Below are positions 1-64,000 of a stretch of DNA of 64,000 nucleotides, piece after piece. The translations under genes and the position numbers were made by a program. The notes under the pieces are model-generated. The model saw nothing but the letters and a program-made list of their open reading frames with translations. It was not told the DNA's origin and did not search any database. The stretch lies in the IMG/VR virus record IMGVR_UViG_3300042398_001385, positions 89,315 to 153,314 of that record; one strand, written 5' to 3'. Each line of letters starts with the position of its first letter. Within the stretch, counting starts at the first letter, position 1. The DNA is from a virus.

Positions 1-144
1 TTGAGCAGTTGAGCCTCCAAGGAAAGTAGAAGCAACAGGTTTTTTTGTTGCTCCTAATCCAGCCCATTCTCTTAAAGAATCTGCAGCATTTTTAGAAGTC
101 TCCATATTTAGTCTATTGATCTCTGGATTAATATTTTTTTCCAT
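1..144 (-). CDS. Partial hypothetical protein (N-terminus only)
   Basis: An ATG at 144 opens a frame that stays open for 48 codons to the left edge, so only the N-terminus is present. It begins MEKNINPEINRLNMETSKN and is polar, with no recognisable domain, signal peptide or membrane segment. An AT-rich TATATAC box lies about 25 bases upstream, as for other late-type genes here. It has the same orientation as the fibre-type gene upstream. Function cannot be assigned from this fragment. Confidence 0.6.
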   Translation of the reverse strand, partial: MEKNINPEINRLNMETSKNAADSLREWAGLGATKKPVASTFLGGSTAQ

Positions 145-231
145 TTGTAATTCGCTTTTTTAGTATATATCTAATCTTTTATAGATTCCCTTTTGTTATT
201 TATTTCCGATCGAAAGTATTTTTCAATTCTT

Positions 232-3117
<2,886 letters not shown>

Positions 3118-3130
3118 TTAATTTATTTAT

Positions 3131-3685
3131 TTAAAAAATTATAAAGTCGCCATCCTCGTTAACTAAGATGTTTCCATTTTGATCTGTAAGATATTCTGTA
3201 ATTTCGCTATCTACTAATCCCTCTCCTATTATAACCTCGACATTAACTCTAACTGAATGAGGATTATATAATAGCATACCTCCTTGTTCAAAATAAGGAG
3301 ATTCTATATCGCTTCCATTAGGATCTAAATCCCATCCACCAAATATATAGTTGCTATTCCCTGTTAATATGGTTAGATTTGCCATAGGCAAATAGTTACC
3401 GTTGTATAGTATATTTATAAATCTGTTGGAAACGGGTAATGATGTTGGGTATGTTGCCTTAATCATTACAAAGTCAACATTATTTAATCCTTCGGCACTA
3501 AGTAGTAAAGATGAGTTTCCATAAACACATCCACTGAATGATGAGTAGTTATTAAGTACTATATCAGTGTCACAAAAGCTTATTTCTCTAACAACTTTAG
3601 TCCCATTGACTATTTGAAGATTGCATCTTTGAAAGATAGCACCTTCAAATTGTATTGTATCACATACTAGAGGTGGTGTAGCCAT
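3131..3685 (-). CDS. Small beta-rich virion protein, paralogue A
   Basis: A 184-residue protein of unknown function that is clearly a paralogue of the next upstream gene. Both carry FQxCNL near residue 20, a (S)xCD motif about 15 residues later, a Y-x-G-x-x-x-P segment, an LTILTG/LMILTG motif and a GWDL motif followed by a GG(M/I) strand, in the same order. There is no signal peptide or membrane span. It lies between the collagen-like fibre gene and the paralogue, and its ATG at 3685 shares a base with the stop codon of that gene, so they are translationally coupled. A role as a fibre or head decoration protein is inferred from position only. Confidence 0.7.
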   Translation of the reverse strand: MATPPLVCDTIQFEGAIFQRCNLQIVNGTKVVREISFCDTDIVLNNYSSFSGCVYGNSSLLLSAEGLNNVDFVMIKATYPTSLPVSNRFINILYNGNYLPMANLTILTGNSNYIFGGWDLDPNGSDIESPYFEQGGMLLYNPHSVRVNVEVIIGEGLVDSEITEYLTDQNGNILVNEDGDFIIF

Positions 3686-4269
3686 TAGTTAAAAACAAAT
3701 ATTTCTAATTCCATACTATATGTATCGTTAATGTTACTAAACATAATACCACCAAACGAGAGATTCGGAGAGGCGGGAGTTGGATATATGTGTGGACTAA
3801 AACCAGGATTCGGAGGATTATTGGAATAATAGCTAAGATCCCATCCCTGCCAAGGTATTTCTGGTTCAGTTCTACCTGTTAAAATCATCAGGCTTCTTAT
3901 TGGATATGTTTGTCCTTTATATTCCCATGTTAGAAATCTTTGTTCCTCTGGACAATTCTTTTCATATTTAACCTTAACAACTATCATCTGAACTTCTCCT
4001 TGAGCTTGTCCAATTTCTGGAGCATTAAGTGTATAGCTAATATTTGGTCCTAGTGTTATGCTTTTTTTAAGAGATCCTCCACATCCTCCCATCTCAGAGC
4101 TTCCTAAAGATTCCAATTTAAAATCACAGAGAGATACACTAGAAAGTATATTTGCACCCTCTTTTACATCCAAATTACACGACTGAAAATATACCCTCTT
4201 ATAAACACCAGGATTACAATCCAAGTTTTCTATATACTTTGGATCGGTTGTATAAACTTTTTTGATCAT
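3685..4269 (-). CDS. Small beta-rich virion protein, paralogue B
   Basis: A 194-residue paralogue of the gene downstream, sharing FQSCNL, SLCDFKL, Y-K-G-Q-T-YP, LMILTG and GWDL in the same order, so the two arose by tandem duplication. It has more cysteines than its partner (including GGCGG near residue 60). The start at 4269 overlaps the stop of the upstream membrane protein by 4 bases. No family name is recognised. The fold is predicted mostly beta. Its position next to a fibre-type gene suggests a structural role, but nothing in the sequence proves it. Confidence 0.7.
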   Translation of the reverse strand: MIKKVYTTDPKYIENLDCNPGVYKRVYFQSCNLDVKEGANILSSVSLCDFKLESLGSSEMGGCGGSLKKSITLGPNISYTLNAPEIGQAQGEVQMIVVKVKYEKNCPEEQRFLTWEYKGQTYPIRSLMILTGRTEPEIPWQGWDLSYYSNNPPNPGFSPHIYPTPASPNLSFGGIMFSNINDTYSMELEIFVFN

Positions 4270-5522
4270 TTTAAATTTAAAGGGTTATCTTCACCCCCTG
4301 GATTATTTCTAAAATTTTTTCTAGATGCAGAATAATCGGGATTGCTTCTAAATCTTTCCCTTTCGATTCTTTTTTTTCCTAGCATTATCTCATCATTATA
4401 TTTATCAGAATTTTCTTCTTTATTCTCATCTTTTTCTGTATCTTTTTCTACATTTTCGTTATGAGTATCCGGATCTTCTGAAATTTTTAAATCCTCTTCA
4501 TTTTCTATAGGATCTAGCTCGGACGATTCTTCCGTCTTTTCATTATCTAATTCAGCTATATGGTCAATCACTGACTCTTCAATAATATCTTCTTGATAAG
4601 GCTCTTCAATAATTTTTTTGGAATTATCTTCGTTATTTTTAACTCTTATTTTTTTTATTCTATTCCATATATTTTTTATAGAATTTTCTTTATTTTCGTT
4701 TTTCATTTCTTCCTCTTCCTCTTTTTTTTCACTCATTTCAAATGCAAAATTTGCAGCTATAACTAAAGCAATAGCCAAAGGATCAAAAACTAGCATCAAA
4801 ATTATTATGTACCAGTTAACTACACTGTCTATATCGCTTCCCGTTAGTTTTGCAATATATTTTAAAGGTCCTACCTCTTTTGCAAGATCTGCATTAGAGG
4901 AAACACCAAACTTTTCTTGTTCTATTGATGATATCCTAGTATTTTTAGATGATATTGAATCATTTAATATTGATATTTCAGAATCCATTCTTTTTATTTC
5001 TCCGTCGACATCTTTTATCTGTTGGCGTACTGCATTTGTTGATTTTGATTTCTCTATAAGGACATCCTGTGTTGATTGTAGATTTGTCCTTATAGTAGTT
5101 AATTGACCTAGACGATCATTCTTTTGTTTTATCTGAGATTCATAATTGACGATCTCTGTTTTTATTATCGAGATATTTTTATCAAGAATCTGAATATTTT
5201 TATCTTGATTCTGAACTTTAAAAGATGTTTCTTGATAAGCAGATGATAGGAATCCATATATTCCTGCAGATGTTATAATTATTAATATAAGGGTTGCTAT
5301 TGATAGGTATAGTTTCAAACCTAGATTAAGCTTTTTCCAATATTGATATAACAAAGAAGCAGTAACAAGTTTAGCAAATTCTAAGCTTCCTGCTAAAACC
5401 ATTACTTGTAATGATGCACCAGCAAACATTTTACCAAGTCCTGTAACCGAATAAAAAGCAGCTGATCCTGAAACGGATAATGCGGATAAGGCTATTATCC
5501 ACGGTAATAATTTCTTTTTCAT
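4266..5522 (-). CDS. Membrane-anchored coiled-coil protein
   Basis: A 418-residue protein of unknown function. Two hydrophobic segments lie near the N-terminus (about residues 8-55 and 70-95), followed by a long heptad-type coiled coil (about 95-215), a third hydrophobic segment (WYIIILMLVFDPLAIALVIA, about 235-265) and a highly acidic, low-complexity C-terminal tail (about 270-418). The frame could extend to a GTG at 5540, but the ATG at 5522 directly precedes the Lys-rich start of the membrane region and is preferred. The layout suggests an inner-membrane protein with a large cytoplasmic tail made by the phage during infection. No catalytic motif was seen. Confidence 0.65.
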   Translation of the reverse strand: MKKKLLPWIIALSALSVSGSAAFYSVTGLGKMFAGASLQVMVLAGSLEFAKLVTASLLYQYWKKLNLGLKLYLSIATLILIIITSAGIYGFLSSAYQETSFKVQNQDKNIQILDKNISIIKTEIVNYESQIKQKNDRLGQLTTIRTNLQSTQDVLIEKSKSTNAVRQQIKDVDGEIKRMDSEISILNDSISSKNTRISSIEQEKFGVSSNADLAKEVGPLKYIAKLTGSDIDSVVNWYIIILMLVFDPLAIALVIAANFAFEMSEKKEEEEEMKNENKENSIKNIWNRIKKIRVKNNEDNSKKIIEEPYQEDIIEESVIDHIAELDNEKTEESSELDPIENEEDLKISEDPDTHNENVEKDTEKDENKEENSDKYNDEIMLGKKRIERERFRSNPDYSASRKNFRNNPGGEDNPLNLK

Positions 5523-5544
5523 ACTTAAGTATATATCCACAAAA

Positions 5545-5570
5545 AAAGACTGGCATTAATACCAGTCTTT
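5545..5570 (-). terminator. Intrinsic terminator after the 5.6-6.1 kb gene
   Basis: A perfect 9-bp stem (AAAGACTGG / CCAGTCTTT) with an 8-base loop, followed on the minus strand by a run of T. It lies just downstream of the gene ending at 5596 and upstream of the membrane protein gene. Confidence 0.8.
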
Positions 5571-5595
5571 TGTATTATAATTTATGTAGTAACTA

Positions 5596-6096
5596 TTATT
5601 CTAGTTCTATTCCTTGTTCAGCAGCTGCAAGCTGTTGCTCAAGATCTTTAACTACCATATTGTCTTGTTGAATTAACATCAATGTTTCTTCTAATGTTTT
5701 CCAAAGAGTTACAAAAGATTCAATTTCTTTTTCTCCTTTCCCTTCCATTCTTAGAACGAAATAATGTGAAGCCTCAACCTCTAGATTTGTAAAATAAACT
5801 ACTCCGTCTTTAATTCCTTCAGATTTTACCTCTTCAATTCTTTTTAGAATTTCTTTAACGCCAAGAGCTTCTTTAGATCTCCATTGAACTTCTTCTCTCA
5901 TATAGATTTCAAATCTATGTAAAAGTGAATCCGACATTGATACTGCATACTCTTTGTCTTTAAGACTTGCCTTATAATTTTCTAAATCTTTCTTAATTGA
6001 TTCTACTTTTTCAGTATCAACTTTACTGATGTATTTTTCAAGTTTAGCTTCATTTTGAGCTACTAACTCTTCCTCTAATTGTGGTTTATTTGCCAT
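5596..6096 (-). CDS. Hypothetical alpha-helical protein
   Basis: A 166-residue, charged, almost entirely helical protein (Lys/Glu-rich, heptad-like stretches at about 15-50 and 130-165). No known domain is recognised and it has no membrane span. It begins at ATG 6096, preceded by TATAAAAATA, and ends before a strong intrinsic terminator, so it can be the last gene of a transcript containing the nuclease gene upstream. Function unknown. Confidence 0.6.
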   Translation of the reverse strand: MANKPQLEEELVAQNEAKLEKYISKVDTEKVESIKKDLENYKASLKDKEYAVSMSDSLLHRFEIYMREEVQWRSKEALGVKEILKRIEEVKSEGIKDGVVYFTNLEVEASHYFVLRMEGKGEKEIESFVTLWKTLEETLMLIQQDNMVVKDLEQQLAAAEQGIELE

Positions 6097-6137
6097 TTTG
6101 TTTTTATTTTTATATCTGTTATTGTCACAGAAGTTTC

Positions 6138-6938
6138 TTATATTCCGTGTATTTCTCTGAATTTTTTAGCAAGATCTATAAATTGTTCCAAATAATATTT
6201 CAATTCGTAGTCATGAACTATAAAAGTTTGTATATCTGATGTTTGTTCGTTTGCTATTCTTATTCTTCCACATTTAGGTACTTCCTGATATTTTTCAGCA
6301 CACATAAACATATAAGCGGCTATCTGCAATTTATAGCTTAAGATATCATCTTCATCTTTTAAAGATGTTGAAGATTTAAAGTCGTCAACTATTAAATATT
6401 GTTCTTTGTTTCTATAAACAAAGTCACAAGCTCCTGCCCATCCACCTTTAAAGGTAGTATATAAGAATGCTTCGTTATCTACTACTTCTTCTATATCTTC
6501 CCAAAAATTAGTGTGATAAAAATTCCAAAATAGATCCCTTCCTTTATTTACATACTTAGCATATTTTCCTTCGTCCCTACTAGATTCCTCTATTGCAAAG
6601 ATCTGTGCTTTTTTTAATGATCTATCTACATCTTTTTCTTTTGCCCATTCTAATAAGAAGAGTTCAAGCATCCTGTGCATAACAGTTCCTCTTTCTGCAG
6701 CATCGTGTAATATTTTATCCCATCGAGCTTCTCCAAATTGAATTTTTAAAGCTTCATATTTTTCATTCTTTACTAGCTTTAATATAGTAGTAACAGAAGG
6801 CAAAATTAAAGGAGCTTCACCAGCTCCTTCTACTACGTAAGCTCTTCCCCAAGGAAATGCTTGTCTATTTATTTGTATGTCAGAAGATAACATTCCACAG
6901 GTATTTAATTCCTCCCAAAATCCATGATATAAATCCAA
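6138..6938 (-). CDS. PD-(D/E)XK (RecB/Cas4-type) nuclease
   Basis: A 266-residue protein with the ordered motifs of the RecB-like branch of the PD-(D/E)XK superfamily: a helix with GTVMHRMLELF (residues about 85-95), GACDFV (about 168-173, acidic metal ligand), VDDFKSS (about 183-189, the D..K core) and a following Q/Y helix YKLQIAAYMFM. This indicates a metal-dependent DNA exonuclease or endonuclease, probably acting on phage or host DNA ends. The first ATG gives a 59-base overlap with the upstream gene. An internal ATG at 6893 would leave 14 bases. The metal-site residues all appear intact. Confidence 0.75.
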   Translation of the reverse strand: MDLYHGFWEELNTCGMLSSDIQINRQAFPWGRAYVVEGAGEAPLILPSVTTILKLVKNEKYEALKIQFGEARWDKILHDAAERGTVMHRMLELFLLEWAKEKDVDRSLKKAQIFAIEESSRDEGKYAKYVNKGRDLFWNFYHTNFWEDIEEVVDNEAFLYTTFKGGWAGACDFVYRNKEQYLIVDDFKSSTSLKDEDDILSYKLQIAAYMFMCAEKYQEVPKCGRIRIANEQTSDIQTFIVHDYELKYYLEQFIDLAKKFREIHGI

Positions 6939-7341
6939 ACTTATATTGAAGCCACATCAGAAGTAAAATTAATATTATTCTGTAGATGATCCATCTTATA
7001 GATAATCTCTGGAAGTATGGTGTATAAACTATAAGATAAGAAATCGAACTATCTATAGGAGATATTTTAGGAATTATAACCTCTTGAAGATTTAATCTAG
7101 TTAAATATTCATTAAGGGGTCTAGACTCTTCTAAAACATAAGCAGGTCTTATCTCATCAGGAGAATCTGGGGAATAAATAACCTCAGGTGGTAAATTTAC
7201 TACGGTGTATATTCTACCTATCCAATCTACCCTGAGCTTAAATTTTTCCCACTCGATTGTTCCTTTATTTTTCTTTATCGTTTTCTTTATAAAGAAATAG
7301 TTATTAATGTCAGTTATAACTCTTTTAAAGGGATAATTCAT
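6880..7341 (-). CDS. Small protein with C-terminal membrane segment
   Basis: A 153-residue protein of unknown function. The N-terminal about 110 residues are soluble and mixed in charge. The C-terminal 40 residues form two short hydrophobic stretches (IIYRIILILLLMWL and FGFISWILGGIKYLW), suggesting a tail anchor in the membrane. Its 3' end overlaps the nuclease gene. It starts at ATG 7341, a short distance after the sigma-factor gene, so they are probably co-transcribed. No family recognised. Confidence 0.55.
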   Translation of the reverse strand: MNYPFKRVITDINNYFFIKKTIKKNKGTIEWEKFKLRVDWIGRIYTVVNLPPEVIYSPDSPDEIRPAYVLEESRPLNEYLTRLNLQEVIIPKISPIDSSISYLIVYTPYFQRLSIRWIIYRIILILLLMWLQYKFGFISWILGGIKYLWNVIF

Positions 7342-7375
7342 ATCAATTATATCTATCTATTAGAAAAAGTTACGA

Positions 7376-7999
7376 TCAATCATTAAAAGTCAAATTAACA
7401 CCAGGAAACATATCCCTAACTTTTAATCTCGCTCTTCTAATTCTTGTAGCAATGGCTCTTTTCTTCATACCATACTTATCTGCTATTTCCTGATATTTCA
7501 TTCTAAGGATCTCCCTATCAAATAATATATCTTTGTATATTTCTGGGAGATCATTCATTCTTTCTATAACATTGTCGTATAAATCCTCCATTTCGTCATT
7601 TTCTACAGAAATAAAATCGAAATCAGATTCGAATGTTACCGGGGATCTTCTTATTGATGCTGTATTATATTCTTCAGAGTCATCATTATTTTTTACTACC
7701 TCTTGTATAATAGGCATGTATCTGTCCTCGTTCTTTTTTATAACTAATGATTCGTTTTTAGCTATATTATAGATCCACGTGGAAAAGTTCCCTCTTGCTG
7801 AATCATATTGGGATATCTTTGTCCATATTTTAGCCATTGTATTAGACACTGCATCTTCTGCTGATTCTTGCTCTATTAATATAGATCTACAATGTTTTAA
7901 TAACCCCGGTTTAATTCTTTTATATAATTCAACAAAATCTTTCTCTGATGATGTTCTCATAAAACTTTCTGCCAATTCCTGAATATTCTTTGCCGCCAT
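7376..7999 (-). CDS. Sigma-70 family RNA polymerase sigma factor
   Basis: A 207-residue sigma factor of ECF-like size. Region 2 occupies about residues 20-95 (FVELYKRIKPGLLKHC, then AEDAVSNTMAKIW and the aromatic-rich GNFSTWIYNIAKN used in -10 recognition and melting). A variable acidic linker follows, and region 4 is at about 150-200 (LREIL-type segment then YQEIADKYGMKKRAIATRI, a helix-turn-helix). It probably directs host RNA polymerase to a class of phage promoters. T4 uses a sigma-like factor (gp55) for late TATAAATA promoters, and boxes of that kind precede many structural genes here. That link is inferred, not shown. Confidence 0.85.
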   Translation of the reverse strand: MAAKNIQELAESFMRTSSEKDFVELYKRIKPGLLKHCRSILIEQESAEDAVSNTMAKIWTKISQYDSARGNFSTWIYNIAKNESLVIKKNEDRYMPIIQEVVKNNDDSEEYNTASIRRSPVTFESDFDFISVENDEMEDLYDNVIERMNDLPEIYKDILFDREILRMKYQEIADKYGMKKRAIATRIRRARLKVRDMFPGVNLTFND

Positions 8000-8029
8000 A
8001 ATTTTTTAATTTTTTTCTAGTTTTTTAGT

Positions 8030-8467
8030 TTATAGGTTTACTTTTTTTATTTCTATTCCTGCCTCCTCGAAAAGTTTAAAAGAATCCGTATTTCTATAGA
8101 CTTCTAAGTAAACTATTCTTTTTATTCCTGCTTGTATAATAATCTTAGCACAATCAAAGCAGGGGGAAAGAGTAACGTAAAGTGTAGCTCCTTCCGCGCT
8201 GTTGGTACTTTTAGCTATTTTAGTAATGGCATTTGCTTCAGCATGTAAAACTGTAGGCAAGGTATTATTATCACAGTCCTCACACTCGTTTGGAAATCCA
8301 GATGGTGTTCCGTTATATCCGTCAGATATTATTTGTCTATCTTTTACTATTAGACAACCTACCTGACTTCTTTTACAGTGAGAGTTCTCTGACCAAACTT
8401 TGGCCATTCTTAAATAGAGTACGTCTAGCTTATTCTGCTTGTTCTGTGGTAGGCTCTGATTGTTCAT
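8030..8467 (-). CDS. cd: Deoxycytidylate deaminase
   Basis: A 145-residue dCMP deaminase of the zinc-dependent cytidine deaminase superfamily, converting dCMP to dUMP for thymidylate synthesis. Zinc-site motifs are complete: HAEAN (His ligand and catalytic Glu, residues about 74-78) and PCFDCAK (two Cys ligands, about 102-108). The N-terminal substrate segment SQVGCLIV...DGYNGTPSGFPN is typical of phage T4 and ComE-type enzymes. Two extra cysteines (ECEDC) may form the second zinc site seen in this family. The start overlaps the upstream small gene by 38 bases. It would supply dUMP to the thymidylate synthase at the right edge of the window. Confidence 0.92.
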   Translation of the reverse strand: MNNQSLPQNKQNKLDVLYLRMAKVWSENSHCKRSQVGCLIVKDRQIISDGYNGTPSGFPNECEDCDNNTLPTVLHAEANAITKIAKSTNSAEGATLYVTLSPCFDCAKIIIQAGIKRIVYLEVYRNTDSFKLFEEAGIEIKKVNL

Positions 8468-8705
8468 CAGATTGGGCTGTTTTTAAAGGTGTAACTTCTA
8501 TTTTGAATCTTTCAACCATATGGAAAGTTTCCATAAGTCTAAAAACGCCCAGGAGATTTAGGACTTGATTAATTTCATCCTCAGTAAATTCAATTTTTTC
8601 TTCATTTTCCAAAAGTTCCAAACATTCCTTGTAGCCTGCATAGTTTTTTAAAAACTCAAGAACTGTTTCTCTTAGCTCTTTCGTAATTTCATAGTTTTTA
8701 CTCAT
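8430..8705 (-). CDS. Hypothetical acidic protein
   Basis: A 91-residue, acidic, mostly helical protein with no recognised family and a Gln/Glu/Ser-rich C-terminus (EQSEPTTEQAE). It starts at ATG 8705 and overlaps the dCMP deaminase start by 38 bases in a different frame, so the two are probably coupled. A Bacteroidota-like TATATTTG element is visible at 8732-8739 on the minus strand, upstream of its start. Function unknown. Confidence 0.55.
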   Translation of the reverse strand: MSKNYEITKELRETVLEFLKNYAGYKECLELLENEEKIEFTEDEINQVLNLLGVFRLMETFHMVERFKIEVTPLKTAQSDEQSEPTTEQAE

Positions 8706-8765
8706 AATTTATTATTTAGGTTTATTTTTTACAAATATATTAATTCTTACTTAAAAAGTAAACCC

Positions 8766-10565
8766 CTAATTGAAATTTTTCTTATTAGGGATAACAATAA
8801 GAGGATTCTGTAATGTAGTATTTAATTGAGATAATAATCTCACCATACTTTTTATATCATCAGACATATCTTTGCTCATCTTATCAGATTCCTCTTTACT
8901 TTTAGTTTCTTCTGCTTTTTTACTGTCTTCTTTTTGTTTATCTGCACTCGTAGATGCGGTATTCATATCGGAGCTAGATGTGCTTGTAGCCGTACTAGTA
9001 CTTGTGTTTGTATTAGCAGTTGAACCCGTCGTTGTTGTATTCGTTTGTGTTGTATTGGTTTCAGTCTTAGCAGGTTCACTAACACTATTTAAATTTTGTA
9101 CTTGTGTTTCTTTTATAGAAGTACTACTTGAAGAAGTTTCAGACTTTTGTTGATTTGTTTCTGGTTTTTTGTCTTCTATTTTGGTTTCTTTGGTTTCTTT
9201 CTTTGCTTTTTCTGTTGTTCCTTTAGAATCCCCATCTTTTTTATCCTCAGCTTTCTTCGAGAGTCCTAAATCTTGTAATATTTTATCCTGTGCAGCTTCT
9301 ACCTCAGCATTTCCTTTTCCTTTTTTAGATTTAGATTTATCATCCTCTCCGCCTCCTTCACCCTCTTTTTTATCTCCTCCTATTTTTATTCCTAGAGATT
9401 CTAAAATTGCATCTTGTGCTTTCTCTGTATTTGATTTCTCACCCTTTTTAGTCTTCTCATTACCTTTTTTTGTATCCTCAACTTTTGTTGCTCCTGTTGC
9501 TCCTGTTCCTCCAGTTGTACTCTTATTTGTTAAATTTTCTACTGACGTCGAAGAAGCGGGACCTGTAGGACCAGTAGATGATTTTTCAACATTGGATGTA
9601 GTGGAAGATCCCTCAACAGGTTTTACGTCTCCTGTTGTTCCTGCTGTTCCTGTGGGGGTATTTGTAGAAGCAGGTCCAGTAGCAGATGGAGATTTCTTCT
9701 CCTCAATTTTTGTCTCATCCGTTTTTGTCTTCGGTTCTTCCTTTTTAGCCTCCTGTGCAGCTTCTTTTATTACATCCTCCGCTTTTTTTCCTTCTTTTTT
9801 TTCTATTAGTTTTTTTATGTTATCATCATATGCTTTTGACATTTTGGTAATACTCTCATTAGTAAATCCTTCAGCTTCTAGAACTTTTGCTAAAGCAGAA
9901 ATTATAGCCATATTTTCAGGAGTATATAAAATAGGAGCATATTGGCTAGCTGCAGGTTGAGACTTTACCCCAAAATAGTCTAGTACCTCAGAAAACTTAT
10001 CGAGTAGTGGATCGAATTTAAGTTTTTCGTCCTTTATTTTACTGTCAAAATCGCTTTGTACGTCCTCATATGAATCGAATTCCATTACATCTCTTAGTCC
10101 CAGATTTTCTACTATATCAGTAACCCTACCGTCTTTAAGAAGTTTAGCATTTCCTATTTTATTTTCTGCAGCTTGCTTAGACATTTCAAAAATCTCCTTC
10201 CCGTCTATAGTTTCCCCTTTATCTATTTTTCTGCCTATTGTACTCCTGTCCGAATCTGCACCTGAATAAGCTTCTGTAAAATATATAGCTTTGGTGTCTA
10301 TTCCCTCCCCTAATTCTTTTAAATTCTTCTCAAAGGATTCATTATAGAACTTTCTGGCATTTTTTATAACCTCGTCTGCAGATTTTTTTTTAACCTTAAG
10401 ATCCTCGTCAATTTCTTTACCAGTCAATCTGACATTTACTCCATCAGATACAACTCTTGCTTTGTCTTGTTCTTCGTATTTAGCTCTATCAAAAGCACCT
10501 TCACCTGCTTTAAAAACAGGAAATTCCGATCCTGCTGCTCCTGATGTTCCTGTTTCTCCTGCCAA
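8766..10565 (-). CDS. Large low-complexity protein, likely virion/assembly
   Basis: A 599-residue protein that starts at TTG (10565), since there is no in-frame ATG close by. The box TATAAATA sits at 10576-10583. The N-terminal about 250 residues are a helical folded region. Residues about 255-560 are Thr/Ser/Lys/Glu-rich low complexity with collagen-like GPTGPAS and GATGATK pieces and a repeated unit (AQDAILESLGIK... / AQDKILQDLGLS...). The C-terminal 35 residues become ordered again. It precedes the baseplate-type genes in a structural region. It might be a scaffold, a fibre-attached protein or a long flexible linker, and no family could be assigned. Confidence 0.6.
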   Translation of the reverse strand: MAGETGTSGAAGSEFPVFKAGEGAFDRAKYEEQDKARVVSDGVNVRLTGKEIDEDLKVKKKSADEVIKNARKFYNESFEKNLKELGEGIDTKAIYFTEAYSGADSDRSTIGRKIDKGETIDGKEIFEMSKQAAENKIGNAKLLKDGRVTDIVENLGLRDVMEFDSYEDVQSDFDSKIKDEKLKFDPLLDKFSEVLDYFGVKSQPAASQYAPILYTPENMAIISALAKVLEAEGFTNESITKMSKAYDDNIKKLIEKKEGKKAEDVIKEAAQEAKKEEPKTKTDETKIEEKKSPSATGPASTNTPTGTAGTTGDVKPVEGSSTTSNVEKSSTGPTGPASSTSVENLTNKSTTGGTGATGATKVEDTKKGNEKTKKGEKSNTEKAQDAILESLGIKIGGDKKEGEGGGEDDKSKSKKGKGNAEVEAAQDKILQDLGLSKKAEDKKDGDSKGTTEKAKKETKETKIEDKKPETNQQKSETSSSSTSIKETQVQNLNSVSEPAKTETNTTQTNTTTTGSTANTNTSTSTATSTSSSDMNTASTSADKQKEDSKKAEETKSKEESDKMSKDMSDDIKSMVRLLSQLNTTLQNPLIVIPNKKNFN

Positions 10566-10575
10566 AATTGTTTTT

Positions 10576-10583
10576 TATTTATA
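10576..10583 (-). promoter_or_regulatory. T4-late-like box TATAAATA
   Basis: An exact TATAAATA on the minus strand 10 bases before the TTG start at 10565. This matches the known T4 late promoter core. It is one of several such boxes ahead of structural genes in this window. Confidence 0.5.
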
Positions 10584-10590
10584 TACCTAA

Positions 10591-10618
10591 AAAGCCAAAA
10601 AGTTATCTTTTTGGCTTT
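10591..10618 (-). terminator. Intrinsic terminator overlapping the gene end at 10603
   Basis: A perfect 12-bp stem (AAAGCCAAAAAG / CTTTTTGGCTTT) with a 4-base loop, followed by T-rich sequence on the minus strand. The 5' arm includes the last three codons and stop of the gene ending at 10603. Confidence 0.75.
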
Positions 10619-10908
10619 GAAAATGCAAATGCTTCTACTAATTCGCCTTGCTCGTTTTTCTTATTTTCTCTTTCTATTCTTTCGTTAAGCTTATCTATAA
10701 ACAGTTGATATTCGTAGAAAGGTAAATCCTCCAAATAATCTATTGATAATTTAAATTCTTCCCAGAGTCTAAATTTAATATCAAAGTAGTTGGCTAAAGA
10801 TATCTGAAATAACGAAAAGAGATCTGTACCCTCCGGGAAAGGAAATCTCTGCTGTGACCTCCCCATCACAGCTTTCACATTTACTATTGATTCTTGATTT
10901 TGTAGCAA
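10603..10908 (-). CDS. Frameshift extension or separate gp51-like small protein
   Basis: The frame opens at a TTG (10908). The only ATG is at 10866, and both lie well inside the upstream baseplate gene, giving an overlap of 86-128 bases. The protein from about residue 20 (FPEGTDLFSLFQISLANYFD) onward is a compact helical sequence ending in a charged tail. It reads naturally as a continuation of the gp26-like protein if ribosomes shift +1 at TTT CCC GGA near 10826. By T4 analogy it could be a hub-assembly partner such as gp51. Separate translation by coupling is also possible. A sequencing error would give the same picture. Confidence 0.55.
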   Translation of the reverse strand: MLQNQESIVNVKAVMGRSQQRFPFPEGTDLFSLFQISLANYFDIKFRLWEEFKLSIDYLEDLPFYEYQLFIDKLNERIERENKKNEQGELVEAFAFSKPKR

Positions 10909-11833
10909 AGTTTATCTTCTCTGTTATTTGATCTGCAATAGAGAATTGCAGGGGTGACCATTCTCCAGAAGCTCTCTCGTATTGGTCATATAACCTCTCA
11001 TCTAGTCCTCTCCAATCTGGAATAATAAAAGAAGCGACTTTAGCAAAACTTTCATCAAAAGTTTTTCCTTTTCTTCTTTTTTCTGATAATATTTTTCTAC
11101 ATACTGTGGTTACTCCAACAGTAGGAATGTAAAGATTCATTTCTTCAGATCCATCCTTTGGTACAAACTTAAATGAATAGCTATCTCTGCTATATCTTTT
11201 TAATATTTCATCATCAACAACAAAGCTATCTAAGATGTTGGATCTTAGCTCTATCATATCGGGTATATTGCAATCTTCTTTTTTACAATTTTTAGTTACT
11301 GGTAGAAGTATTTTATTTTCACCCCTAATAAAAGTAAAATCTCTAATTGCCATTATAATATAAAATCTATCCTCATACCATAAATCATAAGATTCTAGAA
11401 TACCTCCATTCCATCTTATCTTCATACATTTAGAAATTATGGTATTTAATTTATCGTCTAGATCTAATCTGTCGTCTTCATCTACTGTTGAGTAGTGTCT
11501 TATTTCTTTTACTCCCGCGGCTCTTATAGCAATCTCAAATCCGTCAGGATATCCAAATCCCTTAGAAGGAAGATTGGAAACTGGAATATTTTTCCATTCT
11601 GATTCCATTCCTAAAGGATTCCTATTCATATTTACTTTCCCTAAATTACTATTTTGTGGTGTAATTGATTGGTTCCCAATAGGTTGCGTATCTTTTGTTG
11701 TATCTGATTCTTTATCTATCCAATTGGGTATTTCATATGATCCTACGTCCGGATCATTGTCATATTGGAATTTAGATTGCGCTTCTCTTTTATTGAGCTC
11801 ATTAAGCAATTCGTCATTTGTATTATCTGCCAT
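10781..11833 (-). CDS. T4 gp26-like baseplate hub protein
   Basis: A 350-residue protein with the hallmarks of the T4 baseplate gp26-like family: the segment NLPSKGFGYPDGFEIAIRA (residues about 88-106), a YSTVDEDDRLDLDDKLN stretch, DLWYEDRFYIIMAIRDFTF, and two cysteine pairs (CKKEDC near 185 and CESC near 320) that can bind zinc. It is expected to act in assembly of the central baseplate hub. The N-terminal about 80 residues are polar and disordered-looking. The last about 20 codons after the second Cys pair overlap another open frame, and the true C-terminus may be made by +1 frameshifting (see findings). Confidence 0.75.
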   Translation of the reverse strand: MADNTNDELLNELNKREAQSKFQYDNDPDVGSYEIPNWIDKESDTTKDTQPIGNQSITPQNSNLGKVNMNRNPLGMESEWKNIPVSNLPSKGFGYPDGFEIAIRAAGVKEIRHYSTVDEDDRLDLDDKLNTIISKCMKIRWNGGILESYDLWYEDRFYIIMAIRDFTFIRGENKILLPVTKNCKKEDCNIPDMIELRSNILDSFVVDDEILKRYSRDSYSFKFVPKDGSEEMNLYIPTVGVTTVCRKILSEKRRKGKTFDESFAKVASFIIPDWRGLDERLYDQYERASGEWSPLQFSIADQITEKINFATKSRINSKCESCDGEVTAEISFPGGYRSLFVISDIFSQLL

Positions 11834-11848
11834 AACTTATCTTATATC

Positions 11849-12070
11849 TTATTCTACTTTTTTTCCGGGTTTTAGTTTCTTATTTGATGACAAAAAGAAA
11901 TAAAATCCAAAGAAAAGAGCCGAAAGGAAGTAAAAAATCGCTACTGTATGCCAGTAGGAATTTGTCCATTTCATTATCGTTGCAAAAAGGATATCGAATC
12001 CGAAGGGATTGAAGAAAGTTGCTAAGACCAAACATACTGATGATATTCTTGTTCTGTTTTTCTGATTCAC
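11849..12070 (-). CDS. Small membrane protein
   Basis: A 73-residue protein with two predicted membrane spans (VCLVLATFFNPFGFDILFA and HTVAIFYFLSALFFGFYFFL) and a basic C-terminal tail (KKLKPGKK), suggesting an inner-membrane hairpin with both ends inside. No ATG is present in this frame and the start would be GTG (12070). An ATG 13 bases upstream opens a different, less convincing frame. It sits between tail-tube and baseplate genes. Function unknown. Confidence 0.5.
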   Translation of the reverse strand: MNQKNRTRISSVCLVLATFFNPFGFDILFATIMKWTNSYWHTVAIFYFLSALFFGFYFFLSSNKKLKPGKKVE

Positions 12071-12124
12071 AATCGTCGTCCATATTATTTTAATATCTAC
12101 ATTTTTGATTTCTATGAAAACAAA

Positions 12125-12152
12125 AAATGGAGACTTTGTAGAGCCTCCATTT
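12125..12152 (-). terminator. Intrinsic terminator after the tail-tube genes
   Basis: An 8-bp stem (AAATGGAG / CTCCATTT) closing a 12-base loop, followed on the minus strand by a T-rich run. It lies directly downstream of the second tail-tube gene and would end the sheath/tube transcript. Confidence 0.75.
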
Positions 12153-12172
12153 ATATATTTGTTTTATTTTTA

Positions 12173-12751
12173 TTAGTTAAAAATGTCCTCGAAATAGTCA
12201 GCTCTAAAAGATAAAGCTATCTTATAAGGTGTTGTACCGTTAGTGTAATCAAGATCTAAAGCTTTTATTTGATCTACTGGGAAGCAATTAATTAGTTTAA
12301 CTCTTCTAAATACATCACCTTGCTTATTAAATACTGATATTAAAATATAAGTTCCTCCTGCATAAGTAGATTTTATACCAGTAGCACCAGTTAAAGGATT
12401 GTAAATAAGATCTGACCACTGTCTAAGTGTTTTAAACACATAGTTACTGTTATTATCATTAAGGTTAGTCTCAAATTCAATTCTTACTTTAACTCCTGTA
12501 TCATCAACTGCACCTGCAGCATATCTTCTTTTAGAGAACTTATATCTTTGTTCTGCTATACCTGGGTTTTTATCAACTGTTAAACCAGCAACAGATAAAA
12601 CGTTTTCCACTAACAAGCTTCTTCCGTTGTTTCCTTGCTCTAATGCAACTCCAGCGGGTGGTTGAATAATAACCTCAAACTGATTAAGGTATACTGGTTC
12701 GTATAATTGTACCGCTGCTTTTGACGATGTAAAATGTGGTAATCCTGCCAT
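12173..12751 (-). CDS. 19: Tail tube protein (gp19-like), copy 2
   Basis: A 192-residue tail tube protein of the T4 gp19 family, which stacks as hexameric rings inside the sheath. It shares MAGLPH(F/Y)TSSKA, LYEPVYLNQFEV, the KFSKRRYAAGA-type segment and LRQWSDLIYNPLTGA with the adjacent upstream copy. Overall identity between the copies looks close to half. An exact TATAAATA box at 12760-12767 precedes the start by 8 bases. It lacks a signal peptide, as expected. Whether both copies enter the tube, or one forms a special ring, cannot be told from sequence. Confidence 0.85.
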   Translation of the reverse strand: MAGLPHFTSSKAAVQLYEPVYLNQFEVIIQPPAGVALEQGNNGRSLLVENVLSVAGLTVDKNPGIAEQRYKFSKRRYAAGAVDDTGVKVRIEFETNLNDNNSNYVFKTLRQWSDLIYNPLTGATGIKSTYAGGTYILISVFNKQGDVFRRVKLINCFPVDQIKALDLDYTNGTTPYKIALSFRADYFEDIFN

Positions 12752-12759
12752 TTTTTAAT

Positions 12760-12767
12760 TATTTATA
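12760..12767 (-). promoter_or_regulatory. T4-late-like box TATAAATA
   Basis: An exact TATAAATA on the minus strand immediately upstream of the second tail-tube gene, overlapping the intergenic gap of 11 bases after copy 1. Confidence 0.45.
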
Positions 12768-13335
12768 TAAATATATCATCGAAATAGTCAACTGCCCATT
12801 GCATAGTCAATTTGTAAATTGATGTTTGTGTATAGTTTAGACCCATTTCAGTGATAGGAGACATAGGGAAACAATCTCTAAGATTAATTTTTCTGAAAAT
12901 ATCACCTTGCTTGTTAAAAACATTTATTAATATATTTCCTGTGTAATCCTTTTTAAGACCCATTGCACCCGTTAAAGGATTATAAATAAGATCAGACCAT
13001 TGACGAAGAACTTTAAATACGTACATAGAATTGCTGTCATTAAGGTTAACCTCAAATTCTATATCAACATCTAAACCAGTTCTTTGAGGAGCTGCACCAG
13101 CGTAATATCTTTTAGCAAATTTATATTGCTGTGTGATTTCCGATGGTGTCTGATCTACCTGTAATCCAGAAACTCTAGTTACTTGCTCAAGCAATATATT
13201 AGAACTCTGAGGGTTTCCCTGTGGAGTAGATATACCTGTTGGCGGAGTAATCTGTACTTCGAATTGGTTAAGAAAAACCGGTTCGTATTTATTAACTGAC
13301 GCCTTGGAGCTTGTATAATGTGGTAATCCTGCCAT
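12763..13335 (-). CDS. 19: Tail tube protein (gp19-like), copy 1
   Basis: A 190-residue tail tube protein of the T4 gp19 family, first of a tandem pair. It carries MAGLPHYTSSKAS, YEPVFLNQFEV, RYYAGAAPQRTGLDVDIEFEV and LRQWSDLIYNPLTGAMGL. It lies directly after the sheath gene, the same order as T4 genes 18 and 19. ATATATAAAATA precedes the ATG at 13335. The second copy follows after 11 bases, so both are probably on the same late transcript. Confidence 0.87.
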   Translation of the reverse strand: MAGLPHYTSSKASVNKYEPVFLNQFEVQITPPTGISTPQGNPQSSNILLEQVTRVSGLQVDQTPSEITQQYKFAKRYYAGAAPQRTGLDVDIEFEVNLNDSNSMYVFKVLRQWSDLIYNPLTGAMGLKKDYTGNILINVFNKQGDIFRKINLRDCFPMSPITEMGLNYTQTSIYKLTMQWAVDYFDDIFI

Positions 13336-13379
13336 ATTTTTATTTTATATATTTATCTTAGATAATTCTATACAAATTA

Positions 13380-16300
13380 TTAACTAAATTGGATGAATCC
13401 TCCAGAAGCTATACCTCCTGTTCTAGTAACCGTCATTCTATTAATGAATTTATGAATACCTCTTGCTGGTTCGATTATAACATCGATGATTCCGATGTTC
13501 TGATCTATAATAGCAGGTGTATTATTAGAAGAATCCATAATAGTTAAGAAGTTATAAATACCACCTACTGATCTTACTCCTGATAAGTAGTTATCAACTA
13601 GAGTTTTAATCTCAAGTCTTACGTTATCTTCGTTGAAATCAAATACGTAGTTTGATAGTATATCCTCTACTGCACTTTCTACAGTAATTAATAAGTCTCT
13701 TACGTGTAGGTTATTAAATGCAGAGTTTGTTCTTTGGTAGCTTGTTTGGTTACCATATATTACTATACCAACACCTCTTTTACGAATGATAGGGTTAATT
13801 CCGAAAGGCTCTAAGAATTCTCTATCTTGAATATCAAAATCATATTCAAGACCAACTAGATTACCAGCTGATATAATACCTCTCTTAAGACCTGCCACGA
13901 TAGAATAAGGTTCTCCAGTAATGAACTTACGTATAAAGTTGTTAGAAACGTAAGGAGATGGCGGAACGTTTAGATTCTTATTGTTTTCTCTGATTGTTAA
14001 GAAAGGAGCAAAGAATCCTGAGAATTTAGCACCTAGATCTTCATCAGGTAAAGAGAAAGTAAATGAAGGATTTAAACTTAAATTACCTCCATCTGCAATA
14101 TATCTAGCTTGTAAAAGTGGAGCTGGATCTGTTGCAGTAGGTGCAGAAGTAAATCTAGGATCAATAGATTCAGAGAACTTCTTCATTGAAGGTAAGTTAC
14201 AAATTGCTAAACATTTTTGTCTGTTTTTAGCAAGTTTAGTAAGTTGGTATTTACAGTTTGGCTGTATACCTCCGTCAAATGTATCTACGATGTATCTGAA
14301 TGTTATTACGTCAGTATCAGCTAATGTTCTAGCAAGATTTGTATTGTATAAAACATCTAGAATCTCATTCATTCTTGTATCTGTTCCGTTAGGCATAGAA
14401 GCAGCTTTAATATCAGAACCAGGAAGATAAGTAAAGTTGAACGTTTTAACAAATTCTTGGATATTCTTAAACTTCCAAACTCTTGTTGTAGTACCAGGAT
14501 AAAGTTTAATAGGTCTTTCAGTTTTAACCTGTACTGTGTAAAGTCCAGGAGAAGACGCAGAAGCTACTGTTTTAACCTCCAATACTCTTGTTAATCTTGA
14601 TTGTAGATTTTCAGTCAAAGGATTATCATATATCTGAACATCCGTTGATACTAATAGATCTCCAACTTTTATTTTAGAAGCTGTTGCTTCAGCAGTACTT
14701 AATTCTATAATATTAGGTTGTAACTGTGTTATGATGTCTACGAAATCACTAATATTACCAGCAGTTGAAACTATGTTAAAGCTTTCTCCTGATGCTTGGT
14801 TAGCTCCTATAGGTAAAGAACTAATATAAGTAGAATCCCAAGTAGCAATAGATTCAGGGGTTGATAATGTATCATCAGCATAAGCTCGGCAAACTAGGAT
14901 ATTGTATCCGTCTCTATCTACATTTACTTCGAATTTTAAATATTGTAATAAAGTACCTGTATCATCTTTCCAGTCAATGTCGCCATCGCCTATATTCCCT
15001 TTAACCCAGTCTCTATACATAGCAGAGTTCTCGTAAGCTAAATAGCTATCCAATCCTACTGGAATATCTGGTGAGAAGTATACGTCATCATTATCAAAGT
15101 AATCAGGATTACCTATTTGGTAAGCTGAAACTGAGCTCTTATTTGTTATATCATAAGGTTCAACATATGTTGTAGATGCAGTAGAACCAATTAGTGGGTG
15201 GTTAAGCCTCAATCTCAACTGTTGCTTAAGTCCAACAGGTAAAGTGTTATTTGTTATAAATTTATTCTCTACTACTCTTAATTTAACAAGATCACCCTCA
15301 TAGAATCCTAAATATCCAGGAGTTGGAAGATTGGAAGTAACTTTACCAACTACCCATTTTACTGCTGGTGCATTGCTAGAAGTATCTAGGAAACTTTCTA
15401 GTGTTGTTATTTGATCGTCATGTAATGTTGGAGACGTAAATAATGTATCTAGATAAATTGCTCCACCATCTCTAGCAGTAGGATTATAAGTATCCCATAA
15501 TGTTGTAGGGATACCTGCATCACCAGTTGTATTGTATAAAATATCCTCTACAAGAGTACCAGTTTCAGGAAGAATATCCATACCAGGACCAGGAGAAACA
15601 GCATCCTGTAACTCAGTTCCTCCAGTAGAACCTGCTAAATTCTTATAGTAAGTATAATCAGCAAATAAATTTTGACTATAAGATAAGAAATTAAGGTTCT
15701 TAGGAATAGCTGTGATATCTGCATCAGGACCTATTTCGTCTACTATATGGTGACCAACTAAGTCAAAAACTGATGAGTTATCTAATAGATCGTCTAAAGC
15801 TTCCTCATTAACAGCACAGAATATACCAGTTGTAGCTGTTTGATTATTAATTAGCGTCTGGATGTATCTTAATGTACCGTTTTGGTCTGTAAAGTTAGGT
15901 ATAATTGTACCAGTAGTGGTTAGAACTATATTAACTCCATTAAGGGATAAGAAATTATCTATTTGAGATTTAATAAACCCTTTAGATGTAAAATATTGAC
16001 TGTAAACTGGGTCGTTAGCTAAAGCTTGATAATCCGTCCAGTTTCCACTTACAACTATAACATCTACAAACCAATCTGAAAGATAATCATACTGATTCAT
16101 GTAAGATGGAACGTTATCCGATCCAAAATATTCTCTAGCTGTAATATCAAATCCTTTTAAAGGGAATTTAGAATCTAGAGATTTTCTTACTATGATACTT
16201 ACGGGGTTTTGCCCAAGATTAACTAAGCTAAATAATTTTCTAGAATCTGGTTGAGATCCAGAATTATCCTCAGTTGCTAAGAAATATGTCGTATCTGGGA

Positions 16301-16778
16301 ACCAAAATTTCTCCTTATTGTAGTATGAAGATAATAATTTATCCTGTTTTGTTAGTGGATCTGAGTACCCTCCTGTCGCATTAGCTCCGTTTTGCTCCTC
16401 AGTGTCCATAGAGAAAGCTCTATATCTAGCTACATCAGCTCCTGCAGAATATTCAGGATCTCCATTTTCATCAACAGAATTATTTAATAATCTTAGATTT
16501 AGTGCAAAGATAGGTCCGCTCTGAAGACATACTAAAGAAGATCTGTGGAAAAATGATCCTTTTTTCTCTAAAGCCTTATCTATACCGCCAAATACAGATT
16601 GGAATGTCGTGATATCTGGACAATAAACCGGGGTATTGAAGTTACCAATATTAGAATAACCAACTACCAATCTAATCGTAGAAGGATTTATAATAATGTT
16701 TTCACTAGCATCAAATTCTAAAGTATAAACCCCAGATGCTTTAAATTGGGATAAATCAAGTTTGACTTGTCTTGCCAT
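13380..16778 (-). CDS. 18: Tail sheath protein (gp18-like), unusually large
   Basis: A 1132-residue contractile tail sheath protein, compared with 659 residues in T4 gp18. The conserved C-terminal third is clear: NRQKCLAICNLPSM, IVAGLKRGIISAGNLVGLEYD, REFLEPFGINPIIRKRGVGI, and the final IGIIDVIIEPARGIHKFINR. The N-terminal region has the sheath strand YTLEFDASENIIINPSTIRL near residue 20. The extra about 450 residues are in the middle (about 350-800) and probably form additional surface domains, as in other large sheaths. It lies between the terminase and tube genes. TATAAAATA precedes the ATG at 16778. Confidence 0.9.
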   Translation of the reverse strand: MARQVKLDLSQFKASGVYTLEFDASENIIINPSTIRLVVGYSNIGNFNTPVYCPDITTFQSVFGGIDKALEKKGSFFHRSSLVCLQSGPIFALNLRLLNNSVDENGDPEYSAGADVARYRAFSMDTEEQNGANATGGYSDPLTKQDKLLSSYYNKEKFWFPDTTYFLATEDNSGSQPDSRKLFSLVNLGQNPVSIIVRKSLDSKFPLKGFDITAREYFGSDNVPSYMNQYDYLSDWFVDVIVVSGNWTDYQALANDPVYSQYFTSKGFIKSQIDNFLSLNGVNIVLTTTGTIIPNFTDQNGTLRYIQTLINNQTATTGIFCAVNEEALDDLLDNSSVFDLVGHHIVDEIGPDADITAIPKNLNFLSYSQNLFADYTYYKNLAGSTGGTELQDAVSPGPGMDILPETGTLVEDILYNTTGDAGIPTTLWDTYNPTARDGGAIYLDTLFTSPTLHDDQITTLESFLDTSSNAPAVKWVVGKVTSNLPTPGYLGFYEGDLVKLRVVENKFITNNTLPVGLKQQLRLRLNHPLIGSTASTTYVEPYDITNKSSVSAYQIGNPDYFDNDDVYFSPDIPVGLDSYLAYENSAMYRDWVKGNIGDGDIDWKDDTGTLLQYLKFEVNVDRDGYNILVCRAYADDTLSTPESIATWDSTYISSLPIGANQASGESFNIVSTAGNISDFVDIITQLQPNIIELSTAEATASKIKVGDLLVSTDVQIYDNPLTENLQSRLTRVLEVKTVASASSPGLYTVQVKTERPIKLYPGTTTRVWKFKNIQEFVKTFNFTYLPGSDIKAASMPNGTDTRMNEILDVLYNTNLARTLADTDVITFRYIVDTFDGGIQPNCKYQLTKLAKNRQKCLAICNLPSMKKFSESIDPRFTSAPTATDPAPLLQARYIADGGNLSLNPSFTFSLPDEDLGAKFSGFFAPFLTIRENNKNLNVPPSPYVSNNFIRKFITGEPYSIVAGLKRGIISAGNLVGLEYDFDIQDREFLEPFGINPIIRKRGVGIVIYGNQTSYQRTNSAFNNLHVRDLLITVESAVEDILSNYVFDFNEDNVRLEIKTLVDNYLSGVRSVGGIYNFLTIMDSSNNTPAIIDQNIGIIDVIIEPARGIHKFINRMTVTRTGGIASGGFIQFS

Positions 16779-16847
16779 TTTTAAATTTTATTTTATATTC
16801 TAAGAAGTTCTGTATACTTCTTTTTCTATGTATATATCATTCTTCCT

Positions 16848-18653
16848 TCAAGAATCAAGGAGACCGTTTAAGAAAGTATAATTTGAAATGTCGCTATTTT
16901 TGTTTTGAGCGGATTCATTAGCTTCTGATAGCCTTTCTTCTATCATTTTTTTGAATTTTTCTGGGATAATATCGTAAATATCCATCACAGTCTCTTGAAA
17001 ATCGCCATTATCGAATACACAATTTATGTTTACGAGGGTCATAGCTTCGTCATCTTTACCTATTTGACTGGAGAAACTACCATTAGGATTTATACCAAAA
17101 TTTGCCAATTCGTGTATACCGTTTTTATTAGAAGGGATTATTTTATATGATCTTGTGTTTATTTTTAGATCGTAGCAAAATTTTTCTTTGTTTTTTACTG
17201 TGAGTTTAACTCCAGGCTTTAATTTGGTGCTTGCTTCAGAGTGTTTAGTATAAACAAACATTTCATCAAAGAAATCTTCTGAATCTAGTAGCTTGTCCAT
17301 TAACATTTCACCCTTATGATCTAATTCTAATACTACTCTTGTATTATCTACTCCTAGTATATCTAATATTAAAATCTCGAGAAAAACTTTAAACTCTTCT
17401 ATCTCTATAATATTAGATCTAAATATTCCAACCTGAAGCAAGCAGAAAAAATCACTTTCGTCCTCAAAAAATCTCTTACTTTTTATCACACTGCTAGGCA
17501 TGGGTGCTACTTTGAAAATATTAGCTACAGAATAGTCTCCGCCACCACCACTAGCTGTATCTATAGAAATATAAAATTTTTGACCATCCTTTTCAAATAT
17601 TGAAGCTGGATCGAATTTTGGGTGCCATAAAAGATTAGAATAATCTATGGTACTTCTTTCAAATGATGATAGTTCGTGGTATCTAAATTGCTCCTCTGAT
17701 GTTTTTAATCTTTTTAACGTATTAGAATCCAATAGCAATCTAGATGAAGAAAGGAATTGACACCCATACTCCTGGTTAAAATCCTCTTCAGACCCTAAAG
17801 CAGCTATTTCTTTTCTTTTCCATTCTTCGTCTCTTCCAGGGACCTGCCACCATTCAACCCTTATTGGATTAAATTCATTTTCACCTTCAACCGCTCCTTT
17901 ATAAATTTCAAAAAATTTATTCATACCGTTAGGAGTAGAAGTTATAATAACCCTTGCAATTTGTGATGATGATATGGTAGGATAAACCGATTTAAAGAAT
18001 TGGTTTATGAAGTTAGGGTTAATGTGAGCAAACTCATCCATGTATAACATATGGATTGTATAACCGATAGAAGATGTTTTAGTTGTTGTTTTAGCCATTA
18101 TACGACATCCATTATCAAACTTCATAGTCATTACGTTATAAACAACTAAACCTGGCTTTAGGAAGAAAGGTAATCCTTTCATAATTACCTTGATCTTATC
18201 CATTAACTCTGCTGCGGTATCTCCAATATTCGCCATAATCATGGCATTTTTTTCAAAATTAAATAGAAGATACCATAATAAAAATATAGATGATGTAATG
18301 GTTTTACCAGATTGTCTAGGAGATACGAAGACGTTTTTTCTGTGGTGTTGGTATTGATTTAATATTTGTATCTGATAATCTCTCAGTAATATCTGTCTAA
18401 TGCCCTCGTCGGTCATTACGTGACAATATTTATTAGCAAAATAAACTACATCCTCCGCACATTTTTTAATCTCCTCTAACTCGAATTCAGTATATTCAAA
18501 AAGAATATTTCCTTTTCTTAACTCTGGATCGTTCTCATGGAAGGGATTATCCACATCCTTGTAGTCTACTCCATTTTCCTCTGCATCGTATACTAGTTTA
18601 TCAACTTTTGCAGTAGACCAAAAATTACTGGATTTTTCTTCCTTCATAAGCAT
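16848..18653 (-). CDS. 17: Terminase large subunit (gp17-like)
   Basis: A 601-residue packaging motor and headful nuclease. The ATPase domain has Walker A SPRQSGKT (residues 111-118), Walker B LYMDE (203-207) and a coupling motif ITSTPNG (about 237-243). The C-terminal RNase H-like nuclease begins at YISIDTASGGGG (Asp about 365), has VVLELDHKGE (about 440) as the second acidic site and ends with a further acidic cluster. Size is close to T4 gp17 (610). The downstream neighbour is the sheath gene, and the upstream neighbour sits in the small-terminase position, 3 bases away. ATG at 18653 is used, and a second ATG two codons later is possible. Confidence 0.95.
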   Translation of the reverse strand: MLMKEEKSSNFWSTAKVDKLVYDAEENGVDYKDVDNPFHENDPELRKGNILFEYTEFELEEIKKCAEDVVYFANKYCHVMTDEGIRQILLRDYQIQILNQYQHHRKNVFVSPRQSGKTITSSIFLLWYLLFNFEKNAMIMANIGDTAAELMDKIKVIMKGLPFFLKPGLVVYNVMTMKFDNGCRIMAKTTTKTSSIGYTIHMLYMDEFAHINPNFINQFFKSVYPTISSSQIARVIITSTPNGMNKFFEIYKGAVEGENEFNPIRVEWWQVPGRDEEWKRKEIAALGSEEDFNQEYGCQFLSSSRLLLDSNTLKRLKTSEEQFRYHELSSFERSTIDYSNLLWHPKFDPASIFEKDGQKFYISIDTASGGGGDYSVANIFKVAPMPSSVIKSKRFFEDESDFFCLLQVGIFRSNIIEIEEFKVFLEILILDILGVDNTRVVLELDHKGEMLMDKLLDSEDFFDEMFVYTKHSEASTKLKPGVKLTVKNKEKFCYDLKINTRSYKIIPSNKNGIHELANFGINPNGSFSSQIGKDDEAMTLVNINCVFDNGDFQETVMDIYDIIPEKFKKMIEERLSEANESAQNKNSDISNYTFLNGLLDS

Positions 18654-18656
18654 ATA

Positions 18657-19427
18657 TTAAAATATATCGTCGTCTAGTTCAAAATCTATTTCGTCGTCAC
18701 CTCCTAAAAGATCTGTTGTTCCTCCGAATTTTGTCCTAGGATTTATAAGGCTATCGTCAGGTGGATCATTGTTTACTATTTCTGCATCTTTTACTATACT
18801 ACCGTTTTTCATAACATTCTGAAGATTTTCCATAAGACTTCTAGTTCCTCTTGCTTTCAATAAATCTTCATTTTCTTTAGATTGTATAATATTTCCGTTT
18901 TCGTCAAATTGTATATCTCCGCCTTTATTAACCTCCTCTGATTCTATTTTTAATTGTTTATAGTTTTTCTCCATTTGTGTCATATATGAAGAAAAGTTTT
19001 TAGGCATCTGCATTATTTGATTTTGTAGCTGTGCTAAAACCTCGAATAATCTTGGCTCTACTCTTCCTGAATCAATTTCTTCTATAAGCTTAGCTATAGC
19101 ATGCTGTGCAGTTCTTATTTGAAATGCCATAGTAGATATACTCATGGCATCTATTTTTTGTTTGTGCTTTATGTATGAATCTTCAGAAAGATTATCCATA
19201 TCATTATAAAATTTTGAAAGAGAATCTAATATAGCTCTTGCTTCTATTTCAACCTCAGTTTTTACCCCATCTATATTAAGCTCTCTGTGTTGCTTAATTG
19301 GTGGTATATCTGGTGTACTTAATCCGGATAGCATTTCATCTGCTAAAATTATACTATCAAGCCTATCTTTAAGATTAAGCTCTTGTTCTTTAGAAAGATT
19401 CTGCGTTTTTGGTTTTCTTCTTGGCAT
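18657..19427 (-). CDS. Candidate small terminase subunit (gp16 position)
   Basis: A 256-residue, predominantly helical protein with a basic N-terminus (MPRRKPKTQNLSKEQE), a helical core with coiled-coil character (about 60-170) and a flexible acidic C-terminus (DDEIDFELDDDIF). It lies immediately before the large terminase, where T4 has gene 16, the oligomeric DNA-recognition subunit. Helical oligomerisation core and acidic tail fit that family, but sequence similarity is not obvious, so this is a call from position and composition. Confidence 0.5.
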   Translation of the reverse strand: MPRRKPKTQNLSKEQELNLKDRLDSIILADEMLSGLSTPDIPPIKQHRELNIDGVKTEVEIEARAILDSLSKFYNDMDNLSEDSYIKHKQKIDAMSISTMAFQIRTAQHAIAKLIEEIDSGRVEPRLFEVLAQLQNQIMQMPKNFSSYMTQMEKNYKQLKIESEEVNKGGDIQFDENGNIIQSKENEDLLKARGTRSLMENLQNVMKNGSIVKDAEIVNNDPPDDSLINPRTKFGGTTDLLGGDDEIDFELDDDIF

Positions 19428-19430
19428 AAA

Positions 19431-21620
19431 TTATCTGTTTCTGGCAACTTTTGGAAGTTTCAAGATAGGCTTAGCATTATCTATTATTATAGCTAATTGA
19501 GCATCTCCGACTATATTCTGATTTAATAAAGTCGATTGTTTTTCCTCTTCTACCATTTGTTTAAAAAATCTATAATTAGTTACCCATAATGGGCAAGATC
19601 TTGTTTTATATGAATAATTATTTGTTCCATAAAAAGGACTATCGTAACTTTCCTCTATAACAGGAGGAATGTCGAAAGTGTATACTTGACTTGTTACCCC
19701 ATCTAAAGAATGTACTAAGCTAAGATCCGATGTTTGTGTGGAGGGATTATCTGGATCATATGTCAATCTCCATACATTTATAGAATATTGTCTGAATATA
19801 TTAGAGAAATTAAAAACAAATCCATACCAATCATCAGTAGTAGGTATAAATTCTCCTATTGTACTTGGTATACCTGCTCCAAAAGGTGAGATTATCTCTA
19901 GGTTGTTTATTTTAATTCTAAAACTTCCAGTTTGTAAATAATTGTTATCCGATGGGCTATTAACTGAATTTGATCCACTCCATATAAAATCTATCAATAT
20001 TCCCTGGCCGTTATAATATCCATCGAATAAAATCCTGGATTGAGCCTTTTGCATTTTCCAACCAGCTGTATTAGCTGGTGAAGGAGCTCCGTTATCTTTT
20101 ATTTTAAATCTAAACTGGTCTAAGATCTCTATTAATTCAAATCCTCCAGATCTAGTCCCGTCTGCTAATATTGAAACAAACCCATTAGGATTCCCGCCCA
20201 TTACTAATTTATGTGGAATAGGATAAGTGCTGTAAGTTATTTCATCAGTCCCTATATTATCTATAGTAATAGAAAGCTTAGAAGCGGGCTTAGGAACTAA
20301 CTTAGACCTGTCTAAATAGTTTCTATTCCTAAACCAGCAAAGAAAAGATCTTTCTTCGTTTTCTGTTAATATAGGATCAGCTTTCCATCTAACTGCGTCT
20401 CTTTCTATTTGTAAAATTTCAGGAGATGATGGATCTACTTGATTTTGTGAATCAACAAATATTTTATCTAGATCATAATAATTATTAAATACTATGGTCC
20501 AATTATTATTAAGATCATATTCTATTATAGGAAGATCCTTATTTATATATGATCTTATAGGATCCTCGAATCTTCTTTGGGATGTAATAGCATATTGCTG
20601 TGGCTTTGTTAATTCTATCTCCTCATTTTTTATTTCCTCACCAAATAGGTCTTTAGTATTAACCGTGTAATCTAAAAGTTCCGTTTCTGCCTCTGTATTT
20701 AAAAATGTAGTATTTTTCTTAACCTCGTATTTAGCTAATTGTATTTTAAAATATACTGGATAATTATTAATGTCTCTAAAAACGTACATAGAATCTATTT
20801 GGTAGATCCTATTGGTTATAGGAAAGTATATTATATCTCTTTTTCTTGGTTGTGACCCTTTACCAAATATTCCTTCGAAATACTTTCTATCTATATGAAT
20901 TTCAAAAGGCTGGGCAAAGTTTAACCCCCATGAATCAAATGTTAATGCTGCATCTGGGAATTGGTTGTTTGGAACCATAACCTTAATACATTTTTCATCT
21001 ACAACATTAAATAAATTATATTCCTTTAGTACTACATCCTTTCCCCTTCCTTGTGGTTGTACTGAATAATAAACAACCTCATGGCCAAATACATTATTAA
21101 CGATCTTACTTAGATCCTGGTACATATTTATTGACCTGTTTATATCATAAGGTCTAAAAGTAAAATCACAGTCAGAAAAAACTATAGGATAATTTGTTAG
21201 CTCCTTACTACATAAGGGTGCTGGAGGATTACTCATCAAGCTCCTAGGATCTACAGTTTTATATGTTAGATTAAGCTCAAAGTCTAATAATACTATAGGA
21301 GGGCTCAAAGGAGTTCCTGGCGGATAATATGGACTAGAATTTTCATCAGATGAAGCAGTCATCCTTATCTCTATCCATAGTGGATTATCAGGGGATATTA
21401 ATATGCTTTGTATTGAAGATTCTGTAAGCTCTGTCCACAAAGACCAATTGGAACCGTTTATACTCCATCTATACTCTAGATATAGATATATGTGTGGAGG
21501 ATCTTCTCCGCTAGTATCTATGGTCCATCCAGTAAATGATTCTACATTTTTGAATGGTTCTGACCAGGATATGATCCTATAGTTTCCTATACCTGAAAAT
21601 TCTATTAAGCTTTCTGCCAT
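19431..21620 (-). CDS. Large virion protein with gp14/neck-like segment
   Basis: A 729-residue structural protein. The N-terminal about 120 residues look like an immunoglobulin/fibronectin-type beta domain (YLEYRWSINGSNWSLWTEL). The middle contains RKRDIIYFPITNRIYQIDSM (about 270-290), which resembles the conserved strand region of T4-type neck gp14 (GDLIYFP...FEI). The C-terminal about 300 residues look like a lectin/laminin-G type sandwich (ILFDGYYNGQGILIDFIWSG...FRIKINNLEI). It lies between the gp15-like and gp16-position genes. A head-tail neck or collar role is inferred from synteny and this limited similarity. Confidence 0.55.
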   Translation of the reverse strand: MAESLIEFSGIGNYRIISWSEPFKNVESFTGWTIDTSGEDPPHIYLYLEYRWSINGSNWSLWTELTESSIQSILISPDNPLWIEIRMTASSDENSSPYYPPGTPLSPPIVLLDFELNLTYKTVDPRSLMSNPPAPLCSKELTNYPIVFSDCDFTFRPYDINRSINMYQDLSKIVNNVFGHEVVYYSVQPQGRGKDVVLKEYNLFNVVDEKCIKVMVPNNQFPDAALTFDSWGLNFAQPFEIHIDRKYFEGIFGKGSQPRKRDIIYFPITNRIYQIDSMYVFRDINNYPVYFKIQLAKYEVKKNTTFLNTEAETELLDYTVNTKDLFGEEIKNEEIELTKPQQYAITSQRRFEDPIRSYINKDLPIIEYDLNNNWTIVFNNYYDLDKIFVDSQNQVDPSSPEILQIERDAVRWKADPILTENEERSFLCWFRNRNYLDRSKLVPKPASKLSITIDNIGTDEITYSTYPIPHKLVMGGNPNGFVSILADGTRSGGFELIEILDQFRFKIKDNGAPSPANTAGWKMQKAQSRILFDGYYNGQGILIDFIWSGSNSVNSPSDNNYLQTGSFRIKINNLEIISPFGAGIPSTIGEFIPTTDDWYGFVFNFSNIFRQYSINVWRLTYDPDNPSTQTSDLSLVHSLDGVTSQVYTFDIPPVIEESYDSPFYGTNNYSYKTRSCPLWVTNYRFFKQMVEEEKQSTLLNQNIVGDAQLAIIIDNAKPILKLPKVARNR

Positions 21621-21659
21621 TTTTGGCTTTTGTTTCTAATATATATCAGTAAAAACTAT

Positions 21660-21980
21660 ATGAAAAAATTTAGAGCGCAAATGGAGAGGTTTAGTTTCGC
21701 ACAGCTTACTTCAAATTCTGACGGTAAAACATCCGGTAGCGGTACAGCAGGACTTTACATAGTTTTCATTGGGGGAATATGCTTTTTTCTTGGCTGTATA
21801 GATAAAATGTTTTTAGATAAGAGTGTTGATATTCTTACTCAATCTATAATCCTAGTATCATTAGGAGCAGCACTTCTTGGATATAGAAAATCAAAAGATT
21901 CTGGAGTATCCGATTTAGAAGGTGAAGTTAAAGAGGAAACTTCTAGCGAAGGATCAGCTGAAGAGCCACTAAATTCTTAA
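21660..21980 (+). CDS. Small membrane protein on plus strand
   Basis: A 106-residue protein starting at ATG 21660 (a TTG 30 bases upstream is unlikely). It has one or two membrane spans (GLYIVFIGGICFFLGCI and ILTQSIILVSLGAALLGY) and an acidic Ser/Glu-rich tail. TAATATATATCAG lies about 15-28 bases upstream and may be its promoter. It is isolated in opposite orientation to the virion genes, and its end overlaps the convergent gp15-like gene by 4 bases. Function unknown. Confidence 0.6.
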   Translation: MKKFRAQMERFSFAQLTSNSDGKTSGSGTAGLYIVFIGGICFFLGCIDKMFLDKSVDILTQSIILVSLGAALLGYRKSKDSGVSDLEGEVKEETSSEGSAEEPLNS

Positions 21981-22813
21981 GGATTAGAAGGAGCTTCTCC
22001 AGTTGCACCAGTTGCACCAGTGATATCTTTTTTGATATCATATATTCCTAGTCCAGATATTATTGTGCTGTTATCAGGAGGAGCTGTACCTAATTCAACA
22101 TTAAGTCTTATTCCACCTTGCATTAGATTTCCTCTAAATCTTTCGGTTGTTTGATCTATATCAGGTAAATAAGTTTCTAACTCCATAGAAAAACTTAATG
22201 TTATTGCTTCTCCTCTTTGAGATCCATATGATAATTGAAAATTATTAGGTTGTTTATCTGGCGGAGCATCTCCTAGACTAACCTGTACAGGTATTCTGAA
22301 TCCTTTGTAATAGAAATAATAAACGAATCTTTTGTAAAGTATCTCTAAAACACTTTGCTGTATTTTAAAAGCATCTAGTGTAGTATCAGCTTTTATCTTA
22401 GCATTTATCGATATGCCTAGAGGAATTGGGTAGAAATAAGATGAATATGTAACCATTTCGCTACCTGTATCTTTTTCTACTTCCTTAGCATATGAACCAC
22501 GAACGAATTTAGTTGTAGCAGATCCGGTGTCTATTCTAGTAGCACCTAGCTCTAAAATACCTCTAGGAATTACGTCATAATTACCTTCTGCAAATGCTGG
22601 TTTACCGTCGCAGTCTTCATAAGATAGATAAAAATCCTGAAGGAATGGTTCGTCACCAACCATCGAATAAAAGAAAGGTATGTATATAGTTGTAACATTC
22701 TGATCACTATCAGTTTGTTCGTATGTTACAGCTTCATTAAGCTTACTTAAAAGTCCTATTATAATACCTCTAAAAAATACATCGTCTGTATTATATTTTT
22801 CTAAAAAATTCAT
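21977..22813 (-). CDS. 15: Tail completion/sheath stabiliser (gp15-like)
   Basis: A 278-residue protein that fits T4 gp15, the proximal tail sheath stabilisation ring. Matching pattern: FFRGIIIGLLSKLNEAV near the N-terminus, IYIPFFYS strand, PRGILELG, YPIPLGISINAKIKADTTLDAFKIQQSVLEIL (compare the gp15 PIKMIYELSIFTRYEDDMFQIVEQIL region) and a C-terminal LSFSMELETYLPDID beta region. Gene order (gp15, then gp16/17/18/19) supports the call. The last residues are a collagen-like [13 protein letters not shown] tag, similar to the triplets in the fibre gene. Confidence 0.65.
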   Translation of the reverse strand: MNFLEKYNTDDVFFRGIIIGLLSKLNEAVTYEQTDSDQNVTTIYIPFFYSMVGDEPFLQDFYLSYEDCDGKPAFAEGNYDVIPRGILELGATRIDTGSATTKFVRGSYAKEVEKDTGSEMVTYSSYFYPIPLGISINAKIKADTTLDAFKIQQSVLEILYKRFVYYFYYKGFRIPVQVSLGDAPPDKQPNNFQLSYGSQRGEAITLSFSMELETYLPDIDQTTERFRGNLMQGGIRLNVELGTAPPDNSTIISGLGIYDIKKDITGATGATGEAPSNP

Positions 22814-23253
22814 ATAGTATTATTTAAATCGTTATCCAGAATAGCGGACGTTTTATCTCTAATTATTGGTTTACTACCGTATTGATAAGGATCCTTCTCT
22901 AAATCTATAACCCTTATTTTTGATTGTAAATAGATTGGAATTTCTCTCATCTTAAATCTTAAAGGCTGTTTATTTGAATTTTTGTAATCCGGGTGGTAAA
23001 AATCACCTGTTGCATATTCTAGATCCGTAAGTTCTCTACATTCATAAACTGTTGACGTTTCAACAAATTTAAAGTATCTTTTAAGTTGGGATATTCCGTC
23101 ATTCTTGTTAACAGGAACTATAAATCTGTAAACAAAATATTCTTTCTGTGGGATGTCATCTGCTAAAGAGTCTGATTTAACAACAAGAAAATAGTTAAAA
23201 GTGGGATTAAGATTCCTTATTGATTCCGTTCCCGCGGGATATAATTCTGCCAT
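22810..23253 (-). CDS. Hypothetical neck-region protein
   Basis: A 147-residue protein, mostly beta with conserved-looking aromatic strands (YFLVVKSD, EYFVYRFIVPVNKN, RYFKFVETSTVYECRELTDLEY). No family is recognised. It overlaps the gp15-like gene by 4 bases and lies where T4 has genes 13 and 14, so a head-completion or neck role is plausible. The start at 23253 is preceded by GATATATAAAAC. Confidence 0.55.
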   Translation of the reverse strand: MAELYPAGTESIRNLNPTFNYFLVVKSDSLADDIPQKEYFVYRFIVPVNKNDGISQLKRYFKFVETSTVYECRELTDLEYATGDFYHPDYKNSNKQPLRFKMREIPIYLQSKIRVIDLEKDPYQYGSKPIIRDKTSAILDNDLNNTI

Positions 23254-23265
23254 GTTTTATATATC

Positions 23266-24933
23266 CTATGATATCTTATCGAAAGAAATATCGGAGAAGT
23301 TATTTTTCTTAGCGATTTCTATTTTATAATCAAATATTTCAGTAGGCATAGGTGCATGGTTTATTACAAAAATGTTCATACCTAAATCATCAGATAATTT
23401 TCTAAGTGTGTTTAGAATACTATGAACTCCATCTGGATCTACTGAACTAAATATCTCATCCAGGAAAAGTATATTTACTGAAGAGAACCTTATTTTCATC
23501 AATTTTATAACGGCAATTAAAACAGCAAAATCAACTTTTTTCATTTCCCCAGTAGATAATGTACCGTGTGATATCTCCTCCCCTAGATGAAATATCTGTG
23601 CATTAAACTCTTCGTTAAATACCACCTTATATGGTAAATGTAGAGAAAGCAATGTATTTAATATCTCGTTATTTAAAGAGGGCAGTATCGATTTTATTGC
23701 TAATTGTTTTACTCCCTTTTCACTGAGCACCTCGTCTAGTGTTTTTACCCAAGATTGTTTTTCTTCAAATGTAACTTTCTCTTGATTAAAAGATGTGAGA
23801 TCCTCGTTTGCCTGGTTTAAAAGTTTTCTTATAGAATTAGCTTCGTCATTGTTTTTAGCTGTTTTAAGAGACTTTAATTTATCTTTTAGGGTTTTAATTC
23901 CATTTTCGATTTTACTTCCCTTAGAGAAAAGATCATTCTTGACATCAACTAAATCATTTTGTGATTTTTTTGAACTTTCATAATTCTTTTTTAAATCTTT
24001 AAGATCCTCGTCAGATTTTTCTTTTAATCTACATAGATCATCAAATATACTCTTATGAAAATCTGTTGATAAATCTGATGAACATGTTGGGCATTTATCT
24101 TGATTGTAAAGATTTATTTTGGAATTAATTTCTTTTATTTTAGATGCTAGGTCACTGTATTTCTCGTATGCTTTAGTTACTGCTCTGTTTATTTCGCTCT
24201 CACTAGTTTTAAAAGATTTAATCCTGTCAGTATGTAAAGATAAAAGATTCTTATAATTTTCTAACTGGTCCTCCGTCTTTTCTATCTCTGATCCAGAATT
24301 TTCAATTATTTTTTTCTGAAGCTCTTCCAATTCCTTCTGTGATGCTGATATAGATCTACCTGTAGCAAATATTTCACCAGTTAATCTATCAATGGAAGAT
24401 TTTATATTTTTACTTTCCTCTTTTAGAATATCTCTCATATCGTTTAAGATATAGAATCCAAAGATCTTGTCTATAATAAGCTTCTTGTCAGCTGTACTCA
24501 TTTTTAAGAAGCTTTTGAAGTCGTTTATCGAAAGAGATATTGTGTTATTGAAAACATAATAAGGTATTTTTAGAATATCATCGCTGAGATAATCCTGAAC
24601 ATTATTTTTTCCAGCTTGGTCATATATTTTTCCGTCTATAGAAAGTTGAAAGTGTGCGGGTTCTAATCCCCTTTCAACCTCATATATTTTACCGTCCTGT
24701 TCGAATTCTATTTTCATCCATGCAGATTTATTAGATCTGTTAGGAATATCTTTTAATTTTTTACCCTCTAACTTCCCGTATAGACCAAAAGTTATAACAT
24801 CAGATATGGTTGACTTACCTACACCATTCTCACCAAATACTTGAATTAAACCAGTATTCTCCGGCAATTCTAGCTTTTGTACTTTATTTCCGTAAGAGGC
24901 AACGTTCCTCCATTCAATCTTCTTGATCTTCAT
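23266..24933 (-). CDS. 46: Recombination endonuclease subunit gp46 (Rad50/SbcC-like)
   Basis: A 555-residue SMC-type ATPase, partner of gp47 in processing DNA ends for recombination-dependent replication. Walker A GENGVGKST (residues about 33-41), long coiled coils interrupted by a zinc-hook CPTC (about 278-281), ABC signature LSTGEMKKVDF (about 460-470), and Walker B ILFLDEIFSSVD (about 488-500) are all intact. Length is that of T4 gp46 (560). It overlaps the upstream gp47 gene by 20 bases, giving coupled translation of the two subunits. Confidence 0.95.
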   Translation of the reverse strand: MKIKKIEWRNVASYGNKVQKLELPENTGLIQVFGENGVGKSTISDVITFGLYGKLEGKKLKDIPNRSNKSAWMKIEFEQDGKIYEVERGLEPAHFQLSIDGKIYDQAGKNNVQDYLSDDILKIPYYVFNNTISLSINDFKSFLKMSTADKKLIIDKIFGFYILNDMRDILKEESKNIKSSIDRLTGEIFATGRSISASQKELEELQKKIIENSGSEIEKTEDQLENYKNLLSLHTDRIKSFKTSESEINRAVTKAYEKYSDLASKIKEINSKINLYNQDKCPTCSSDLSTDFHKSIFDDLCRLKEKSDEDLKDLKKNYESSKKSQNDLVDVKNDLFSKGSKIENGIKTLKDKLKSLKTAKNNDEANSIRKLLNQANEDLTSFNQEKVTFEEKQSWVKTLDEVLSEKGVKQLAIKSILPSLNNEILNTLLSLHLPYKVVFNEEFNAQIFHLGEEISHGTLSTGEMKKVDFAVLIAVIKLMKIRFSSVNILFLDEIFSSVDPDGVHSILNTLRKLSDDLGMNIFVINHAPMPTEIFDYKIEIAKKNNFSDISFDKIS

Positions 24934-26026
24934 CTTCTTTAATTTGTACCGAGACCTTATGTAATAGTTTTTCTATTGCAGAATATATTTTTGTTTTTTT
25001 GTCATCCTCATAGTTACATTTATCTAAATACAATTTAGTTAAGTCAAGGATGGAGAAGCTTTTACCCTCTAAATCGTGAAATCCTTCGTCTATTATTTCT
25101 TCCCCTGGATTTGTTATAGGAGTAAAAGATATCTTAAGTGGAGGATCAACGTATTCTGTTAAAAGTCCCAAAGGAGCTTTTACTGCTAATTCTGGATCTA
25201 CAAGGATATCTATAAAATTGTTTTTAAATATTTTATTTAATTCCTCTGGGGTTGAATTTATTACCTTGTCGAATGTTATTCTTACAAATTTGGGAGAATA
25301 ATTGTTATCATAATAGTCCTCATATCCTGTTTCAAGGTCAAGAACTGTTATTCCCTTAGGATTATCAGTATCAGATCTTGTTAGCTGATACGGAGATCCA
25401 AGCATTCTCATTTTACCAAAAGTCTGAGAATAATGGATATGTCCAGAATAAACTCTTTCAAATTTATCTATATCGCTATATTCTAATCCCTCATCTATCC
25501 TAACAAATTTATTAAACATTAATCCCTTAAGATCTGTGTGACAAAACATATAATCATGAGGCACAGCTACAGATTTTAATGTCTCTCTTTCAGCATCGTG
25601 ATCTTTTCTCCATGGCATTAGAAAAACTTTTCTGTCTCCCATGATAATAGATTCGGGCTGTTCGTATATTTTTATTCTAGGAATCCATTTTAAAGATTTA
25701 AGTGAGTTAACATCATTTGTGTTTTTACCGTAAATGTCATGGTTACCACATATTATGAATATTCCATCTTTAAAAATATCGGAGAGAGATTCAAATATTT
25801 CTATTCCTAAATTAAGAACCCTTAGATTTAAAGATTGTCTACTGTCATAAACATCTCCTAAATGAACTAAGCAGTCTCCAGGTTTATAGATCTTTTTACA
25901 GAAAGGTATAAACCAATTTTTAAAATAGTCCTCGTGTATTTCTATCCAATCGTTGGAATTATTTCTTACACCTAGGTGAGTATCTGTTATAAATATTATT
26001 CTTTTAATGTTTGGGAATTTGTCCAT
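24914..26026 (-). CDS. 47: Recombination endonuclease subunit gp47 (Mre11/SbcD-like)
   Basis: A 370-residue metallophosphoesterase nuclease. Phosphoesterase motifs in order: FITDTHLG (about 11-18), HLGDVYDSR (about 55-63), CGNHDIY (about 90-96), FCHTDLKG and YSGHIHYSQTF (about 195-205), supplying the two-metal site. It works with gp46 to resect double-strand ends. Start ATG 26026 shares a base with the stop of the upstream gene (TAATG), and its end overlaps gp46. T4 gp47 is 339 residues, so this one has a modest C-terminal extension. Confidence 0.95.
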   Translation of the reverse strand: MDKFPNIKRIIFITDTHLGVRNNSNDWIEIHEDYFKNWFIPFCKKIYKPGDCLVHLGDVYDSRQSLNLRVLNLGIEIFESLSDIFKDGIFIICGNHDIYGKNTNDVNSLKSLKWIPRIKIYEQPESIIMGDRKVFLMPWRKDHDAERETLKSVAVPHDYMFCHTDLKGLMFNKFVRIDEGLEYSDIDKFERVYSGHIHYSQTFGKMRMLGSPYQLTRSDTDNPKGITVLDLETGYEDYYDNNYSPKFVRITFDKVINSTPEELNKIFKNNFIDILVDPELAVKAPLGLLTEYVDPPLKISFTPITNPGEEIIDEGFHDLEGKSFSILDLTKLYLDKCNYEDDKKTKIYSAIEKLLHKVSVQIKEDEDQED

Positions 26027-26499
26027 TAAAATATTTTTTTAATTCCTTTTTTTCCTAATATCCCGTATTTCTGATCCATTTCTTGTACTATAAGTTCTTT
26101 ATATTTCATATGGATAGATTCATAAGCCTTCTGATAATTTATTGCTGTATAATCACAAATAGCTACAAATTTTTCAACCATGCTGTATTCAGTGCTTTCT
26201 AGTTCTTTCAGTATATCCTGAAATATTAATGGTATAAGATCCTTTGGTATTTTCTTACTTGGATTTATAATTGTCCATCTAGATTCTTGGAATATTTCGT
26301 CTATTTTATCATTTAGGTTACATGAATATATGTAGTCTTCATCCTCGTAAGTTACGACAGATTGAAGGCTTCTATAGTCTAGATTAGGATCGGATTCCAT
26401 CTCTTCCTCCGATGATTCTTCCTCTTTTTCCTGCTCTAGCTCTTGGTCTATATTTAGGTCGTCTTTTTCATCTTCAATTAATTTTCTTTGCTTTTTCAT
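26026..26499 (-). CDS. Hypothetical acidic protein in recombination operon
   Basis: A 157-residue protein: a highly acidic N-terminal third (EQEKEEESSEEEMESD) followed by a helical domain of about 90 residues. No family was recognised. It is coupled on both sides, overlapping the helicase stop by 4 bases and the gp47 start by 1 base, so it is made together with the replication/recombination proteins. A helicase-loader or single-strand-binding accessory role would fit the position, but no motif supports it. Confidence 0.6.
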   Translation of the reverse strand: MKKQRKLIEDEKDDLNIDQELEQEKEEESSEEEMESDPNLDYRSLQSVVTYEDEDYIYSCNLNDKIDEIFQESRWTIINPSKKIPKDLIPLIFQDILKELESTEYSMVEKFVAICDYTAINYQKAYESIHMKYKELIVQEMDQKYGILGKKGIKKIF

Positions 26500-27800
26500 T
26501 GATCATTCATTATTTGAGAATTGGGATCCTCAGAAATTCTCATATGGTTATAATCAACCAAAAATTTCTTATAAGAGTTTTTATACCCTTCGTCCCTATT
26601 TGCTAATAGCTTTAGCTTATATTCGTTATTCGTGTACATCATCGGATCTTGTATAATCCCAAACATACCATCTACCGTAGCAACTAATCCTGATGATTCA
26701 GAAGCTGAATTCATACTTAAATCAGTAGCATCAAATTCACTTTGTTTAGTTTGTGTTGCTGTAACAATAGCCCATTGGTTTCTTTGAGCAGCTGCTCTTA
26801 AATCCTCTGCTATTTGTTTGATCTTCATATATGTATTTTCGGAGTTAGGATTTCTCCAGTTCTTCATAATGTTGATATAGTCAATTATTACAATCTTAAA
26901 TTTTATACCCAATATCTGTTCAACTTTAGTTAACCAGTTTTCCACGTCTATTGCAGATGCTTGAGAAGTTGGGAATTCCTTAACTACTAATTCTCCAGGA
27001 GTTCTAAGATTTTCAAAAGCTAAATTTGTAATCTTCTTTTTTATTAAAACATCGTTCTCTGCACTATCTTTATATTCAGACATTCGTATACCTAATAGAT
27101 TAGATCCTAGCCTTTTCATATATTTCCTGTCTCCTAATTCTAGTGTAATAATAGCTACATTATTAGAAGCTCTGATCGCCTGTGTTGCTATATTACCAAG
27201 CCATAATGTTTTACCAACTTTAGGTTGGCCTAATAAAACATATAATCCTTTGGCAGAAAATCCACCTCCTAAGCAAAAATCGATATAATCATATCCACTG
27301 GAGAAGGTTAAATTGCTAGGCTGTTTATGAGATTCGGGATCTCTAAAGTTAAGCCCCATATCAAAAGAAAAGTCGACTTTATTTCGGTCGACTACTATAG
27401 ATTTATAGGTGTTTATTACATCCTTAATGTTATCGGGTGTTACATCAGTACTTCTTATATAGTTTATAGAATCAACTGCACTTTTCTCTAGAGTTTTCCA
27501 TTCAATCCATGATTCTACATTTTGTTCTAACCAATCTATATCATAGTCCTCCAGATTTATCATCCACATTGAATCTAATAAAGAATCGTGTAGCTTATCG
27601 TCTATCTTTAAGAGCTTAGCAGATTCCCTTACTTGTATCTTACTTGGTATCTGTTGATATTTTTTCCAAAAAGACTTTATTACTTTAAATGCTTCCTGAT
27701 AGTCAGTGTTTTTAAAAAAACTAACATCAGTAGCATCTATATAAGCAGGGTTTTCTATTACTGCTCTAAACCAAATATTTTCTAAGTGTTGATTCTGCAT
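26496..27800 (-). CDS. 41: Replicative DNA helicase (gp41/DnaB-like)
   Basis: A 434-residue hexameric RecA-fold helicase. The N-terminal about 150 residues match the helical domain of DnaB-type enzymes. Walker A GQPKVGKT is at about 192-199 (preceded by GLYVLL), Walker B VIIDYIN at about 308-314, and the sensor TATQTKQS at about 348-355. It unwinds the lagging-strand template at the phage fork and would pair with a primase elsewhere. It starts 3 bases after the gene upstream and overlaps the next by 4, in one replication operon with UvsX. Confidence 0.9.
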   Translation of the reverse strand: MQNQHLENIWFRAVIENPAYIDATDVSFFKNTDYQEAFKVIKSFWKKYQQIPSKIQVRESAKLLKIDDKLHDSLLDSMWMINLEDYDIDWLEQNVESWIEWKTLEKSAVDSINYIRSTDVTPDNIKDVINTYKSIVVDRNKVDFSFDMGLNFRDPESHKQPSNLTFSSGYDYIDFCLGGGFSAKGLYVLLGQPKVGKTLWLGNIATQAIRASNNVAIITLELGDRKYMKRLGSNLLGIRMSEYKDSAENDVLIKKKITNLAFENLRTPGELVVKEFPTSQASAIDVENWLTKVEQILGIKFKIVIIDYINIMKNWRNPNSENTYMKIKQIAEDLRAAAQRNQWAIVTATQTKQSEFDATDLSMNSASESSGLVATVDGMFGIIQDPMMYTNNEYKLKLLANRDEGYKNSYKKFLVDYNHMRISEDPNSQIMNDQ

Positions 27801-27803
27801 TTT

Positions 27804-28097
27804 TTAATAATGTGGATTATCCTTTATTTTGTACCAATTTTTATTCCCTATACTTTTCTCTGTTTTTTCAAATACTTCAGATTCTATTAATTCTTTTACT
27901 AATTTTCCATGATTAGTTTTCTCCCAACCTGGATTTAAAAAAGAATTAAAAGTTTGATCTGAAAATTCTCCATCTGGCCTTCCGTCTCTAACTAGATACG
28001 AATTTAGCTCATAGATTATATCTTCTTTTGTTGGATATTCAGGAAGATCTTTCCATATTCCTAGAAGATATTTTAATTTAAGCTTGTTCTTCTCCAT
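27804..28097 (-). CDS. Hypothetical, possibly winged-helix protein
   Basis: A 97-residue protein placed between UvsX and the helicase. Predicted helices followed by a beta hairpin (KLVKELIESEVFEKTEKSIGNKNWYKI) suggest a winged-helix-like fold. No family was recognised. Its start overlaps the acidic end of uvsX by 20 bases, so it is translationally coupled. A DNA-binding accessory role in replication is a guess from context. Confidence 0.55.
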   Translation of the reverse strand: MEKNKLKLKYLLGIWKDLPEYPTKEDIIYELNSYLVRDGRPDGEFSDQTFNSFLNPGWEKTNHGKLVKELIESEVFEKTEKSIGNKNWYKIKDNPHY

Positions 28098-29259
28098 TTT
28101 CTTCTACTTCTGATTCTTCATTTTCAGGATTAGCTAATTCTTCTAATTCTGTTTCATCAAAAAGATCTGGCAATAAGAAATGAGGTTTAATAGCTTTTTC
28201 GTCAATCATATGCAGTACTTCGTCTGTAAATATTTCCGAACTAAATAATTGAGAGGATGTAACGGTTTTGCCCAAATGCTTAATTGCCCATCTGGTAGAA
28301 GAAGCATTGGGTGTAAATTCCATTTCTCCTGTTTTCTTGTCAACCTCCAATTTACCTCTTTCAATTCCGCAAATTTCCCAAGAAACAAAATCTTGTAATC
28401 CAACATAAGCATTCATACCATTCATAAATGAGATATGAAACTTAACTGGATAAGGTCTAGTAAATCTTGCTTTCTTTGGAGTAGAAGTTACAACAATACC
28501 AGTTCTTGTATTATCACTTCCTTCTTTTAATTGTGCTTTAGAAAGCATAATAACATTACTCATTGAGAAGATTGGTCCATCACCACCTGCAGCTTCTTTT
28601 GTTGGCATAAATCCTCCAATGTTACCAGTAGTTGTGTGGTTAGTACAAATCAATGGAATTTTAACTGCTGTAAGATCTAATGTAATAACTCTGAATAAAG
28701 ATCTTAATTCCTTAGATCTAATACCCATATCCATTACACTTTTACCTTTTAGTGCATCCCCTGATTCTTTATCAGTAGATAACATTCCTAATGAATCCAA
28801 GATAATAGCAATCTTAGGATCTGCTCCTTCTTTTCTATAAGTTTTAACCTTATCAACTAAATTAGCTACAAAAACTTTAAAATCTGAAATAGTCTTAATC
28901 GGTTGATATCTCACTCTATTAGTATCGATACCGAATTTTTTTGCTCCTGTCTTATCAATAGCACCTTCAGTATCACAATAGATTACGTTGTAATCTTTTT
29001 TCTGTGCCTCTCTTACTATATTCATACATAAGAAAGATTTACCTGTTTGTGGATCTCCTGCAATACCCATTGATCTATTGTTTGCAATACCACCAAATAG
29101 AGTACCTGATAACTGTGCATTTAATAAATAGTTACCTGTAGGAATCCAATCTCCGACCTCGGAGAAATCGTTAGTTTCTAAAATTGATCCCATTTCAAAT
29201 CCTTCTATTTTAGATAGGGATTTGTCTAATTCTGCGAATGAAAATTCTTTTTTTGCCAT
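28078..29259 (-). CDS. uvsX: UvsX/RecA-like recombinase
   Basis: A 393-residue strand-exchange protein. Walker A AGDPQTGKS is at residues 67-75, a catalytic-type CDTEGAIDK at about 95-103, Walker B IAIILDSLG at about 150-158, and loop residues in NHTTTGN (about 209-215) that fit the DNA-binding L1/L2 region. The C-terminal tail is acidic (EELANPENEESEVEENGEE), as in T4 UvsX. It acts with gp46/47 in recombination-dependent replication and repair. It leads the operon that continues into the helicase and gp47/gp46 genes. Confidence 0.93.
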   Translation of the reverse strand: MAKKEFSFAELDKSLSKIEGFEMGSILETNDFSEVGDWIPTGNYLLNAQLSGTLFGGIANNRSMGIAGDPQTGKSFLCMNIVREAQKKDYNVIYCDTEGAIDKTGAKKFGIDTNRVRYQPIKTISDFKVFVANLVDKVKTYRKEGADPKIAIILDSLGMLSTDKESGDALKGKSVMDMGIRSKELRSLFRVITLDLTAVKIPLICTNHTTTGNIGGFMPTKEAAGGDGPIFSMSNVIMLSKAQLKEGSDNTRTGIVVTSTPKKARFTRPYPVKFHISFMNGMNAYVGLQDFVSWEICGIERGKLEVDKKTGEMEFTPNASSTRWAIKHLGKTVTSSQLFSSEIFTDEVLHMIDEKAIKPHFLLPDLFDETELEELANPENEESEVEENGEEQA

Positions 29260-29270
29260 CTTTATTTTTC

Positions 29271-29576
29271 TTATTTAGTTATTTTACACATTGCCCTAGT
29301 AATAATTTCAGAATCCTTTAATTCTTCATTTCCAAATCTTCCGTCCATTTCTCTAAGAATGTACAGATCTTTTCCAATTTCTCTTGCTACATTTTCTAAT
29401 TGTTCTTTTTCTTTAGTGACATCAATATCACCATACCAAATTTTACCCTCCCCTAAAACAAAAATGTTTGCATTGAAATAAACCTCGTTGTCTGGGAATC
29501 GATCTCTATATCCAGATTTAGAGAAAGAAAGCATTCTACCAGAAAATAATTTTTCATTTTCAAAAATCGATTCCAT
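29271..29576 (-). CDS. Hypothetical protein upstream of uvsX
   Basis: A 101-residue alpha/beta protein (FSGRMLSFSKSGYRDRFPDNEVYFNANIFVLG then helices). No family was recognised. It starts at ATG 29576 and ends 11 bases before uvsX, so it is probably the first gene of the recombination operon. TATAATATAAG is seen about 25 bases upstream on the minus strand. It is short and soluble and may be a regulator or inhibitor, with no evidence for which. Confidence 0.6.
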   Translation of the reverse strand: MESIFENEKLFSGRMLSFSKSGYRDRFPDNEVYFNANIFVLGEGKIWYGDIDVTKEKEQLENVAREIGKDLYILREMDGRFGNEELKDSEIITRAMCKITK

Positions 29577-29634
29577 AATTCCTTATATTTTAATAATCTT
29601 ATATTATAGAGGAAAAATTAAAAAAGATTCGTAT

Positions 29635-29889
29635 TTAGATATTATTTCTTAAATACAAAAGTCGTGAGCAAGATTCGAAATTTTGATTCGTTTCGTTCCA
29701 CTCTATTAAATAGTCTAGGATTTTTATTGTTTTGTCCTTATCCTCACTCAGAGATTCTTCGAGCAAATAAGGGGAGGAAAGCCAGAGCTTTGTTTTTTTA
29801 TCTGGGTCTATGGAGTATACAGGTTTCTCTATATACAAAAAAAATCTGCCATCAGCAGATTTTTTGATATATCGTTTTCCTTTTTCCAT
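29635..29889 (-). CDS. Hypothetical small basic protein
   Basis: An 84-residue protein with a basic N-terminus (MEKGKRYIKKSADGRFFLYIEKPVYSI) and a helical C-terminal half. It is preferred over an overlapping plus-strand frame because it is collinear with its neighbours and has a normal start context. Function unknown. Confidence 0.5.
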   Translation of the reverse strand: MEKGKRYIKKSADGRFFLYIEKPVYSIDPDKKTKLWLSSPYLLEESLSEDKDKTIKILDYLIEWNETNQNFESCSRLLYLRNNI

Positions 29890-29926
29890 ATTTATATTAT
29901 ATGGAAAAACTTGGAAAAAGTTTCTT

Positions 29927-30235
29927 TTATTTTACAAGATCTTTAAAAGAATTTTTTATGTAATCATTCTTTATTTTTCTTGATAATTTAAGAACGTAAT
30001 CGCACTTTTCGTATTCCTCTGTAGATTCAAAATGTGATATAAGTCTTTCAAAAAGATCCGTTCCTAAGAATTTATTTAAAGGATTTCCTTCTTCAAAAGC
30101 TTTATCTCCCTCCAATAACATATAATCATACAGTTTTCTTGTTTGAGCGTCATACATTCTATCTATATCACTCTCTAATTTTTCTAATCTGTTTATTTCT
30201 TCTGGTTCCATTTTGCTTATTTTTTTATATACCAA
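29927..30235 (-). CDS. Hypothetical helical protein
   Basis: A 102-residue, charged, all-helical protein (EINRLEKLESDIDRMYDAQTRKLYDY). No family was recognised. It sits between the SET-domain gene and the small basic protein gene on the same strand. Function unknown. Confidence 0.5.
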   Translation of the reverse strand: MVYKKISKMEPEEINRLEKLESDIDRMYDAQTRKLYDYMLLEGDKAFEEGNPLNKFLGTDLFERLISHFESTEEYEKCDYVLKLSRKIKNDYIKNSFKDLVK

Positions 30236-30270
30236 ATGTAGAGTAATTTGAATCTTTAAAAAAATGATTC

Positions 30271-30624
30271 CTATAAATAACTTTTATAATTTATAAATAT
30301 TTCTTCTCCGGGATCTATATCCCTAGTTGTAAAGAATATTATCTTGTTTTTGGATTTATCTGTATTCCAATCAGCATTATAAGATTCCTCAGAATGATTA
30401 AATATACTACCGTATCCTAAACATATAACTATACCATCTATCTCTCCCTTAGGCCAACTAAAGAAATAGTCATTTAATATTTGGGGATATTCAAAATCCG
30501 GTGGTACTTTTATAAAATGACATTCTTCTAAAAGTTCACCCTTTTTAATCCTATCGGAAGAAAAAACCCCTCTACCATGTACCAAGGATTCTTCTACATA
30601 AATTTTATTTGATCTATAAAGCAT
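30271..30624 (-). CDS. SET-domain protein (candidate lysine methyltransferase)
   Basis: A 117-residue protein consisting of little more than a SET domain: HGRGVFSSDRIKKGELLEE (residues about 16-34, the SAM-binding GxG region), FNHSEESYNADW (about 76-87, the NHS motif at the active-site pseudoknot) and RDIDPGEEIFINYKSY (about 100-115, the GEEL-Y motif). SET proteins transfer methyl groups from SAM to lysine. A target, viral or host, cannot be inferred. It is short for the family but carries all three core motifs. It faces away from the plus-strand gene starting at 30694. Confidence 0.75.
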   Translation of the reverse strand: MLYRSNKIYVEESLVHGRGVFSSDRIKKGELLEECHFIKVPPDFEYPQILNDYFFSWPKGEIDGIVICLGYGSIFNHSEESYNADWNTDKSKNKIIFFTTRDIDPGEEIFINYKSYL

Positions 30625-30693
30625 GTTTTTTATATTGTATAGATGAAAAAGATTTCAGATGTAAAATATGATATATAATAGAAAACCTTCTTA

Positions 30694-31494
30694 ATGAACA
30701 ATATTCTTACCATAGAGAACTATTTATTAGAGAATAGACAACCAATATTTTTTACAGAGGAACAAATCAAAGAATCCCTCGAATATCTAAACTCTGAGGA
30801 TCCAGCATTAATGGAAGCTTGGTATAATACTGTACTAGACTTTGCAGCTCTTATACCAGGAGTAGGATCAGTAGCAGAGGGTATAAATTTAGTATCTTAC
30901 GCAAAACAAGGAGAATATCTTCTAGCAGGTTTATGTGCTATAGGATTAATTCCAATTTTTGGTCAATATGTAGGAGCTGGGGGATCACTATTAGTTAAAG
31001 CACTAGGAAAAGGAGCTTCATTAGGATCGTCTATACTTAAACCTTTAATTAATGTTGTAGCTAAATTTTTTCCTAAAATAGTAGCATTTTTAAAAAGTTC
31101 TAAGTTTTTAACTAAGTTTTCTGGAATTGCACCTTTTGTTGGAAAAATCATTGGCTCTCTTAAAAATTTCATATTAAAAGGAGGATCTAAATTAACTGCA
31201 TTAGCTACTAATGCTTCTAAAATTAAAGCACTAAGATCAACTACAAGAGAAGTTAAAACTGGTTATAAAGCTTATAATTGGTTATTCGGTCCTAAAGATA
31301 CACCACAGGTTTCAACTACTCCAAGTATTGCTGGGTATTCAGGAAATTCTTCAGTTTCTCCTGAATATCAAATACCAGTTCCTAAAGATGCTTATATGGC
31401 TTATCAAGGAACTCCGCTTAAAAATATTAGACCATATACAGATATGGAAATATCTCAAGCAGAAATGGCTCAGGATTGGGAAAAATATCTATAA
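30694..31494 (+). CDS. Hydrophobic protein with capsid-targeting N-terminus
   Basis: A 266-residue protein. The N-terminus MNNILTIENYLLE fits the capsid-targeting pattern shared by many proteins here, with a possible cleavage after LLE. Residues about 45-105 (FAALIPGVGSVAEGINLV, then LLAGLCAIGLIPIFGQYVGA) and 110-160 are Gly/Ala-rich and hydrophobic, resembling helical hairpins that insert in membranes or the IPGVG segments of toxin-associated domains. The C-terminal 70 residues are polar. It may be packaged and act on or in the host membrane at infection; this is inference. It is followed by a strong terminator. Confidence 0.6.
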   Translation: MNNILTIENYLLENRQPIFFTEEQIKESLEYLNSEDPALMEAWYNTVLDFAALIPGVGSVAEGINLVSYAKQGEYLLAGLCAIGLIPIFGQYVGAGGSLLVKALGKGASLGSSILKPLINVVAKFFPKIVAFLKSSKFLTKFSGIAPFVGKIIGSLKNFILKGGSKLTALATNASKIKALRSTTREVKTGYKAYNWLFGPKDTPQVSTTPSIAGYSGNSSVSPEYQIPVPKDAYMAYQGTPLKNIRPYTDMEISQAEMAQDWEKYL

Positions 31495-31501
31495 AAAATA
31501 C

Positions 31502-31525
31502 AAACCCAGGATCTCTCCTGGGTTT
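31502..31525. terminator. Bidirectional intrinsic terminator
   Basis: A 9-bp stem (AAACCCAGG / CCTGGGTTT) with a 6-base loop, followed by TTTTTT on the plus strand and a T-rich run on the minus strand. It separates two convergent genes. Confidence 0.85.
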
Positions 31526-31540
31526 TTTGTGTAGCATGGT

Positions 31541-32338
31541 TTAGATCTTAGATCCGCAATTAGGACAGAATTTCCAAGTTTGTTTTTTCATTCTAGTTCC
31601 ACAGTCGGTGCAATAGTTTCTTATAGAAGAAGTCTCTAATGGTTTTTGAGATTCCGGTAATATTCTGTATTTAATAATTGTTTCTGCTATATCCATAAAA
31701 TTTGCAGAAACACTTATAAATTCTTGATTACTAGATTCGCCCATTTCAACCCTTCCAGTTTCTAAGCTATTGCTAGCATTTGATCCTTTAACTGAATCGT
31801 TAGTCATACTGGTAGTAGTAAATAAATTGTTTATTGTTGATCCACCTACCGATAAGCTTGAGTCCGAACAATAAGATCCCAAGACATCAGAGCTGTAATA
31901 AATCCCAGTAGATCCTCCAATATTAATTGTTGGATTGTAAAGAGATCCTTTAAAATAACCGCTTCCGGTATAATTAGTTAAAGGTAGTGATTCTTTATAG
32001 AAAGAAACCTCTAACATACCATTATCAATTATAGCTTTAAGAGCCTCATCAGATTTATCAACCTCATATGTTTCAAAAAGAAACTTATTATTAGTATCAA
32101 TAAATCTTTCTAGATAGATTCTTTCTCCTGGTCTTAAAATAATACCAGATTCGGAAATACTCTTACCGTTTAGATTGATCTTTGCAAGGACCCTTGCTGT
32201 TGTGGGATTGAATAATTCAATCTCGAAATTTTCTCCGTCTTTAAGGTAGACTGAATCACCATAGATCTTAGATCTATTTCTGTTTCTTGTGATGTGTGCA
32301 GTACAGCCCACATTCACGCTTGGCGTTGAATAATACAT
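31541..32338 (-). CDS. Zinc-ribbon-tailed beta protein
   Basis: A 265-residue protein. The N-terminal about 120 residues are a beta domain (FEIELFNPTTARVLAKINLNGK, GIILRPGERIYLERFID), as seen in several structural-type proteins of large viruses. A Ser/Gly/Asn-rich linker follows (about 130-205). The C-terminus ends in a double CxxC zinc ribbon (YCTDCGTRM...FCPNCGSKI). Zinc binding is clear from the motif, but the biological role is not. It converges with the plus-strand gene across a terminator. Confidence 0.65.
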   Translation of the reverse strand: MYYSTPSVNVGCTAHITRNRNRSKIYGDSVYLKDGENFEIELFNPTTARVLAKINLNGKSISESGIILRPGERIYLERFIDTNNKFLFETYEVDKSDEALKAIIDNGMLEVSFYKESLPLTNYTGSGYFKGSLYNPTINIGGSTGIYYSSDVLGSYCSDSSLSVGGSTINNLFTTTSMTNDSVKGSNASNSLETGRVEMGESSNQEFISVSANFMDIAETIIKYRILPESQKPLETSSIRNYCTDCGTRMKKQTWKFCPNCGSKI

Positions 32339-32446
32339 AAAGATTATTTTATTTGGCCCCTTCCTTTGCGTCCATTTCTGAAAACTCTACGGTTCGTTGA
32401 CCGGGAAGTGACTAGAAACCTCTAGTTCTATTATTATATAACTCTA

Positions 32447-32728
32447 TTAATAAAAGTTCCCGAATTTAGCTACAGGAATATACTCTTTTACAAGCTCCGA
32501 ATGTATTAGTTGAGGAATTCTCTTGTATTCTTTATACCATTTATTACATACGTAAATCTCGCTACCTCTAGGATCTTCTATTATTTCTACCACATCATAT
32601 TCTGCTTCCTCGAAAGGACCTATAGGTTTTGTTATAACTTTTCCTATGACTGGCATTCTAGTTACATCCTCTCCACTGTACTCTATATTTTCTTTTATGT
32701 GGAATTCTTTTAATTTCTTTATTTTCAT
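32447..32728 (-). CDS. Small protein, possible capsid-targeted
   Basis: A 93-residue protein starting MKIKKLKEFHIKEN, which is a loose match to the capsid-targeting pattern (K-rich, EF, then IKE). The remainder is a small beta-rich domain (GKVITKPIGPFEEAEYDVVEII). It overlaps the start region of the transglycosylase gene by 4 bases. No family was recognised. The 108 bases between it and the zinc-ribbon gene hold no gene that I can support. Confidence 0.5.
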   Translation of the reverse strand: MKIKKLKEFHIKENIEYSGEDVTRMPVIGKVITKPIGPFEEAEYDVVEIIEDPRGSEIYVCNKWYKEYKRIPQLIHSELVKEYIPVAKFGNFY

Positions 32729-33564
32729 TTCGTAGTATTTATTCCTAAGGGCACAGTGTTAGCATTAGACTGCTTAGATTTTTCTGTGTTTGCTAAATCT
32801 TGTTGTTGTATTTCTTGATTGAGATACGGGTCTTCTATTGAATCTAATAATCCTCTATAATATTCCAAAGGTTTTTTTTCTCTATAAGATTCAGGATCTG
32901 CAAATGCTCCGGAGAAATTACCCAATATATAATTATTGTTATCGTCTTGCTCTATATCGCTATTAAATACCTGGTCTATGTATTCATAGTAGTTTTTCTT
33001 TGATTTTCCCCCTGAAGGAAATTTCTTAAAAGTTTCCATGTTTTTGTCGACAACATATTCTGGAAATTCCCATTTCCAATCTTTTCTTATAGTCTCTGGA
33101 TAAAAAGTTAATGAAGCAAAATCTCCAGGAGACATTTCACCTTTTAAATTCATTTCAGAAAGCCAGGATTTATAAAATGCTCTAACTAGATCTAGCTGAT
33201 CAACATTTGACATTTGTATAACATCGTTAGGTGTATAATACTTACCGCTATCTGGATTTATAAATGTTTTTAATAAAGAAGGCATAAAAGATAATAAACC
33301 AACTTGTCCAGATACAGGATCCTTATACTTAGGATCGAATCTACTCTCGTGAAATATAGTATGTAGTAACCATTGTGGTTTTATTCCAATTTCCTCTGAT
33401 ATTTTTATTAATTTCTTAAGGAATGAATTTCTGTTTTCTTCTATAAGATTAGTATAAGGTAATTCAGTAACGGTTTCCATCTTATACGAAGATGGATCCA
33501 TTTTTTCTATCTTATTGCTTTCTAATAAATAAAAACTTTTAAAATCTTTTAGATGTCTTAGCAT
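32725..33564 (-). CDS. Lytic transglycosylase-like protein with capsid-targeting N-terminus
   Basis: A 279-residue protein. The N-terminus MLRHLKDFKSFYLLE matches the shared head-targeting pattern with a possible cleavage after LLE. Residues about 55-175 resemble the SLT/goose-lysozyme fold: LLHTIFHESRFDP (Glu in HES is the expected catalytic acid), VSGQVGLLSFMPSLLKTF and a later FASLTFYPE segment. The C-terminal about 80 residues are polar. If packaged, it could locally open peptidoglycan during DNA entry. The catalytic call is from motif order only. Confidence 0.7.
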   Translation of the reverse strand: MLRHLKDFKSFYLLESNKIEKMDPSSYKMETVTELPYTNLIEENRNSFLKKLIKISEEIGIKPQWLLHTIFHESRFDPKYKDPVSGQVGLLSFMPSLLKTFINPDSGKYYTPNDVIQMSNVDQLDLVRAFYKSWLSEMNLKGEMSPGDFASLTFYPETIRKDWKWEFPEYVVDKNMETFKKFPSGGKSKKNYYEYIDQVFNSDIEQDDNNNYILGNFSGAFADPESYREKKPLEYYRGLLDSIEDPYLNQEIQQQDLANTEKSKQSNANTVPLGINTTK

Positions 33565-33577
33565 CTAATATATATCC

Positions 33578-34363
33578 TCAGATTAAATTCTTTAGCATAG
33601 GTTTTTCAGAAGCCCATGCGTGTAGTGAAGTTATGTGCATTGTTAGCATTCCAGGCTTAACGTCTTTCCAATTTTCTGGGTCTATTTCTTTTAATCTTTC
33701 TATAAGCCAAAATACCTTTCTAGCACATAAATAGATATCATCCCTGAAGTGTCTAAAGAAGTCACATGATCTAATATAATAAACTACATGAACCCATTCT
33801 GCTCTTCTTATGAAATGATATCCTATTGTACAAGGAACTCTTTCTCCGTGAGCAGATCCAGTATCCTCTGGAAACCAAATAGGTAAAAATGCCTGTCTAG
33901 TAAAAGGCTCTCTAGCCATTAAAGAAACAACGTCATTGAAATCTCCATAGTCATATCTTATACCGGACATCTTACTATTAGGTATTTCTGATGCAAATTT
34001 AGGCCAGATTCTTTCTGGATATGTATGAGAGAATTTTTCATTACCGCCAAACTCTTCATTATTCTTTTGAGCATAAGGCCAACGAACATGGGAAGGAGGT
34101 GGATTTAGGGGTAAACCACTTACTCTTTCTTCAAAGTGTTCGTCAGCCCATGCAAAATTTGGTTTTATCTGATCCCCTATAACTTTTAAATCTGTATCCA
34201 TCTGACAAGAGAAGGATAAATTTAGTGTCTCTATCATAGCATATCTAGGATCATGTTTAATCTCTTTTCCTTGCCACCTTTCTGTGTGGACAATATAAGA
34301 ATAATCATACATTTGTTCAGCGGTCCATCTAATGACATCACTGAATCTCCCAAATTTTTTCAT
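33578..34363 (-). CDS. Divergent thymidylate synthase-family protein
   Basis: A 261-residue protein with the order of landmarks of the thymidylate synthase fold: FTRQAFLPIWFPED (substrate-binding Arg region), RVPCTIGYHFI (catalytic Cys about 180), YYIRSCDFFRHFRDDIY (the RSxD nucleotide loop, about 197-213) and PGMLTMHITSLHAW near the end. The N-terminal folate region differs from ordinary ThyA. Members of this family make dTMP or hydroxymethylpyrimidines in phages with modified DNA. A canonical thymidylate synthase is encoded at the right edge, so this one may have another substrate. That is inference. Confidence 0.65.
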   Translation of the reverse strand: MKKFGRFSDVIRWTAEQMYDYSYIVHTERWQGKEIKHDPRYAMIETLNLSFSCQMDTDLKVIGDQIKPNFAWADEHFEERVSGLPLNPPPSHVRWPYAQKNNEEFGGNEKFSHTYPERIWPKFASEIPNSKMSGIRYDYGDFNDVVSLMAREPFTRQAFLPIWFPEDTGSAHGERVPCTIGYHFIRRAEWVHVVYYIRSCDFFRHFRDDIYLCARKVFWLIERLKEIDPENWKDVKPGMLTMHITSLHAWASEKPMLKNLI

Positions 34364-34407
34364 TTATGCTATTTTCTTTATTATATGATAGTTTTTATAA
34401 AGGTTTC

Positions 34408-35475
34408 TTATTTATGAAATCTATCGAAAGAATTTTTAGATATTTTATTGAACCGTACTTTGCCAATAAATTCTCCTATTGTTAAACAGTCGGTATAACT
34501 CATTGCAGACCTTAGATAATCATTAAAATTTTCACACCATCCAGATAGTGTATATTCAACCTGTTGCATTTTAGATATTCCCTCGGATGTTTTAATCTCC
34601 CCCCTTCCTAAACTTTTTTGAGCCTCTTTAGTAGACATTCCTCTAAACTTTTTAAAGAATTTTCTTCCAGCTTCAAATTGTAAAAGTACATCTATTGAAT
34701 ATTGATCTACCTTATCTCCTGGCTCTGTCCAAGAATCGTATTTTTTATTTCCTTCGAATGTTTCACCGCAGCTTTCTAAAGCTTTATTAAAGATACTTCC
34801 TAGCATCACATAATCAGCTCCTAAACCTAATGCTTTTATAACGTCAGCATATTTTTTAAATCCTCCATCAGCAACGATTTTAGTTGAAAGATTTCTTTCT
34901 TTTTGTATTTTAGCAGTATCATGTATTAGAGAAGCCATTGGATATCCAACACCTGTTTGCACAGTGGTTAAACATCCAGCACCGTTACCTATACCCATTC
35001 TAACATAGTCTGCACCAGCATTTGATAAGGAAAGAAAGGTATGGGGGTTAGCACAATTACCAACCATGATAACAAGAGAAGGCCCGTATATTTTTTTTGA
35101 CTCCTGTACTAGTTCCTTAACTATTTCCATGTGTCCATTGGCTATGTCTATTAAGGCGTACATTCTTTTTCCTAAAGGAATACTTATATTATTTTCTATA
35201 AATACTCTCCTAAAGTCATCTAATCCGTATGAATACCATACTTTGTAATCAGTAGAAAAATAGTCTAATGGGTAATTTACAGGAAGTCTTGGTATTATTC
35301 CGTATATCTTATTATCATTGAATATTGTAAAATTGTTTTTGTCTATTACTGTATCCATAGGAGCAGTAAAAATCGGGAGCATTTGTTTTTCGTCGAAGGG
35401 ATCTACTTTTTTTCTAGATCTAATACTAGTATGGATTTCCGGCTCTATAAGAATATCATCAAAATCGAATAACAT
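34408..35475 (-). CDS. IMP dehydrogenase / GMP reductase family enzyme
   Basis: A 355-residue TIM-barrel nucleotide oxidoreductase. FDDILIEP and the APMDTV strand near the N-terminus, the glycine-rich GADYVRMGIGNGAGCLTT with the catalytic Cys (about residue 185), VADGGFKKYADVIKALGLGADYVMLG (phosphate site, about 210-235) and EGISKMQQVEYTLSGWCENFND are typical. No CBS domains are present, so it is nearer GMP reductase in length (about 350). It interconverts GMP and IMP/XMP. Carriage by a phage suggests reshaping of guanine pools, maybe for salvage or a modified base. Confidence 0.82.
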   Translation of the reverse strand: MLFDFDDILIEPEIHTSIRSRKKVDPFDEKQMLPIFTAPMDTVIDKNNFTIFNDNKIYGIIPRLPVNYPLDYFSTDYKVWYSYGLDDFRRVFIENNISIPLGKRMYALIDIANGHMEIVKELVQESKKIYGPSLVIMVGNCANPHTFLSLSNAGADYVRMGIGNGAGCLTTVQTGVGYPMASLIHDTAKIQKERNLSTKIVADGGFKKYADVIKALGLGADYVMLGSIFNKALESCGETFEGNKKYDSWTEPGDKVDQYSIDVLLQFEAGRKFFKKFRGMSTKEAQKSLGRGEIKTSEGISKMQQVEYTLSGWCENFNDYLRSAMSYTDCLTIGEFIGKVRFNKISKNSFDRFHK

Positions 35476-35528
35476 GTTTTTATTTTTTATAGAGTATAAT
35501 ACTATAAAAATTTCCTAATAAAACAAAA

Positions 35529-35550
35529 AAGTCCGGATTAAACCGGACTT
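35529..35550 (-). terminator. Intrinsic terminator
   Basis: An 8-bp GC-rich stem (AAGTCCGG / CCGGACTT) with a 6-base loop and a following T-run on the minus strand, directly after the gene ending at 35570. Confidence 0.85.
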
Positions 35551-35569
35551 CCTAAAAACATATTTTTTA

Positions 35570-37018
35570 TTAATTTAATCCGAATCCACTGAATCCACCG
35601 AATCCTGAAGGACCACCGAATCCTGAAGGACCATTTGATCCTCCTTGATCTGTATCAGAAGATCCCTCTTGTGAACCTCCGTACTTATCCTTCCAGTCTT
35701 GGTATTCTCTCTCAGCATCCATATCGTCTAGACATTGGTTAATAATAACATCAACCTCTCTTCTATCCATATTTTTACCTATCTCAGAAATAGGCTTTAA
35801 CCTGTTTCCTGTAGGATCAAAAGCTTGAGCAAGTATAGAATTTGTTATCTCTAAGCATTTTTTAGCTGGAGTAATTTTAGCTAACTTTCCGTAAAACAAC
35901 CAATGTAGCTGTTCCATAAAAGCAGCAGCTCCTTCGTAATCCTCGTTATTATTAAGATCTTTTAATATAGCTTCTGCTCTAGAGTTACTATTTATAACAA
36001 GTCCAAATACTCTTTGTAGAGTCTTTCCGATAGCTTGTTCTTCGATTTCGTCAAACATAGTTTCAGTGTTAGCTTTAACTATGTCTGCAGCCTCTAAACC
36101 TAATGTATCTCCTACCTGCATAAGAAGAGTTTGTGTTATTAACTTATAAACTCCCTTAACTGATTCGTGGATTAATAAACCAAAATCCAATGCTCTAGCT
36201 ATAACTGTTGACTGAGTTCCCTCTAAAGCTTGAGCCATATCAGGATTTATCTCGCCATCTTTCTGTATATCGTCTAATAGATCCTCAGGATTTATTTCTT
36301 CATCTTCCTCTTTTTTCTTAGGTTTTTCGATATCTATGTCACATGCTCCTGGAGGTGCATCTCTAAACATTGAAGATTTCTGAGCTGGTGTTAGAGTTAA
36401 GTCGTAATAGTGAGCTCCTGCTGCTATTTTATTTGCGAGTCTTCTGTATTCCTCACCCTCATTTTCCCCTAATATTTGTTTTAATCTTTTAGAAACCATT
36501 GGCAAGTTTATGATCTCCTTTACATTTAATCCCTTTCCTTGTTGTACGGTTCTTATTATTTTTCTTCTGTTTATTTCATCTATGATTTCTTGATCCTCTA
36601 ATTCTACAACGTTAGGAAGTCCACAATTTTTACATTCCTTCATTTTATCTTTTAGAGATTGATCCGGTCTAGTAACTATTTTAAGATCCAATATTACATC
36701 ATCTAGAAAAGTACCATATACTTGTCTTATAACTTCAACAGCCAAATCTGAAAGTTCTTGTTCGTGACCTCTCTGCATTCTTTGAGCCTGCATAGCATTA
36801 CCCATTAGATTACTAATGTCCTGTGGAATTTCTGCTCTCATTCTTTGAGCTTCCTCTTGGTTAGCTGTAAGTATTGCGTCTATAAAGTTTCCTTCTCCTC
36901 CGAGAGTATTGTATATGTCCTGGTTTTTATTATTAGCAGGAGTTTCTCCAGGAAATCCTGTATTTCCTCTAAGAGTAGCCTCAGATAGGAAATGGTCGAA
37001 TTTAGATATATTTTTCAT
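35570..37018 (-). CDS. Large protein with capsid-targeting N-terminus
   Basis: A 482-residue protein of unknown function. The start MKNISKFDHFLSEA is one of the best matches to T4-type internal protein leaders, with LSE followed by A as the expected cleavage site. The body is helical, with a CxxC pair (CKNCGLPNVV, about 130) and an acidic linker (EEDEEINPED, about 235-250). A conserved-looking FGLLIHESVKGVYKLI segment lies near 285. The C-terminus is Gly/Ser/Phe-rich (PSGFGGPSGFGGFSG). It overlaps the next gene upstream by one base. It is probably an internal head or core protein. Confidence 0.65.
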   Translation of the reverse strand: MKNISKFDHFLSEATLRGNTGFPGETPANNKNQDIYNTLGGEGNFIDAILTANQEEAQRMRAEIPQDISNLMGNAMQAQRMQRGHEQELSDLAVEVIRQVYGTFLDDVILDLKIVTRPDQSLKDKMKECKNCGLPNVVELEDQEIIDEINRRKIIRTVQQGKGLNVKEIINLPMVSKRLKQILGENEGEEYRRLANKIAAGAHYYDLTLTPAQKSSMFRDAPPGACDIDIEKPKKKEEDEEINPEDLLDDIQKDGEINPDMAQALEGTQSTVIARALDFGLLIHESVKGVYKLITQTLLMQVGDTLGLEAADIVKANTETMFDEIEEQAIGKTLQRVFGLVINSNSRAEAILKDLNNNEDYEGAAAFMEQLHWLFYGKLAKITPAKKCLEITNSILAQAFDPTGNRLKPISEIGKNMDRREVDVIINQCLDDMDAEREYQDWKDKYGGSQEGSSDTDQGGSNGPSGFGGPSGFGGFSGFGLN

Positions 37019-37317
37019 TATGCCATCGGTAAATTTTTAAGCTTTCTTAGCCTACTTATAATGCCCATTGCTAGTTTAGTACCTCTTTCTTGAGATAGGG
37101 AATTTTTTATATTTCCCATAGCATCACCAAAAGCTCTAGCTATCGGTCTTTCCGTTTCCTCTGGATTAGGCTCTCTGTCCGGAACAGGTCTACCTGGTCT
37201 TGCAGGAGCTGGCGGAGTTTCAGGCCTAGTAGGTGTAGGTACCGTAGTAGGTGCAGGCTTTGTTGAAGGCTGAGTCATAACGAACTCATATAACTTAGTT
37301 ATTATCTTTCTACCCAT
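37018..37317 (-). CDS. Proline-rich small protein, possible head protein
   Basis: A 99-residue protein: MGRKIITKLYEFV at the start (a weaker match to the head-targeting pattern), then a Pro/Thr/Ala-rich stretch (about 15-55) and a basic helical C-terminus (GIISRLRKLKNLPMA). It is coupled to the large capsid-targeted protein downstream. It shares an AT-rich intergenic region containing AGATATATATCT with the divergent plus-strand gene at 37363. Function unknown. Confidence 0.55.
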   Translation of the reverse strand: MGRKIITKLYEFVMTQPSTKPAPTTVPTPTRPETPPAPARPGRPVPDREPNPEETERPIARAFGDAMGNIKNSLSQERGTKLAMGIISRLRKLKNLPMA

Positions 37318-37362
37318 TTTTTGTGTATTTATTTTAGATATATATCTTACTAAAAGAAAAAA

Positions 37363-39024
37363 ATGATAAAGACATTCGACGGGTATTTTGATATCAATGA
37401 AGACGTTGCAACTGCTAAGGTGTGGTTATTAAAGAATGCAGCAAAAAATAGTAAAAGATCCCGATCTGGTGAAAAGGTAACATTTACACCAGAAGAGGAA
37501 AAGAAAATATTAAACGATCCCAGATATACAGAAATTAGAGACTATCTAATAAAAATAAATAAGCCGGGATTGGTATATCCATTTACTTATTTTATTATAG
37601 AAGAGAAACTACCCAGATTCAATCAGAAAGATTCGGAAGGAAATTATGATAAAAGAGCATTTACTGTAGAGAATCTATTGGATCTATATTTACAAGCAGC
37701 ATCAAATTTTTCTATATTTCCTTTACCTCTAGGAAGCATTAGTAATTATATAAAAGAGAAGGAACTAAAAAAATCTAATACCCCTGCTTACGAGGTTCTT
37801 TTTTCTGATCTGGAAAATATTCTTTCAATGAAAGGATTAAAAGGATTTGTAGATAAAATACAATCCAAAGACGTTAGAGATGAATTTAAAAGAGCTGTAC
37901 AATTAGGTGATAAGGATCCGGAGATGAAAGCATTATTAGACACCTTATATGATTCTTACAAAGCTTTTAAAAACTTGGCACCTAAGGTAGATATGCTAGG
38001 GGTTTCTCACACTCCCGAATCTGGAATACTTAAAGGATCTAAAAAATATTTAGATGAATACAATCTTCACAAATTTCAAAACCCACAAGAAAGATTTGCT
38101 ATGTTTGTGGATGATTGTAGAAAAAAAGTCGAGGGATGGGATACAGGTATAGAGGATTTTCTTATAGAGATAGAAAATATATCTCCTTCAATAAAGCTAT
38201 TATACAGTGATCCTTTTTCGAAAGTTGTTGTGACATCCTCAAGATCAGCAAAAGGAATGGAGGAAGTATGTAAGATCTCTAATGCAGATTTATGTATATT
38301 GAGCCCAGCAAACTTCTGGTCGATAACAGGGGGACATTTACAAATATCCATTAACATGATGGATCTTTCAAAAATGGATCTTAAATACCTAACTACATTT
38401 ACAGTTGCTCCTAGTGGAAGGATAAAAGAAGCTAGAACAAGGGTTAATATGTCAGCGCCACAGCCTTGTAAGCCAGGAGAAGACTATAGAGATTTTATAC
38501 CTAGATATTTACCAGAAATAAATTACGAGGAAGTAGTAAAATCAATAGAAAGAAATTTCTCTACTGAGTTAACAATTAAAAAATTAGTACAAATACTAGA
38601 ACAAAAATCTAATAATGAAAGAAGATCTTTTGTTTTATTATTAGGTAGTATGGAAGTACAAAGATCTATAGAAAATGGAGATTACACCAAAAAAGAGATG
38701 CTAGATTACAAGGAACTTATAATAGAAATAATTACAAGAGATAATAAAATAACATATGAAAGTATAGTTGATGATTTTAAATCTGCAGGTGGATTATTTA
38801 TGGCTATGTCCGATATAGATCTTTTTAAGTCTATTACACAAGGAGAATATAAAAAATCTGACGTATTAGATATAATAAATCTTACAAAAGAGGGAATAGA
38901 GCACCTTAAGGATTTTTTAGAACAACTGGAAACATCAGGAGATCCTAATGTTATTAGACTTGCTAAACATTTATTAGATACAAATCCTCAAGTAATTGAA
39001 TACGCAGAAAGAATACTACTATAA
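37363..39024 (+). CDS. Capsid-targeted paralogue 1 of a two-gene family
   Basis: A 553-residue protein. The N-terminus MIKTFDGYFDINED fits the head-targeting pattern (INE before D). The rest is colinear with the next gene: shared AKxWLLK(N/T)AA, FTPEEEKKIL, GLVYPFTYF, FPLPLG, SxRSAxGM.xVCKISNA, F(D/S)TEL.IKK and a near-identical ending (NP/HP-x-V-x-EYAE-x-(I/V)LL). No catalytic motif was recognised. The two genes form a plus-strand pair that was duplicated in tandem. Possible internal head proteins injected with DNA; inferred from the leader only. Confidence 0.65.
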   Translation: MIKTFDGYFDINEDVATAKVWLLKNAAKNSKRSRSGEKVTFTPEEEKKILNDPRYTEIRDYLIKINKPGLVYPFTYFIIEEKLPRFNQKDSEGNYDKRAFTVENLLDLYLQAASNFSIFPLPLGSISNYIKEKELKKSNTPAYEVLFSDLENILSMKGLKGFVDKIQSKDVRDEFKRAVQLGDKDPEMKALLDTLYDSYKAFKNLAPKVDMLGVSHTPESGILKGSKKYLDEYNLHKFQNPQERFAMFVDDCRKKVEGWDTGIEDFLIEIENISPSIKLLYSDPFSKVVVTSSRSAKGMEEVCKISNADLCILSPANFWSITGGHLQISINMMDLSKMDLKYLTTFTVAPSGRIKEARTRVNMSAPQPCKPGEDYRDFIPRYLPEINYEEVVKSIERNFSTELTIKKLVQILEQKSNNERRSFVLLLGSMEVQRSIENGDYTKKEMLDYKELIIEIITRDNKITYESIVDDFKSAGGLFMAMSDIDLFKSITQGEYKKSDVLDIINLTKEGIEHLKDFLEQLETSGDPNVIRLAKHLLDTNPQVIEYAERILL

Positions 39025-39039
39025 AAAAATAAATATCTT

Positions 39040-40683
39040 ATGAATAGAAATTTAAAATCGTTTAACCAATTCTCTCCAGTTAATGAAAGCGTAGCTCCAG
39101 CTAAAGCATGGTTACTAAAAACAGCAGCAGAAGAGAAAAGAAGAAGATTTAAATTAGATCCGATGGAGAAAATTGAGTTTACTCCAGAGGAAGAGAAAAA
39201 AATATTAAATAATCCTAATTATGTAGAGGTTAGGGATTATTTCTTAAATACGGTTAAGAAGCCAGGTTTGGTTTATCCATTTACTTATTTTAGAATAGCA
39301 GAGAGATTACCTATGAGTGATCCTGATCCTAATGCTTTTTCCGTGGAAAATCTTTATAGAAAATATGAAGAAAACTCTCCAATGTTTTCAACCTTTCCAC
39401 TTCCTTTAGGAAATATCGATAGCTACATAAAAAGAACACCCGAGGGAGAAAGATCTTTCGAAAAATTATGGGATGATTTAGAAAATATTACATCACAAAA
39501 ACCTATAAAAGAATTCGTAGATAGATTCGTAGGTCCAATAAGAAGAGAATTTTCAGAATCTCTAAGATTAAAAGAAACAGATCCTGAAAGAGCTAGTCTT
39601 TTAGATAGACTATATCACGCGGTAACTGACCTGAAACAGCTAAAACCTCTAGTTGATGAGGAAACTAATAAAGAGGAAACTGCAGAGGATCAGTTAGTTG
39701 CTAATGGTAGTAAATATAAAGACACAAGAACATATCCAGAATTCTCAGATACTTATGTTGCTTTCAAGGAATTTGTTTTAGATTGTGAAGATAAAGTTTC
39801 GGGATGGGGATCAGGTATAACAGAATTTATAGAACTTTTAAGATCTATAGCGCCATCTATAAAAATACTATATTATAATATTGCTAAAAAAATAGTGGTA
39901 ACTTCAGCTAGATCAGCTGAAGGGATGAGAGCTGTTTGTAAAATATCAAATGCTCCATATTGTATAAGAACGGATTCAACTTTTTGGCAATATACATCAG
40001 GAAGACTACAGTTATCAATAAATCTATTAGGACTTCCTAAAACTGATGATAAATATCTAACTTCTCTTACTGTAGATCCTAACGGAAGAATTACAAGTTC
40101 TGCTAATAGAAGAAACCACTCAGTTACTAATAGAGGCTCTCAGAACTACTTAGAGCTTATGAAAGAATATGGCATCTATTCACCAGAAATAGAGGAAGCT
40201 ATAACTAAAAATTTCGATACAGAGTTAGTAATTAAAAAAATTATACAATCAATATCTCAGAAATCTGGGGGAAGCAACATAGCGTTAATACATGCACTAG
40301 GAAGTTTAGGAGTTCAAAGAGCTATAGAGGAAGGGGAATACTCTAGAGAGGAAATGGATACATTTAAAAATCTTGTAGTAACCATAATCAGAAAAGATAA
40401 CTCTATAAAATATCCAGAGGTTGTTAGCGCTTTTAATTCAGAAAAAAATGGAGGATTCTTTAGTTTAGAAGACATAGATCTATTTAAAGAACTTACTGAA
40501 GGAAAGTATGACAAAAATGATGTTATAAATATATTAAAACTAACAACGGAAGGTGTAGAAATGCTAGGATCTTTTCTAGAACAAACAAAAGATTCAGAGG
40601 ATGTTAACACAATTAAACTTGTTAAACATTTAGTTGATACTCACCCTTCAGTTATGGAATATGCTGAATCAGTTCTTCTTTAA
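39040..40683 (+). CDS. Capsid-targeted paralogue 2 of a two-gene family
   Basis: A 547-residue paralogue of the preceding gene, 15 bases downstream of it. It starts MNRNLKSFNQFSPVNES, a variant of the head-targeting pattern with VNE as the possible cleavage point. The conserved blocks are in the same order along the whole length, so the duplication includes the leader. The first half is more diverged than the central VTSARSAEGMRAVCKISNA block. It converges with the HNH gene with only 3 bases between the stop codons. Confidence 0.65.
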   Translation: MNRNLKSFNQFSPVNESVAPAKAWLLKTAAEEKRRRFKLDPMEKIEFTPEEEKKILNNPNYVEVRDYFLNTVKKPGLVYPFTYFRIAERLPMSDPDPNAFSVENLYRKYEENSPMFSTFPLPLGNIDSYIKRTPEGERSFEKLWDDLENITSQKPIKEFVDRFVGPIRREFSESLRLKETDPERASLLDRLYHAVTDLKQLKPLVDEETNKEETAEDQLVANGSKYKDTRTYPEFSDTYVAFKEFVLDCEDKVSGWGSGITEFIELLRSIAPSIKILYYNIAKKIVVTSARSAEGMRAVCKISNAPYCIRTDSTFWQYTSGRLQLSINLLGLPKTDDKYLTSLTVDPNGRITSSANRRNHSVTNRGSQNYLELMKEYGIYSPEIEEAITKNFDTELVIKKIIQSISQKSGGSNIALIHALGSLGVQRAIEEGEYSREEMDTFKNLVVTIIRKDNSIKYPEVVSAFNSEKNGGFFSLEDIDLFKELTEGKYDKNDVINILKLTTEGVEMLGSFLEQTKDSEDVNTIKLVKHLVDTHPSVMEYAESVLL

Positions 40684-40686
40684 TCT

Positions 40687-41175
40687 CTAATCAGGTAGAT
40701 AAGCAGTCCAGATATCCATTCCTTTAGAGAAATTCCTAATGAAATACCCATAACCAGGTTTAAATGGTTTGTGTCTCATTTTCATACCAGCTTCCTCTGG
40801 TGTTCTGTCGCCTTTTTTACTATTACATTTAGAACAACAGGTAGCTAGATTTTCCCATGTATTAATACCGCCTCTAGATTTAGGTCTAACATGATCTATA
40901 GTAAGTTGCTTCGTAGAATCGCAGTATAAGCACTTTAATTCGTCTCTCTTAAATATGTTCTCCCTAGTGGGTTTTAGCTTTTTAAATGGAAGAACAACGT
41001 ACTTTAAAAGCCTTATAACTGAGGGCCTTTTGTAAATTTTTTGATCTGTTACTATCGGATTTTCTTCATCGTGCTCTAAAACTTCAGCTTTACCTTTGTA
41101 TACAAGCTTAAATCCCCGGGCAAAATCGGTAACGCTTACAGGCGTAAAGTCATTATTTAATACTAGCACTTTCAT
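40687..41175 (-). CDS. HNH endonuclease
   Basis: A 162-residue HNH nuclease starting at MKVLVLNNDFTPVSV (ATG 41175). A longer frame exists but would run into the tRNA-Gln gene. The N-terminal 60 residues are the usual specificity region. The HNH core is complete: CLYCDSTKQLTIDHVRPKSRGG (CxxC zinc ligand and DH) and NLATCCSKCNSKKGDRTPEEAG. Such enzymes nick or cut DNA, act in packaging or home as free-standing elements. Its position right after the distal end of the first tRNA array would fit a mobile gene, but that is inference. Confidence 0.85.
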   Translation of the reverse strand: MKVLVLNNDFTPVSVTDFARGFKLVYKGKAEVLEHDEENPIVTDQKIYKRPSVIRLLKYVVLPFKKLKPTRENIFKRDELKCLYCDSTKQLTIDHVRPKSRGGINTWENLATCCSKCNSKKGDRTPEEAGMKMRHKPFKPGYGYFIRNFSKGMDIWTAYLPD

Positions 41176-41217
41176 AATCTTAAATTTTACATACTGGACA
41201 TTGTATTTATCTTTTTG

Positions 41218-41290
41218 TTTTCCCCCAAGGGTTCGAACCTCGATTCTGTGGACCAAAACCACATGTCCTGCCAATTAGACGAGAGGAAAA
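41218..41290 (-). tRNA. tRNA-Gln (TTG)
   Basis: A cloverleaf with anticodon loop TTTTGGT in a TGTGG/CCACA stem and T-loop TTCGAAC. It is the last gene of array 1. Acceptor TTTTCCT pairs with GGGAAAA. Confidence 0.93.
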
Positions 41291-41295
41291 TATGA

Positions 41296-41367
41296 GCTTT
41301 TGACGGGGATCGAACCTGCGACACCTTCATTACAAGTGAAGTGCTCTACCAACTGAGCTACAAAAGC
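41296..41367 (-). tRNA. tRNA-Thr (TGT)
   Basis: Anticodon loop CTTGTAA in a CTTCA/TGAAG stem, with standard D-arm and T-arm. Acceptor GCTTTTG pairs with CAAAAGC. Confidence 0.95.
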
Positions 41368-41371
41368 ATGG

Positions 41372-41445
41372 GGTGACAGAGGGGAATCGAACCCCCGACC
41401 TTCTGAACCACAATCAGACGCTCTAACCAACTGAGCTACCGTCAC
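41372..41445 (-). tRNA. tRNA-His (GTG)
   Basis: Anticodon loop TTGTGGT in a TCTGA/TCAGA stem. Acceptor GTGACGG pairs with CTGTCAC and position 73 is C, the normal histidine discriminator. Confidence 0.94.
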
Positions 41446-41447
41446 AG

Positions 41448-41520
41448 TAGCGAGTGGCAGGTTCGAACTGCCGACCTTTGGGGTATGATTCCAACGCTCT
41501 ACCAACTGAGCTAACTCGCC
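41448..41520 (-). tRNA. tRNA-Met/Ile2 (CAT)
   Basis: Anticodon loop ATCATAC. Sequence differs from the other CAT tRNAs in this window and looks like an elongator Met tRNA. Whether C34 is modified to lysidine cannot be read from DNA. Confidence 0.85.
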
Positions 41521-41527
41521 ATATAAG

Positions 41528-41600
41528 TGGAGTAGATGGGACTTGAACCCACATCCTCTTCCTTGCAAAGGAAGCGCTCAGCCAATTGAGCTACTACCCC
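41528..41600 (-). tRNA. tRNA-Ala (TGC)
   Basis: Anticodon loop TTTGCAA in a CTTCC/GGAAG stem, with normal D- and T-arms. Confidence 0.95.
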
Positions 41601-41604
41601 GTGG

Positions 41605-41677
41605 AGCGATAGACAGGATTCGAACCTGCGACCCCCGACTTGGAAGGACGGTGCTCTACCAACTGAGCTACTATCGC
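41605..41677 (-). tRNA. tRNA-Gly (TCC)
   Basis: Anticodon loop CTTCCAA. The sequence after discriminator base 73 reads CCA (41602-41604), so this gene may encode its own CCA end, unlike most of the others. Confidence 0.92.
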
Positions 41678-41681
41678 ATTT

Positions 41682-41732
41682 AGAGACGTGTGGAATTACG
41701 CATCCACTTCAACCGTCGGACTGTCCGTCTCT
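41682..41732 (-). ncRNA. Compact three-way-junction RNA between tRNAs
   Basis: A 51-base segment between tRNA-Gly and tRNA-Tyr. Its ends (AGAGACG / CGTCTCT) are complementary and enclose two hairpins, GTGGA...TCCAC and CGGA-CTG-TCCG. It is not a cloverleaf and has no open frame. Possibly a stable small RNA, like the non-tRNA RNAs in the T4 tRNA region, or a processing spacer. Confidence 0.5.
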
Positions 41733-41752
41733 ATATCTTACAGATACACTGT

Positions 41753-41836
41753 GTCGGAGCGGAGGGATTCGAACCCCCAATGCCGTAAGGCGGCTGATTT
41801 ACAGTCAGCTGAGCAGCCAATTGCTCAACACTCCGA
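41753..41836 (-). tRNA. tRNA-Tyr (GTA)
   Basis: A class II tRNA with a long variable arm (GCCTTACGGC). Anticodon loop CTGTAAA in a GCTGA/TCAGC stem. Confidence 0.93.
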
Positions 41837-41840
41837 ATTG

Positions 41841-41912
41841 CGGGGAAGGCTGGATTCGAACCAGCGACCTATCGATTAACAGTCGAGAGCTCTACCGCTG
41901 AGCTACATCCCC
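41841..41912 (-). tRNA. tRNA-Asn (GTT)
   Basis: Anticodon loop CTGTTAA with discriminator G, and a standard T-loop TTCGAAT. Confidence 0.94.
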
Positions 41913-41923
41913 AGTTTAGATTA

Positions 41924-41993
41924 GAGAATATTTGAGCGAGGTGTTTTTTGGTCAAATTTAAAAGTTCTGAGAAGTAACCCCATTCACCGCTTC
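41924..41993 (-). ncRNA. Element A: repeat shared with the Ro-upstream RNA
   Basis: A non-tRNA segment between tRNA-Asn and tRNA-Val. It contains the 23-base hairpin GAAGCGG(T)N6GGTTACTTC (41971-41993) followed by an A-rich stretch, ACACC and TTCTC. Three more copies lie at 54540-54925 upstream of the Ro60-like gene. The 23-base length and the flanking pattern are conserved. Confidence 0.6.
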
Positions 41994-42001
41994 TAATCTT
42001 G

Positions 42002-42074
42002 TAGTCCCTGAGGGATTCGAACCCCCGACATTTTGGATGTAAACCAAACGCTCTACCAACTGAGCTAAGAGACT
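42002..42074 (-). tRNA. tRNA-Val (TAC)
   Basis: Anticodon loop TTTACAT in a TTTGG/CCAAA stem. Acceptor AGTCTCT pairs with AGGGACT. Confidence 0.94.
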
Positions 42075-42082
42075 AAATGTGG

Positions 42083-42156
42083 TTGACATAGAAGGATTCG
42101 AACCTTCGGCCTTTGACGTATCAGATCAACGCTCTAACCAACTGAGCTATATGTCA
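42083..42156 (-). tRNA. tRNA-Ile (GAT)
   Basis: Anticodon loop CTGATAC in a TTGAT/GTCAA stem. It reads ATT and ATC. Acceptor TGACATA pairs with TATGTCA. Confidence 0.95.
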
Positions 42157-42162
42157 ATGTTG

Positions 42163-42248
42163 CGGAAAGAATTGGAATCGAACCAAATACCAATTAAGGT
42201 ACGCTTCGCTTAGCAGGCGAGCCCCGTCACCATCTGAGATTACTTTCC
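42163..42248 (-). tRNA. tRNA-Ser (GCT)
   Basis: A class II tRNA with a long variable arm. Anticodon loop CTGCTAA, reading AGC and AGT. Its first 9 bases overlap the end of a small open frame (42240-42377). Confidence 0.93.
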
Positions 42249-42377
42249 TTTTTTTAATATTCTCTTTATTCTTTTGAGAATTTTTTTACCAGTTGTGAAA
42301 TTAATCACATCAATTCTTAGGTTTTCCCTACTTGAAGCAAAGCTTCCACTAATTACTACTTTTTCTTTTTTATTCAT
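42240..42377 (-). CDS. Small basic protein inside tRNA array 1
   Basis: A 45-residue open frame (MNKKEKVVISGSFASSRENL, then a Lys/Arg-rich C-terminus) between tRNA-Cys and tRNA-Ser. The stop codon and the two codons before it lie inside the 5' end of tRNA-Ser, so translating ribosomes would cover the tRNA 5' end. It is the only coding-like sequence inside the arrays apart from the leaders. Basic composition suggests RNA binding, but no family was recognised and it may be a chance frame. Confidence 0.4.
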   Translation of the reverse strand: MNKKEKVVISGSFASSRENLRIDVINFTTGKKILKRIKRILKKGK

Positions 42378-42393
42378 AGGCACAATTTATTTG

Positions 42394-42464
42394 AGATCGC
42401 GACTGGAATTGAACCAGTATAGCCGGTTTTGCAGACCGTTTCCTAACCACTCGGACACGCGATC
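42394..42464 (-). tRNA. tRNA-Cys (GCA)
   Basis: Anticodon loop CTGCAAA with discriminator T, the normal cysteine identity base. Acceptor GATCGCG pairs with CGCGATC. Confidence 0.94.
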
Positions 42465-42474
42465 TTGTTTTTTA

Positions 42475-42549
42475 GAGGTTCCACCTGGATTCGAACCAGG
42501 ATCAGATCATCCGTAGTGATCCATTCTAATCCGTTGAACTATAGAACCT
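42475..42549 (-). tRNA. tRNA-Arg (ACG)
   Basis: Anticodon loop CTACGGA in a GATCA/TGATC stem. It reads CGN after A34 editing, which needs a host deaminase. Confidence 0.93.
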
Positions 42550-42554
42550 TTTTG

Positions 42555-42627
42555 CACGCCCTGTAGGAATCGAACCTACAACCTTTGGTTTTGGAGACCA
42601 ACGCTCTACCAATTGAGCTAAAGACGC
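42555..42627 (-). tRNA. tRNA-Trp (CCA)
   Basis: Anticodon loop CTCCAAA in a TTGGT/ACCAA stem, with discriminator G. Confidence 0.94.
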
Positions 42628-42768
42628 ATTTAAGGAAAGATGAAGATGGTTGCGTGGACATCATCTTTTACGATTGGCTTTACTTAGGTGTATATCTCCC
42701 AACTCCGATGATCCCAGCCGATATACACTCTCATGCTATTGGAATCATCCTTCCCCAATCAACCTTTG
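42628..42768 (-). ncRNA. Structured spacer RNA (about 140 nt) in array 1
   Basis: A segment between tRNA-Lys and tRNA-Trp with several nested complementarities: GGTTG/CAACC, GATTGG/CCAATC, a hairpin GGATGATTCC and a 9-bp stem GTGTATATC/GATATACAC. No open frame of note. It is probably a structured RNA co-transcribed with the tRNAs. Not assigned to a family. Confidence 0.45.
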
Positions 42769-42842
42769 TGATCCCGCCGGGACTCGAACCCGGGACTCCC
42801 TCATTAAAAGTGAGGTGCTCTAGCCAACTGAGCTACGAGATC
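42769..42842 (-). tRNA. tRNA-Lys (TTT)
   Basis: Anticodon loop CTTTTAA in a CCTCA/TGAGG stem. Acceptor GATCTCG pairs with CGGGATC. Confidence 0.95.
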
Positions 42843-42912
42843 ATTTTACTAAACCTATTTTTGTCTCACTAAACAAATGATGTTTAGTAATACAATTTCT
42901 TGTTTAGTATTG

Positions 42913-42985
42913 TGGTACCGGCCGGAATCGAACCGGCGACACCTAGATTTTCAGTCTAGTGCTCTACCGACTGAGCTACGGTACC
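42913..42985 (-). tRNA. tRNA-Phe (GAA)
   Basis: Anticodon loop CTGAAAA in a CTAGA/TCTAG stem. First gene of array 1, transcribed just after the leader terminator. Confidence 0.95.
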
Positions 42986-43018
42986 TTGGTTTTCCAGTAT
43001 GTCAAAGAACAAATAAAA

Positions 43019-43042
43019 AAGGCTTCGAATAATCGAAGCCTT
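43019..43042 (-). terminator. Attenuator terminator of tRNA array 1
   Basis: A perfect 10-bp stem (AAGGCTTCGA / TCGAAGCCTT) with a 4-base loop, then TTTTTT on the minus strand. It lies between the leader mini-ORF and tRNA-Phe. Its 5' arm can instead pair with GATCGAAGCT at the end of leader 1 (43075-43084 region), which would prevent the terminator from forming. Confidence 0.85.
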
Positions 43043-43072
43043 TTCCAAAATATCTAAATATGATTTTCTGTA

Positions 43073-43180
43073 TTAGCTTCGATCGGGTTCTTTCCCCTTA
43101 GCCCAAAACGCCACCGTTTGATAGCAGCCATTAATCTGACTGTTCATGCGAATGATGTTATGTTTACTACAGTTTTTCAT
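43073..43180 (-). CDS. Leader peptide 1, codon-matched to tRNA array 1
   Basis: A 35-codon mini-ORF (MKNCSKHNIIRMNSQINGCY, then QTVAFWAKGKEPDRS) between the array 1 promoter and its terminator. Its first 30 codons use only amino acids served by array 1: Lys, Asn, Cys, Ser (AGT), His, Ile (ATC/ATT), Arg (CGC), Met, Gln, Gly, Tyr, Thr, Val, Ala, Phe and Trp. All 16 array species are present and Leu is absent. Only Glu, Pro and Asp fall outside the set, in the last five codons, where GAT CGA AGC TAA also forms the antiterminator arm. This fits a ribosome-sensing attenuator leader. Confidence 0.75.
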   Translation of the reverse strand: MKNCSKHNIIRMNSQINGCYQTVAFWAKGKEPDRS

Positions 43181-43189
43181 TGTTTTCTT

Positions 43190-43221
43190 TATTATATATC
43201 TCTATTCCGATATTGTTTCAC
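43190..43221 (-). promoter_or_regulatory. Promoter of tRNA array 1
   Basis: GTGAAAC (43215-43221) and TATATAATA (43190-43198) separated by 16 bases, on the minus strand, about 10 bases upstream of the leader ATG. The same spacing and boxes occur before array 3, and close variants occur before array 2 and the Ro-upstream RNA. Confidence 0.65.
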
Positions 43222-43268
43222 AAAATTAGAATAATTATTCCAGATAAAAAAATGATTTTTGATATTTT

Positions 43269-43646
43269 TTAATATTCCTCTTCGATTATTTCCATTTCTT
43301 GGATTAATCCGACAGCTTCTTCACCTTCTACTTCATCCCATGAATAATCCACATTAGTAGATTCGTAAGCATTAAAGAAAGAATCTGAATTTCTTTCTAA
43401 TTGTTTTTTCATAAACGATACTATTTCATCTTCTGAATATTGACCGTTTACCATTTCTAAAGCTTCATTGTAATCAGAAATTCCTTCCTGACTTACTCCA
43501 TTCATCACATTTAAGAAAGATCCTAAAGCAAAAATAGCTGCTTCTCTTTGATCTTTTCCAATACCAACTGCTTTAAAATTTACCTGTGCATCAGGATTCT
43601 CGTGAGCTACACTCATAGTAACTCTGCTCATTTTGTTTAATTCCAT
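43269..43646 (-). CDS. Hypothetical protein
   Basis: A 125-residue acidic protein (MELNKMSRVTMSVAHENPDA), with an alpha/beta N-terminal half and a Glu-rich C-terminus. A second in-frame ATG lies six codons in. It stands alone between arrays 1 and 2, downstream of the HAD gene. Some similarity of layout to small phage double-strand-RNA-binding-like folds (V-x-F-K-A-V-G-x-G-K-x-x-x-E-A-A) is visible near residues 20-45, suggestive but not firm. Confidence 0.55.
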   Translation of the reverse strand: MELNKMSRVTMSVAHENPDAQVNFKAVGIGKDQREAAIFALGSFLNVMNGVSQEGISDYNEALEMVNGQYSEDEIVSFMKKQLERNSDSFFNAYESTNVDYSWDEVEGEEAVGLIQEMEIIEEEY

Positions 43647-43715
43647 TGTAAAAGTTTTTTTAATTAGAATGTAAATGTAGGAATTAAATTACAGGGGAAA
43701 AAAAGATTTTATTAA

Positions 43716-44234
43716 TTAAATTAAAAATTTAATAATTTTATCCTTAATTCCTGACTGTTTTATCCCCTCATTATAAGGTTTGGTAGTCATTACAAAGTTT
43801 TCTAGTTTAGAAAGATTCATATCATCTACTGCCACCCAATGTGTTACCTCTGGATGGTTTTTAAGCCATTCTTTAATCTCTGTAAAACGAATAGCTTCGT
43901 AAAGATTTTTCCATTTGAAAAGTCCAAAACCATTCTCGTCGAAATCTTTCATATTAGGTGTAAGATCAATTGGGGGTTTAATTCCACGGGTAACATACAT
44001 CTTTTTCATTTGTTCAAGATTACCCCAGTTTTTCCAATCGGAAGAAATAACAATCTCGCATCCTGTTTCTTCGATAATTTGATTTAGAACTTTAACAGCT
44101 TTAGAATCAAAGCTATCCATTCGAATATCCAAAGGGGTTTCTGGGTTACTATCGTATCCCTTCTTTTTGAATCGTCCTCCCCATTGTGAGGAAAGACAGA
44201 TTACTCCATCATGATCTAAAAATAAAACTTTCAT
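43716..44234 (-). CDS. HAD-fold phosphatase, RNA-repair type candidate
   Basis: A 172-residue HAD superfamily protein starting at MKVLFLDHDGV (ATG 44234). A start 12 bases upstream would lie inside the tRNA gene. Motif I is LDHDGV (nucleophile and general acid Asp, residues 6 and 8), motif II is VISSDWK (about 66-72) and motif IV is WVAVDDMN (about 142-149). The short form with FLD-x-DGV and SSDW resembles the HAD domain found in Swiss-army-knife RNA repair proteins, which would remove phosphates at RNA ends. Position directly behind tRNA array 2 supports a tRNA-related role; inferred. Confidence 0.7.
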   Translation of the reverse strand: MKVLFLDHDGVICLSSQWGGRFKKKGYDSNPETPLDIRMDSFDSKAVKVLNQIIEETGCEIVISSDWKNWGNLEQMKKMYVTRGIKPPIDLTPNMKDFDENGFGLFKWKNLYEAIRFTEIKEWLKNHPEVTHWVAVDDMNLSKLENFVMTTKPYNEGIKQSGIKDKIIKFLI

Positions 44235-44235
44235 G

Positions 44236-44309
44236 TGGTCCCTCACGGGCTCGAACCGTGGACCTACTGATTATGAGTCAGTTGCTCTAACCTGCTGAGC
44301 TAAGGGACC
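44236..44309 (-). tRNA. tRNA (CAT), Met or Ile2, copy in array 2
   Basis: Anticodon loop CTCATAA in an ACTGA/TCAGT stem. Differs by a single base from the copy at 49153-49226. The GACTCATAATC context resembles lysidine-type Ile2 tRNAs as well as Met tRNAs, so the amino acid is uncertain. Confidence 0.88.
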
Positions 44310-44315
44310 TTTTTG

Positions 44316-44395
44316 TACCTTCGGAGAGACTCGAACTCTCACGCTTTCGCACTAGATCCTAAGTCTAGCGTGTCTACCAATTCCACCACGAAGGC
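44316..44395 (-). tRNA. tRNA-Leu (TAG)
   Basis: A class II tRNA. Anticodon loop CTTAGGA in a CTAGA/TCTAG stem, reading CTN codons. Confidence 0.94.
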
Positions 44396-44401
44396 ATTTA
44401 G

Positions 44402-44474
<73 letters not shown>

Positions 44475-44480
44475 ATATTG

Positions 44481-44554
44481 CGGTCCTAGCGGGACTCGAA
44501 CCCGCGATCTCCGCCGTGACAGGGCGGCGTCCACTCCAACTGGACTGTAGGACC
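44481..44554 (-). tRNA. tRNA-Asp (GTC)
   Basis: Anticodon loop CTGTCAC in a CCGCC/GGCGG stem, with discriminator G. Confidence 0.95.
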
Positions 44555-44640
44555 AATTTGTTACTTATTCTCCTACCCTTTTATTTCGTAACCAACCTGC
44601 TTATCTTTAAATACGAGTTTCTCAAGGGTACAGGTTGTAG
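44555..44640 (-). ncRNA. Structured spacer with H-type pseudoknot potential
   Basis: Between tRNA-Glu and tRNA-Asp. On the minus strand AACCTG and TACCCTT are followed in the same order by CAGGTT and AAGGGTA, so the two stems interlock as a pseudoknot. A GTTAC/GTAAC pair adds a third stem. No open frame. Confidence 0.4.
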
Positions 44641-44712
44641 TAGTCGGTACGGGATTCGAACCCGTGTGACAAGGATGAAAACCTTGTATCCTGACCCCTA
44701 GATGAACCGACC
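44641..44712 (-). tRNA. tRNA-Glu (TTC)
   Basis: Anticodon loop TTTTCAT in a CAAGG/CCTTG stem. Acceptor GGTCGGT pairs with ACCGACT. First tRNA of array 2. Confidence 0.94.
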
Positions 44713-44720
44713 ATAAAAAA

Positions 44721-44803
44721 GGAATAAGGCAGGACCTACGCTCTGTCTTGCATTCCATCTCAAGAGCTGCCTAATACCAGTGGGTTAGTGGTTACCTTAT
44801 TCC
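44721..44803 (-). ncRNA. Three-way-junction RNA at the start of array 2
   Basis: An 83-base segment closed by a perfect 9-bp stem (GGAATAAGG / CCTTATTCC), with internal hairpins ACCA...TGGT and GCTCTTG...CAAGACAGAGC, and TTTTTT directly after it on the minus strand. It is not a cloverleaf. It lies between the array 2 attenuator and tRNA-Glu. Confidence 0.5.
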
Positions 44804-44838
44804 TAATTTCAATATTTCAAAGAGCGTATAAAACAAAA

Positions 44839-44863
44839 AAACCTCTGAGGTTATCAGAGGTTT
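44839..44863 (-). terminator. Attenuator terminator of tRNA array 2
   Basis: A perfect 10-bp stem (AAACCTCTGA / TCAGAGGTTT) with a 5-base loop, then a run of T on the minus strand. The 5' arm CCTCTGA can pair with TCAGAGG at 44891-44897 in the leader, and an inner TTAAATTA/TAATTTAA stem stacks under it. Confidence 0.88.
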
Positions 44864-44884
44864 AAATTATATCGTTATATTAAT

Positions 44885-44974
44885 TTAATTCCTCTGACAC
44901 TTAAATCTATCCTCTAGAAGTGAATCTTCTTTACGAAGAGTAAAATCTGTTGCGATATTTAAAAAGTGTTTCAT
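44885..44974 (-). CDS. Leader peptide 2, codon-matched to tRNA array 2
   Basis: A 29-codon mini-ORF (MKHFLNIATDFTLRKEDSLL, then EDRFKCQRN). Array 2 encodes Leu(TAG), Asp, Glu, fMet and a CAT tRNA. The leader has four Leu (three as CTN), three Asp and two Glu, with seven of codons 13-22 being Leu, Asp or Glu. The last codons TGT CAG AGG AAT TAA contain the arm that pairs with the terminator. Same layout as leaders 1 and 3, though its codon bias is weaker than theirs. Confidence 0.65.
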   Translation of the reverse strand: MKHFLNIATDFTLRKEDSLLEDRFKCQRN

Positions 44975-44994
44975 TGAAAGTTTTGTTCCTTTTT

Positions 44995-45026
44995 TATTAT
45001 ATACTCCAAAAGTACAGAAAAGTTTC
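44995..45026 (-). promoter_or_regulatory. Promoter of tRNA array 2
   Basis: GAAAC (45022-45026) and TATATAATA (44995-45003) on the minus strand, 18 bases apart, about 20 bases upstream of leader 2. Confidence 0.55.
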
Positions 45027-45062
45027 CTATTTAAAAAACGATTTCCTGAATTTTTTTATTTT

Positions 45063-45602
45063 TTATCCTCCTACTCCTATAGCAGCATAGGTATCAGCTA
45101 TTTTTTTGATCCCGTCGAATAATCTTTTTTTCTGTCCTTCCCATCTAGAATCACCCGTATTAATAGCTTTAACTAATACTGGAGGAAGAGCATTAGTAAT
45201 GTTTTCCATCGTGATATCATATATTTTATTTTGTGAAGGGAACAATTTAATTTTTTTGTCTTTAGGATCAGGAGCTAAATATATGTCTATATTTTTTTCT
45301 GTCCCTCCTGCAGTTGTTTTTAATCTCACTGCAATACCGTTTCCTGTAGATTTTGGTGCTTCCATTTGACTAGCAATAGATGCTGATTCAACTAATATAG
45401 CTGGACTCCCCTTAATAGGAAAATAAAGAGGATTAAGCTTTCCAGCAGAGTCTTTAACTTCACTAACAAATAGTTTGCCGAGTAAATCTTTTTGTTGACT
45501 TATATAAGTTTCCAATTTCTTTTTAAACTCCTCTGGTGAAGCAGCCTCGTTTACATTAAGATTCTCGGATAGGAATAAATCGAATGTTAGGATATTTTTC
45601 AT
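45063..45602 (-). CDS. Capsid-targeted protein
   Basis: A 179-residue protein. ATG at 45602 gives MKNILTFDLFLSEN, one of the clearest matches to the shared head-targeting leader (LSE, then a second VNE-A site six residues later). A longer frame begins with TTG and hides the leader. The remainder is a mixed alpha/beta domain (GNGIAVRLKTTAGGTEKNIDIYL) ending in AAIGVGG. No family was recognised. First of a run of three adjacent leader-bearing genes. Confidence 0.65.
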   Translation of the reverse strand: MKNILTFDLFLSENLNVNEAASPEEFKKKLETYISQQKDLLGKLFVSEVKDSAGKLNPLYFPIKGSPAILVESASIASQMEAPKSTGNGIAVRLKTTAGGTEKNIDIYLAPDPKDKKIKLFPSQNKIYDITMENITNALPPVLVKAINTGDSRWEGQKKRLFDGIKKIADTYAAIGVGG

Positions 45603-45613
45603 TTTAATTTTTT

Positions 45614-45892
45614 TTATAAATTCCAAGCTGGGTTAGCAACTATTAGAATGCCATTTTCTACTCTAGGAATAGGTTTAGTTGAATAAACATCATCATATTC
45701 TATTTGGTCTGGGTAGAATTTTTGTCCTTGGAACATGATGTAGTTTTCTTCATCTTTACCTCTGTGGCTCCATCCTTGTCCTCTCATAGAATCGTGAGCT
45801 GCATCATCAACTGTTGGTCTGCCAAAGAGAGCATCCCAGAATCCCTCGTTTACTTTTTCAGAGAATGATTCAAATTCAAATATATGTTTCAT
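45614..45892 (-). CDS. Small capsid-targeted protein
   Basis: A 92-residue protein starting at ATG 45892 (MKHIFEFESFSEKVNEGFW). The leader ends in VNE-G, a likely cleavage site. The mature part would be about 76 residues, with W and G-rich segments (RGQGWSHRGKDEENYIMF). It lies 11 bases from the next leader-bearing gene. Function unknown. Confidence 0.6.
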   Translation of the reverse strand: MKHIFEFESFSEKVNEGFWDALFGRPTVDDAAHDSMRGQGWSHRGKDEENYIMFQGQKFYPDQIEYDDVYSTKPIPRVENGILIVANPAWNL

Positions 45893-45905
45893 TTTGTTTT
45901 TTATT

Positions 45906-46262
45906 TTAAAGCATATTAGATAAAATGTGATAAAGACTATCGCATTCATAATCCATATCGCTTAATTCTAAATTTCTTCCGTTGTACATTATAGTTGATT
46001 CATTAGTATCAACAGTAACAGATTTTCCAATAATCCAAGCTACTATTACACCAGGTTTAATCTCTCTGACGTTTTCAACAAAGGATTTATCAGGAAATCC
46101 TGATGGGTCTTTATATCCAATAGCTCTATAAATGCTGTCCAGTGATGCTCGATCTTCTTTTTTTTCGTATCCAATAAATCTTTTTCCAGCACTTACTGCT
46201 TTTTGAAGCAGAGAAGGTTTTTTAAACTGATTAAAATCCTCGAATATTTTTAGGTGCTTCAT
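45906..46262 (-). CDS. Capsid-targeted protein
   Basis: A 118-residue protein starting MKHLKIFEDFNQFKKPS. The head-targeting core is clear, though no LxE site follows closely. The body is alpha/beta (KPGVIVAWIIGKSVTVDTNE). GATATATAAATA lies 10-20 bases upstream, including the exact box TATAAATA at 46272-46279. Function unknown. Confidence 0.6.
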   Translation of the reverse strand: MKHLKIFEDFNQFKKPSLLQKAVSAGKRFIGYEKKEDRASLDSIYRAIGYKDPSGFPDKSFVENVREIKPGVIVAWIIGKSVTVDTNESTIMYNGRNLELSDMDYECDSLYHILSNML

Positions 46263-46271
46263 TTATTTTTT

Positions 46272-46279
46272 TATTTATA
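46272..46279 (-). promoter_or_regulatory. T4-late-like box TATAAATA
   Basis: An exact TATAAATA on the minus strand about 10 bases upstream of the ATG at 46262, as expected if this head-protein gene is late. Confidence 0.5.
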
Positions 46280-46282
46280 TAT

Positions 46283-46702
46283 CTATAGTATTCCTTGAGA
46301 TCTTAGAAATTGGTAGATAGAATCAGAATTTTCCTCTGCCCACGTTATAGCTATTTCCTCTATATCTACACCTTTATATGTTAAATCTGTTCCGTGTATT
46401 TCTAGAGATAGGTGCATAGATTCGTGCATAATCAATAAAACGTCCTTATATCCATTACCTAACCGAGTAGCATTTAAAAATAAAAAGAGCTTGTTGTGAT
46501 CATCCGGATAAACATTACATAATCCTGCTATATAAGCATTAGTTGGATTATCGTAACAGTCTTTCTTATAAAGACCATGTAGTTCTTCTACACCAAAAAA
46601 ATTAAATATATCTTCGGACTTTTTCCCTATTATTAGAGTATATTCGGGATATTGCTTTGTAATTATTCCTGATATATCGAAATATGATAGTTTTTTAATC
46701 AT
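46283..46702 (-). CDS. Zincin-like metallopeptidase candidate
   Basis: A 139-residue protein with a single HExxH motif, LLIMHESMHLSLEIHG (about residues 95-110), on a predicted helix, and downstream acidic residues (DIEEIAITWAEEN) that could supply the third zinc ligand. It starts MIKKLSYFDISGIITK, only a weak match to the head leader. It sits in a run of head-targeted genes. Peptidase activity is inferred from the motif, and a decayed or non-catalytic zinc site is possible. Confidence 0.55.
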   Translation of the reverse strand: MIKKLSYFDISGIITKQYPEYTLIIGKKSEDIFNFFGVEELHGLYKKDCYDNPTNAYIAGLCNVYPDDHNKLFLFLNATRLGNGYKDVLLIMHESMHLSLEIHGTDLTYKGVDIEEIAITWAEENSDSIYQFLRSQGIL

Positions 46703-46712
46703 ATTATTCTAA

Positions 46713-48326
46713 TTATAATTCAAGCATGTCATAAACGTCCTTATATCCGTACTTTTTAGCCCCTCTATTCATTGCTATTAGATATGATCCAATGTTTAAA
46801 AGATCAGGAAATACTGGACTGTCTACTAATCTATCAGCTATCTTACCGGCAGCTTCTTCCCATTCTGGGCTTTCTTTCTTTTTAATAATAATATCCTGTA
46901 AAATTTCTAGTTCTTTACGGTTATCCTGGAGGAACTTTCCTATCCATGAAGTTTTAAACGCTTGCTTTATGTCGAACAGTAGGTACTTATTGAAATAGTA
47001 ATACTCACCTATGTATTCATTGCTCCTTTTAGCCATAACTTCTTTTTGTTCTGGAGTTCCGTAACTGTATCGTTCAGGTCTTGTGTATTCAGGGTGAGAC
47101 TCAAAATCTCTATCTAACTCAGATTCTAATTTATTCGGATCCCATGAATCCATACTTAACGCGTGTTCATCCGAATTATTCCAAATGAAACCTGCAGTCT
47201 CATCGAACTGTTTCATTGAAAATTTAGGAGTAGCTATGATCTTGCAAACCATCGTCATGTATCGTAAGTAGTTGCGCACAACTTCTTTGTCGAAAGGATC
47301 TTCTGTATGATCATTTGATAAATATTTCACACAAGCTTTCAAGTAATCTTTGCTGAATCCTCTATGAGCTTGGTACTCCTGTTCTTCTTTCTTGATGTCC
47401 AAGTTTTTGTACTGAGATCTTTTAATCTTCCCTAGACTCATAAAATCTTCCCAGTTCGTTTGTCCCTTCTCAAGATTGTACCATTTAGAACCCCAGTGTA
47501 GTCCACTTTTTCTGATGTCTTCCCTGTCTTGTAAATCTCTCATCTCACTGTCAAGATTATCATCGGTTGAGTAGTGAGAGCCCCCACTAAACGTAGTGTA
47601 GCCCATAGCTTCTATCGCATTGTTGGCATCTTGCAGCTCGTAATCGACAATATCTCCTTTTATCTTCAAGAAATAAATTTGGTTTCTGTTCTCAGCTGTT
47701 TTAGACACAAACTCCCTAACTTCTTCCTCTGCTTCAGGTAAGTAAAGAACTACTGTACCGTCAGACACTACCAAGCTCTTGTCATAGTAAGTGTCTATAG
47801 CAAAGAGACTGGCAGGTTTTCCGTTAGTCTTGATCATAGATTCTCCGGGCATCAAGTAGATGTACTTGTTACCTGTCCAGTTTCCACCTGAGTGAGAAGA
47901 AACTACGTGGTTCAACGTAAAGTGTTTTGTCCATCTGGTGGAATGAGCATCTATCATCCATTTTCTAAAAGTTTCAAAGTCCTTGTAGTGAGGTTCTTCC
48001 TTTATCCATGTATTTTCAGGGTCGTTGATGTCATCATTGTACTTCTTCTTGAGGTACTTCTCGAAAGAGTCATTGAAGCCTACGCTCTTTAGAGCTTTTC
48101 CTGTGTGAAGTATCATATCTTTACCACGAAGTGTGGGAAGCTCATCTGAGGATCTAATAAAAACTAAGTTCTTCCAATCAATAGCTACTATACCATCTTC
48201 CTTAAAATCCAGTTTGTCCACAGGTTCTCCAACTTTAGGTAATTCACTAATATTATTAATTATTTTAGAAGCTTTTGATAGGTATTCAAAAACAAACTCT
48301 TCGAATAATTTTATGTACTTTTTCAT
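46713..48326 (-). CDS. Large capsid-targeted protein
   Basis: A 537-residue protein starting MKKYIKLFEEFVFEYLSK, a good match to the shared head leader. Residues about 125-205 contain TRWTKHFTLNHVVSSHSGGNW, then YLMPGESMI and PASLFAIDTYY, a pattern that looks like an enzyme core but that I cannot assign. T4 packages an ADP-ribosyltransferase (Alt) of comparable size, so an effector delivered with DNA is a reasonable guess. Its GC-richer codons in the middle third differ from neighbours. It shares a bidirectional AT-rich promoter region with the plus-strand gene at 48365. Confidence 0.6.
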   Translation of the reverse strand: MKKYIKLFEEFVFEYLSKASKIINNISELPKVGEPVDKLDFKEDGIVAIDWKNLVFIRSSDELPTLRGKDMILHTGKALKSVGFNDSFEKYLKKKYNDDINDPENTWIKEEPHYKDFETFRKWMIDAHSTRWTKHFTLNHVVSSHSGGNWTGNKYIYLMPGESMIKTNGKPASLFAIDTYYDKSLVVSDGTVVLYLPEAEEEVREFVSKTAENRNQIYFLKIKGDIVDYELQDANNAIEAMGYTTFSGGSHYSTDDNLDSEMRDLQDREDIRKSGLHWGSKWYNLEKGQTNWEDFMSLGKIKRSQYKNLDIKKEEQEYQAHRGFSKDYLKACVKYLSNDHTEDPFDKEVVRNYLRYMTMVCKIIATPKFSMKQFDETAGFIWNNSDEHALSMDSWDPNKLESELDRDFESHPEYTRPERYSYGTPEQKEVMAKRSNEYIGEYYYFNKYLLFDIKQAFKTSWIGKFLQDNRKELEILQDIIIKKKESPEWEEAAGKIADRLVDSPVFPDLLNIGSYLIAMNRGAKKYGYKDVYDMLEL

Positions 48327-48364
48327 ATACGTTATATATCTCGTTTATTTAGATATATAGTAGT

Positions 48365-48937
48365 ATGAAGTATATTAAACTATTTGAGGGATTTGATACA
48401 AATAATAATCCCACATCGATAACATTAGAGATACTTCCTGGATTCTACAATAGAATGAAAGAATCTAATGGAACTGTAACAGATGGAAGTTATGGATATC
48501 CTGATCCTAAAAATATACAGTTGTTCGATGGGAGTACTGATTTTAAAGAGAATTATAATCTTTGTTACGTAGCTAGATTAAATTCCAAATCTGAATATAA
48601 CTACGGAGGATCTGTATCTATTTGGATTAGTTATAGAAGAGACATTGCAGAGATTTCAATGTACGAGTCTATATTTGACTTTGATACTAATAGAAAATTA
48701 ATGGATTATGCTTCAGGTTTACCTAACACATCCCCAATTTATAAGGGATTATGGAAGGATACAAATCAGGATAACATAGAATATAACAGGAGATTAATGC
48801 CAAAGGATACACTATCAAGAGTTAGAAGAGAAGAATGGAACTTCTTTAATCCTACTGGATATTGCAAATTTGAAGATGGCGTAGAACCAGGTAAAACCGA
48901 TCACCGAGGATACTTCAGAATTAAAGAGGTTAAGTAA
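48365..48937 (+). CDS. Capsid-targeted protein (plus strand)
   Basis: A 190-residue protein starting MKYIKLFEGFDTNNNPTS, again the shared head leader. The body is beta-rich with many aromatic residues (GSVSIWISYRRDIAEISMYES). It runs divergently from the 537-residue leader-bearing gene and ends just before the distal end of tRNA array 3. No family was recognised. Confidence 0.6.
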   Translation: MKYIKLFEGFDTNNNPTSITLEILPGFYNRMKESNGTVTDGSYGYPDPKNIQLFDGSTDFKENYNLCYVARLNSKSEYNYGGSVSIWISYRRDIAEISMYESIFDFDTNRKLMDYASGLPNTSPIYKGLWKDTNQDNIEYNRRLMPKDTLSRVRREEWNFFNPTGYCKFEDGVEPGKTDHRGYFRIKEVK

Positions 48938-48951
48938 AAAAATCTAAAAAG

Positions 48952-49054
48952 TACAAGAGGTTGGACTTGAACCAACATGAACTTTCGTTCTCGGGCATGA
49001 CACCCTAGCGTCTATCCATCGGATCATAAATGAACTCGCTTCCGCCACTCTTAT
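48952..49054 (-). tRNA. tRNA-like gene with D-loop insertion and odd anticodon loop
   Basis: A 103-base sequence that folds like a class II tRNA: acceptor ATAAGAG/CTCTTGT, D-stem GCG/CGC, variable-arm hairpin GAACGAAAGTTC, and T-arm GTTGG-TTCAAGT-CCAAC. The D-loop carries about 21 extra bases, and the anticodon loop is TGTCATG with G at position 33 in place of the universal T. If read formally, the anticodon would be TCA (opal). It may be a decayed Leu/Ser tRNA or a non-translational RNA. Confidence 0.5.
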
Positions 49055-49059
49055 ATTTG

Positions 49060-49143
49060 TACCCGGAGAGGGACTTGAACCCTCACGACCAAATGGCCAA
49101 CAGATTTTAAGTCTGTCTTGTCTACCTATTCCAACATCCGGGC
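49060..49143 (-). tRNA. tRNA-Leu (TAA)
   Basis: A class II tRNA with a long variable arm. Anticodon loop CTTAAAA, reading TTA/TTG. Acceptor GCCCGGA pairs with TCCGGGT. Confidence 0.94.
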
Positions 49144-49152
49144 AGACTTTTG

Positions 49153-49226
49153 TGGTCCCTCACGGGCTCGAACCGTGGACCTACTGATTATGAGTCAGTT
49201 GCTCTAACCTACTGAGCTAAGGGACC
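49153..49226 (-). tRNA. tRNA (CAT), Met or Ile2, copy in array 3
   Basis: Identical to the copy at 44236-44309 except for one D-loop base. Anticodon loop CTCATAA. Confidence 0.88.
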
Positions 49227-49230
49227 TAAG

Positions 49231-49304
49231 TAGAGACGACGAGAGTCGAACTCGTGACCGCATGCGTATAAGGCATGTGCTCTAACCAATTGAGCTACGC
49301 CTCT
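49231..49304 (-). tRNA. tRNA-Ile (TAT)
   Basis: Anticodon loop CTTATAC in a CATGC/GCATG stem. It reads ATA, the rare isoleucine codon, by a T34 rather than the usual bacterial lysidine route. Confidence 0.93.
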
Positions 49305-49311
49305 ATGGCTG

Positions 49312-49384
49312 TCGGGATACCAGGACTCGAACCTGGGGCCTCCTGGTCCCAAACCAGGCGATCTACCAACTGATCTACATCCCG
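49312..49384 (-). tRNA. tRNA-Pro (TGG)
   Basis: Anticodon loop TTTGGGA in a CCTGG/CCAGG stem. Acceptor starts with C1-G72, as is usual for proline. Confidence 0.95.
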
Positions 49385-49551
49385 AAATTGTATGTCTTTA
49401 AGTATCACCAGAACATACAAACTGTGCCAACCAACGATTTGGAGAATAAGTGTGCATAACATTAAAGAATACCAAGGTATCCTACCTGTCTACGGTGTAG
49501 AGGCCTATTCCATCTTCGATCCATGCCCAGCGCTAGGCAGAGGGATTTGTG
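49385..49551 (-). ncRNA. Structured spacer RNA (about 165 nt) in array 3
   Basis: Between tRNA-Arg and tRNA-Pro. Contains a perfect 8-bp hairpin TTGTATGT/ACATACAA (49388-49420), a hairpin around GCCTAGCGCTGGGC, and a self-complementary ATACCTTGGTAT. No convincing open frame. Probably a structured RNA co-transcribed with the tRNAs. Confidence 0.4.
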
Positions 49552-49625
49552 TGATCCGAGCAGGATTCGAACCTGCGACCTACTGCTTAGAAGGCAGTTG
49601 CTCTATCCAGCTGAGCTATCGGACC
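49552..49625 (-). tRNA. tRNA-Arg (TCT)
   Basis: Anticodon loop CTTCTAA in an ACTGC/GCAGT stem, reading AGA/AGG, which are preferred Arg codons in this AT-rich genome. Confidence 0.95.
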
Positions 49626-49631
49626 AAATGG

Positions 49632-49717
49632 CGGAGAGGGCGAGATTCGAACTCGCGGTAGCTTTCACTACGTCGGTTTTCAAGACCGGTGCATTAAACC
49701 AACTCTGCCACCTCTCC
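49632..49717 (-). tRNA. tRNA-Ser (TGA)
   Basis: A class II tRNA with a long variable arm (GTAGTGAAAGCTAC). Anticodon loop CTTGAAA, reading TCN. Discriminator G. First gene of array 3. Confidence 0.94.
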
Positions 49718-49747
49718 AATTCATCATTATTTCAAAGACCATAAAAA

Positions 49748-49773
49748 AACCGGGACTTTTAAAGGTCCCGGTT
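49748..49773 (-). terminator. Attenuator terminator of tRNA array 3
   Basis: A 9-bp GC-rich stem (AACCGGGAC / GTCCCGGTT) with a short loop and a 7-base T-run on the minus strand. Its 5' arm plus loop CGGGACCTTT is complementary over 10 positions to AAAGGTCCTG at the end of leader 3. Confidence 0.9.
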
Positions 49774-49798
49774 TTTTAGTTTATAGTTATAGTTAAAA

Positions 49799-49873
49799 CT
49801 AACACAGGACCTTTAGAGATCGTCTTATCGACGGTCTTAATATTATAGGTAATATGTTAAGTGTTTTGTTCAT
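49799..49873 (-). CDS. Leader peptide 3, codon-matched to tRNA array 3
   Basis: A 24-codon mini-ORF (MNKTLNILPIILRPSIRRSL, then KVLC). Codons 7-20 consist only of Ile (four, all ATA), Leu, Pro, Arg (AGA, AGA, CGA) and Ser (TCG, TCT). Array 3 encodes exactly Ile(TAT), Leu(TAA), Pro(TGG), Arg(TCT) and Ser(TGA), plus a CAT tRNA. The last codons CTA AAG GTC CTG TGT TAG carry the antiterminator arm. Strong candidate for a ribosome-sensing attenuator leader. Confidence 0.75.
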   Translation of the reverse strand: MNKTLNILPIILRPSIRRSLKVLC

Positions 49874-49878
49874 TTAAG

Positions 49879-49910
49879 TATTATATATCGTTCCTTTTGT
49901 TTTGTTTCAC
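49879..49910 (-). promoter_or_regulatory. Promoter of tRNA array 3
   Basis: GTGAAAC (49904-49910) and TATATAATA (49879-49887) on the minus strand, spaced by 16 bases exactly as before array 1, with the leader 3 ATG about 6 bases downstream. Confidence 0.65.
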
Positions 49911-49959
49911 AAATATAGATCTTTTATATTGATAAAAAAAATGATTATGTGGATTAATT

Positions 49960-50451
49960 TTAAAAATTAATTTGTTTTTTAATCTTTTCAATGATATAAT
50001 TTGAAAGATCTGTTTTATCTGAATAATCTAATTTATGTTTGCTAATAAACATGCTTATTTTATTCTTTATATCTCTTTTTATATCATTAGTTAATGTATC
50101 AATCTCATTAGAAAGACTATTATAAAGAGAGGCTCTTTTATAATCTCTAATAGTATCAGGATCGAGGCCATTATAATATTTTTCGATATCTGAATTATCC
50201 ATTTTACCAGCATTTATAGCCATAGTTATAATCTCAGTAAAAAAATCTCCATTTAGTTTTCCTTCTTTAACCATAGATCCAATAACAGAAATAAAGTGGT
50301 AAAGATCATCCTTATCTCCTTTATCGATTACACCTTTTGCAAGTGCTAAAATCCCTGAAGGAGTCATTGACTCAATCATTTTAGGTGTAAGTCCAGCAAG
50401 TTTTTGTGAATATGGAGTGCTATACTCTTCGAATAAATTTATATGCTTCAT
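49960..50451 (-). CDS. Capsid-targeted helical protein
   Basis: A 163-residue protein starting MKHINLFEEYSTPYSQKL, the shared head leader, followed by an all-helical body. AATATAAATATA precedes the ATG. No domain was recognised. It is the first protein gene upstream of array 3. Confidence 0.6.
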   Translation of the reverse strand: MKHINLFEEYSTPYSQKLAGLTPKMIESMTPSGILALAKGVIDKGDKDDLYHFISVIGSMVKEGKLNGDFFTEIITMAINAGKMDNSDIEKYYNGLDPDTIRDYKRASLYNSLSNEIDTLTNDIKRDIKNKISMFISKHKLDYSDKTDLSNYIIEKIKKQINF

Positions 50452-50492
50452 TATATTTATATTATTTATCTATATCTATATATCTATATATT

Positions 50493-51422
50493 TCAATTAA
50501 TTCTTTTTTTACCTGCTATAGAATCCCATATGTTTCTACTTTTTGTAGCTATGGCTTTTCCCGTTGGTGCTAATCTATCCTGTACTGTTTTAAGAGCGTC
50601 TTGTGTGTCTTTCTTTAATCTAGCGCCAAACACATTTCCTTTTCTTATCCCCTTATCGATCATTTGTGTCATTTTTTCCATTCCATCATCAATAGTTTTG
50701 TTAATAGGAACTTTAAGATTGTCTAATGTATTTTGACACACTTTATAAAAGTCTTCTATATTTTGTCCTATATTAATTGATTTTACACCAACCTCTTTTG
50801 CTGTACCATAAACACAAGAACTTAAAAATTCAGGTATTGTTTTAAATGATGAAGTCGATGATTTATAAGATCCTACAGTTAATACTGATACAGCCTCTGA
50901 AGCTTTTGGCGAAGATTCTGCTAATTTATAAAGATCTTTAAGAACCATTTTAAATAATCCGGATGAATCTTCCTTCATACTATTAAAGGTCTCTTCTCCT
51001 TTATCAGTGTAATATTTATTTATTCTGCTAAAAGTGTATATAACGCTTAATCCTGCTGTGATTTCTCCTTCTTTAACATAAGAAAAAATAGACGAAGCTA
51101 GAGTCATTATTCCGTCTGCAACTGCTTCAGAAACAACATATATCCCGTCAGGCGTAAAAACTAGGGTCTTATCTTTTTTTTCTGCTATTTTTAAAAGCGT
51201 AGCTCCTATCTTCTTATTACTTTCATTAATTGAATCAGCATAAGCTTTCATTCCGCTTCCTACACACAAGAAATTATATTCCCTCCCGCTTATAGTTGTA
51301 GTTTTTACATCTTTTAATGTTCTATACAGAAGTTTATTATCTATATCAAACAGTTTTGATTTACTGTCTGTAATTTCGCTTTCAAATAAAACGAAATCAT
51401 TAAAGTCTAAAATCTTATTCAT
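50493..51422 (-). CDS. Capsid-targeted protein
   Basis: A 309-residue protein with leader MNKILDFNDFVLFES (LFE then S as the likely cleavage site). The body is mainly helical with a Ser/Thr/Lys-rich composition and a basic C-terminus (LAPTGKAIATKSRNIWDSIAGKKRIN), consistent with a DNA-associated internal protein. No catalytic motif was recognised. Confidence 0.62.
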   Translation of the reverse strand: MNKILDFNDFVLFESEITDSKSKLFDIDNKLLYRTLKDVKTTTISGREYNFLCVGSGMKAYADSINESNKKIGATLLKIAEKKDKTLVFTPDGIYVVSEAVADGIMTLASSIFSYVKEGEITAGLSVIYTFSRINKYYTDKGEETFNSMKEDSSGLFKMVLKDLYKLAESSPKASEAVSVLTVGSYKSSTSSFKTIPEFLSSCVYGTAKEVGVKSINIGQNIEDFYKVCQNTLDNLKVPINKTIDDGMEKMTQMIDKGIRKGNVFGARLKKDTQDALKTVQDRLAPTGKAIATKSRNIWDSIAGKKRIN

Positions 51423-51431
51423 TGGTATTTT

Positions 51432-64000: not shown

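Follow-up and report, generated by a model that had tools for sequence, protein, structure and literature searches.

Each of the three tRNA arrays in the window (the whole 64,000-nucleotide stretch of DNA analysed here, part of a 153,314-base IMG/VR virus record) is very probably under ribosome-mediated transcription attenuation and, judged from sequence, would sense shortage of its own charged products. The parts of the system, their order, the match between leader codons and array, the position of the matched codons, the complementarity and the conservation are all seen in the DNA. The module order was common to all three arrays: a TATATAAT-like box, a mini-ORF, an ORF tail whose sequence complements the terminator's 5' arm, an intrinsic terminator between mini-ORF and tRNA genes, and the tRNAs themselves.

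43188-43242 (-), putative promoter-like box (TATATAAT) and A+T-rich region upstream of leader 1, by sequence
43073-43180 (-), leader 1 mini-ORF, 35 codons, translation MKNCSKHNIIRMNSQINGCYQTVAFWAKGKEPDRS and stop; frame kept in relatives
43075-43084 (-), leader 1 antiterminator strand GATCGAAGCT, complementary to the terminator 5' arm 43040-43031
43019-43042 (-), leader 1 intrinsic terminator, AAGGCTTCGATTATTCGAAGCCTT plus T run
42992-43013 (-), boxA-like TTGTTCTTTGACATACTGGAAA directly past the leader 1 terminator, with a presumed role
41217-42985 (-), tRNA array 1: Phe Lys Trp Arg-acg Cys Ser-gct Ile-gat Val Asn Tyr Gly Ala Met His Thr Gln
44885-44974 (-), leader 2 mini-ORF MKHFLNIATDFTLRKEDSLLEDRFKCQRN
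44839-44863 (-), leader 2 terminator; 5' arm 44860-44852 pairs with ORF tail 44899-44891
44235-44712 (-), tRNA array 2 (ARAGORN): Glu Asp Met Leu-tag Met
49799-49873 (-), leader 3 mini-ORF MNKTLNILPIILRPSIRRSLKVLC, with ATA/TTA/AGA/CCN/TCN codons
49747-49774 (-), leader 3 terminator; 5' arm 49770-49760 pairs with ORF tail 49815-49805
49059-49717 (-), tRNA array 3 (ARAGORN): Ser-tga Arg-tct Pro Ile-tat Met Leu-taa

ARAGORN called 15 tRNAs in array 1; the 16th, Ser-gct at 42162-42248 (-), was recovered at a relaxed threshold and was also seen as a sub-threshold tRNA-Sec-like hit. Several stretches inside the arrays received no tRNA or Rfam call (41678-41752, 41913-42000, 42628-42767, 44555-44639, 44713-44810 and 49385-49550); some of their ends were stem-like, and they may be decayed tRNAs or structured RNAs of another kind. 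Across the arrays, matches resembling Y RNA (YrlA) stayed below threshold. The boxA-like sequence TCTTTGAMATA lay directly past each of the three window terminators, and of 80 matches to the 20-mer of the leader 1 boxA at least 31, mostly from Bacteroidota genomes, were likewise located ahead of 23S rRNA. Between arrays 1 and 2 (43716-44246) the phage encodes a HAD_SAK_2 protein (Pfam E 1.3e-23), HAD_SAK_2 being the HAD domain of Swiss Army Knife RNA repair proteins, and a TROVE (Ro-like) RNA-binding protein is encoded at 52835-54466.

In the general scheme of ribosome-mediated attenuation, as set out in PMC1183508, a leader ORF precedes alternative antiterminator and terminator structures, and stalling results in readthrough. 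For the phage modules we infer the corresponding steps of translation, stalling, termination and readthrough. The mini-ORF would be translated by a ribosome trailing RNA polymerase. With all listed tRNAs available, the ribosome would get to the ORF end and cover or disrupt the tail, the terminator would form and no tRNAs would be made. With any one listed charged tRNA scarce, the ribosome would stall 4-15 codons upstream of the tail, leaving the tail free to pair with the terminator 5' arm as an antiterminator; transcription would then run on to make every tRNA of the array, in the window's clade after passing a boxA-like element. As a stall on any listed codon would switch the array on, the leader would act as an OR gate for the tRNAs of its array, and its switching would constitute negative feedback on their supply. 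The trigger may be a loss of host tRNAs, either through cleavage by an anticodon-nuclease defence or through the decay of the infected cell.

Codons were assigned to 24 classes, with Ser, Leu and Arg divided by box and Ile divided into ATA and ATY. In this scheme all of the first 30 codons of leader 1 (30/30) fell into the 16 classes of array 1, and each class was used, confirming what a sequence-only reading of this DNA had claimed; Ile was encoded by ATC/ATT, Arg by CGC and Ser by AGT, the boxes decoded by array 1. The same reading had held such a match to be hard to get by chance, and this stood: 60% of codons in the window's own genes fall into array 1's classes, and the best 30-codon stretch among 14,299 sliding windows (47 genes of this phage, within the window) reached 28/30, the longest uninterrupted run of matches being 19 codons. 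The 30-codon cut was chosen post hoc, so that the weight is carried by independent replication in other leaders. Pairing with the terminator arm had also been proposed to shape the last five codons. This was correct for codons 33-35 (GAT CGA AGC), the only codons taken in by the antiterminator (43084-43075), but not for Glu-31 and Pro-32, the last two codons upstream of that strand, which lie outside it in a two-codon strip where matches fall to background in every leader and are thus not accounted for by base pairing; the ribosome footprint probably accounts for them. Leader 3 was rich in ATA, TTA, AGA, CCN and TCN, the boxes decoded by array 3, and 13/24 of its codons fitted its own 6-class array, compared with 9/24 and 4/24 for the other two arrays. 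The match of leader 2 was weaker (9/29 codons for its own 4-class array), with enrichment for Asp, Glu and CTN-Leu.

Terminase relatives of the phage gave 79 loci, and tRNAs were present in 25/44 related records searched, whilst more distant huge uncultured phage records (462-642 kb) carried 28-61 tRNAs each. A finder blind to codons required a TATA box (<=55 nt), an ATG ORF of 13-45 codons, a terminator, a tRNA (<=450 nt) and complementarity, subject to cut-offs, between the ORF tail and the terminator 5' arm. This yielded 61 leaders in 27 clusters, extending to phages of 373-642 kb, with the required TATA box 8-43 nt ahead of the ATG. The arrays of relatives were preceded by the same module but quite different peptides, including:

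MTTSFQQQQQQQINRTD (QQQQQQQ), upstream of four tRNA-Gln genes
MKAMILSLCLSLSLSLQKLGVV... (LSLCLSLSLSL), upstream of Leu Leu Ser Cys Ser
MKTIAMIIRMRIIRPKMLG, upstream of Arg-tct Ile-gat Met
MKTVNTNIAIVEIAVIGGAEEGVMG..., upstream of Glu Ala Ile-tat Val Gly Glu
MKAISVHIIHIWEHLLEEVNINIM, upstream of His Glu Val Trp
MNKSFYILPLHTTSSSSSRRPITH..., upstream of Ser Thr Arg His Pro Met Leu
MKTQFTYNCNQMPEQGNKGDYMDTDLG, upstream of Cys Asn Glu Lys Tyr Gln

In the large phages L140, L150, L152 and L091, long arrays contained several tandem leader-terminator modules, and each tandem leader resembled the tRNAs downstream of it. Three modules, MRALHTYKITIDLG (L139:4085), MKTLHTYKNVIDWM (L144:6658) and MKTMTINNRNRLTDII (L141:4375), had no tRNA detected close behind and perhaps precede tRNAs that escaped detection, or genes of another kind under their control. 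An x-Asn-Ile motif at codons 5-8 (for example MKHFLNIA, MKTVNTNIA and MKNLNNI) was common to many leaders whatever the array (window, L117, L139-L152). Clusters L136 (MINLVN...) and L145 (MSGKG...) looked like finder false positives; both were kept in the shuffles described below and excluded from the positional profile. A tRNA search of Tenacibaculum phage PTm1 and Flavobacterium phage MaF61 gave no tRNAs and phage PAU carried one small tRNA array without a terminator leader, so these searches turned up no cultured relative that has the module. XacN1, an unrelated phage with many tRNAs that served as negative control, had no such modules; the stretch of KVP40 examined contained no tRNAs and was therefore of no use as a control.

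Across the 61 leaders (27 clusters), with start and antiterminator codons excluded, the own array decoded 293/575 leader codons, against the 115 predicted by codon usage in these phages. None of 100,000 leader-array shuffles reached the observed excess (178, shuffle maximum 73), and the same was true with the window's clade excluded (0/100,000; 144.7 vs 72.5). Among all arrays, the own array ranked first or second for 25/27 leaders. Chance as the cause of the codon/array match was rejected by these shuffles and the random-window comparison, and shared codon bias by the shuffles with phage codon usage as background. Where arrays covered only one of the two boxes of Ile, Leu, Arg or Ser, leader codons belonged to the own box 75 times and to the other box 19 times. 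ATA occurred with Ile-tat and ATY with Ile-gat (Fisher test, P = 9e-5), and CTN with Leu-tag and TTR with Leu-taa (P = 0.01); box choice tested separately for Arg and Ser was not significant. This choice among isoacceptors bears on whether the same attenuator might respond to amino-acid starvation, and so to uncharged tRNA, instead of loss of the tRNA molecule. The classical leaders (trp, his, thr and ilv) sense charging (in part PMC1183508), and a missing and an uncharged tRNA would be indistinguishable to a leader. However, amino-acid lack is not cured by an output that is tRNA, and codons that track the isoacceptors of one amino acid fit tRNA species better than amino acids, leaving starvation an unlikely signal.

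The reading we prefer, shortage of charged tRNA sensed at an intrinsic terminator, was also considered at the level of RNA structure. In predicted folds of the three window leaders, the nascent RNA formed the antiterminator and, with a ribosome on the stop codon, the remaining free RNA formed the terminator. In the relatives of leader 2, terminators with CCTCTG/CAGAGG or CCTCGG/CCGAGG arms were accompanied by ORF tails with CAGAGG or CCGAG, respectively; the tail varies along with the terminator arms, so that three strands changed together. In the leader 3 tail the reading frame varied and the antiterminator sequence was kept. The leader 1 complement comprised 10 unbroken pairs with wobbles at the ends only, a duplex that did not outscore its shuffled tails (z -0.4). 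The antiterminator strand of several huge phages begins 25-41 nt ahead of the stop codon, too far upstream to be covered by a ribosome that has reached the stop, and timing must therefore differ there. Such modules, with the antiterminator far upstream of the stop, lend something to a scheme of opposite polarity or acting at another step, in which stalling of the ribosome hides or uncovers a processing or Rho site. We regard this as very unlikely, since a hairpin and T run, themselves a finder requirement, stand behind every accepted leader and the ORF tail pairs with the terminator 5' arm more strongly than shuffled tails do (mean z -3.0; 18/25 clusters below -2).

The position of the matched codons provided a further line of evidence for attenuation by a stalled ribosome. 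With the leaders aligned at the base where the antiterminator strand begins, matches were enriched 2.3-4.4-fold at codons -15 to -4 and 1.9-fold at -3 (3.2-3.9-fold in bins from -15 to -3), and were at background (0.75-0.82-fold) from -2 onward; matches at -5..-3 and -2..-1 numbered 49/75 and 7/49, respectively (P = 1e-8). Leader codons 2-5 were likewise at background level. This profile is what one expects if the antiterminator strand has to stay clear of a ribosome stalled on a sensing codon, and it puts the sensing codons at a distance from that strand that is compatible with stalling. That the leader is a constitutive timer or decoy, matched through shared codon bias or co-inheritance with its array, is barely credible: leaders are conserved together with their arrays within a clade, but the expectation was already built on the phages' own codon usage, leader-array shuffling abolished the signal in clades with unrelated leaders, and bias leaves the sharp positional boundary unexplained.

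Substitutions amongst relatives were also compared with the array's set. Codons 7-17 of leader 3 swapped among ATA, TTA and TCN, and all of its class-changing substitutions remained within the set (7/7, 1.7 expected). The corresponding counts were 4/9 for leader 2 (1.6 expected) and 2/2 for leader 1 (1.6 expected), the latter from two changes only. The L122 array had no detected tRNA-Pro or tRNA-Ser, and its leader has lost the Pro codons and retains three Ser codons. Conservation of the leader 1 reading frame was not poor, the frame being kept in the related loci examined. The earlier proposal of a translated leader tuned to its array is thus backed by leaders 2 and 3, the differing arrays of relatives, isoacceptor choice, frame conservation over the sensing codons and the position of matched codons relative to the antiterminator.

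Amino-acid operon attenuators have leaders rich in regulatory codons (trpL, hisL, thrL and ilvGMEDA), and the phage modules resemble them in having such a leader ORF, alternative antiterminator and terminator pairings and a proposed logic in which stalling means readthrough. They differ in being located on phages, in controlling tRNAs and not biosynthetic enzymes, in listing up to 16 tRNA species in one leader, in matching at the level of codon box and isoacceptor, and in appearing two-segment, without an obvious protector hairpin. In pheST attenuation, the leader peptide pheM likewise controls a component of tRNA charging, but this is a synthetase and one amino acid is sensed. T-box riboswitches sense tRNA status at a terminator and, unlike the phage leaders, bind uncharged tRNA directly without translation. 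An Rfam scan of the window gave only tRNA matches at gathering level, with no T-box match reported; Thr_leader (29.7 bits vs gathering threshold 55) and Phe_leader (26.9 vs 55) showed sub-threshold resemblance only, and membership of a known Rfam leader family was rejected. Anticodon nucleases are phage defences countered by phage tRNAs (PMC10264068, PMC11555353), which share with the present arrays the presumed purpose of replacing depleted host tRNAs. The text of these two papers contains no attenuation or leader terms and does not describe sensor control of phage tRNA supply, and attenuat-, leader and terminator are all absent from the main text of the huge-phage paper PMC7162821. Keyword literature searches, covering few subscription journals and preprints, returned no report of leader-controlled phage tRNA arrays, which provisionally appear new.

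What phages gain from carrying tRNAs has long been debated, with codon compensation and the countering of tRNA-cutting defence as the competing answers. A leader that names its array's tRNAs provides a sequence-readable, testable tie between tRNA supply and sensing; it would extend attenuation from amino-acid operons to tRNA genes and make these leaders ready-made multi-input sensors of tRNA depletion. On balance, we favour the broader conclusion that self-sensing tRNA operons form a modular family in large relatives of Bacteroidota phages, in which each leader is a list of its own array's tRNAs and the phage detects tRNA loss, caused for example by anticodon-nuclease immunity, and answers with the matching set. 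If true, one could read from the leaders which tRNAs phages expect to lose together.

Follow-up and report, generated by a model that had tools for sequence, protein, structure and literature searches.

Why phages carry tRNA genes has been debated for decades, the proposed answers being codon compensation, replacement of degraded host tRNAs and evasion of tRNA-cutting immunity. The locus presented here raises the question of what a short ORF and an intrinsic terminator are doing ahead of a phage tRNA array. We consider it very probable that each array is an operon of its own, controlled by ribosome-mediated transcription attenuation which senses the array's own tRNAs; a given set of tRNAs is probably produced by the virus only in cells that are running short of it. 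No expression, RNA or ribosome data stand behind this model, and transcription–translation coupling in these hosts is assumed by it.

Three tRNA arrays and their common layout

The window (the whole stretch of 64,000 nucleotides analysed here) represents the final 64 kb of a 153-kb viral record, which encodes a T4-type terminase. Its 26 tRNA genes are grouped into three arrays, all on the minus strand, which combined serve 20 of the 20 amino acids. Each array is preceded by the same order of elements: a TAnnTTTG promoter element, a short ORF, an intrinsic terminator and a boxA-like site (TCTTTGAMATAHTG). The boxA-like motif occurs at three sites in the window, one ahead of each array, with 0.49 expected by chance. 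These features are as follows:

41217-42985, minus strand: tRNA array 1, 15 tRNAs
42995-43008, minus strand: boxA-like TCTTTGACATACTG ahead of array 1 (motif count)
43014-43047, minus strand: terminator of attenuator 1
43073-43180, minus strand: leader 1 ORF, MKNCSKHNIIRMNSQINGCYQTVAFWAKGKEPDRS
43221-43228, minus strand: promoter element TAATTTTG of leader 1
44235-44712, minus strand: tRNA array 2 (Glu, Asp, Met-CAT, Leu-TAG, Met-CAT)
44810-44823, minus strand: boxA-like TCTTTGAAATATTG, on the array 2 side of the terminator (motif count)
44839-44863, minus strand: intrinsic terminator of attenuator 2, 10 bp followed by a U tract
44852-44869, minus strand: antiterminator 3' arm, including most of the terminator 5' arm
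44881-44899, minus strand: antiterminator 5' arm, overlapping the leader 2 stop codon
44885-44974, minus strand: leader 2 ORF, MKHFLNIATDFTLRKEDSLLEDRFKCQRN, 29 codons
44909-44938, minus strand: putative control codons 13-22 of leader 2, L R K E D S L L E D
45007-45014, minus strand: Bacteroidota-type -7 promoter element TACTTTTG of leader 2
49059-49717, minus strand: tRNA array 3 (Ser-TGA, Arg-TCT, Pro-TGG, Ile-TAT, CAT, Leu-TAA)
49725-49738, minus strand: boxA-like TCTTTGAAATAATG ahead of array 3 (motif count)
49744-49777, minus strand: terminator of attenuator 3
49799-49873, minus strand: leader 3 ORF, MNKTLNILPIILRPSIRRSLKVLC, with all Ile codons ATA and with AGA and TTA codons
49910-49917, minus strand: promoter element TATATTTG of leader 3

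Leader 1 includes all 15 of the 15 amino acids of array 1 and shows a pN/pS of 0.16 among its homologues. In L118 and L120 the codons of leader 1 are kept in full although most of the array tRNAs have been lost, so the leaders lag behind the losses in their arrays. In leader 3, nearly all residues of the run LNILPIILRPSIRRSL are amino acids of array 3, and four of its four Ile codons are ATA, matching the Ile-TAT tRNA of this array.

A sigma-70 promoter scan of the window was uninformative (27 found vs. 30.5 expected), which is why the Bacteroidota promoter element was used instead. As a phage promoter motif upstream of the leaders, TATATAATA was rejected, since it is not enriched (8 found vs. 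5.2 expected). When 25 kb of the window were compared with GenBank phages by megablast, only tRNA fragments were returned. A long inverted repeat, GGAATAAGG..CCTTATTCC, lies between boxA and tRNA-Glu of array 2 (44713-44800, minus strand); it is present in the window and in L003 and absent in most relatives, and it is possibly an inserted or degenerate RNA element.

Leader 2 and its predicted RNA switch

The sequence-only reading had placed a Leu/Asp/Glu-rich leader before a Leu/Asp/Glu/Met array, and both are found as it described them: the ORF is present at 44974-44885 on the minus strand, the array has the composition listed above, and seven of the ten codons 13-22 (CTT CGT AAA GAA GAT TCA CTT CTA GAG GAT) are those of Leu (CTT, CTT, CTA), Asp or Glu. 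The binomial P for this stretch is 0.0018 at genome frequency, the stretch being chosen post hoc, while in the complete leader Leu, Asp and Glu make up 9 of 28 residues vs. 22% expected, which is not significant (P 0.16). The composition of leader 2 alone was therefore rejected as proof; because this leader is statistically weak on its own, the whole kind was tested, and the case rests on its relatives and on the other arrays. At nine related loci the homologues of leader 2 are altered in sequence while the codons for Leu, Asp and Glu are kept; in the versions found in close relatives (MQQFLNIATEVQLDRLEDIGKCQRN, MQQFLNIVQVQLDLLEDIGKCQRN and MKHFLNIEMDLQLLKGDERLEDTNKCQRK) these codons are retained together with the KCQR tail, which forms an RNA arm.

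The same reading had set a 10-bp terminator stem in competition with a 15-bp antiterminator. The stem is confirmed at 44863-44839, and the antiterminator pairing exists, its length being 17 bp, i.e., two more than claimed. In this pairing, TGTCAGAGG and TTAAATTA are joined with TAATTTAA and CCTCTGATA; the partners are the tail of leader 2 with the sequence just past its stop, and a stretch that includes the terminator 5' arm, the stop codon falling within the antiterminator 5' arm. Its energy of -17.6 kcal/mol (z -4.7) beats 300 of 300 dinucleotide shuffles.

Leader 2 was folded under a mask the size of a ribosome, assumed to cover 15 nt on the 5' side and 12 nt on the 3' side of the A site. 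For A-site positions at codons 2-22 the terminator had a probability of 0.0, which rose to approximately 0.9 from codon 23 on and to 0.95 at the stop; without a ribosome, it was 0.09. The predicted switch point lies between codons 22 and 23, directly past the Leu/Asp/Glu stretch. Leader 2 is the only leader of the window with a full fold switch even at equilibrium, and the earlier statement that it has a weaker codon bias than leaders 1 and 3 and the clearest RNA switch was right.

Leaders and arrays in other phages

Related contigs were located via the neighbouring HAD protein and a UvsX-like protein, and tRNA searches with the fetched regions revealed that the layout of the window arrays recurs in about 20 of them. 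In total, 28 independent leader/array families were collected, including the cultured Cellulophaga phage phi4:1, Lak phages and uncultured phages of 460-640 kb. In the distant phages, both the arrays and the leaders are different and the match still holds: the leader is MKTQFTYNCNQMPEQGNKGDYMDTDLG for an array of Cys Asn Glu Lys Tyr Gln Asp Gly, MTTSFQQQQQQQINRTD for four Gln tRNAs, MKTTIKNTSSRSRSSKSGEVRLYS for an Arg/Ser array and MKAISVHIIHIWEHLLEEVNINIM for His Glu Val Trp Leu. In phage phi4:1 (KT962245) there are three sub-arrays, each with a leader of its own: MKIQRLHLQELEQPIISGGTGV for Pro Glu Gln His Leu Leu Arg, MQLTKTGITVIDKTKGARAYLGDTVIG, located within Phi4113_075, which is annotated as a hypothetical protein, for Ala Lys Ile Gly Met Asp Thr Val Arg, and MKTNYCTYNNSNWSFSYDTGSVCTLGSDGLIG for Tyr Ser Asn Trp Phe. 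The TAnnTTTG element is present within 110 nt upstream of 20 of the 28 independent leaders (vs. 5.7% of random segments), and a boxA-like site follows the terminator in 44 of 70 leaders.

The leaders were chosen by a rule which is blind to composition: the terminator had to score 22 or more and lie no further than 450 nt ahead of the first tRNA, and the longest ATG ORF ending nearby was taken. A GTG leader of phi4:1 is the single manual addition. This rule superseded an early count, in which a few alternative ORFs had been dropped by hand, and the outcome was the same. In 27 of the 28 clusters the leader has every amino acid of its array, Met excepted, while the +1 and +2 frames of the same DNA give full coverage only in 3 and 6 clusters, respectively. 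The mean share of matching residues is 0.515 vs. 0.315 expected, and none of 200,000 permutations of leaders among arrays reached the observed coverage or residue share (own-array match 5.60 vs. 0.04 permuted, sd 0.50). A second cohort came from a scan of viral contigs for places where the boxA-like motif stands behind the U tract of a terminator; a tRNA lay within 300 nt at 50 of the 63 loci found, and of 17 leader clusters unrelated to the first 28, full coverage was seen in 13, with 0 of 100,000 permutations matching the observed value. The window supplied the background frequencies for these statistics, and full independence cannot be claimed for the clusters, some of which are distantly related. 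Attenuation by a leader matching the downstream tRNA array, as the sequence-only reading had proposed for array 2, is supported for the three window arrays and for more than 40 further leader families.

The same script found no leader in T4 and two Vibrio phages with tRNA clusters, in Mycobacterium, Streptomyces, Salmonella, Stenotrophomonas and gut Phass-1 phages with tRNA clusters, or in Sphingomonas phage PAU, which has tRNAs. No tRNAs are present in Tenacibaculum phage PTm1 or Flavobacterium phage MaF61, which were the closest cultured relatives by terminase among those tried. No convincing leader was found at 20 host tRNA loci from one Flavobacterium and one Bacteroides genome: of the three ORF-terminator pairs detected there, two lack an amino acid of their own tRNAs, and the third has a 16-codon ORF which overlaps a tRNA gene and contains a single Glu codon.

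Arrays with only one isoacceptor class permit a comparison of codon classes. The class of the leader codon agrees with the array isoacceptor in 96 of 120 codons (60 expected), the agreement being 45/52 for Ile (p 3e-5), 17/19 for Arg (p 0.001) and 23/30 for Leu (p 0.007), with no agreement for Ser. CGN codons make up 6.5% of the Arg codons of the window, yet they are 8 of 9 in the leaders ahead of CGN-only arrays. Codon usage of this kind suggests that what is sensed is the tRNA isoacceptor and not the amino acid.

The RNA side of the system was compared across the same families. In 10 of the first 12, the antiterminator duplex outscores its shuffled versions (combined P 3e-12), and the antiterminator 5' arm sits at the leader stop codon. 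Equilibrium folding favours the terminator whatever the ribosome position, except for leader 2 and a few others, and was rejected as a test of switching for most families; the antiterminator must therefore be assumed to form first, during transcription, and folding of the nascent RNA up to the terminator loop was used instead. Under this procedure, in 28 of 28 clusters a ribosome stalled upstream is predicted to allow the antiterminator (0.57-0.98) and a ribosome at the stop to block its pairing (0.00-0.27). Cognate codons are enriched before the switch point (375/632, 213 expected) and remain at background level past it (62/212, 67 expected), the contrast having a p of 2e-14; the excess peaks approximately 21 to 8 codons before the stop, with none in the last seven. 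Compensatory changes were found in two families, CAGAGG/CCTCTG to CCGAG/CTCGG in leader 2 of L104/L105 and CTGGG/CCCAG to CTAGGC/GCCTAG between L111 and L116, and in both they span the leader tail and both terminator arms. In the leader 2 family the pairings were compared by segment, as MAFFT misaligned the shifted terminator of L104/L105.

Proposed control, its alternatives and the neighbouring genes

What can be read from the DNA itself are the parts, the match between codons and tRNAs, the pairings that exclude each other and where these lie with respect to the stop codon; stalling and readthrough are inferred, and so is leader translation, on which the frame-specific match and the pN/pS of leader 1 bear only indirectly. 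We suppose that RNA polymerase initiates at the TAnnTTTG promoter and transcribes a short leader ORF with codons for the array tRNAs. With all these tRNAs supplied, the ribosome would reach the stop and cover the antiterminator 5' arm, the terminator would form and the array would be off. Should one array tRNA be scarce, i.e., uncharged, cut by a host nuclease or below demand, the ribosome would stall at its codon upstream and leave the 5' arm free, permitting the antiterminator to form and the array to be transcribed, until the newly made tRNAs relieve the stall and transcription of the array ends. The boxA-like site may help polymerase across the long untranslated array, which is also an inference, and host tRNA loss during infection is the inferred natural trigger.

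The anatomy of these leaders is the same as that of the trp and his attenuators, and an amino-acid shortage would also stall the ribosome at these codons; classical amino-acid attenuation, with starvation or general charging sensed and the tRNA array merely a regulated output, has thus to be weighed. We find it unlikely, because the codons match the array isoacceptor (Ile ATA/ATY, Arg AGR/CGN, Leu TTR/CTN), which is unneeded for starvation, because up to 17 different array amino acids are represented per leader, and because tRNA output cannot relieve an amino-acid shortage. The switch could also be real and respond to another trigger, for example a general slowing of ribosomes caused by translation inhibitors or phage shut-off; the mixed codons would then merely hold the ribosome to an average pace. 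Leaders such as window leader 1 and L026, in which 15-20 different amino acids occur, would indeed answer any global slowdown. However, narrow leaders (Gln-rich; Arg and Ser; Glu and Tyr) precede equally narrow arrays, and the isoacceptor match holds, which makes such a trigger quite improbable.

A further suggestion is that the peptide itself is functional, its composition being selected so that its translation needs the tRNAs of the array, which would make it a product and not a sensor. The conservation of leader 1 at the protein level agrees with this, but the families have no sequence in common beyond a short N terminus, near-homopolymeric leaders exist (QQQQQQQ ahead of a Gln array), and the matched codons end where the antiterminator arm starts; we hold this suggestion very improbable. 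That the elements are leftovers, the hairpin being the upstream gene's ordinary terminator and the ORF a product of chance, may be argued from the non-significant composition of leader 2 and from the fact that ORFs of approximately 29 codons are common. This argument is barely tenable after the permutation and frame tests on the 28 plus 17 families, which refute it statistically; moreover, the placement relative to the stop codon is conserved, promoters lie directly upstream of the leaders, and no such leaders precede host tRNA loci or occur in the control phages.

The preferred reading, attenuation which senses the array's own tRNAs, has well-known counterparts, since the E. coli trp and his operons are ribosome-mediated transcription attenuators (Elf and Ehrenberg 2005, PMC1183508). 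As there, the phage loci have a promoter-proximal leader ORF with regulatory codons, a terminator and a competing antiterminator, whose 5' arm would be masked once the ribosome gets to the stop codon. Unlike there, the output is a tRNA array, the control codons cover from one to approximately 17 amino acids and follow the array isoacceptors, and several operons per phage divide the genetic code among themselves. T-box riboswitches sense uncharged tRNA directly; they resemble the proposed phage system in having tRNA status as the input and terminator readthrough as the output, and differ in that the phage leader would sense via the translating ribosome. A T-box/Stem I covariance search of the window with the T-box riboswitch (RF00230) gave no match. 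The Rfam search of the window gave nothing but tRNAs above the gathering score, and none of the amino-acid leader families (Trp, His, Leu, Phe and others) matched at either threshold; the best leader match at the attenuator was Phe_leader (RF01859) with 20.7 bits and E 0.41 against a gathering score of 55, a weak resemblance in shape.

Phage tRNAs are able to overcome tRNA-cutting immunity (PMC10264068, PMC11555353), and this rescue depends on the phage tRNA promoter (PMC11555353). The genes are of the same class as here and the purpose is plausible for the present arrays; the difference is that those papers describe neither a leader nor an attenuator, while here a missing tRNA would induce expression. 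A full-text search found no published leader-peptide control of phage tRNA genes, which is not proof, since subscription papers and preprints were mostly outside its reach. The class of mechanism is known; what appears new is its target, the multiplex sensor specific for tRNAs and how far it has spread among phages. We think it likely that these loci represent a widespread and undescribed class of phage operons. Multiplex leaders that sense the isoacceptors of their own arrays would place the tRNA genes under feedback control, and the arrays would function as an inducible tRNA rescue, with depletion of the host pool or tRNA-targeting immunity as the trigger and with the arrays guarding separate parts of the code.

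A leader which reports the supply of the very tRNAs encoded after it tells when the phage wants them, namely at shortage, and the question of what phage tRNAs are for is now directly testable in the cultured phage phi4:1. The leaders give a readout of the tRNAs exhausted during infection, and attenuation is extended by them from amino-acid enzymes to the decoding machinery.

One gene lies directly 3' of array 2:

43716-44201, minus strand: HAD_SAK_2, an RNA-repair-type HAD phosphatase (Swiss Army Knife RNA repair; PF18143, E 3e-19)

The match to a family named for RNA repair fits a role in coping with tRNA damage, which proves nothing; the gene is kept in 29 related contigs, many of them without tRNAs nearby. 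A TROVE-domain (Ro60-like) protein is also encoded near the tRNA arrays (52835-54466, minus strand; PF05731, E 2.7e-8). Elsewhere on the minus strand of the window are a phage-encoded ECF-type sigma factor (Sigma70_r2 and r4, 7376-7999) and an IMP dehydrogenase/GMP reductase homologue (34408-35475). Many unrelated proteins (45906-46262, 46713-48326, 50493-51422, 51722-52141, 37363-39024 and others) share a similar N terminus, such as MKHLKIFEDF, MKKYIKLFEEF or MNKILDFNDFVLFESE, which resembles the capsid-targeting propeptide of T4-like phages; the N terminus of leader 2 is MKHFLNI.
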